A stretch of DNA of 29,005 bases, from positions 1 to 29,005 of IMG/VR virus record IMGVR_UViG_3300009126_000027; one strand, written 5' to 3'. The notes beneath the pieces are model-generated. The model saw nothing but the letters and a program-made list of their open reading frames with translations, searched no databases and was not told the DNA's origin. The first letter of the stretch is position 1. Every line of letters starts with the position of its first letter. Source of the DNA: a virus. The position numbers were made by a program, and so were the translations under genes. This document shows positions 1 to 29,005 of this stretch, piece after piece.

Positions 1-1
1 A

Positions 2-256
2 TTTGTCAACAAGACAATTGATGAGAGTTTGCTCGTTTGGATTAAAGAAGCACAGGACAATGTTTCGGCTATTCAGGTAACAGTTGGAAAGCTGGAGTCC
101 GATATTGAGAACATTGATATTCCCGATATTGAGCCTCTGCAAGAGAGTATATCAACAACAAACGCAAGTATTGCTGGGATTAAAGCCAGCGTTGATGCGA
201 TCTATGCAGATGTTCAATCCCTTAAAAATAAAAGTGATAACCCATTAGCACAGTGA
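2..256 (+). CDS. Partial coiled-coil phage protein (C-terminal end)
   Basis: The reading frame is open from the first bases of the window, so this is the C-terminal 84 residues of a gene that starts upstream. An internal TTG at 29 is unlikely to be the true start because the frame continues upstream of it. The visible part is acidic and hydrophilic, with regularly spaced hydrophobic residues (VGKLESDIENI, IAGIKASVDAIYADVQSL), which looks like a helical coiled coil. It lies 7 nt before a small membrane-protein gene and just before the spanin genes. It could be the tail of a fibre, a chaperone or a lysis-module protein. I do not recognise the family from this fragment. Confidence 0.7.
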   Translation, partial: FVNKTIDESLLVWIKEAQDNVSAIQVTVGKLESDIENIDIPDIEPLQESISTTNASIAGIKASVDAIYADVQSLKNKSDNPLAQ

Positions 257-263
257 GGCGATT

Positions 264-647
264 ATGAGCGATGAAAATTACCCAAGCGGAAGATTCGGTG
301 GCGACATGGACAGGAATGAAGTTGAGATTGATCTCAATAAATTCATGGCATTGTTGCAGGAAACAGCAGAACTTAAAGACAAGATCAGGGATTTGGAGGA
401 TGTAACCAAAGCCAACCCTTATCAAAAAATTATTTTTGTAGCCGAGGCAGTAGACAGTTGGCGGATATTCCCCAGAATTTTTCTGTGCGTTTATATCTTT
501 TTGCTTTATTACGCAACCATGTGGTTTATGAATTTACCAGACCCAACCTTTGAGCAGTCTGGATTAATCAGTATTATTGTTGGTAGTTTCGCAGCCTGTT
601 TCGGACTTTATGCAGGAAACTCCAATGCAGCTAAGAAGAATAAGTAA
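264..647 (+). CDS. Small membrane protein with two transmembrane segments, holin candidate
   Basis: A 127-residue protein. The N-terminal half is acidic and soluble (about residues 1-60, with a helical stretch around LNKFMALLQETAELKDKI). Two hydrophobic segments follow, at about residues 70-90 (FLCVYIFLLYYATMWFM) and 98-118 (GLISIIVGSFAACFGLYAG), and then a short Lys-rich tail. Two membrane segments, a charged tail and a position just upstream of the spanin pair fit a phage holin, which would permeabilise the inner membrane at lysis. No specific holin family motif is recognisable, so the role rests on topology and context. GAGGCG precedes the ATG at a normal distance. It could also be another small virion or membrane protein. 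Confidence 0.8.
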   Translation: MSDENYPSGRFGGDMDRNEVEIDLNKFMALLQETAELKDKIRDLEDVTKANPYQKIIFVAEAVDSWRIFPRIFLCVYIFLLYYATMWFMNLPDPTFEQSGLISIIVGSFAACFGLYAGNSNAAKKNK

Positions 648-661
648 TAAAGGAGGCTAGT

Positions 662-868
662 ATGGCTATAGGTTTAAGCAAATGGTTCAAGGCGACCTTT
701 CTTGGTCTTGAAGAAAAAAGAGTACGCACCAGAGATAAAGACGGCAAATATGTTGGTGACGATAAATCCACCCCTGATGTCAATGAGGCTTATACTACTA
801 TTAATGTCCGTAAAAGTAACATAAAGAAGGCACAGGAAAGAAGACTTAAAAGACGCAACATTAAATGA
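662..868 (+). CDS. Small basic hypothetical protein
   Basis: A 68-residue Lys/Arg-rich protein. An amphipathic N-terminus (IGLSKWFKATFLGL) is followed by a charged region and a basic tail (KKAQERRLKRRNIK). The start is well supported by one of the strongest ribosome binding sites in the window, AAAGGAGG at 649-656. The stop overlaps the start of the next gene by 4 nt (ATGA), which suggests translational coupling to the spanin gene. I do not recognise a family. The basic tail could bind nucleic acid or membrane phosphate, but nothing in the sequence decides this. Confidence 0.75.
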   Translation: MAIGLSKWFKATFLGLEEKRVRTRDKDGKYVGDDKSTPDVNEAYTTINVRKSNIKKAQERRLKRRNIK

Positions 869-1302
869 AGCTCGCTGTTTTCTTAGGGGTAATGCTGTTG
901 CTGACGATTTCTGCTTTTGTGGGTTATCGCATGATTGTGGTAGCCGAGATAGAAAAATTGGAACTAGCCTTGCAAACAGCACTCAACAATCAACAGGTGC
1001 TTGAGAATACAGTCAAGCAACAAAATGACCAGATTGTGCAAGCGTTGGAAAGTGCTAAGAAAACCCAGCAACAAATCCAGAGCTTGAATACACGCTATAG
1101 CGAATCACAGGCACAGGTAACAAATTTGAGAAATAAGTTTGCCAATCACAATCTTGAGGGCATGGCATTAGCCAAGCCTGCGTTATTGGAGGGCAAGATC
1201 AACAAAGCCTCTGCCAGAGTGTTGGAAAACTTAACTGTAATAACAAATCCAGAACAATTTAATGAAGAACTTGCTGATACTGCTACTGCTGCTGTCAATT
1301 AA
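865..1302 (+). CDS. Putative i-spanin (Rz-like inner-membrane lysis protein)
   Basis: A 145-residue protein with one N-terminal transmembrane segment (about residues 3-26, hydrophobic with little charge before it). A long predicted periplasmic coiled coil follows, rich in Gln, Leu, Glu and Asn (about residues 30-110). This is the architecture of Rz-type i-spanins such as lambda Rz (153 residues). Its 3' end overlaps the next gene by 41 nt in another frame, and that gene encodes a lipoprotein, the usual overlapping Rz/Rz1 arrangement. In the last lysis step, i-spanin and o-spanin bridge the periplasm and fuse the two membranes, so the host should be Gram-negative. The ATG overlaps the preceding stop (ATGA). 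The call rests on topology and gene arrangement; spanins diverge quickly in sequence. Confidence 0.8.
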   Translation: MKLAVFLGVMLLLTISAFVGYRMIVVAEIEKLELALQTALNNQQVLENTVKQQNDQIVQALESAKKTQQQIQSLNTRYSESQAQVTNLRNKFANHNLEGMALAKPALLEGKINKASARVLENLTVITNPEQFNEELADTATAAVN

Positions 1303-1660
1303 TGGTTGTACCTCTTTCTCTCTTTTTGGAGAAAGAAAAGCGAAAACTATGGCACCAGAGACAAAGCCTGTGGAAGTTGTCACTGTTACCAGAACTGCGC
1401 CCATTTACCATCCACCATTGCCAGAGCCGATTGAATCTTCGGGAATAGAATGGCGGATACTTTCTCCTGATATAATGCAACAATATCTTGAGAGTGTGGA
1501 AGCAGGAGAAGAACCAAGAGTAGCGTATTATGGGCTAACGAGCCAAGGTTATGAGAATTTAAGCATGACTATGGGGGAAGTTACCAGATATTTGGAACAG
1601 ATACTGCATATTGTAGGTTATTATCGGGAAATGGATGAAGAAGAAGAGGATACTAAATAA
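1262..1660 (+). CDS. Putative o-spanin lipoprotein (Rz1-like)
   Basis: A 132-residue protein that begins with a short signal sequence, Met-Lys followed by a Leu/Ile-rich core, ending in a lipobox-like SINGC with the lipidated Cys at residue 16. A Pro-rich stretch (IYHPPLPEPIE) near residues 48-58 recalls the Pro-rich body of Rz1 proteins. The C-terminal part is acidic and ends in a run of Glu and Asp. The start lies 41 nt inside the i-spanin gene in another frame, which is typical of overlapping spanin pairs. The expected location is the inner leaflet of the outer membrane, partnering the i-spanin through the periplasm. It is longer than lambda Rz1 (60 residues). The -2 lipobox residue is Asn, which is unusual but tolerated in some lipoproteins. 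Confidence 0.8.
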   Translation: MKNLLILLLLLSINGCTSFSLFGERKAKTMAPETKPVEVVTVTRTAPIYHPPLPEPIESSGIEWRILSPDIMQQYLESVEAGEEPRVAYYGLTSQGYENLSMTMGEVTRYLEQILHIVGYYREMDEEEEDTK

Positions 1661-3544
1661 ATGCCATTAGCAAAATACATTTTAAAACCAGGGATAAACC
1701 GAGAAGGAACTGATTATAGCAATGAAGGCGGTTGGTTTGATGCTAATTTAGTTAGATTCAGAAAAGGATTACCTGAAAAAATAGGTGGATGGGAAAAAAT
1801 TAGCACAAATACCTATCTTGGCACAGGCAGAGCTCTTCATGCTTGGGTTGACTTAGAAACCTCAAAATATCTTGGGGTGGGAACAACCTATAAATATTAC
1901 ATTATGTTTGGTAATGCATTTAATGATGTAACACCAATTCGAGCTACCACATCTGCTGGAGATGTTACGTTTTCCGCAACCAATGGAGATGCAACTCTTA
2001 CAGTTGCTGACACTGCACATGGTGCAGTTAAAAATGATTTTGTTACTTTTAGCGGTGCTGCTACTTTAGGTGGTTTAATTACAGCCAATGTATTAAATCA
2101 AGAATATCAGATAGCTACTATTGTTAATGCCAATAGCTATACAGTTGAAGCTAAAGATACAGATGGCGATACAGTGACTGCAAATAGTAGTGATAGTGGC
2201 AATGGCGGTTCCAGCGTAGTTGGAACATATCAGATCAATGTAGGTCTGGATGTTTATGTTGCATCATCTGGATGGGGAGCCAGCCCATGGAGTGATGGAA
2301 CTTGGGGATCTACAAGCTCAATAGCAGAAACTAACCAGCTAAGAATTTGGACACATGATAATTTTGGAGAAGACTTGGTTATTAACCCAAGGGCTGGCGG
2401 AATTTATTATTGGGATAAAACCAATGGCGTGACAACAAGAGCTGTAGCTTTTTCTAGCTTAACAGGCGCAAATTTAACCCCAACAAAATCGTTACAGATT
2501 TTAGTAAGCGATATTGATCGTCATATTATTTGTTTGGGAGCTGATCCTTTAAACGCAGGAGGAACTGCCAGAACAGGAAGTTTAGATCCGATGTTTGTTT
2601 GTTGGTGTGACCAAGAAAATGCTGCGGAATGGGAGCCAAAAACAAATAATACAGCAGGTTCTTTAAGGCTTTCGGCAGGATCTTTGATTATTGGTGGCAT
2701 TAGGGCTCGACAAGAAACACTGATTTGGACAGATACATCTCTTTATTCGATGACTTTTGTTGGATCCCCTTATGTATTCAGCATCAATTTAATCAACGAA
2801 GGCATTGGTCTTATAGGACCGAAAGCAGCAATAAACGCTCCAAGTGGTGTTTTCTGGATGGATTTGAAAGGATTTTATTTTTACAACGGATCCATTTCCC
2901 CGCTTGCATCTTTAGTGCATGATTATGTGTTTAGTGATTTGAATATTTCCCAAGCCTACAAAGTATTTGGGTTTTTGAACAAGGCTTTTGATGAAGTTGG
3001 CTGGTTTTATCCATCAAGTAGCTCAACTGAAATAGATCGATACGTTGTATATAATTATGTTGAACAAACTTGGGTAATTGGACAATTGGTTAGACATGGA
3101 TGGCTTGATGAAGGCATAGAAGACTTCCCTAGAGCTACTGGCACAGACACCAGCAACTATGTTTATAAACATGAAACTGGCAACGATGCTGATGGATCTC
3201 CAATGGATAATGTATATATCGAATCCAGCACCATGGATATAGGAGAAGGAGACTATTTCAGCTTTATTAGGCGCATTATTCCAGACATTAGGTTTACAGG
3301 ATCAAACTCAGGCGCGGTTATGAACATTGTTTTAAAGAAAAAAGACTGGAATGCGGAAAGTTTGACTACTTCTTCAACCACATCAGTGACATCTTCGACC
3401 AACAAAATAAATACCAGGGCGAGAGGAAGGCAAATGGTTATAAGGTTTGAATCAGATGATGATAATACAGCAGGTTTGCGCGAAGGTTTGGGATTTCGTG
3501 TGGGAGCTACAAGGATGGAAATCAGACCTGATGGCAAAAGATAA
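1661..3544 (+). CDS. Virion protein, tail hub / DNA-stabilisation type
   Basis: A 627-residue protein starting directly after the o-spanin stop. Its N-terminus (KPGINREGTDYSNEGGWFD, then VRFRKGLPEKIGGWEK) is a pattern I know from large structural proteins of marine podovirus-like phages, annotated as packaged-DNA stabilisation or tail-nozzle proteins of the P22 gp10 sort. The body is rich in beta-prone repeats, Trp, Tyr and Gly. A 60-residue Ser/Thr/Asp-rich region (about 95-190) looks like an inserted beta domain. The C-terminus (MEIRPDGKR) is typical of the same group. It is probably part of the tail hub or nozzle that closes the portal. The exact family is uncertain because no catalytic or binding motif is present. 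The next gene overlaps its stop by 1 nt. Confidence 0.75.
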   Translation: MPLAKYILKPGINREGTDYSNEGGWFDANLVRFRKGLPEKIGGWEKISTNTYLGTGRALHAWVDLETSKYLGVGTTYKYYIMFGNAFNDVTPIRATTSAGDVTFSATNGDATLTVADTAHGAVKNDFVTFSGAATLGGLITANVLNQEYQIATIVNANSYTVEAKDTDGDTVTANSSDSGNGGSSVVGTYQINVGLDVYVASSGWGASPWSDGTWGSTSSIAETNQLRIWTHDNFGEDLVINPRAGGIYYWDKTNGVTTRAVAFSSLTGANLTPTKSLQILVSDIDRHIICLGADPLNAGGTARTGSLDPMFVCWCDQENAAEWEPKTNNTAGSLRLSAGSLIIGGIRARQETLIWTDTSLYSMTFVGSPYVFSINLINEGIGLIGPKAAINAPSGVFWMDLKGFYFYNGSISPLASLVHDYVFSDLNISQAYKVFGFLNKAFDEVGWFYPSSSSTEIDRYVVYNYVEQTWVIGQLVRHGWLDEGIEDFPRATGTDTSNYVYKHETGNDADGSPMDNVYIESSTMDIGEGDYFSFIRRIIPDIRFTGSNSGAVMNIVLKKKDWNAESLTTSSTTSVTSSTNKINTRARGRQMVIRFESDDDNTAGLREGLGFRVGATRMEIRPDGKR

Positions 3545-3867
3545 TGGCAAAATTGCTGGAAACGAGGTTGCCGACAGCAGTTGATGAAGTTGATCCACAG
3601 ACTTTTAACAGGATGGGACGCATTTTAGAGCTTAATTTAGGCACTTTTGACCCCACTTCCACTCCACAATACACAGATACAGAGCAAAATCAGAACCAAT
3701 TTAACGCTGGAGATGTTGTCTGGAACACAAGCTCTGGCAGTTTGGAGCTCTATGATGGTAACAAATGGCATGAAATATATGCGCCATCCCGCAACGGAGT
3801 GGGCGCAACTGGCTCTATTGGAACAGTAACAATAGTAACGAATGGAGCAACAGCGATAGAGATTTAA
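3544..3867 (+). CDS. Small conserved virion-associated protein
   Basis: A 107-residue protein whose ATG shares one base with the stop of the hub-like gene, so the two are almost certainly co-translated. The N-terminal region (VDPQTFNRMGRILELNLG) is predicted helical. The middle reads FNAGDVVWNTSSGSLELYDGNKW, a short beta-type module similar to tail-associated or fibre-binding segments in which a displayed text/label is formatted as a virion decoration. A Gly/Thr/Val C-terminus follows. I do not recognise a named family. The position between the hub-like gene and the ejection-type genes suggests a minor structural or assembly protein. Confidence 0.7.
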   Translation: MAKLLETRLPTAVDEVDPQTFNRMGRILELNLGTFDPTSTPQYTDTEQNQNQFNAGDVVWNTSSGSLELYDGNKWHEIYAPSRNGVGATGSIGTVTIVTNGATAIEI

Positions 3868-3896
3868 GACAATTTTATGATAATATCTATAATAAG

Positions 3897-5234
3897 ATGG
3901 CAGAGACAACACTAACCCTTCCAAGTTCGTTGGACAGTGGAATCATGGGGTCAATCCCCATTGATTCTGGTTCTGGCATCTTAAACCTGCCAGAAGCAAC
4001 CGATAAATTGGCTAAAATGGGCAGAAAAGGCGATGTTTACATTGCCCATCTGTCAGAAGGTGAAACTATTGTTCCCTTGGGAGTGTTTGACAAAAACCCA
4101 GAAGCCAAGGAATTATTGTTTAAATCCATAAGGGAACTTGGTTTCGAGCCAGAACAATTTATTGTTGGCAACAAGCTCAACTCCATCAATCCCGAAACTG
4201 GCTTGCCTGAATTTGGCATTGGCAGTTTTATTAAGCGTCTGGTTAAAAAAGTAGCACCGATTGTCGGTACAGTTGTCGGTTATATGTATGGCGGTCCTAT
4301 GGGCGCAACCATAGGAAGAACTCTCGGTGGCAAGGTTAAAGGAGAATCTTGGGGAGATGCTTTGCGAAGAGGCATTACCACAGGTGGCATGATTTATGGC
4401 TCCAATGCTCTCTTTGGATCAAATCCAATTCAGTGGGGAGCAGAAAAATGGGGCGCATCCACATTGCCTGGGTCTCAATGGGCTTCTTCAACTTTAGCAA
4501 ACACAGCAGCCAGACAAGGAATGTTTGGCTTGGGTCTGCCAGCAGCACAAACATTGCCAGGCGCAGGTGGCACACCACAGGCTGCCCCGAAAGAAGGACT
4601 AGGCATGGGAGGTAGCTATTCACAGGGCGTAGCAGACGCTTTGGGCACAGGAACACAAGTAGCAGGAACAGGAGCAGGAACAGAAACACCATGGTGGAAA
4701 AGCCTGTTTATGGAAGAAGGGAAGTTTTCACCAAGCAGAACGCTTGGAACTGTAGGTATTGGCGGAGCTCTTTTGGGCGGTATGGCTCAAGAAGAAGACA
4801 CAGGACAAGGAGAAATGGAGCCTACAAAATACCAAAATTACTTAGAAGCTGTTGCTAACGCAGAAGCCAGAGGCTTGCAATATGGAGACTTGGGCTATCC
4901 GACACCAGAACAGTTTGGCGTTTACAAGCCACCAGCACATGAGCTGATGGGTGGATTGTTTGGTCCAAGTGTAGCTAATAAAGATTACTATGATTATGTT
5001 GATTACTGGAAGAATGCGCCATCTGCCAACTTATTTTCTGATCTCAAAGGAACCAATGAAGGTGGCTATATTGAAGGACCAGGAACCGAGAAAAGCGACA
5101 GTATTCCAGCGCTTTTGAGCGATGGAGAGTTTGTTTTTACCGCAGATGCGGTAAGAGGTGCTGGAAATGGAGATAGAAGACAGGGAGCACGAAAGATGTA
5201 TAATATGATGAGACAATTTGAACAGGTAGCTTGA
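3897..5234 (+). CDS. Gly-rich internal/ejection-type virion protein
   Basis: A 445-residue protein. Residues about 15-100 form a compact domain (GDVYIAHLSEGETIVPLGVF, then FIVGNKLNSINPETGLPEFG) that I know from marine phage virion proteins. A glycine-zipper-like amphipathic stretch follows (APIVGTVVGYMYGGPMGATI), of a type that can insert into membranes. The middle is low-complexity Gly/Ala/Thr. The C-terminus repeats the style of the first domain, with GPGTEKSDSIPALLSDGEFV and then a charged helix. It is likely carried in the capsid and ejected with DNA, or helps form the DNA-delivery channel. This role is inferred from composition and from a position among similar large genes. The ATG has no clear Shine-Dalgarno sequence. 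Confidence 0.7.
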   Translation: MAETTLTLPSSLDSGIMGSIPIDSGSGILNLPEATDKLAKMGRKGDVYIAHLSEGETIVPLGVFDKNPEAKELLFKSIRELGFEPEQFIVGNKLNSINPETGLPEFGIGSFIKRLVKKVAPIVGTVVGYMYGGPMGATIGRTLGGKVKGESWGDALRRGITTGGMIYGSNALFGSNPIQWGAEKWGASTLPGSQWASSTLANTAARQGMFGLGLPAAQTLPGAGGTPQAAPKEGLGMGGSYSQGVADALGTGTQVAGTGAGTETPWWKSLFMEEGKFSPSRTLGTVGIGGALLGGMAQEEDTGQGEMEPTKYQNYLEAVANAEARGLQYGDLGYPTPEQFGVYKPPAHELMGGLFGPSVANKDYYDYVDYWKNAPSANLFSDLKGTNEGGYIEGPGTEKSDSIPALLSDGEFVFTADAVRGAGNGDRRQGARKMYNMMRQFEQVA

Positions 5235-5235
5235 C

Positions 5236-6483
5236 ATGGCAGAAACCACCACCCAGATAGTAAAACAAGGCGTTTCCGAAGCCATTGAGCCATATCAAAG
5301 GCGACTTTTAGAAAGCGCTTGGCTTAGAGCTGGAGTTCCACTCTATGCTGGAATTACCCCAACTGGACTTCCACCACAAATACAAATAGCTGGCTTGAGC
5401 CCGATGCAACAGGAAATGCTTGCTTATGGCAGGTCTGGCATCGGTGGTTGGCGACCTTATATACAAGGGGCTGGAAGAGGATTATCTCAAGCACAAAGGA
5501 TGACTCAACCACAATTGGATATGATACAAGCTGGCAGAGGATTTTTAGGGCGTGGTGGCAGGCAATTTGGTAGAGCTGGTCAATATGTTGGACAAATGGG
5601 AGGCGCTTTAGGGCGATCCTTCGGAATGCCTGGGCGAACAGCAAGAAGTTATCTGGCTGAATCCACAGGTCGATTTGATCCAAGATCAGCACAAAGATAC
5701 ATGAATCCCTATACACAAAATGTTGTCAATCAAACTTTGGGAATGATGGAAGAACAAGGAGATGTGCAACGTAGAAGACTTAGGGATGAAGCGTTAAGGT
5801 CTGGTGCTTTTGGTGGCTCCAGAGCTGGTCTTGCCAGAGCAAAACTGGAAGGCGAGCTACAGGAAGCAAAAGCCAGAGCAATTGCACCGATGTACCAACA
5901 AGGCTACTCACAATCATTACAGGCTGCGATGCAAGAACAAGCCAGAAGAATGGGCGCTCTTTCAGGCGCAGCAGGACAGGAAGCACAGCTCGGAACCGCA
6001 GCGACTGGCACTTTGGGACAACAAGCCCAATTAATGGCTGGATTGGGCGGTGCTTACGGAGATTTAGCAACAAGATATGGCGGTTTGGCACAACAACAAA
6101 GAGGCGCTCAAGCTGGAACTGCATCTTTGGCACAACAATTGGCACAGCTCGGACAGTCCAGACAAGGCATGTTTGGTCAGGATATTGGTCTTATGAGCCA
6201 AATGGGAGGTCTTGAGCAACGACAAATGCAAGCTATATTGGATGCCCAGAGAGCCATGGCACAGGAAGCAGCAGGCGAGCCCTTTAAAAGACCACAATAT
6301 TTTGGTGATATTTTGGCGGGTGTCCCAAGCGGTCAAACCAGCATGGCAACAATGACCCAGCCGAGTGCAAATCCATTTGCCCAAGGATTGGGAGCAATCA
6401 TCAGTGCTGGTGCGGTTATGAACCCATGGGCACAAAACAAACAGAATCCTCTTGGCTTTGGCAGTGGCTACGCTTTTTCATAA
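5236..6483 (+). CDS. Gln/Gly/Ala-rich virion protein, ejection-type
   Basis: A 415-residue protein starting 1 nt after the preceding stop. Its most characteristic part is near residues 155-205: MNPYTQNVVNQTLGMMEEQ, followed by a helix and GAFGGSRAGLARA. I have seen this combination in structural proteins of many environmental phages. The rest is strongly enriched in Gln, Gly, Ala and Met and is predicted to be long helices. The N-terminus (about residues 1-75) has a short hydrophobic patch. No enzyme motif is visible. The context suggests an internal or injected virion protein working with its large neighbours. The composition also makes its antisense frames unusually open, and these were not called. 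Confidence 0.7.
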   Translation: MAETTTQIVKQGVSEAIEPYQRRLLESAWLRAGVPLYAGITPTGLPPQIQIAGLSPMQQEMLAYGRSGIGGWRPYIQGAGRGLSQAQRMTQPQLDMIQAGRGFLGRGGRQFGRAGQYVGQMGGALGRSFGMPGRTARSYLAESTGRFDPRSAQRYMNPYTQNVVNQTLGMMEEQGDVQRRRLRDEALRSGAFGGSRAGLARAKLEGELQEAKARAIAPMYQQGYSQSLQAAMQEQARRMGALSGAAGQEAQLGTAATGTLGQQAQLMAGLGGAYGDLATRYGGLAQQQRGAQAGTASLAQQLAQLGQSRQGMFGQDIGLMSQMGGLEQRQMQAILDAQRAMAQEAAGEPFKRPQYFGDILAGVPSGQTSMATMTQPSANPFAQGLGAIISAGAVMNPWAQNKQNPLGFGSGYAFS

Positions 6484-6486
6484 ACC

Positions 6487-8340
6487 ATGGCGATCAATAG
6501 ATCCATATTAAACCGACCCATGATGCGAGCACCGCGCAGGAATGCTAGTGGTGTAGGCATTACCAGTGGGTTACTCCCTGTCAGGAGACAGTTTGGCTCT
6601 CCTCCTATGGGTGAAATTGACATGGGCATCCACAATATGCAACCACAAGGACCGATGAACATGGGCGCACCAAGCGGTCTTAATGCCAGCTTTACATCAA
6701 TGATGGATCCAAGTGGTGGTGGCGTTCCAAACATGGGTGGTACATCAATAATTCCTCAAGGAACAGATATTGGTCAAATGGGACTTGATGTTGGTGGACA
6801 ACAGCAAGCGCAAGAGCAAGTAGAACAGGATGAAATGGCTAAGAATATTAGTAATAAATCTGAGGAAATGAATAAAGCTATAGAAACAGGGGATTTTAGA
6901 GCTATGTTGAGCGCATTAGGGTTTAATTTTGATCTTTCTTTTGCGAAAGAAGTGGAACAAGAAAAGGATGTTTTAGCACAGGTGTTGGGCATTGATGACG
7001 ATGAAGGCAAAATGCGACCCGAAATGGCTGACTTCCTGATGGCTCTTGGAGCCAGTTTGATGTCTAACAAGTCTGGTTCTGGCATGTCTGGAGCGTTTTC
7101 TGCGCTTGGTGAAGCTGGAATGAAAGCATTACCAACACTCACTGCTGGCAGGAAAGAGAAAGAAGCCCTTGAAAAACAAATTGCGTTATCTGCCTATAGC
7201 ACTGTATCAGCCAGAAGAGCAGCAGAAGCACAACATACTAGAGATCTTGAATTAAAAGGTCTTGATGTGGACATGAAACCTTGGACTGATAATGAAGGAA
7301 ATATTGTAACTGTAAATGAAAAAATGCCTGTAATGGGTGAGGGTAGCTCAATACTTGGATACGAACAAGCAGCCAAAGGTGGTTTTAAACCACAGAAAGG
7401 TGGCACTAACTTTAATGTAAATATGGGAGAAGGCTCAGAAGGTGGCATAAAAAGACTTGCCAATAATGTTTGGGATGGAGCAATAATAGAATCAGACAGC
7501 TCCATAGCTGAAGGAAACCTACAACTTATCGATCAATTTTCATCCTTGCTCACCGACATTCCAGAAGCTGGATTGGGACCAGCTTCTAGGTTCTTAACCA
7601 GTGTGCAAGCTCTTGGTAAACAAATGGGCGCTGATAGCCTTGTCAGACAAATGAATGAAAACTATGGTGAGCTTGGTCCAAAACAAGCCATAGAATCACT
7701 CACCATGGCGTTTGTGTTACAAAAAATTCAACAAACAAAAGGTGCTATTTCCGAAAGAGAAATGGCTGCTTTTGAAAGAGCTTCACCAACTCTTCTTGCA
7801 AGCAAGCAGGGCAACCAAATCCTGTTGGCTTTGATGAGAAGAAAGGAAAACTTGGAAATAGCTTATGCTGATTCGGTTACTAATTTAATGACGGATGTTA
7901 TCGATAAATTGTCCAATCCAAATCTACCGAGAGCAGAAAAAGCACAACTCAATAATCCAGCCTATCTCAAAAAGCTCCTGAGAGAAAACAAAATGAATTT
8001 TCAAAATGAGCAAGAAGAAGATGGAAACTTTAAGAACAGATTATGGAACCAAGAGTGGGAAACCCAGCTTGAAGCAATAAAACAAGGTCTTGGTGGTGTT
8101 GATTTAGAAACATACAATCGATTGAGTGCGGAACAAACAAGAGGAAGACAAGAATTGCTTAATAGAGAAAACGCCCTCTTGTCCACTTCTTCAAAAAGCA
8201 CAGGAAATATAACAATGAGCAATATGCCTGACCTTGCAACCATAACCGACGAAGATGAGCTTTTTGATCTAGCAGACAGAACAAATGACAGAGAAGCTAT
8301 AGAAGCAATCGTAGCTCGTATAACTGAGCTGAGACAATAA
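6487..8340 (+). CDS. Large virion protein, internal-core/ejection-type
   Basis: A 617-residue protein 3 nt after the previous stop. The N-terminal 100 residues are Pro/Gly/Met-rich and disordered-looking. A Gln/Glu-rich linker follows, and residues from about 115 on are mostly charged helices. A segment near 180-215 (ADFLMALGASLMSNKSGSG) recurs, in my experience, in internal proteins of environmental podovirus-like phages. No peptidoglycan hydrolase signature could be recognised. It lies in a run of four large, similarly biased genes, so a role in the internal core or DNA-delivery apparatus is the most likely one. Function is not certain from sequence alone. Confidence 0.7.
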   Translation: MAINRSILNRPMMRAPRRNASGVGITSGLLPVRRQFGSPPMGEIDMGIHNMQPQGPMNMGAPSGLNASFTSMMDPSGGGVPNMGGTSIIPQGTDIGQMGLDVGGQQQAQEQVEQDEMAKNISNKSEEMNKAIETGDFRAMLSALGFNFDLSFAKEVEQEKDVLAQVLGIDDDEGKMRPEMADFLMALGASLMSNKSGSGMSGAFSALGEAGMKALPTLTAGRKEKEALEKQIALSAYSTVSARRAAEAQHTRDLELKGLDVDMKPWTDNEGNIVTVNEKMPVMGEGSSILGYEQAAKGGFKPQKGGTNFNVNMGEGSEGGIKRLANNVWDGAIIESDSSIAEGNLQLIDQFSSLLTDIPEAGLGPASRFLTSVQALGKQMGADSLVRQMNENYGELGPKQAIESLTMAFVLQKIQQTKGAISEREMAAFERASPTLLASKQGNQILLALMRRKENLEIAYADSVTNLMTDVIDKLSNPNLPRAEKAQLNNPAYLKKLLRENKMNFQNEQEEDGNFKNRLWNQEWETQLEAIKQGLGGVDLETYNRLSAEQTRGRQELLNRENALLSTSSKSTGNITMSNMPDLATITDEDELFDLADRTNDREAIEAIVARITELRQ

Positions 8341-8342
8341 CA

Positions 8343-10565
8343 ATGGCAGAAGATCGATTAGCAGAATTACAAAAAAAAATTGCGGAGCTGGATAAAGAAG
8401 ACCGCGATCTTTTTAGAAGACATGTTGTTACAGGGCTTTTGTTTGATCCAGACATGGAGCTTGATGTTATCGCTGGAAGAATGTTTCCAGAAACAGAAAA
8501 TCCAAGGGATGTTCATGGCTATGATCGTGACTCAGAAGGAATTTATTATTTTGATCCAGAGACAGATGAAAAAAGATATGCTACAGGATCTGGCACAGAT
8601 GAAAATTTTGGTGATTGGATAGACAGGCAACTGGGTCAAAACCTGATCCCAGCAGGTCAATTGGGAAGCGAAATATTTGGCGGTTTAGCTGGCATTAAAG
8701 CTGGAACCAAGGTAGCTCAAAAAGGCGCTCAATTTATACCACGCCCAGTAATAAAGGCTGGGGTTACATTGTTGTTGGAAATGCTTGGTGGCTATGTAGG
8801 AACAAAACTTTCTGGAAGAACCATGTATGAAGCAAGGGAACTCATTAATAATTTGGTATTGAATGGAGATCCGCAAGACATGGAACAAATATTGAAAGAT
8901 CTTGAAGTCAGTGGTCGGTGGGGAATGATCCCATTTGGTGGTAAGTCAATGAAAATGGTAATCGACAAGTTTACTGGCAGGGGAAAAATACTGGAAGAAA
9001 TACTCAAAAGAGCCGAAACCCCAAACCAGTTGCAAAAGGAAGCTACGCAAAGAGGAGTTGCACTAACTTCTGCGGAAGCAGATGAGCTTTGGAAAGCTGG
9101 AAATGATATACAGTATTATCTGAGTAGGCAACCAGGCACTGAAGTGGTGAACTTTTATCGAAGTCGATCTCAAGATGTCACAGATATGGTTTATAATTTT
9201 GCTGACGAGTTGCTTGCAGCAGGAAAGGTTGCTGACCCACAGGAAGCTATTACGAGAGCGTCCAAAAAAGCCCTTGATATTATGAAACAAAAGCGCAAAA
9301 CAAGGGCTGGAAGAATATATGAAACAGTTTTTAAAACAGCAGATGATGTTGATATAGCTCCTTTTATCAATCAAATAGATGACATGATTGCCAGTGGCAA
9401 ATATGGAAACCCAGGCTCTGCTGTCAATAAAAAGCTGGCTGCCATCAAAAAACAATTTTTTGATGTAAATGGAAACCCAATCACCGATTTTGAAACCCTG
9501 CATAATTTACGGACAACTGAGCTCGGAAACGTGTTGGATAAATTACAGGGTGGCAACCAAAGAAATTTAATGAAAGAAGTGACTAAAGTTAAAAACAACT
9601 TAACCGAACTGTTGGATAATGTGCATGGAGATTATAGTTTTGCTAGGGAAGTTTTTGATCCAACCAGAGCGCCAGCGCTTAGAATTGAGAATAGCTTGAT
9701 TGGCAACTTGGCAAAAGTCGGAACCGATAAACAAGCTGTTAATGCTTGGAAGGCATTGTTTGATCCAAAGCTGTCAGCAAATTCTGCACAAAGATCAAAA
9801 AGGGTTTTGCAGGCAGTTGATCCTGTAGCTTGGCAGAATATTAAGGCTTTTTGGCTAAAAGGACAACTCGATGACTCCATGAGAATGGCAATTGGAGCCG
9901 AAGTTGGCGGTGGTCAAGCATCATTTGCCAACAAATTAATGAACCAAAGAGGGCAGAAAGTCATTAATGCAATGTTTGAGCCACAAGAAGTGGAAGCGCT
10001 CAATAAGATATTGGAGATAACCAGAGCATCGGCAAGGATCCCAAGATCTGGATCACCAACACAACCATTAATAAGAACAGGTGAAGAAATAATATCAGAT
10101 TTGTCAGCCGACGCTGGAAGGCTTGGGCTGGCTTTAAAAAATACTTTGGAAAGAATAACAGGTGGCTTGTATAGCAACACCGCATTAAGCAACAGACAAT
10201 TGAAACAATTGGGAAGTTATGAAGATCAGTTAATCCAAGCGCTGTTTGATCCTGATAAACTTAAAACTTTGCAAGAAGTGCTACAACATAAAGGCATTTT
10301 AAATTATGTAATACCACAATCTCTACTGAGAGGTGGCGCTGAAGGCGCAGAAGAAGGATACGAATTTTTTACAGGAGAAGAAGCGCAAGCAACAGAGCCA
10401 CCATCACCAGTGGAAACAACAATGAACATGCCACCACCATCTCCAATGTCCAGCATGGCTCCAGTGGCTGGATCCTTGCCCCTGATACAACAAAACCAGC
10501 CGATGATGGCTGGTTCTGATGCTCTCAAAGAGTTTGAAATGAGGAAGCTGGCTGGGCTGGTTTAA
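8343..10565 (+). CDS. Largest virion protein of the block, putative internal/ejection protein
   Basis: A 740-residue protein, the last of the structural run. It is charged and helical at the N-terminus. A hydrophobic, Gly-rich segment follows at about residues 100-165 (including GSEIFGGLAGIKAG and TLLLEMLGGYVGTKLSG), which could contact or cross a membrane. A long helical body of mostly coiled-coil type comes next. The C-terminal 70 residues are Pro/Met-rich (ETTMNMPPPSPMSSM) and probably unstructured. This build fits the large ejected proteins of podoviruses, but no lytic transglycosylase motif is visible. Its stop overlaps the stop of the convergent minus-strand gene by 3 nt, so the two transcription units meet here without a spacer. 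Confidence 0.7.
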   Translation: MAEDRLAELQKKIAELDKEDRDLFRRHVVTGLLFDPDMELDVIAGRMFPETENPRDVHGYDRDSEGIYYFDPETDEKRYATGSGTDENFGDWIDRQLGQNLIPAGQLGSEIFGGLAGIKAGTKVAQKGAQFIPRPVIKAGVTLLLEMLGGYVGTKLSGRTMYEARELINNLVLNGDPQDMEQILKDLEVSGRWGMIPFGGKSMKMVIDKFTGRGKILEEILKRAETPNQLQKEATQRGVALTSAEADELWKAGNDIQYYLSRQPGTEVVNFYRSRSQDVTDMVYNFADELLAAGKVADPQEAITRASKKALDIMKQKRKTRAGRIYETVFKTADDVDIAPFINQIDDMIASGKYGNPGSAVNKKLAAIKKQFFDVNGNPITDFETLHNLRTTELGNVLDKLQGGNQRNLMKEVTKVKNNLTELLDNVHGDYSFAREVFDPTRAPALRIENSLIGNLAKVGTDKQAVNAWKALFDPKLSANSAQRSKRVLQAVDPVAWQNIKAFWLKGQLDDSMRMAIGAEVGGGQASFANKLMNQRGQKVINAMFEPQEVEALNKILEITRASARIPRSGSPTQPLIRTGEEIISDLSADAGRLGLALKNTLERITGGLYSNTALSNRQLKQLGSYEDQLIQALFDPDKLKTLQEVLQHKGILNYVIPQSLLRGGAEGAEEGYEFFTGEEAQATEPPSPVETTMNMPPPSPMSSMAPVAGSLPLIQQNQPMMAGSDALKEFEMRKLAGLV

Positions 10566-11086
10566 TCCCCTAGTTTTTTAAATTTTTTAGCAACCTTTCC
10601 TTGCTTGGTTAAAGTTGATTGATATTCCAAGGCTTTTCTTTTCATTGCACGGAAAGCCTCTTTTGTGGAGTTCCCTTCCTCATCTTGTGGGTATCTTTTG
10701 CTTTTGCCGCCCAAAGAAACGACTGAGGAGCCATATTTTTCAAAACTAAGCTCAAGTTTAGGTTCAGAGCTTTCAACTCCATTCACAGATATAAAGTATG
10801 AATCTGTTTCTGTAATTGCATCAATCTTTCTCCATCCAGCTGGTTCGTAATGTGCAGGGATGTTGATACCTTCATCCCAAATGTAATCGCCTTTTTTGAG
10901 TTCTGAATTTAAAACAAATAACGAGTTACTAAAAAACTCAGCAGTTGCTTTGCCTTTTTTAGTAAGAGTTACGCAACGACCACCACATTTAAAGCAGACA
11001 TATCCATCTCTTGGGTTGAAAGAATACTCCCCTGATCCACCACATCTGCTACAAGTTTCTTTTTCAAACTCTGTCATTGCCATCAT
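10562..11086 (-). CDS. Zinc-ribbon phage protein with DnaJ-like Cys repeats
   Basis: A 174-residue minus-strand protein. Residues about 11-33 hold two Cys pairs, CSRCGGSGEY and CFKCGGRC, like the CxxCxGxG units of the DnaJ zinc domain. A stretch KKGKATAEFFSNSL follows. The middle is mixed, and the C-terminus is Lys-rich. The start overlaps the stop of the upstream 286-aa gene (ATGA), so the two minus-strand genes form one operon read from the divergent promoter near 12000. I have seen this protein type in other phages without a known function. Zinc binding is well supported by the Cys spacing. What it binds (protein or nucleic acid) is unknown. It could act in host takeover, given its place outside the virion and replication modules. 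Confidence 0.75.
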   Translation of the reverse strand: MMAMTEFEKETCSRCGGSGEYSFNPRDGYVCFKCGGRCVTLTKKGKATAEFFSNSLFVLNSELKKGDYIWDEGINIPAHYEPAGWRKIDAITETDSYFISVNGVESSEPKLELSFEKYGSSVVSLGGKSKRYPQDEEGNSTKEAFRAMKRKALEYQSTLTKQGKVAKKFKKLGD

Positions 11087-11943
11087 CCACCCCCTAGTTT
11101 TTCTAAAAGTTTCTTTTTCGCAATCTTTTCGTCATTCAAGAAAAAGTAACATCGGTATGTGTCATCTTCGTTACGATAAGTATTGCTCCTCATAATTTTT
11201 AAAGTAATGTCGCCAATGCTTACACTTTTTGTGATGGATTTTTCATAACCAGCAAAGTATTTTTTGCGTCCATAGTTTCCAACAATTTCATGCTCATCAA
11301 AGCCTTCACTCACTTCAGTCTCCATGTCTTTCAAAATTTTTCCGCCATCAGCAACATTGATAAGTGGGTTTCCGTAAATTTTTTCGATCAATCCTTTTAA
11401 GAACTCGATGTGCTCTTTTGCGCCTTTAATATCAGCTTTTTTATTTTTGATCCAAAGTATGTTAGCTCTTTCTATAATCTCTTCTTCTGTGTATTTATCA
11501 TAGACCCACTCTTTGTAAGCGCTACCATAAACATATCTGTGGTTGTTTATGACATCTGCAATCTCATCTACTGGGATGTATTCAACTTTGTATCTATGTC
11601 TAAATCTTCCCACCATAGAAGCGCTGGGTGAACCAGATGGTATTGCTTCTATTTTCTTAGTCTCGCCTCCAATATTAAACCTACAGTTCACACCTTTAAC
11701 GCCAGTAAAGTTTGTAATCTCATCTCCAGTTTTGATGATGAACTCTTCAAGTTTGCCAATAAACTTTTCGGTAAATGTCTTGTCGAGCTCAAGTGGTGTG
11801 TGATCTGCTCCATCGCAGATGTTGTCAAAATAACCCCAGTAAGTATTGTAGCCATGTTTGGCAACCAGGGTTTCGTTGGTGCTAACTGCGTGAATCGCAC
11901 CACAAGCTGGGCAATGTCCTTTATGTGTATGAGTTTCTCTCAT
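11083..11943 (-). CDS. Zinc-finger-containing phage protein, unknown function
   Basis: A 286-residue protein, first gene of the minus-strand operon. The N-terminus has a probable zinc site, HCPACGAIHAV followed by KHGYNTYWGYFDNICDG with further Cys/His, a pattern I know from phage and plasmid proteins of unknown role. The remainder is soluble and charged, with a region VGRFRHRYKVEYIPVDEIAD near residues 110-130 and a helical segment with many Lys and Glu. No transmembrane segment is present. The promoter and the shared downstream 12-nt box lie just upstream (see the divergent promoter entries). It is transcribed away from the papain-like pair and toward the virion block. I cannot assign a function. 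Confidence 0.8.
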   Translation of the reverse strand: MRETHTHKGHCPACGAIHAVSTNETLVAKHGYNTYWGYFDNICDGADHTPLELDKTFTEKFIGKLEEFIIKTGDEITNFTGVKGVNCRFNIGGETKKIEAIPSGSPSASMVGRFRHRYKVEYIPVDEIADVINNHRYVYGSAYKEWVYDKYTEEEIIERANILWIKNKKADIKGAKEHIEFLKGLIEKIYGNPLINVADGGKILKDMETEVSEGFDEHEIVGNYGRKKYFAGYEKSITKSVSIGDITLKIMRSNTYRNEDDTYRCYFFLNDEKIAKKKLLEKLGGG

Positions 11944-11981
11944 TGCTGGCTACCGCCCCCTTTTTTCATTATTAAATTTAC

Positions 11982-12029
11982 TATCCACATTTAAAGTATA
12001 ACTAATTATGCACTAATAGCAACCCTTTT
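11982..12029 (-). repeat. 48-nt inverted promoter repeat, minus-strand copy
   Basis: The reverse complement of this stretch matches 12082-12129 without gaps. The first 10 nt (AAAAGGGTTG) and the last 12 nt (TAAATGTGGATA) are identical, and the -10 boxes differ by one base. The middle of the spacer is less alike. Conservation reaches beyond the -35 and -10 into the transcribed side, so it probably includes an operator or recognition element. Confidence 0.75.
11995..12022 (-). promoter_or_regulatory. Promoter of the minus-strand zinc-finger operon
   Basis: Read on the minus strand, TTGCTA (12022-12017) is a -35-like box and TATACT (12000-11995) is a -10 box, separated by 16 nt. It sits inside a 48-nt unit that is nearly identical to the plus-strand promoter on the other side of the intergenic region, with AAAAGGG just upstream of the -35 and TAAATGTGGATA just after the -10. 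The predicted transcript starts near 11988 and has a leader of about 45 nt. Sigma-70-like activity is inferred from the boxes. Confidence 0.6.
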
Positions 12030-12081
12030 TTAATGTTTTTTTAATATTATTTACACAAAAAATAAATGTAAAAAAGACTAT

Positions 12082-12129
12082 AAAAGGGTTGATATGAGTT
12101 GAAAACCTGCTAGACTGTAAATGTGGATA
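12082..12129 (+). repeat. 48-nt inverted promoter repeat, plus-strand copy
   Basis: This is the partner of the copy at 11982-12029, with the same length and internal spacing. The box TAAATGTGGATA at 12118-12129 runs into the start of the first gene here. In the other copy the same box is untranslated leader, so the conservation is not explained by coding. Confidence 0.75.
12089..12116 (+). promoter_or_regulatory. Promoter of the plus-strand accessory operon
   Basis: TTGATA (12089-12094) and TAGACT (12111-12116) have the same 16-nt spacing as the minus-strand promoter, and the flanks AAAAGGG and TAAATGTGGATA are shared. The predicted start of transcription is around 12123, at or only a few bases before the possible start codons (GTG 12123, ATG 12129). 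The mRNA of the first gene would therefore be leaderless or nearly so, in agreement with the lack of a Shine-Dalgarno sequence. Confidence 0.6.
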
Positions 12130-12782
12130 TGAAAAACAAGAAAACAAAAATTGGATACGTCCCAGAAAAGAGCCTGAAAAGTGGCTCAAAAACTTGGTGC
12201 GTTCCTTATGCTCTGGCTACTGTCATGGGAGTTGACTATGAAGAGATGTACGATTTTTGTGCGGAAACCCTGCACAACGCTTTCGGAAGAAAGAGAGCAA
12301 TAAAAGGACTTACCAAGGATGAGGCTGTCTTGATCGGGAAAGAGCTCGGTCTCGATATTAAATATGTGTCCACCATCTGGGGTCGTTTTACCTTGGGTCG
12401 CATTAAGGATTACATTGAAAGGGTCAAGGTCGATAAAGAAATAATTAACAGCCGAGTCGAGAATGGCGAGTACGAAGTTGTGAAAAACGAAAAAACAGAA
12501 GCTATTGGTTTCAAGACCGAAAATCATGGAAATGGATGGAGTGGCACAAGCACAAGATATATAGATCCAAAAATTGATCTCTTTGAAATACCAGAAGAAC
12601 ATTTCAATGCTCGTTTCTTCTTGGTCGAAGTCACCAACCATGAAATGGTTTATGATGCGGAGCTCGATTTGGTTATCGACAATTACAGCCTGGAATGGAC
12701 AAAGCCAAAAGAGCACCGATGGAAAAGAACAATAATGAAGGCTGTCGCTCCAGTCATTGACGATACAGGAGTTGCGTTATGA
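12123..12782 (+). CDS. Putative papain-like (C39-like) cysteine-protease-fold protein
   Basis: A 219-residue protein. A Cys near the N-terminus in KTWCVPYALATVMG (Cys26) is followed by a helix. A His (His173) in VEVTNHEMVYD and an Asp-Asn pair (186-187) in LVIDNY lie in beta-type segments near the C-terminus. Cys on a helix, then His, then Asp/Asn is the order in papain-like and C39-type folds, so an enzyme of this sort is possible, though the family assignment is by eye. GTG at 12123 is the longest start, and ATG at 12129 (MKNKK) is equally possible; neither has a Shine-Dalgarno sequence. The stop overlaps the next start (ATGA). Targets could be host proteins or the cell envelope, but nothing shows which. 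Confidence 0.7.
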   Translation: MDMKNKKTKIGYVPEKSLKSGSKTWCVPYALATVMGVDYEEMYDFCAETLHNAFGRKRAIKGLTKDEAVLIGKELGLDIKYVSTIWGRFTLGRIKDYIERVKVDKEIINSRVENGEYEVVKNEKTEAIGFKTENHGNGWSGTSTRYIDPKIDLFEIPEEHFNARFFLVEVTNHEMVYDAELDLVIDNYSLEWTKPKEHRWKRTIMKAVAPVIDDTGVAL

Positions 12783-13252
12783 AAACAGCAGAAGAACATA
12801 AGGCGACATTAAAAGAATATGGTCTGAAAGACACTGGCGATTGTTACGAAGCAGCAGCAAGACTGATGCTTGAGCTCAGTGCCAAGGGTGAAGACATGTC
12901 CAGTTACAAATTAGTTCATGGTGAAGTGACAGGACAAGGACCACTGGAAGGAACGAAGATCGGTCATGCTTGGGTTGAGAAAAAAGAAACATTTGATGTG
13001 TCAGAGATTGTTCCCAACGCTCATCCAATTGTTGTGGAAACAGTTTTGGATTTTTCCAATGGAGAAGAAAGCAATATTCCAAAAGGTCTATATTATGCTG
13101 TTGGCGAAATATACAGTGATGAATACGATGAAGAAAATCCATTCATCAGAAAATCCAACACCCACTTCTACACTTTAGAAGAAATGAAAAAGAAGATTAA
13201 AGAGTTCGGACACTGGGGCTGTTGGGACTTGGTAACAAAGACAGGATTATGA
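12779..13252 (+). CDS. Second small protein with Cys-His-Asp arrangement, transglutaminase/papain-like candidate
   Basis: A 157-residue protein, translationally coupled to its neighbours through ATGA at both ends. Cys22 in GDCYEAAARLM sits at the start of a helix. His63 lies in IGHAWVE, and Asp91 in VLDFS. This Cys/His/Asp order and the HAWV motif are typical of transglutaminase-like and papain-like folds; I have seen similar phage proteins described only as hypothetical. The C-terminus is charged and ends in a Trp-rich GHWGCWDL. Two different Cys-His proteins in one operon suggest a joint function such as processing or inactivating a host factor. This is inference. Enzyme activity needs the Cys and His to be confirmed as active-site residues. 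Confidence 0.7.
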   Translation: MKTAEEHKATLKEYGLKDTGDCYEAAARLMLELSAKGEDMSSYKLVHGEVTGQGPLEGTKIGHAWVEKKETFDVSEIVPNAHPIVVETVLDFSNGEESNIPKGLYYAVGEIYSDEYDEENPFIRKSNTHFYTLEEMKKKIKEFGHWGCWDLVTKTGL

Positions 13253-13863
13253 ATAAAAAGAAAAACATACCATTTGATATTTCAAAAACTGGCGAAAGGA
13301 TGATGGCGGAAAAGCCAATTTCTTTAGCCCCTGAACATGACAAAGATGTGGAGGCTCTCATGGACGAAAGAAAAAAAATGATGAACGAAGGAGTTTTGGC
13401 TCCAACAGGAACAAAAGATTATAGAGTAGACAAAGGCAGGATAGGTCTTGATGAGATTAATGATCTTCTTGACCAACACAAAGTAACTGAAGAAGTGCCA
13501 GGTTATTTTGTGAATACCGAATTAATTTCCAAGATTGTCAAGATGCATCCATTTATCGAGAGCAAAAGAGAACTGGCTCGGATTGCTAAATTAGGAAACT
13601 CAGACGCAACTGGAACCCCCCGTGGTTATCATGCGATTTTGTCAAACAGTTATAAAACGAGAGCAAAAAGATTGCCTGAAAAACAAATGATTTCTTTAGC
13701 CAAGGTGTTAAAAATTGAAAACTGGAAAATCCTGATAGATCAAGAAAAACAAAATGAGTTGGTTCTCAGGCAAGAAAAAGCCAAAAGTTATTTGGAAGAA
13801 ATTGCTGATCTGGAAGCCGAGTTTGAAAATGAAATGGAAAAAGAAATAACTGAGCTTGAATAA
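13249..13863 (+). CDS. Hypothetical protein, last gene of the accessory operon
   Basis: A 204-residue protein. I place the start at ATG 13249 because it overlaps the preceding stop by 4 nt (ATGA), as the previous gene pair does; a frame-compatible ATG at 13222 would overlap by 31 nt. The N-terminal half is Lys/Glu-rich. The region at about residues 105-155 (ESKRELARIAKLGNSDATG through LPEKQMISLAKVLKIENW) resembles a helix-turn-helix layout, where the second part is like the late helices of XRE-type domains. The C-terminus is a charged helix. It could be a DNA-binding regulator of the operon, but the match is weak. A terminator lies 39 nt after the stop. Confidence 0.75.
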   Translation: MNKKKNIPFDISKTGERMMAEKPISLAPEHDKDVEALMDERKKMMNEGVLAPTGTKDYRVDKGRIGLDEINDLLDQHKVTEEVPGYFVNTELISKIVKMHPFIESKRELARIAKLGNSDATGTPRGYHAILSNSYKTRAKRLPEKQMISLAKVLKIENWKILIDQEKQNELVLRQEKAKSYLEEIADLEAEFENEMEKEITELE

Positions 13864-13869
13864 AATGCT

Positions 13870-13998
13870 CTACTTTTTTCCGCCCTTATAACCAGAAGCA
13901 TAAGCTGCCCTTCCTTGTCGTTGGGCAGCTTTTTTTGTTTTGTAAACCTTCCCTTTGCTACCCCACCTATAACCGCCTTTGACTTTTTTGACTGGCAT
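13870..13998 (-). CDS. 42-residue small basic phage protein
   Basis: The minus strand has ATG at 13998-13996 and a stop at 13872-13870, encoding 42 residues: MPVKKVKGGYRWGSKGKVYK, then TKKAAQRQGRAAYASGYKGG and a final KK. This is a small conserved phage protein type I recognise by its VKGGYRWGSKGKVY start and the AAYASGYK end. Its function is not known. GGGAG precedes the ATG by 6-7 nt, which supports translation. A TATAAT box at 14035-14030 on the minus strand could belong to its promoter. The gene contains, on the opposite strand, the hairpin terminator of the convergent operon, so its codons are constrained twice. Confidence 0.75.
   Translation of the reverse strand: MPVKKVKGGYRWGSKGKVYKTKKAAQRQGRAAYASGYKGGKK
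13902..13941 (+). terminator. Rho-independent terminator of the plus-strand accessory operon
   Basis: AAGCTGCCC (13902-13910) and GGGCAGCTT (13923-13931) form a perfect 9-bp stem with a 12-nt loop. Seven T at 13930-13936, a G and four more T follow. This is a classic plus-strand intrinsic terminator 39 nt after the stop at 13863. On the minus strand the stem is not followed by a T run, so it should not stop the 42-aa gene that is read through it in the opposite direction. Confidence 0.85.
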
Positions 13999-14043
13999 TC
14001 AAATCTCCCAATAAAGTATGTTGCTTTATATTATAGTAGATAA

Positions 14044-14394
14044 ATGCGTTTCAAATCAAAGAGAAGGCACAAGTATGGAGCTATTGCTACCACAGTGGAT
14101 GGCATAAGGTTTGCATCAAAGAAGGAAGCACAGCGCTATAGTTTTTTAAAATCTCTGGAAAGAGCTGACCGATTAAGAGACCTGGAACTCCAGCCAAAGT
14201 TTCCATGTGTCGTCAATGGTAAAAAGATATGCACCTACATCGCAGACTTCAAATACACCGACGAAGATGGCAATGAAGTCATTGAAGATGTGAAGGGAGT
14301 AGAGACAGCCATATTCAGGCTGAAGAAAAAATTGGTGGAATCTTTATATCCAGTAGAGATAAAAGTGGTTAAATCTGTACGCCATTTTCAATAA
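14044..14394 (+). CDS. DUF1064 phage endonuclease-like protein
   Basis: A 116-residue protein. The pattern KYGAIATTVDGIRFASKKEA, then LEDLELQPKF-type sequence (here RDLELQPKF), YIADFKYTDEDG and VIEDVKGVET matches DUF1064 (PF06356), small phage nucleases of the PD-(D/E)XK / Holliday-junction-resolvase-like superfamily. The likely active site is Glu in KKEAQRY, Asp in IADF and the ED.K set in IEDVKG. In phages such proteins sit in replication and recombination modules, as here, just before the Sak4-like ATPase. No Shine-Dalgarno sequence is visible. A -10-like TATAGT at 14032-14037 lies only 6 nt before the ATG, which hints at a leaderless mRNA. Its 3' end overlaps the convergent HTH gene by 26 nt. 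Confidence 0.8.
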   Translation: MRFKSKRRHKYGAIATTVDGIRFASKKEAQRYSFLKSLERADRLRDLELQPKFPCVVNGKKICTYIADFKYTDEDGNEVIEDVKGVETAIFRLKKKLVESLYPVEIKVVKSVRHFQ

Positions 14395-14575
14395 AAGTAA
14401 CTCCCTGTTTTTCCAAGGCATCCTGTATTTCAGACATGGTTCTATATAAAGGAGACCTTTTTTCGTTCTCTATGTAGGAAATTGTGGTGGCATTTATGCC
14501 CGAAAGATTTTGTAGTTTCTGAATTGAAATATTTAGTCCAGCTCGCGCCATTCTTATTTGCATCGGTGTAATCAT
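14369..14575 (-). CDS. Small XRE-family helix-turn-helix protein
   Basis: A 68-residue minus-strand protein that is essentially one HTH domain: MITPMQIRMARAGLNISIQK, followed by LSGINATTISYIENEKRSP, the typical XRE/Cro layout with a recognition helix at ATTISYIE. It is probably a DNA-binding repressor that dimerises. It is divergent from the Sak4-like operon that starts at 14641 and convergent with the DUF1064 gene, overlapping its last 26 nt. It may repress the replication genes on its right or its own promoter in the 65-nt gap. With no integrase or excisionase in view, it does not by itself show a temperate lifestyle. Confidence 0.85.
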   Translation of the reverse strand: MITPMQIRMARAGLNISIQKLQNLSGINATTISYIENEKRSPLYRTMSEIQDALEKQGVTFIENGVQI

Positions 14576-14640
14576 TGTGATAGTCTTTCATTTAAATATC
14601 GTAAAGATAGCATAAAAAAGCAAAAGCAAACAAGCTAAAA

Positions 14641-15126
14641 GTGAAAAGTAAAAAAGATAATTCAAGCACTCTCAACGATCTTGACTGGCTCAGTACAGAA
14701 GATCTCGCAAATTTAAGCATAGAAGAATTAGCCTTATTGGATGCCAAGCTCAATGAGCTTAACAAAATAAACTCTGAACGCAGAGTTAAATTACAGACAG
14801 CAATAGATCACAAGTTTGGTGTCACCATGCAGGACATGCTGGTGGACAGTGGACGCGACACAGGACAGGTTTCCCTTTTTGATAATGAATATAAGATAAC
14901 CAGAAGCGTCGGCAAGGAAGTTACTTGGGATCAGAATAAATTAATTGAAGCCCTTGACCAGATCCCTACACAAATTGCCAAGGATTTGGTGAAGGCAACC
15001 TTTCGTATCAATGAGAGAAAATATCTCTCTTGTTCAAACGAAATCAAAGAAAAACTTTTGGCATCGCGCACTGTGATGCCAAGAAAACCCACCTATAAAA
15101 TAGAAAACAAAAAGGAAACATTATGA
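14641..15126 (+). CDS. Hypothetical protein of the Sak4-type recombination module
   Basis: A 161-residue protein. It begins with GTG at 14641, for which no strong ribosome binding site is visible. The first half is acidic and helical (STEDLANLSIEELALLDAKL, then a Lys-rich helix). The second half has SLFDNEYKITRSVGKEVTWD and a basic C-terminus. I have seen similar proteins next to Sak4-like ATPases in phages, where they are of unknown function. Its stop overlaps the start of the ATPase gene (ATGA), so the two are probably translated together and may form a complex. Confidence 0.7.
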   Translation: MKSKKDNSSTLNDLDWLSTEDLANLSIEELALLDAKLNELNKINSERRVKLQTAIDHKFGVTMQDMLVDSGRDTGQVSLFDNEYKITRSVGKEVTWDQNKLIEALDQIPTQIAKDLVKATFRINERKYLSCSNEIKEKLLASRTVMPRKPTYKIENKKETL

Positions 15127-15983
15127 ATGAACTTAGTATTATCTCAGTTGAAGAAAGACTGTCCGAAGATGTAGGATTAAAAATAGTAGTGGCTGGAGTG
15201 TCGGGAGTTGGTAAAACCAGCTTAGTCTGGACGTTGCCAGCAGATGAAACCCTGATGATGGACTTGGAAGCTGGAACCCTGTCAATTGAAGGCTGGGCTG
15301 GTGACATGATTAGACCTAAAACGTGGCAAGATGCTGAGGATTTTGCTTGTCTGCTTGGTGGTCCAAATCCGTCGCTAAAGAACAATATGCCCTACTCGGA
15401 AGCACATTATCAGGCTTTAAAGGAAAACTATAAGCTACTTGATCTGGAAAAATACAAAACAATTTTTGTTGACTCGATCACAATCGCAGCAAGATTGTGT
15501 TTTTCTTGGTGTCAGAACCAAGAAGAAAACATAAGCACTAGAAGCGGAAAGATTGATACCAGAGCTGTGTATGGAATGCATGGCAGGAAAATGATTGCTT
15601 GGCTTACCCAGTTGCAACATATAAGAAACAAGAATGTAATCTTTGTTGGTATTTTGGAAGAAAAAACCGATGACTTCAATCGCACAACCTATGGGTTGCA
15701 GATGGAAGGAGCCAAAACCAGCAGGGAATTACCTGGCATCGTTGATGAAATAATTACCATGGCAGTCATGGAAGATGGCAACAACGAGCCTTACCGAGCT
15801 TTTGTTTGTACCACATTGAATCCCTATGGCTATCCAGCCAAGGATCGTTCAGGCAGGTTACAGACGATTGAAGAACCCCATTTGGGGAGACTTATGCAAA
15901 AGATGGTTACGCAAAGAAGCACACCATTGAGCGAAAAAACCTTAAATCATAATTTACCAAAAGAGGAAAAAGAAAATGACTGA
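15123..15983 (+). CDS. Sak4-like RecA-fold ATPase (putative single-strand annealing recombinase)
   Basis: A 286-residue P-loop ATPase. The Walker A motif is GVSGVGKT (residues 25-32). A hydrophobic strand ending in Asp (IFVDSITIAAR, about residue 115) is Walker B. The early DLEAGTLSIEGW is a feature I know from Sak4-type phage NTPases. These act as single-strand annealing or RecA-like recombinases, usually together with the phage SSB encoded next to them. Here the SSB-like gene overlaps by 8 nt, which supports the call. The C-terminus has a region DEIITMAVMEDG and a hydrophilic tail. The gene is of normal length for the family. Confidence 0.85.
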   Translation: MNELSIISVEERLSEDVGLKIVVAGVSGVGKTSLVWTLPADETLMMDLEAGTLSIEGWAGDMIRPKTWQDAEDFACLLGGPNPSLKNNMPYSEAHYQALKENYKLLDLEKYKTIFVDSITIAARLCFSWCQNQEENISTRSGKIDTRAVYGMHGRKMIAWLTQLQHIRNKNVIFVGILEEKTDDFNRTTYGLQMEGAKTSRELPGIVDEIITMAVMEDGNNEPYRAFVCTTLNPYGYPAKDRSGRLQTIEEPHLGRLMQKMVTQRSTPLSEKTLNHNLPKEEKEND

Positions 15984-16560
15984 AATTAATTTGAATGATG
16001 CAGAAATCTCCACTGGAGATTACGAGCTTATCCCAGATGGCACGATAGCCAAAGTGTCCATGCTGGTTAAACCAGGAGGAGAAGGCGAAGGCGGTTGGCT
16101 TACACAAGCAGCGTCTGGAAACCTTTATCTTAATTGTGAATTTGTTGTTACCGAGGGCAAGTATGCCAGAAGAAAGTTTTGGCAGGTATTGGTTTTGGTA
16201 GGTGGCAAGAAAAACGAAAAGGGCGAATCAATGAGCGCCAACATCAGCAAGGCTACATTACGAGCCATTGTTGAGTCAGCCAAGGGAGTTGATCCCAAAG
16301 ACACATCGGAAGACGCAAAAGCCAAAAGAGTTTTGCAGAGCTTTGATGATCTTAATGGTCTTGAGTTTACAGCGAAGATCAAGATAGAGAAAGGAACGGA
16401 TGGCTATGCCGACAAGAACAATCTTGGTGGCGTTATCGCTTCCACTTCCAATCTTTATTTGGGTCAGGGATCAGTAACAGTGACAGCAACTGCTACAAAA
16501 ACTGAAATCAAATCCAGCGAAGAGAAAAAAGAAGTAAATGTTCCAGACTGGGCTCGGTAA
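15976..16560 (+). CDS. SSB-like phage protein (DUF669 type)
   Basis: A 194-residue protein overlapping the ATPase gene by 8 nt. The N-terminus (IPDGTIAKVSMLVKPGG, then GNLYLNCEFVVTEGKYA and RRKFWQVLVLVGG) has alternating hydrophobic beta strands of OB-fold type. The second part (FDDLNGLEFTAKIKIEKG) resembles DUF669-type phage proteins that accompany Sak4 ATPases. The C-terminus is acidic, then polar, ending DWAR, as is common in single-strand-binding proteins where the tail recruits partners. The role is binding of single-stranded DNA during replication and annealing. It is supported by fold-like pattern and context; residue-level proof is lacking. Confidence 0.75.
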   Translation: MTEINLNDAEISTGDYELIPDGTIAKVSMLVKPGGEGEGGWLTQAASGNLYLNCEFVVTEGKYARRKFWQVLVLVGGKKNEKGESMSANISKATLRAIVESAKGVDPKDTSEDAKAKRVLQSFDDLNGLEFTAKIKIEKGTDGYADKNNLGGVIASTSNLYLGQGSVTVTATATKTEIKSSEEKKEVNVPDWAR

Positions 16561-16581
16561 CACTAAGAGAAGGGGAGAAAT

Positions 16582-18237
16582 GTGTTACTCAGACCTTACC
16601 AAAAGGAAGCAGTAGAAAATGCGAAACGACACCTAGAGGAATATAAAAATACTCTAGTGGTCGCGCCAACAGGCTCTGGAAAAACCATAATGCTTTCATC
16701 GTTGATTGGGGAAACCCTTAATGGTGGAAGAGCGTTGGTTTTGCAACATAGAGATGAACTGGTTAATCAGAACATGGACAAGTTCCATGCGATAAACCCA
16801 AACCTTGATACCTCTGTCGTCAACTCAAAAATCAAGGACTGGGATTCTGCAATACAGTTTGCGATGGTGCAAACATTACAGCGTTCAAAGAACTTAGAAG
16901 CTATGGTGGCTCCAGATCTGTTGGTCGTTGATGAAGCTCATCACACGACAGCTCCCACTTACCGAAAGATAATATCCCGCGCAAAACATCTGAACCCAGA
17001 TGTCAGGGTTGCTGGCTTTACTGCAACACCGAATCGTGGAGACAAAAAAGGGCTCATTGATATTTTTAATAATGTTGCCCACCAGATAGACATTGCCCAG
17101 CTTATTGCCTTGGGTTTTTTAGTTAAGCCAAAAACATTTGTCATTGATCTTGGGGTCAATGATGAGTTGCAAGGAGTAAGAAAAACAGCTCTCGACTATG
17201 ACATGAATGAGGTTGAAAGAATTATGAACAAGCGTGTCATCAACAAAAGAGTGGTTGAAGAATGGAAAAAGAAAGCTGGAGACAGAACCACCTTGGTCTT
17301 TTGCTCAACCATAAGACACGCGGAAGAAGTCTTGCATGAGTTTAAGGAACAGGGAATATTGGCAGACATGGTAACAAGCGAAACTCCCAGCAAGAAAAGG
17401 GAAGCGTTATTGTTAGCCCTTGAGAGAGGAGAGATAAGGGTGTTGGTCAATGTTGCGGTGCTGACCGAAGGTTTTGATTGTCCACCAGTCAGTTGCGTTA
17501 TCCTATTGAGACCCTGCTCCTACAAATCAACCATGGTACAGATGATTGGTCGTGGCTTAAGGATTATTGATCCAGAAGAATATCCAGACATTATAAAAAC
17601 AGATTGTGTTGTCATGGACTTTGGCATCTCGGTGTTACTCCACGGAACCTTGGAAGATACGCCTGACCTGATGGGAAAGCTGGCTACCGAAGGCGAAGCA
17701 CCGACAAAAGACTGTCCAGACTGTGATGCAATTGTGCCTGCTGCCTGTAGGGTGTGCCCAATCTGTGGTTTTGAATTTGCCACCATCAACAAGCATGGAG
17801 AGCTCGTCAAGTTTATCCTGACCGAAGTTGACCTGTTTGAAAAGTCTCCATTCAGGTGGGTTGATTTATTTGGCACAGGTAAAGCGCTGATGGCATCTGG
17901 CTTTGATGCTTGGGTTGGTGTATTTAGCTCTGGTAAACATTACGCAGCAATCGGTAGGAAGGGCAGGAACAAACCAAGAGTTTTGGCAATTGGCGAGAAG
18001 ATCAATGCGTTGGCTGTTGCCGATGATTTTTTGAGAGCCAACGAGAACAACAGCAGTGTCAGGAAATCAAAACAATGGCTGAACGATACATCAACAGCAA
18101 AACAAAGGGATCATCTAAGGAATTACAACTACAACATAGGTGAGTTTAATTTTGGGTTTACCAAGTACGATGCAATGTGCCACCTGAACTTTGTCTGGAA
18201 CCGACCAGCTATTGAAAAGATTATCGGAGTCAGGTGA
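16582..18237 (+). CDS. SF2 DNA/RNA helicase with C-terminal zinc ribbon
   Basis: A 551-residue superfamily 2 helicase. Visible motifs in order are LRPYQ (residues 3-7), Walker A APTGSGKT (28-35), DEAH in VVDEAHH, FTATPNR (motif III), TLVFCSTIRHAE (motif IV), LTEGFDCP (motif V) and QMIGRGLR (motif VI). A four-Cys zinc ribbon follows (CPDC, then CRVCPICG). The start is GTG at 16582 with AGGGGAG 8 nt upstream; an ATG at 16580 is out of frame. It probably unwinds DNA in recombination-dependent replication together with the Sak4-like and SSB-like proteins. Its stop overlaps the next gene's start by 4 nt (GTGATGG). Confidence 0.92.
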   Translation: MLLRPYQKEAVENAKRHLEEYKNTLVVAPTGSGKTIMLSSLIGETLNGGRALVLQHRDELVNQNMDKFHAINPNLDTSVVNSKIKDWDSAIQFAMVQTLQRSKNLEAMVAPDLLVVDEAHHTTAPTYRKIISRAKHLNPDVRVAGFTATPNRGDKKGLIDIFNNVAHQIDIAQLIALGFLVKPKTFVIDLGVNDELQGVRKTALDYDMNEVERIMNKRVINKRVVEEWKKKAGDRTTLVFCSTIRHAEEVLHEFKEQGILADMVTSETPSKKREALLLALERGEIRVLVNVAVLTEGFDCPPVSCVILLRPCSYKSTMVQMIGRGLRIIDPEEYPDIIKTDCVVMDFGISVLLHGTLEDTPDLMGKLATEGEAPTKDCPDCDAIVPAACRVCPICGFEFATINKHGELVKFILTEVDLFEKSPFRWVDLFGTGKALMASGFDAWVGVFSSGKHYAAIGRKGRNKPRVLAIGEKINALAVADDFLRANENNSSVRKSKQWLNDTSTAKQRDHLRNYNYNIGEFNFGFTKYDAMCHLNFVWNRPAIEKIIGVR

Positions 18238-19178
18238 TGGTGCAATACCAATGGAAAAAAACAACCTTGCAGGAAGAGTTTGATAGTTTTATGAGAGATG
18301 CTCTGCGTGGCAAGTTGCCCAAACAACACAAGAAAAAAGAAACAAGAAAAAAAAATTTAACGATTGACTCAATATTAACAAATTTGGTTTCTGATCTTGT
18401 CCCCGAAAATGATGTAGCTCTTCTGCTATCTGGTGGGGTTGATAGCATGAGCGTCGGGTTTTCAGCACATAGGCTTGGCAAAAAGATCACTGCCTATACA
18501 TTCAAAACAGACAAACACGATTCCTATGACTATAACAAAGCCAAAGAAGTTGCAGACAAAATGAACTGGGATTTTGTTGGAGTTGTTATTCCTACAGAAA
18601 ACTTAAAGGAAGACTTTTTTAAATTGTTGAATGAACATAATTGTATAAAAAAAACACACTTTGAATGTCTCTATCCATTTTTATATGTATATCCTAGAAT
18701 AAAAGAACAATATGTGTTGTCTGGTTGGGCTGCTGATGGATATTATGGTTTGTCAAAAAAAGCGATGATAAATTATAGACACTCTTTGGAGCTCTTGAAC
18801 CAATTTAGAGATGATTATTTTAAGCCTGAGAATAGAGCTGGTTATTGTTGGCATGAAAGATTAGCCAAAAAACACAATAAAGTTTTTTGTTCTCCATATC
18901 TTTCTAACGAAATAAAAGAATTTTTTTACAGCAAAGACTGGCAAACAATCAACAAGCCACAACAAAAGATACATGTAAGAACTTCCTTTGGTAAGTTTAA
19001 ATTATTTGGAGATATTAAAAACCACTTAAACTTACAAATTGATTCACAGATCAATAAAGTATTCGAGGCTTTAATTAGTGATGAAGAAATAAATTTCAAG
19101 AACAGAACCAGAATTATGGATATATGCAAAGACTGGATTAAGAGAAAGAATGACGATCAATTACTTATCAATATGTAG
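18234..19178 (+). CDS. Asparagine-synthetase-like PP-loop ATP-pyrophosphatase
   Basis: A 314-residue protein. The PP-loop SGGVDS (residues 66-71) in ALLLSGGVDSMSVGF and the later LSGWAADGYYGLSKKA (162-177) correspond to the two signature regions of asparagine synthetase B (SGGxDS and LSGEGADE-type). Such enzymes adenylate a carboxylate and then form an amide or related bond. The N-terminal glutaminase domain of AsnB (Cys1-type) is absent, so the nitrogen source must be ammonia, another amine or a separate partner. No QueC-type Cys zinc site and no reductase motif are seen. The gene overlaps the methyltransferase by 29 nt and so is probably co-expressed with it. In this context the substrate may be a carboxymethyl group on DNA or tRNA (inference). 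A free-amino-acid role cannot be excluded. Confidence 0.82.
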   Translation: MMVQYQWKKTTLQEEFDSFMRDALRGKLPKQHKKKETRKKNLTIDSILTNLVSDLVPENDVALLLSGGVDSMSVGFSAHRLGKKITAYTFKTDKHDSYDYNKAKEVADKMNWDFVGVVIPTENLKEDFFKLLNEHNCIKKTHFECLYPFLYVYPRIKEQYVLSGWAADGYYGLSKKAMINYRHSLELLNQFRDDYFKPENRAGYCWHERLAKKHNKVFCSPYLSNEIKEFFYSKDWQTINKPQQKIHVRTSFGKFKLFGDIKNHLNLQIDSQINKVFEALISDEEINFKNRTRIMDICKDWIKRKNDDQLLINM

Positions 19179-20358
19179 CGGGATAGAGTCCGCTTCCGTA
19201 GCTTGGCATCCGCTTGGATGGAATTGCGTTGGCGTTTCTGAGATTCACCCCTTTCGTTCTGCTGTGTTAAATTATCATTATCCAGAGATTAAAAACTTTG
19301 GAGACTTTACGGAGATTACAAAAGATGACTTCAGAAAAGAAACCTACCCAGACCTCCTTGTGGGAGGAACTCCCTGTGCCAGCTTCTCCATCGCTGGACT
19401 TAGAAAAGGATTTGAAGACGATAGAGGAAACCTCGCCTTGGAGTTTATACTCTTGGCTAATAGGCTTAAAACTTCGTGGGTTCTCTGGGAAAATGTCCCC
19501 GGCTTATTGTCCTCAGACAAAGGAAGGGATTTTGGAAACTTCCTCGGAGCGTTGGCAGAATGCGGGTATGGGTTCGCCTACAGGATTCTTAACACTGAAT
19601 TTGTCAGAACACAACGATTTCCAAGAGCACTCCCACAAAGACGAAGGCGTGTCTTCGTTGTCGGATGTCTTGGAAGCTGGAGAAGTCCCGCGAAGGTATT
19701 ATTTGACGGAGAAACAATGTCGGGGAATTATCCGCCGAGCCGAAAAAAACGAGAGAACCCTGCCAGAAAACCTACTCATCGCACTGGAAGAAGCGATCAA
19801 TACTTTCAAGACGCAACAGACAAAACAACCATAAGGCAAACAAGAAGCGACGGATATGTCGAAGATGACGTAGCTGGCACTATCGCTGCCAGAGATTACA
19901 AGTCTTCAACAGATTTGGTTGTGATGAGAGATAGCCAGACTGGTTCCAATGGGAAACCATGGAACGACGATGGTGTGTCTTGGTCGTTGACTGCTCACGA
20001 CAGATACACAGTGATTGAAACAAGCACCCCAGATAAGAGTGCTCGTATTTACAAAGATGAAGTTTCCCCTACCTTGAACGCCATGACTGGCGGAAACAGA
20101 CAGCCCATCATTCTTAAAGAACGTACCACAGCTCCGAGAAACAGCATCATCAGACGACTCACGCCAATTGAGTGTGAAAGGTTGCAAGGCTTTCCAGACA
20201 ACTACACCCAAATACCCTACAGAGGCAAACCAAAGGAACAGGCTCCTATATCACAAAGATATGAAGCCTGTGGTCGAGCCATGTCAATCAACGTCATGGA
20301 ATGGTTGGGAACAAGAATACAAATGGTACATGAAAGAAACAATGACAAAGCAATTTAA
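19150..20358 (+). CDS. C5-cytosine DNA methyltransferase with altered cofactor-pocket residues
   Basis: A 402-residue C5-cytosine methyltransferase. Motif I is SICSGIESASVAW (7-19). Motif IV is GGTPCASFS with catalytic Cys76. Motif VI is ENV (Glu114). Motif VIII is QRRRR (163-167). The target-recognition region (about 180-330) includes DDVAGTIAARDY and SPTLNAMTGG. The late motifs are RRLTPIECERLQGFP and GRAMSINV. Two positions are unusual. The residue after the catalytic Cys is Ala77 (Gln in most of the family). The motif X Asn (GNS/GNA; Asn304 of M.HhaI) is Arg376. Both line the cofactor pocket. The ATG at 19150 lies inside the PP-loop gene and follows AAGAGAAAG. The CmoA-like gene overlaps its 3' end. 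It may transfer a carboxymethyl rather than a methyl group (inference). Confidence 0.93.
   Translation: MTINYLSICSGIESASVAWHPLGWNCVGVSEIHPFRSAVLNYHYPEIKNFGDFTEITKDDFRKETYPDLLVGGTPCASFSIAGLRKGFEDDRGNLALEFILLANRLKTSWVLWENVPGLLSSDKGRDFGNFLGALAECGYGFAYRILNTEFVRTQRFPRALPQRRRRVFVVGCLGSWRSPAKVLFDGETMSGNYPPSRKKRENPARKPTHRTGRSDQYFQDATDKTTIRQTRSDGYVEDDVAGTIAARDYKSSTDLVVMRDSQTGSNGKPWNDDGVSWSLTAHDRYTVIETSTPDKSARIYKDEVSPTLNAMTGGNRQPIILKERTTAPRNSIIRRLTPIECERLQGFPDNYTQIPYRGKPKEQAPISQRYEACGRAMSINVMEWLGTRIQMVHERNNDKAI
19325..19834 (+). CDS. Overprinted protein encoded in the +1 frame inside the methyltransferase gene
   Basis: A 169-residue reading frame lies wholly inside the methyltransferase gene. Its ATG at 19325 has GGAG at 19311-19314, and a TTG at 19298 would be an earlier in-frame start. 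The C-terminal part, VSSLSDVLEAGEVPRRYYLT followed by KQCRGIIRRAEKNERTLP, is close to a segment I recall from many phage proteins of unknown function (SLSDILE, YFLS, CxGILRRAEKRG, LP). The middle, GFSGKMSPAYCPQTKEGI and AGMGSPTGFLTLN, fits the same group. So this frame is probably a real, conserved protein, not a chance opening. It has no membrane segment. I do not know its function; it may control or accompany the methyltransferase. Confidence 0.7.
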   Translation: MTSEKKPTQTSLWEELPVPASPSLDLEKDLKTIEETSPWSLYSWLIGLKLRGFSGKMSPAYCPQTKEGILETSSERWQNAGMGSPTGFLTLNLSEHNDFQEHSHKDEGVSSLSDVLEAGEVPRRYYLTEKQCRGIIRRAEKNERTLPENLLIALEEAINTFKTQQTKQP

Positions 20359-20989
20359 CTTTTCAGAGATAGATGATTTTGAAAGACACATAGATCTTTC
20401 AGTCCCTAACTTCTCCACTCTGGATAACATTTTCGTAAATGTAGCCAAGGAATACGCACAGGAAGAATCATCTGTGGTTGATTTGGGGTGTTCGACTGGT
20501 AGATTCCTGTCAAAGATACCAAAGATAAGTGGCTGTCACTACATCGGCATTGATTCCATTGACATGAAAGGCAGGAGAAAGGATTTTGGTTTCGTAAAAG
20601 GTGATTGTGAAACAGAATTAAAAAACATCGACAACATATCGGTGGTATCGTCGATGTTTTTTTTACAGTTTTTAGGTGCTCGAAAGAGAGCAAGGATATT
20701 GAGTGAGATTGCAAAAAGGATTAATTCTGGAGCGATCTTCCTGATTGCAGAAAAGGTTTATCTTAACGATAGCAGGTTACAGCATTTAATCCACAAGCTA
20801 CACATACAGGAAAAGAGAAAAAATTTTTCTGATGAAGAAATACTGGAAAAGGAATTGCAATTGTCCATATCCATGTTTTGCAAAAAAGAAGATGAGCTGA
20901 ATGAAGAATTAGGAAAATTGGGAAGCATGACGAAAGTTTGGCAAAGCTATAATTTTTTAGGCTATGTAATAAATAAAAAAAATGATTGA
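20330..20989 (+). CDS. CmoA-like SAM-dependent enzyme (putative carboxy-SAM synthase)
   Basis: A 219-residue class I methyltransferase-fold protein. Numbered from ATG 20330, landmarks match E. coli CmoA (247 residues): LSVPNFSTL (23-31) to RSVPGYSNI, VVDLGCSTG (49-57) to VYDLGCSLG, FFLQFLGARKR (110-120) to FTLQFLEPSER, AEKVYL (140-145) to SEKFSF, and VWQSYNFLGYVI near the end to LWFQCFNFGSLV. CmoA makes carboxy-S-adenosylmethionine from SAM and prephenate for tRNA wobble-uridine modification. By eye, the Arg I recall as CmoA R199, which holds the new carboxylate, aligns with Glu here, so the product is not certain. The gene overlaps the methyltransferase by 29 nt. ATG 20342 is an alternative start. 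An earlier ATG at 20168 would overlap too far. Confidence 0.82.
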   Translation: MKETMTKQFNFSEIDDFERHIDLSVPNFSTLDNIFVNVAKEYAQEESSVVDLGCSTGRFLSKIPKISGCHYIGIDSIDMKGRRKDFGFVKGDCETELKNIDNISVVSSMFFLQFLGARKRARILSEIAKRINSGAIFLIAEKVYLNDSRLQHLIHKLHIQEKRKNFSDEEILEKELQLSISMFCKKEDELNEELGKLGSMTKVWQSYNFLGYVINKKND

Positions 20990-21317
20990 ACACAATACAA
21001 TTTGCCCAGTGTGCTCAAGCCCAACCAAAGGCTTTTGCTTTGGACATAAAGAGTCGCTTGTTTTTTTTTGCTCAATGAAATGCCAGAAAGAATGGCGTGA
21101 ACAATCAAATGATGGAGAAGATATGGATTATTTTAAAAAGAAAGAACAGGTAGCGATGGAAAAAACCATCAAGGATCTTGGTGAGCTTGTGGGATACATG
21201 GGAATGGATCGACCCATGAGTGATTACTCCAAGGAAGAAATACTGGATTTAATAGACAGGGTTATACACTCATTCCAGAAGCACATGAAATTTGACCAAG
21301 GGGAGGTTCCGTTTTGA
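20982..21317 (+). CDS. Zinc-finger protein with DUF6511-like domain
   Basis: A 111-residue protein. The N-terminus has a four-Cys site, CPVCSSP and CSMKC (residues about 8-34), that should bind zinc. A helical domain follows, with KDLGELVGYMGMDRPMSDYS and EILDLIDRVIHSFQKHM, which I associate with DUF6511-type phage proteins. No function is known. It overlaps the CmoA-like gene by 8 nt and shares one base with the next start (TGATG), so it belongs to the same transcript as the modification genes and the nuclease. Confidence 0.78.
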   Translation: MIEHNTICPVCSSPTKGFCFGHKESLVFFCSMKCQKEWREQSNDGEDMDYFKKKEQVAMEKTIKDLGELVGYMGMDRPMSDYSKEEILDLIDRVIHSFQKHMKFDQGEVPF

Positions 21318-21484
21318 TGAACTGCTGGCACTGTAATACAAAACTTATCTGGGGTGGCGACCATGATGTGGAAGACAGCGACACTTATATTATGGAAACA
21401 AACCTGTCGTGCCCAGAGTGTGAATCTTTTGTGTTGGTTTATCTGCCTAAAACAATAAATAAAGAGGAAGAAAATGGCAATTGA
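21317..21484 (+). CDS. 55-residue zinc-ribbon protein
   Basis: ATG at 21317 overlaps the preceding stop (TGATG), and the gene ends at 21484. It encodes 55 residues: MNCWHCNTKLIWGGDHDVED, a middle DSDTYIMETNLSCPECES and a C-terminal FVLVYLPKT with an acidic end. Two Cys pairs, CWHC and CPEC, form a minimal zinc ribbon. The start MNCWHCxTxLIWGGDHD is one I recognise from small conserved phage proteins of unknown function. Its last 11 bases overlap the next gene (ATG at 21474). It is probably a partner or regulator of nucleic-acid enzymes in the same operon, but that is only a guess. Confidence 0.8.
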   Translation: MNCWHCNTKLIWGGDHDVEDSDTYIMETNLSCPECESFVLVYLPKTINKEEENGN

Positions 21485-22220
21485 TTTGAATCATTCTTAT
21501 GCATCTGGTGATGTCTCGGACATCATCAACAAAAAAATAGACTTGGCACTCACTAAGAAAAACAGAGAAACACCGCCAAGGAATTATCTTGGAGCATCCA
21601 TCTTGGGCAACCCATGTTCAAGACAGATCCAGTGGAATTACGAGCAGGTGGAAAAAGATGAAGGCAAAGGATTTTCTGGGCAGACACTGCGGATATTTGA
21701 AGCGGGACATTCATTTGAAGACATGGCGATTGGCTGGATCAGGGAAGCTGGCATTGATCTCAAGACAGAGAAGGAAGATGGATCCCAGTTTGGTTTCTCG
21801 GTAGCGCAAGGAAAGATCGCTGGACACATCGATGGAGTTATCTTGGATGGTCCGAGCAAGTGGCAGTACCCAATGCTCTGGGAATGCAAAAGCGCGAACC
21901 AGAAAAAGTTTAATGAGTTCAGGAACAATGGGTTGGAGAGTACCAACCAGACTTATGCAGCACAGGTTGCGATCTATCAAGCCTACATGAAGCTGGAAAA
22001 CCCAGCGTTATTTACTGTGGTAAACAAAAATACTTGCGAGCTCTACCATGAAGTAATACCATTTAATAATGAACTCGCTCAAAGAATTAGTGACAAAGCC
22101 GCCAATATCTTATCAGCAGTTCAGTCAAGCACCCTAATGCCCAGAGTTGCAAACAACAGCGACTATTATTTTTGTCGCTGGTGTGATTTTTACGAAAGAT
22201 GTTGGAATGAAGAAGGATAA
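21474..22220 (+). CDS. Cas4/RecB-like PD-(D/E)XK nuclease with predicted Fe-S cluster
   Basis: A 248-residue nuclease. A Cys near the N-terminus (Cys48 in GNPCSRQIQW) pairs with three Cys near the C-terminus (234, 237 and 243 in CRWCDFYERCW), the layout of Cas4/AddB-type 4Fe-4S nucleases. The catalytic set GHIDGVI and LWECKSA gives the Asp and Glu-x-Lys of PD-(D/E)XK enzymes. A conserved Gln helix (TYAAQVAIYQAYM) completes the RecB-nuclease pattern. It probably degrades or resects DNA ends in recombination and replication, working near the Sak4-like and primase-helicase proteins. It is not near any CRISPR array. The 3' end overlaps the primase gene by 14 nt. Confidence 0.88.
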   Translation: MAIDLNHSYASGDVSDIINKKIDLALTKKNRETPPRNYLGASILGNPCSRQIQWNYEQVEKDEGKGFSGQTLRIFEAGHSFEDMAIGWIREAGIDLKTEKEDGSQFGFSVAQGKIAGHIDGVILDGPSKWQYPMLWECKSANQKKFNEFRNNGLESTNQTYAAQVAIYQAYMKLENPALFTVVNKNTCELYHEVIPFNNELAQRISDKAANILSAVQSSTLMPRVANNSDYYFCRWCDFYERCWNEEG

Positions 22221-24354
22221 AAAAACTAAATTATACGACCTAAATGATGCCAGACCACAAGGACACTATGCGTCTGGGCAACTAACCAGCGAAGACTATA
22301 TCCGAAGACTAAAGGATGACATGAATGCACAGGCATTCGGGGTGTTGTCCTATCTGTTTCCCAATGGCAAAAAGGAAGGCTCTGAATTTGTCGTTGGTGG
22401 GTTGCATGGAAAGGCTGGCAGGTCACTGAAAATATCAATGGCTGAAGGCAAGATCGGGGTTGGTGAAGACTTTGCTACTGGCGAAAAGTTTGGCGACCTG
22501 ATAGATGTCTGGCAGAAACAAAGAAACATGGACTTTAGGGATACCTGTGAAGAAGTAGAACGCTTTTTGGGTCGTCCATTCAGGGAGAAATCTGCTACTA
22601 AAAACCCCAACAGCAATAAAAGCAGGTCTCTCCCGCCACCCGCAGCCCAGTATCAGTACACTGATGAAAAAGGCATTGTGCTCGGTGTTGTTTATCGTTA
22701 CGAGCTTCCAGATGGCACGAAAGAGTTTAGACCTTGGGATGCCAAGGCTGGAAAGAACAGAATGCCGATACCCAGACCCTTATATAACTTGGTTGCTGTC
22801 AGTGGCTCGGAAAACGTGGTGTTGGTTGAAGGCGAGAAATGTGTGGATGCATTGCAGGCAAGAGGCATTGTCGCAACCACCGCAATGGGTGGCTCCAAAG
22901 CTCCGCTTGAGAAAACGGACTGGTCGCCACTGTTGGACAAATCGATTATCGTTTGGAGTGATAATGATGCCCCTGGTGTCATGTATGGGTCAAAAGCAGG
23001 TGCTTATCTCAGGGAGATTGGTGTTGAGAATGTGCAGGTAATAAAAATACCAAGCGGAAAGCCCGAAGGCTGGGATGCTGCTGATGCGGTAACGGAAGGA
23101 ATAGAGCTGGAGATATTAAGCCAGACAGAGCCCGCACAGTTGCCGAAAGGTGAGCTATCTTTCAGGATACAGGACTGGCAGGCTAATATTTACCAAGGCA
23201 AAGCTCCCGAACAGGAATTTTTAGTGGAAGGGACGTTTCCCTTGTCCACATCAATCATCCTTGCTGGTATGGGAGACTCTGGCAAGGGAATGGTTACGCT
23301 GGATCTGGCGGTAAAGGTCGCTACAGGATCCAACAACAAAGTTGAAGAAGCTCTAGGCGGGGCTGTTCTATCTAATGGCAACGCTGTAATTTTTACAGCC
23401 GAAGACGATAAGGACGAAATTCATCGTCGATTGGAGAAGATCGACAAGGAAAACCGCAGAAAAAACTCCAAGCATGGGTTATTCATTATCCCCTTACCCA
23501 ATGCAGGCGGTCCATTTGCGATAGTTCAAGATAGTAGGGATGGTCCCGCTGCTACTCCAGAATGGCATGTAATAAGAAAACAACTAAACTCAATCCACAA
23601 TGTAAAGCTGGTGGTTTTTGATCCACTGGCATCTTTTGTCCATGCCGACATCAATGCCGATCCAGCAGCAGGTGCATTTGCCACTGGCATGTTGGCATCG
23701 CTGGCTACCGAGCTCAATGCTACTGTCATTGTCTGCCATCACATGGCAAAAGGCAGTGCAAGGGATGGCATCAAGACCCCAGAGCAAGCCCGACATGCAA
23801 TAAGAGGAACCACTGCGATTGTGGATGGAATGCGTGGCGCTTTTGCCTTTTGGCAACTGGATGAAACTGATGGCAGGAAGATATGCAAGAAGCTGAAGAT
23901 GAATTATGAACGTAACATTGCTTACGCTGGGGCTGTGGTCAAGTCGAATGGTCCAACAGATCGTGGGGTCAGGATCTTTATCAGGAACAAGGAAACAGGG
24001 CTGTTGGAATACAGGAACAGAGATCTTATCGAAGTTACCACACCGACTGCCATGTTGCTTGAGAAGATGACCCACACCATAGCAGCGAGAGCTGTGGAAG
24101 GCTATCCATACACATCAACTGGCATGAATGGCGTGTGGGAACTCAGGCACACCTTCAGCACCGAGTTTCACACGTTGCCCAAGAACTCCATAAGGGATTT
24201 GCTACAGCAATTGCTTAATGATGGCAAGGTCAGGAAGTGTGTCTCCAAAGGATCACAGTCTGCTAAGTGGCTTGATGTACCAGGCGGTCCTTTTGACCGA
24301 GGCGATGGTCAACACATGCATGGCAGTGCATCTGATCGTGATCGCTACTCTTAG
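22207..24354 (+). CDS. Bifunctional TOPRIM primase / RecA-fold helicase
   Basis: A protein of 715 residues when started at ATG 22207, which I prefer to a longer frame starting at 22147 because the extra residues fall within the nuclease's Cys motif. The first 150 residues are of phage-primase N-terminal type (GVLSYLFPNG, GVGEDFATGEKFGDLIDVW). The TOPRIM domain follows near residue 206 (VLVEGEKCVDAL, then WSDNDAPG). The helicase part has Walker A GMGDSGKGMV near 356 and Walker B KLVVFDPLASF near 468, with TAEDDKDEIHRRLE between. The C-terminus has a winged-helix-like region. It should unwind the fork and lay primers for phage DNA replication. No DNA polymerase gene lies in the window. Confidence 0.9.
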   Translation: MKKDKKTKLYDLNDARPQGHYASGQLTSEDYIRRLKDDMNAQAFGVLSYLFPNGKKEGSEFVVGGLHGKAGRSLKISMAEGKIGVGEDFATGEKFGDLIDVWQKQRNMDFRDTCEEVERFLGRPFREKSATKNPNSNKSRSLPPPAAQYQYTDEKGIVLGVVYRYELPDGTKEFRPWDAKAGKNRMPIPRPLYNLVAVSGSENVVLVEGEKCVDALQARGIVATTAMGGSKAPLEKTDWSPLLDKSIIVWSDNDAPGVMYGSKAGAYLREIGVENVQVIKIPSGKPEGWDAADAVTEGIELEILSQTEPAQLPKGELSFRIQDWQANIYQGKAPEQEFLVEGTFPLSTSIILAGMGDSGKGMVTLDLAVKVATGSNNKVEEALGGAVLSNGNAVIFTAEDDKDEIHRRLEKIDKENRRKNSKHGLFIIPLPNAGGPFAIVQDSRDGPAATPEWHVIRKQLNSIHNVKLVVFDPLASFVHADINADPAAGAFATGMLASLATELNATVIVCHHMAKGSARDGIKTPEQARHAIRGTTAIVDGMRGAFAFWQLDETDGRKICKKLKMNYERNIAYAGAVVKSNGPTDRGVRIFIRNKETGLLEYRNRDLIEVTTPTAMLLEKMTHTIAARAVEGYPYTSTGMNGVWELRHTFSTEFHTLPKNSIRDLLQQLLNDGKVRKCVSKGSQSAKWLDVPGGPFDRGDGQHMHGSASDRDRYS

Positions 24355-24387
24355 ACTAGAAATATATTAAAAATAGCGTAAAAGCAC

Positions 24388-24415
24388 TTGCAATGTGCTA
24401 TTTAGTAGCTATACT
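24388..24415 (+). promoter_or_regulatory. Candidate promoter of the small-gene cluster
   Basis: TTGCAA (24388-24393) and TATACT (24410-24415) are separated by 16 nt, a sigma-70-like pair with the same spacing and -10 as the divergent accessory promoters. The next ATG is at 24422, only 6 nt after the -10, so the transcript would be nearly leaderless. AGCAC and GTGCT around the -35 can pair as a small stem. The assignment is by eye. Confidence 0.4.
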
Positions 24416-24421
24416 TACAAA

Positions 24422-24631
24422 ATGAAATTTAAATTTATAGCCCTGTTTGAACACATAGCGACCAGATCTCCACATGGGATCAAGATAAGTTTTTTTGAAT
24501 ACCTGTTGTGGCTTTTTGGTTTGGACAATATGTTTTTTGGCTCCATAGATGATCGTCTGCCAGCGCTGGAGAAAGGTGTTGAAGATAGCTGGACAGATGA
24601 TTTTTTCTTTGAAGGATGCAAAAGATACTAA
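24422..24631 (+). CDS. Small hypothetical protein
   Basis: A 69-residue protein. I start it at ATG 24422 (MKFKFIALFEHIA); an in-frame GTG at 24395 would overlap the promoter boxes and is less likely. The central part is hydrophobic (FFEYLLWLFGLDNMFFG) and may associate with a membrane. The C-terminus is acidic and aromatic, WTDDFFFEG. Nothing in the sequence reveals a function. The next gene begins with GTG directly after its stop codon, so the two are likely coupled. Confidence 0.6.
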   Translation: MKFKFIALFEHIATRSPHGIKISFFEYLLWLFGLDNMFFGSIDDRLPALEKGVEDSWTDDFFFEGCKRY

Positions 24632-24922
24632 GTGGAATACAGGTTTAGAGAAGATGAGCTCTTAGGTGAGCTCTATGAGTATGTAAATAGCACTTACAAA
24701 ACTCATTACAGTGACGGAGAATACCAGGCAACTGATGTCATCATAGATGCTGGACATGGAGAAGGCTTTTGTGTTGGCAACATTATAAAGTATGCAAAGC
24801 GATACGGAAAAAAAGCAGGCAAGTCAAAAAGGGATATGTTTAAAGTTATACATTACGCATTAATTTCGATTTATATCGAAGAGGAGAAGAAAGGTGGAAG
24901 AACCAACGAAAAAGAAAGCTAA
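24632..24922 (+). CDS. DUF3310-like phage protein
   Basis: A 96-residue protein. The core YQATDVIIDAGHGEGFCVGN followed by IIKYAKRYGKKAGKSKRDM and a helix (KVIHYALISIY) matches DUF3310, described in Pfam as SaV-like, a small phage domain whose role in nucleotide metabolism has been suggested but is not settled. The start is GTG at 24632, the base after the preceding stop. The tail is Glu/Lys-rich. Its 3' end overlaps the ribbon-helix-helix candidate by 29 nt. It is a typical gene of phage early regions. Confidence 0.8.
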   Translation: MEYRFREDELLGELYEYVNSTYKTHYSDGEYQATDVIIDAGHGEGFCVGNIIKYAKRYGKKAGKSKRDMFKVIHYALISIYIEEEKKGGRTNEKES

Positions 24923-25073
24923 GTTTAAGACTCTATCAATTGATACAGAGACTTTTGCCGAGCTGTCTAAATTGTGTACTATTGAGCGTAGGAAAAAGTC
25001 AGCGCAGATAGCACATTTGGTTGACAGGGAACTAAAGAGAATCAGTGAAGAAGCAAGAACAATACTCAACTGA
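24894..25073 (+). CDS. Probable ribbon-helix-helix DNA-binding protein
   Basis: A 59-residue frame starting at GTG 24894 with GAGGAG at 24881-24886. Residues about 10-17 (KFKTLSID) form a short strand. A first helix (TFAELSKLCTIERRK) and a second helix (SAQIAHLVDRELKRIS) follow, the layout of Arc/MetJ-type ribbon-helix-helix repressors. Such proteins dimerise and insert the strand in the major groove. It overlaps the upstream gene by 29 nt and the downstream gene by 29 nt. It may regulate the phage's own promoters; a candidate target is the set of promoter boxes seen in this window, but there is no direct evidence. Confidence 0.65.
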   Translation: MEEPTKKKAKFKTLSIDTETFAELSKLCTIERRKKSAQIAHLVDRELKRISEEARTILN

Positions 25074-25260
25074 AAAGGCTTGGACTAACAAAGCCCAAGT
25101 GGAATACTTTGAAAAAATGGCTAATCGTTTGCGCAGAACAAATGAACATTTGCAAAAGACAAATGAACATTTGCAAAAGACGCTAACTTCAAAGGATATA
25201 TACATCGAAAAGCTGGAACAAAAGATCGAGTCGCTAGAAAAATTAAATCACCATGATTGA
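25045..25260 (+). CDS. Small coiled-coil protein with a duplicated heptad
   Basis: A 71-residue protein from GTG 25045, overlapping the previous gene by 29 nt. Most of it is a predicted coiled coil of alternating charged and Leu residues (YFEKMANRLRR through KLEQKIESLEKL). A tandem duplication of exactly seven residues (TNEHLQK twice) lies in the middle, encoded by two identical 21-bp units, so the coil has been lengthened by one heptad. It may be a scaffold or partner protein. The 3' end overlaps the next gene by 8 nt. Confidence 0.65.
   Translation: MKKQEQYSTEKAWTNKAQVEYFEKMANRLRRTNEHLQKTNEHLQKTLTSKDIYIEKLEQKIESLEKLNHHD
25138..25179 (+). repeat. Two tandem 21-bp units in the coiled-coil gene
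   Basis: The 21-bp unit starting ACAAATGAACATTTGCAAAA occurs twice without a gap (25138-25158 and 25159-25179) and is identical at every base. Because 21 bp is one heptad, the duplication keeps the frame and the coil register. The exact identity suggests a recent slippage event. Confidence 0.85.
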
Positions 25261-25426
25261 CAACATGGAGGCAGAACGAGAATACAGTTTTTCCCTTAAC
25301 GAGAGGGACATCATTACCGAAGCGGTCAATGAGTTTGCGAAAAACCTATCGGAACAACCATACAACAACGAGATGTGCTTTAAGATAGTGAGGAAACTGT
25401 GGGCTAACAAGGAGAGCCCTGAATAA
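25253..25426 (+). CDS. 57-residue hypothetical protein
   Basis: ATG at 25253 overlaps the coiled-coil gene's stop by 8 nt. The product is MIDNMEAEREYSFSLNERDI, then a helix TEAVNEFAKNLSEQPYN and a basic end FKIVRKLWANKESPE. It is soluble and looks like a small helical protein. No family is recognised. The stop is directly followed by the ATG of the next gene, in keeping with the continuous overlapping order of this cluster. The stretch is too short for any firm function. Confidence 0.6.
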   Translation: MIDNMEAEREYSFSLNERDIITEAVNEFAKNLSEQPYNNEMCFKIVRKLWANKESPE

Positions 25427-25543
25427 ATGTATCTCTACTTCAAATGGTGGCAGATAATTCTGCTGGTTCTGTTTGGGCTGTGCTTTTTGCCTGTCTATCT
25501 TTACGACTACATAAAGGAGAGGCGTGAACGAAACCGCACTTGA
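25427..25543 (+). CDS. 38-residue single-pass membrane peptide
   Basis: ATG at 25427 follows the preceding stop without a gap. The peptide is one hydrophobic helix (WWQIILLVLFGLCFLPVYL, residues 7-25) with a strongly basic tail (KERRERNRT). This is the form of small phage membrane proteins that act on host membranes or as lysis accessory factors, but no specific family is identifiable. Its 3' end overlaps the next small gene by 20 nt. Confidence comes mainly from position and composition. Confidence 0.55.
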   Translation: MYLYFKWWQIILLVLFGLCFLPVYLYDYIKERRERNRT

Positions 25544-25625
25544 GGTTTTAAGACTTATTGGCATTGTGTTGTGCTTTGCGATACCCGCACTCTGCCTTTT
25601 AAAATACGATGACCATGAATTTTAA
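25524..25625 (+). CDS. 33-residue membrane peptide
   Basis: GTG at 25524 follows AAGGAG at 25513-25518 at a normal distance. The peptide (VNETALEVLRLIGIVLCFAI, then PALCLLKYDDHEF) is a single hydrophobic helix with short polar ends. It overlaps the gene before it by 20 nt. Its stop lies just before the Shine-Dalgarno sequence of the following two-helix membrane protein. The start is inferred from the ribosome binding site, since it is a GTG. No family is known to me. Confidence 0.5.
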   Translation: MNETALEVLRLIGIVLCFAIPALCLLKYDDHEF

Positions 25626-25635
25626 GGAGAAACAA

Positions 25636-26130
25636 ATGACTAAAAGGCGGCAACAAGCAATTATTTTACTAGCACTATCTGTGCCTATGATGTGGTGGGG
25701 ATATAGCAGTTTTATGGATGGAACAACTAACAGCAATATTCAAGCCATAGCGGTAAGCCTGTCTTGCACCCTCGGCTCTCTATTTGCCATCAGTGGCTTA
25801 GTGATGTTAGCTACCAAGAACTCATTGGGGATATGGAATCCTGATGATAAAGGAAAAAAGGATCGGGGAGTTGTACTTGCGTCTCAAGCAAATGTTGGCG
25901 ATTCCTCGGTTCAAAAAGAAATTATTAACAAAAAACCAAAGGTGAATGAAATGGCGAAAGTGATGGCGAAAGCGAAAACAACAAAAGACACTCATGTTGC
26001 TGACTCAGTTAAAGAGTTTAGGGAAATAGGTCAGAGCATGAAAGACGGAGCTACTCGTAGAGCAAACATTAGGGCTCGCTTAAAAGAAATGGGCATAGCC
26101 ATAGACGAAGATGGCAAAATTGATGTGTAA
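25636..26130 (+). CDS. Two-helix membrane protein with charged C-terminal domain
   Basis: A 164-residue protein. I choose ATG 25636 because AAGGAG lies 7 nt before it; ATG 25609 and 25615 in the same frame have no such site. Two hydrophobic segments, AIILLALSVPMMWWGY (about residues 8-23) and a second near 37-60 (AVSLSCTLGSLFAISGLVML), form a hairpin. A long Lys/Glu-rich cytoplasmic-type domain then runs to the C-terminus (IRARLKEMGIAIDEDGKID). Nothing suggests an enzyme. It could be a superinfection-exclusion or lysis-related membrane protein, which is only inference. A second holin-like protein is also possible. Confidence 0.7.
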   Translation: MTKRRQQAIILLALSVPMMWWGYSSFMDGTTNSNIQAIAVSLSCTLGSLFAISGLVMLATKNSLGIWNPDDKGKKDRGVVLASQANVGDSSVQKEIINKKPKVNEMAKVMAKAKTTKDTHVADSVKEFREIGQSMKDGATRRANIRARLKEMGIAIDEDGKIDV

Positions 26131-26140
26131 AACCTTAAAT

Positions 26141-26169
26141 TTGTTTTAATCTAACGCCATACATAGTAT
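26141..26169 (+). promoter_or_regulatory. Candidate promoter of the late virion gene at 26208
   Basis: TTGTTT (26141-26146) and TAGTAT (26164-26169) are 17 nt apart. Transcription would begin near 26176, inside the long inverted repeat that follows, so the repeat would be at the very 5' end of the mRNA. The 77-nt gap between genes is otherwise empty. This is a by-eye match. Confidence 0.35.
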
Positions 26170-26171
26170 TA

Positions 26172-26204
26172 TTTTTACCATGACCCTTAACATCATGGTA
26201 AAAA
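26172..26204. repeat. Perfect inverted repeat just before a start codon
   Basis: TTTTTACCATG (26172-26182) and CATGGTAAAAA (26194-26204) form an 11-bp stem with an 11-nt loop. The T run lies 5' and the A run lies 3' of the stem on both strands, the opposite of an intrinsic terminator. The ATG of the next gene is at 26208, only 3 nt after the stem. It may be an operator, or an RNA hairpin that controls initiation at an ATG with no Shine-Dalgarno sequence. Confidence 0.7.
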
Positions 26205-26207
26205 ACT

Positions 26208-27962
26208 ATGCCAGGTAGATACACAGACCCAGTTAAAGGCTGGGGCATTATCGCTGATCCATTTCGTGGAATCGCACAGACACCAACACCAAGACAATTG
26301 CAAATGCAAGCTGCCCTTAGAGGCGGTGCTCCTAGAGGTGGTGGTCGTGGTTGGCAGGCTGGTGGTATTGTGAGTGCAGGACAAAATTTACCAAACGCAA
26401 TGATGCCACCCTCTTTTGACCAGCCAAAAGAAGAACCACCAAGACCAGGTATGATTCCAGTATATAATCCTGATGGAAACAGCATTATAGGATGGAGATC
26501 TCCTCCACCTCCACCATCCCAGTTTGACCCTTATGGGTTTGGCACAGAAGATCCTTATGGTGTCGGTAGCAAACATGCATATCGAGCAAACCAGACTGGG
26601 GGCATGATGATGCGGGACCCAAGAGAGGAAAGATATTACGATCCTGCTAGTCCAGATCCGCTTTGGATGGATCCACAGGCAATGAAGGATTACGCTTGGT
26701 ATCTGCAAGATCCAAACTTACAAAACAAAGACATAACAGGCTATCAGGGAATGTTGCTGAATCCAGTAACCCCAGGATTGCCTGGTCCAACCGACATGTG
26801 GCACAGCCTTGCAGACTATGATCCTACCCAATGGGATCCCGAAAACCCCACTTCCTTTCCATATAGTAGTTATGGTAGTTATATGGGACCAAAAATGCAT
26901 GATCTGTATCAACAAACACAGGGCGACATCATGGATCCGCAACAAAGACTGACGCATTTCCAGAGCTTGATGAACAGAAATCCGTTTACACCCAGTCCTG
27001 TTGCTCCTGTTGCGCAAGATGAAATTGCTCAATACATCGCTTCTGTAAGCGGTGATCCAGAATATCGTAAAGAATATGACACGAATCAAGATGGTAAGAT
27101 AACAATGCAAGACGTTGCTTATGCTGGTCAGTTTGCATCTGGTCTTAGAGATCCAAAAACCTTGCAATCAATAGAACAACCACCCACTCCAGTAGGAACA
27201 ACTGGCGGTGGTACAACAACTACACCAGTTGCTCCGACTACTCCTGTAACGCCAACGACACCAGCAACAACAACACCGACGACTCCTACTACACTTGGCA
27301 ATATTTTTGGTACATACACCCCTTCACAGACACCAACACGACAACAAACAGTGCCATGGGGATTTGGCAGACCACCCAGAGGCGGTGGCTTTCCGATGAT
27401 GCCGACAAACCAAGGCGGTATATTTAGCAACATTTTTGGCAACAGATGGGGTCAAAGACCACGAAGACAACCATTTTTTGAAAGACCTATGAGACCATGG
27501 CAACGACCATGGCAACAGCAACAATTTATGTTTGATCCTTATCGATCCATGGGAATGCCACCGAGATTCCCGATGTATAACCCGATGGATTACTCTAATG
27601 CGTTTAGGCAACGCCAGTCAATGATGCCGATGTATAACCCTTATAACTATGGTCAGCCCAGCTTCTTTGGAGGCGGAATGGGTGGTATCGGAGGCTTTGG
27701 TGGTATGGGCTCTAATATTTATGGCGGTGGCATGGGTGGTATCAGTAACATCTATGGCAGTGGCGGTCAATATGGTGGTATGGGCGGTTATGGTGGCGGA
27801 ATGGGTCAGTATGGCAGTCCTTTTGGTAGCTCTGGCAATATGGGCTTTGGCATGGGCGGTCAGTTTGGCGGTCAACAACAACAAATGGGCAATCCGTTTG
27901 GACAATCAATGTTTGGTAACAACCGAAGAGGACAGGGCAACCAAAGCATGTTTGCTTTTTAA
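26208..27962 (+). CDS. Pro/Thr- and Gly/Met-rich virion-like protein with an EF-hand
   Basis: A 584-residue protein. Residues 1-270 are Pro/Gly-rich with aromatic and Asp content. Near residue 290 is DTNQDGKITMQDVAY, a good EF-hand or dockerin-type calcium loop. A Thr/Pro-rich linker follows (about 325-365, TTPVAPTTPVTPTTPATTTP). The last 200 residues are Gly/Met/Tyr/Gln-rich (GGGMGGIGGFGGMGSN) with no obvious globular domain. This composition fits a virion appendage or surface protein, perhaps calcium-stabilised. It lies just before the small conserved gene and the packaging region, and starts 3 nt after a perfect inverted repeat. No enzyme motif is visible, and the family is not known to me. 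Confidence 0.7.
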   Translation: MPGRYTDPVKGWGIIADPFRGIAQTPTPRQLQMQAALRGGAPRGGGRGWQAGGIVSAGQNLPNAMMPPSFDQPKEEPPRPGMIPVYNPDGNSIIGWRSPPPPPSQFDPYGFGTEDPYGVGSKHAYRANQTGGMMMRDPREERYYDPASPDPLWMDPQAMKDYAWYLQDPNLQNKDITGYQGMLLNPVTPGLPGPTDMWHSLADYDPTQWDPENPTSFPYSSYGSYMGPKMHDLYQQTQGDIMDPQQRLTHFQSLMNRNPFTPSPVAPVAQDEIAQYIASVSGDPEYRKEYDTNQDGKITMQDVAYAGQFASGLRDPKTLQSIEQPPTPVGTTGGGTTTTPVAPTTPVTPTTPATTTPTTPTTLGNIFGTYTPSQTPTRQQTVPWGFGRPPRGGGFPMMPTNQGGIFSNIFGNRWGQRPRRQPFFERPMRPWQRPWQQQQFMFDPYRSMGMPPRFPMYNPMDYSNAFRQRQSMMPMYNPYNYGQPSFFGGGMGGIGGFGGMGSNIYGGGMGGISNIYGSGGQYGGMGGYGGGMGQYGSPFGSSGNMGFGMGGQFGGQQQQMGNPFGQSMFGNNRRGQGNQSMFAF

Positions 27963-27969
27963 GCGAAAC

Positions 27970-28254
27970 ATGGACAACGAAACTATAGAATCAAACTTTG
28001 ACATCAGCCTCATGGCTGAAGGTTTCCACGAAGCCATTATCGGCAAGGCAATGATAGCAAACGAGCCTGTTGTGGCTTACGATTACGACATTTGTGTGGA
28101 GATACTGCACAGCAGTGGGCTCAGTTACACTGAAGCAAAGATGATCTTGGGGATGGTATCAAGAAAAGCAGACCCAACTGCTGGTGCTCCCATCTTTATC
28201 AAAAGGGCAATACTCTCACCAGATTTGAGCAACAGTTATGGCAACTTACATTAG
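27970..28254 (+). CDS. Small conserved phage protein of unknown function
   Basis: A 94-residue protein. The start at ATG 27970 is preferred; the frame upstream is hydrophobic nonsense that overlaps the Gly-rich gene. The core HEAIIGKAMIANEPVVAYDY, followed by DICVEILHSSGLSYTEAKMI and a TPIFV-like end (here GAPIFIKRAILSP), is a pattern I have seen in small proteins of many phages, always without a function. It lies 8 nt after the EF-hand gene and before the repeat-rich region. No ribosome binding site stands out (AAGCGAAAC). Confidence 0.7.
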   Translation: MDNETIESNFDISLMAEGFHEAIIGKAMIANEPVVAYDYDICVEILHSSGLSYTEAKMILGMVSRKADPTAGAPIFIKRAILSPDLSNSYGNLH

Positions 28255-28260
28255 TTTTAT

Positions 28261-28313
28261 GGGGTGTGTTTCGGAGTTTTTTCATACACTTTTTTCTCCT
28301 TTCTGCACACCCC
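28261..28313. repeat. Inverted repeat with T-rich internal loop
   Basis: GGGGTGTG (28261-28268) pairs with CACACCCC (28306-28313). Inside, GGAG and CTCC can pair across two runs of T. The T runs are in the loop rather than after the stem, so this is not a normal intrinsic terminator. It lies just after the small conserved gene. Confidence 0.6.
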
Positions 28314-28322
28314 AAACCCAAA

Positions 28323-28362
28323 CTATTTCCAGATTTCCAAGCAAAGATTTCTATGGAAATAG
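28323..28362 (+). repeat. 40-bp direct repeat, first copy
   Basis: This stretch matches 28442-28481 at 37 of 40 positions; the first 22 bases (from CTATTTCCAGATTTCCAAG) are identical. The second half is an imperfect palindrome around ATGG. The copies are 119 bp apart, start to start. It is unlike a CRISPR repeat because of copy number and palindromic structure. Confidence 0.8.
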
Positions 28363-28372
28363 TTTAGTAAAA

Positions 28373-28409
28373 CATTTCCATTGCCAAGCACCCTCTGGCA
28401 ATGGAAATG
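28373..28409. repeat. Perfect 14-bp hairpin in the pre-terminase region
   Basis: CATTTCCATTGCCA (28373-28386) and TGGCAATGGAAATG (28396-28409) form a perfect stem with a 9-nt loop. The stem also holds the TTTCCA word and its complement. No T run follows. It may be a protein-binding cruciform or an RNA hairpin. Confidence 0.8.
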
Positions 28410-28441
28410 GAAAGTGTATATAAAACAACAACTTAACATTT

Positions 28442-28481
28442 CTATTTCCAGATTTCCAAGCAACTATTTCCATGGAAATAG
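28442..28481 (+). repeat. 40-bp direct repeat, second copy, with a perfect 18-nt palindrome
   Basis: The second copy ends in CTATTTCCATGGAAATAG (28464-28481), which is a perfect palindrome; the first copy has three differences from it. The same motif in two places, one perfect, suggests a binding site for a dimeric protein. Further partial copies of the first half lie at 28520-28536 and 28616-28624. Confidence 0.8.
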
Positions 28482-28540
28482 AAATGGATTTTCCTTTAAT
28501 ATCAACAACTTAGGAAACCATTTCCAGATTTCCAAGGTTT

Positions 28541-28581
28541 CCCTTACTATAGTAAGGGGGTATCTTAAAATACCCCCTTAC
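28541..28581. repeat. Overlapping palindrome and inverted repeat
   Basis: CCCTTACTATAGTAAGGG (28541-28558) is a perfect 18-nt palindrome. It overlaps an inverted repeat, GTAAGGGGGTAT (28552-28563) and ATACCCCCTTAC (28570-28581), with a 6-nt loop. The GTAAGG arm can therefore pair with either of two partners, giving two alternative structures, as in a switch. Confidence 0.75.
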
Positions 28582-28636
28582 ATATATAGGATTTTTACAG
28601 CGATGTTTCCAATAAATTTCCAAGAGGTGTGTCGGC

Positions 28637-29005
28637 ATGGATAAAAAAAGCGACGATGAAAAGTTGGTGAATGAAAAGTTGATGAATGAAAAGTTGGCGA
28701 AGGGTGACGACGAGAAGTTGGTGATGACCGACGAAGATAAAGAAGTTGATCGGGTTGATTATCTGAAGAGCAAAGATCCGATTGCGGTGGTAGTGAAAAA
28801 GAAAAAGGGTAAGAGTGGAAACCCGAACTGGCATAAAGGCATGGAAGCGACGAACAAGGGCAAGAAGGCAAAGAAGAAACTGACAGCGATGCAGGAAAGG
28901 TTTTGTCAGATCTTGGTGCATGAAGATGTAACCAAGACCGAGGCAGCGAGAAGAGCTGGGTACGCTGGTGGCAGGAACGCTGCTGTTAAGCTCACTGATG
29001 CCAGG
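28637..29005 (+). CDS. Terminase small subunit, N-terminal part (cut by the window end)
   Basis: 123 residues are present and the frame is still open at the window edge. The part from about residue 82 (LTAMQERFCQILVHEDVTKT, then EAARRAGYAGGRN) is the helix-turn-helix-like N-terminal domain of phage small terminases, where LTxxQExF and EAARRAGY are conserved. The small terminase recognises the packaging site and recruits the large, ATP-driven nuclease-motor. The first 80 residues are an unusual Lys/Glu/Asp-rich extension with a short repeat. The start is supported by AAGAGG at 28622-28627, 9 nt before the ATG. The large subunit should follow outside the window. Confidence 0.85.
   Translation, partial: MDKKSDDEKLVNEKLMNEKLAKGDDEKLVMTDEDKEVDRVDYLKSKDPIAVVVKKKKGKSGNPNWHKGMEATNKGKKAKKKLTAMQERFCQILVHEDVTKTEAARRAGYAGGRNAAVKLTDAR
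28655..28699 (+). repeat. Three tandem 15-bp units at the start of the terminase gene
   Basis: Three adjacent 15-bp units (28655-28669, 28670-28684 and 28685-28699) encode DEKLV, NEKLM and NEKLA in a row; they differ by only a few bases, mainly G/A changes. A later DEKLV suggests a fourth, separated copy. The repeats lengthen the charged N-terminal tail and probably come from slippage. Confidence 0.75.

Follow-up and report, generated by a model that had tools for sequence, protein, structure and literature searches.

The stretch at positions 28320-28622 of the window, by which we mean the whole 29,005-bp linear virus fragment that was analysed (IMG/VR record IMGVR_UViG_3300009126_000027), is very probably the replication origin of this phage, and its repeated words would be read by the phage's own Toprim-RepA primase-helicase through a C-terminal winged helix. 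A sequence-only reading of the same stretch had left two possibilities, a packaging site bound by the adjacent small terminase or an origin with iterons for a replication initiator. It was the latter that gained strong support, from the co-variation of the word with the C-terminus of the primase, from arrays that accompany this gene in other elements and from the presence of IHF sites. The evidence comes from sequence and consists of the array itself, an architecture that stays the same when the words differ, the correspondence between word and C-terminus, the linkage of array and primase, the enrichment of IHF sites and the topology of a hairpin. From these we infer that the initiator binds the words, that the helicase is loaded and primes at the hairpin, and that the two alternative folds of the hairpin may have a role.

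The array is located in the non-coding stretch that follows a 94-aa gene (27970-28254) and precedes the gene for the small terminase (from 28637) and, as had been stated earlier, coding does not explain it, since the stretch contains no plausible gene. The words ATTTCCA and TGGAAAT occur 12 times exactly at 28325-28622 (of 21 exact copies in the window), in agreement with the dozen or so previously reported in both orientations. In 1000 dinucleotide shuffles of the array stretch the count of the most frequent 7-mer averaged 3.1 and never exceeded 10, as compared to the 12 observed for ATTTCCA. The claim that no other part of the window is as dense also held, as any 364-bp stretch elsewhere contained at most five copies of one word and those were A-runs. 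The remaining elements listed in the sequence-only reading were all recovered: the 40-bp direct repeat (28323-28362 and 28442-28481, 37/40 = 93%), the perfect 14-bp hairpin (arms 28373-28386/28396-28409), the 18-nt palindrome (28464-28481) and the two overlapping palindromes (28541-28558 and 28552-28581). A further perfect 14-bp inverted pair (28437-28450/28473-28486) was absent from that list, and hairpin B (Table 1) also has one-mismatch words at 28380, 28396 and 28408. Single-strand folding of pieces of the array gave z-scores of -3.6 to -6.2.

Searches of the stretch against cultured phages (blastn) and against Rfam gave no match. The exact 17-mer ATTTCCAGATTTCCAAG gave four scattered single matches in IMG/VR and one in locus L007, which was set aside as belonging to an unrelated phage without such a primase. 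This phage (L007 9219-9535; near 5901, 28201 and 51151 in the 55.8-kb record G001) has TTGGAAA/TTTCCAA words in both orientations at three places, a 127-bp repeat at both record ends and no homologue of the window's primase; its words are possibly an independent origin or regulatory array. Two further observations concern the surroundings of the window array. A G/C-rich inverted repeat, TGGGGTGTG...CACACCCCA (28259-28315, fold z -3.6), bounds it at the left and no counterpart was noticed in relatives, and a 584-aa protein encoded upstream (26208-27962), with a long tail rich in Gly, Gln and Met, had no match in PHROG.

Table 1. Positions in the window of the proposed origin, its proposed initiator and the adjoining terminase gene.
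Feature	Position	Strand	Details
Primase-helicase, proposed initiator	22207..24354	+	phrog_239 E 6e-38; AAA_25 E 1.8e-34; RSF1010 RepA 1g8y E 2.7e-16
C-terminal winged-helix domain, proposed ATTTCCA reader	24037..24291	+	Model, fold matches, co-variation
Iteron cluster A	28320..28365	.	ATTTCCA 28325, 28333 (+), TGGAAAT 28354 (-); perfect 12-bp inverted arms 28320-28331/28354-28365
Iteron hairpin B	28373..28414	.	Words 28374 (+), 28402 (-); fold z -6.2
IHF-like site AAACAACAACTTA	28423..28435	+	One mismatch to WATCAANNNNTTR; aligns with relatives' first conserved IHF site
Iteron cluster C	28437..28486	.	Words 28444, 28452, 28466 (+), 28473 (-); holds 18-nt palindrome and second copy of 40-bp repeat
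IHF consensus site TATCAACAACTTA	28500..28512	+	Exact match
Iteron cluster D	28518..28536	+	ATTTCCAGATTTCCAAG, two words immediately 5' of three-arm hairpin
Either/or three-arm hairpin	28541..28581	.	Middle arm GTAAGGG pairs left (CCCTTACTA/TAGTAAGGG, 28541-28558) or right (GTAAGGGGGTAT/ATACCCCCTTAC, 28552-28581)
Two outlying words	28605..28622	+	GTTTCCA (one mismatch), ATTTCCA (28616); interval between hairpin and small terminase
Small terminase subunit, 5' part (window ends inside)	28637..29005	+	phrog_51 E 4e-8; adjoins array

The window's primase-helicase was used to find a first set of 52 viral loci (five at 95-100% identity, the others mostly around 38%), and a scan with a relative's small terminase provided a second set of 80 additional loci. 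In the five nearly identical loci the contigs stop short of the array or are otherwise without it; no close relative was found to have the array of the window, so that ATTTCCA is paired with this particular C-terminus in a single sequence. Among the approximately 83 loci with enough upstream DNA, about 75 have a word array in the 500 bp or so upstream of the terminase. The array is located about 550 bp further upstream in six more loci (L100, L101, L102, L107, L108 and L110), and in L101, the only one of the six that was read, an extra small ORF (MNFPKPLQDRRGQYKVYLH...) separates it from the terminase. The words of the relatives are different from ATTTCCA and include TACGTCA or TAACGTA, TACTCCA, TAGTCCA, ACTTCA, TTACGGTAA with CTGTAA, and ATTGTCACG. 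What is kept is the layout, in which word pairs, an inverted word and an AT-rich spacer are repeated and followed by one or two words right before a C-run/G-run hairpin, and the window spacer AAAACAACAACTTAAC was found letter for letter in L037, the word of which is TACTCCA. Among loci L016-L022, with primases around 38% identical to that of the window, no recognisable array was found behind the primase in L016, L017, L019, L021 and L022. The contigs of L017 and L018 reach the terminase and have no array before it, and a one-orientation GGGACCC cluster at the skew minimum of L018 (G006) is without matching architecture. These cases without an array count against the origin reading.

Some relatives showed other features. 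In L023, GTGAAACATT words in both orientations lie 450 bp behind the primase (from 6376) and possibly represent a further word class of the same origin type. Many marine relatives have a CCGANAAATTGTTCGG near-palindrome just before the terminase, near a promoter-like TTGAC...TAATAT site (e.g. ACCGACAAATTGTTCGGGT in L028); this near-palindrome, which was not seen in the window, looks like an operator. The primase-helicase frame of L056/L066 (G005 18370-20440) is split into two pieces in different frames, as a result of either a sequencing error or a broken gene, and the array and terminase there are intact.

The primase-helicase was for most analyses taken as 22210-24351, one codon inside its start. 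It contains a RepA-type hexameric helicase core, as judged from a profile match to 1g8y (positions 352-577) and from 1nlf and 1olo by fold, preceded by a weak Toprim-like part that scores below the Pfam cut-off. By fold search with the full-length model, which is of low quality (pLDDT 64), the whole protein has the T7 gp4/Twinkle arrangement. The last 130 residues were therefore modelled separately and then gave a pLDDT of 83 (core above 90), with three helices followed by two strands. Its best fold matches were mostly winged helices (MecI, BlaI and MarR) with moderate Z scores of 7-7.9 in the VIA-align list, and Foldseek alone gave no match with E below 0.05; the winged-helix reading is thus based on the order of secondary structures and the VIA-align list. 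The domain lies outside the region that aligns with RSF1010 RepA, and its proposed recognition helix differs between word classes, being ESTIKKAVT for TACGTCA, STIIESVNKL for TACTCCA, STIRDDVEKL for ATTGTCACG and NSIRDLLQQL for ATTTCCA in the window. From the model and the sequence comparisons we propose that this winged helix reads the word.

Word class was compared with distance in 60-residue windows along the primase. The Mantel r was 0.26-0.43 for windows within the first 540 alignment columns and rose to 0.69-0.90 for those that start at column 511 or later, and the fraction of nearest neighbours that share the word was 0.36-0.72 for the earlier windows and 0.92-1.0 for the last part. Given that the loci are related, the p-values of this co-variation are not to be taken literally, and the argument is the contrast between parts of one protein. 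When the five word classes were placed on trees, 4 changes (the minimum possible) were required with the C-terminal part, 6 with the N-terminal part and 8 with the small terminase (TerS). In L028 the N-terminal part is close to L046/L047, which have the word TACTCCA, and both the C-terminus and the word are of TACGTCA type. This mosaic indicates that recombination has split the N- and C-terminal parts and that the word went with the C-terminus. The array is accordingly linked to, and exchanged together with, the putative DNA-binding domain of the proposed initiator, as in iteron-type origins. The word also correlated with other reading frames. For a gene of 376 aa, amidoligase-like by its sequence, r was 0.71, but its two versions are distant from each other and it is present in no more than 8 close loci, so that the correlation was regarded as coincidence, and for an ORF antisense to the primase (r 0.82) and a small gene just behind the primase (0.59) a correlation is expected from overlap and linkage.

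The spacers of the arrays fit the IHF consensus WATCAANNNNTTR. In 24.6 kb of arrays from 82 loci there were 127 exact consensus sites, whereas shuffles predict 3.6 and the remainder of the loci 2.4, and the majority of the relatives' arrays have exactly two. Sites for an accessory architectural protein, in this case IHF, thus accompany the words as they do in iteron-type origins; against this, several prophage arrays of CCGGGAA/CGTTCCC type were without the consensus. The three-arm hairpin of the window has a score of 21 that was reached by 0/100 shuffles. With a strict search such a triple was found in 18 of the 23 origins tested, in most of which 0/100 shuffles attained the score; for L045 the search returned word repeats in place of a triple, and the cut made in L126 and L115 was misplaced. 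The arms of L142 (ACCCATATC/GATATGGGT with ATGGGTAGGG/CCCTACCCAT) are unlike those of the window and, because the sequences of the origins differ completely from each other, the pairing is kept while the letters change. The hairpin may serve in strand opening, helicase loading or priming.

In other elements the array is found at the primase gene. RHph_Y3_1, a cultured Rhizobium phage with a circular genome, has a CGTTCCCA/TGGGAACG array and a CCCTTCTAAAGAAGGG hairpin immediately behind its primase homologue (10867-12933) and 2.4 kb before the small terminase gene (15618). A scan of bacterial genomes identified full-length primase homologues in Nitrospirota, Magnetococcales, a Desulfobacteraceae bacterium, Burkholderiales, Thauera and Alcanivorax, and in about 17 of 23 prophage-like loci the strongest array of the locus was within about 210 bp of the primase 3' end. 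The same module was recognised by eye behind a primase homologue on the Agarilytica plasmid pSU2, where it was below the threshold of the scan. Wolbachia phage WO has TTCCTA words at the corresponding place behind its primase, a case that is only suggestive because their number is not clearly above that in shuffles; a paper on phage WO does not mention iterons. GC skew, a check proposed in the sequence-only reading, was calculated for four relatives of 55-60 kb, and the detrended minimum fell 2.7-3.8 kb from the array, that is, near it and not at it. This agrees with an origin there and does not prove it, and the support is weak because the four relatives are related to each other.

The proximity of the array to the terminase in the window and most marine relatives would also be expected if it were a pac or cosB site, with the small terminase binding the words, IHF acting as in lambda cosB and the cut made near the hairpin. 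In lambda, cosB has repeats with IHF adjoining the small terminase gene and the array here resembles it in that respect, but there the terminase is the reader, and here TerS does not follow the word. Its mean distance was 0.068 within word classes and 0.065 between them (Mantel r 0.11, p 0.11), and near-identical TerS proteins, helix-turn-helix included, are found in L037 (ACTCCA), L028 (ACGTCA), L039 (ACTTCA) and L045 (TTGTCA). Since a terminase that reads the word should change with it, TerS is not its likely reader. The six arrays displaced upstream, one of them with a small ORF in between, and the arrays located at the primase in RHph_Y3_1 and many prophages likewise speak against packaging. 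In L005 the terminase core is 98.6% identical at the DNA level from window position 28794 on and the upstream sequence is completely different, with zero ATTTCCA words in the 10.2-kb contig, though this contig may be a chimera. A packaging function, the first of the two earlier proposals, is therefore highly unlikely. The start of the TerS gene (28652-28724) contains four imperfect 19-nt repeats that encode NEKL-type peptide repeats.

Transcriptional control, in which a regulator (possibly the same winged-helix domain) would bind the words and switch divergent early genes and the terminase operon, was judged very improbable. The location of marine relatives' arrays between divergent genes, with the promoter-like site between hairpin and TerS, and the resemblance of the C-terminal domain to the MecI and MarR repressors are compatible with it, but the window stretch gave no sigma-70-like site, prophage arrays are located behind the primase 3' end and not ahead of a promoter of its operon, and the word reader tracks a replication protein. 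Attachment and partition sites (attP among them) also have iterons plus IHF, and the array could be another nucleoprotein site, such as an attachment site, a partition site or a recombination hotspot, to which the primase is recruited only incidentally. This seems extremely unlikely given that neither an integrase nor ParA/ParB was recognised beside the window array and that in RHph_Y3_1 the annotated att site (4414) and the integrase (8695) are away from the array.

If the stretch is an origin, the clustered short repeats seen in it would be its iterons, with binding of the initiator suggested by the co-variation. The C-terminal winged helix of the hexameric primase-helicase would dock on the ATTTCCA iterons, IHF would bend the DNA at the two sites separating the iteron clusters, and the complex would load the fused helicase at the adjoining hairpin, where the helicase-primase could prime. 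The helicase core is homologous to RSF1010 RepA (1g8y, E 2.7e-16), and the oriV of RSF1010 has iterons with nearby hairpins. RSF1010 differs in that helicase, primase and iteron-binding functions are in separate proteins (RepA, RepB' and RepC), whereas here they are apparently fused in one polypeptide. The alpha protein of phage P4 unites primase, helicase and an iteron-binding C-terminus and recognises short words in both orientations (ori1 and crr), but its helicase and primase are of other superfamilies and the P4 sites are two and separate.

According to PMC7581432 (citing Ubeda 2007), the C-terminal domain of the SaPI Rep initiator helicase reads short iterons and the origin is directly downstream of the helicase gene. 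The prophage arrays described here, likewise directly behind the helicase gene, resemble SaPI Rep/ori and SCCmec Cch2 in this respect, as do those of RHph_Y3_1 and pSU2, whereas the array of the window adjoins the terminase, about 4 kb from the helicase gene. The SaPI Rep, Cch and Cch2 helicases are of other families (DUF927, Primase_Cterm/D5) and the primases of SaPIbov1 and SaPI5 are of archaeo-eukaryotic type; the core here is neither DUF927 nor D5 but AAA_25, a relative of RSF1010 RepA with a Toprim-like domain. IHF sites and an either/or hairpin were not found in the descriptions consulted of SaPI-type systems. For PLE, a Vibrio satellite of phage ICP1, swaps of RepA and ori show cognate specificity (PMC8263062), and the co-variation observed here parallels what these swaps showed. 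The PLE initiator is of RepA_N type and not a primase-helicase, and it has three approximately 30-bp semi-palindromic iterons. The origin most likely works like SaPI Rep/ori or PLE RepA/ori with a different initiator and, by helicase type, is a member of neither family.

No description of such an origin was found in the freely available literature that was searched. The chances appear evenly balanced that these loci represent a widespread, undescribed replicon family in which one Toprim-RepA-winged-helix protein combines the functions of helicase, primase and reader for an origin of iterons, IHF sites and a three-arm hairpin, in which specificity changes by joint exchange of C-terminal cassette and array, and in which the middle arm may be a structural switch or a priming landing site on either strand. 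For a large group of uncultivated phages, and for prophages of Pseudomonadota, Nitrospirota and possibly Wolbachia, the findings provide a sequence signature of the replication origin; no described origin was found for them. The PLE/ICP1 satellite system already shows that initiator/origin pairs of this sort can be targeted when elements are in conflict (PMC8263062). Given that a winged-helix reader would here be paired with at least six natural DNA words, both the rules of protein-DNA specificity and the origin incompatibility of co-infecting phages become directly testable.
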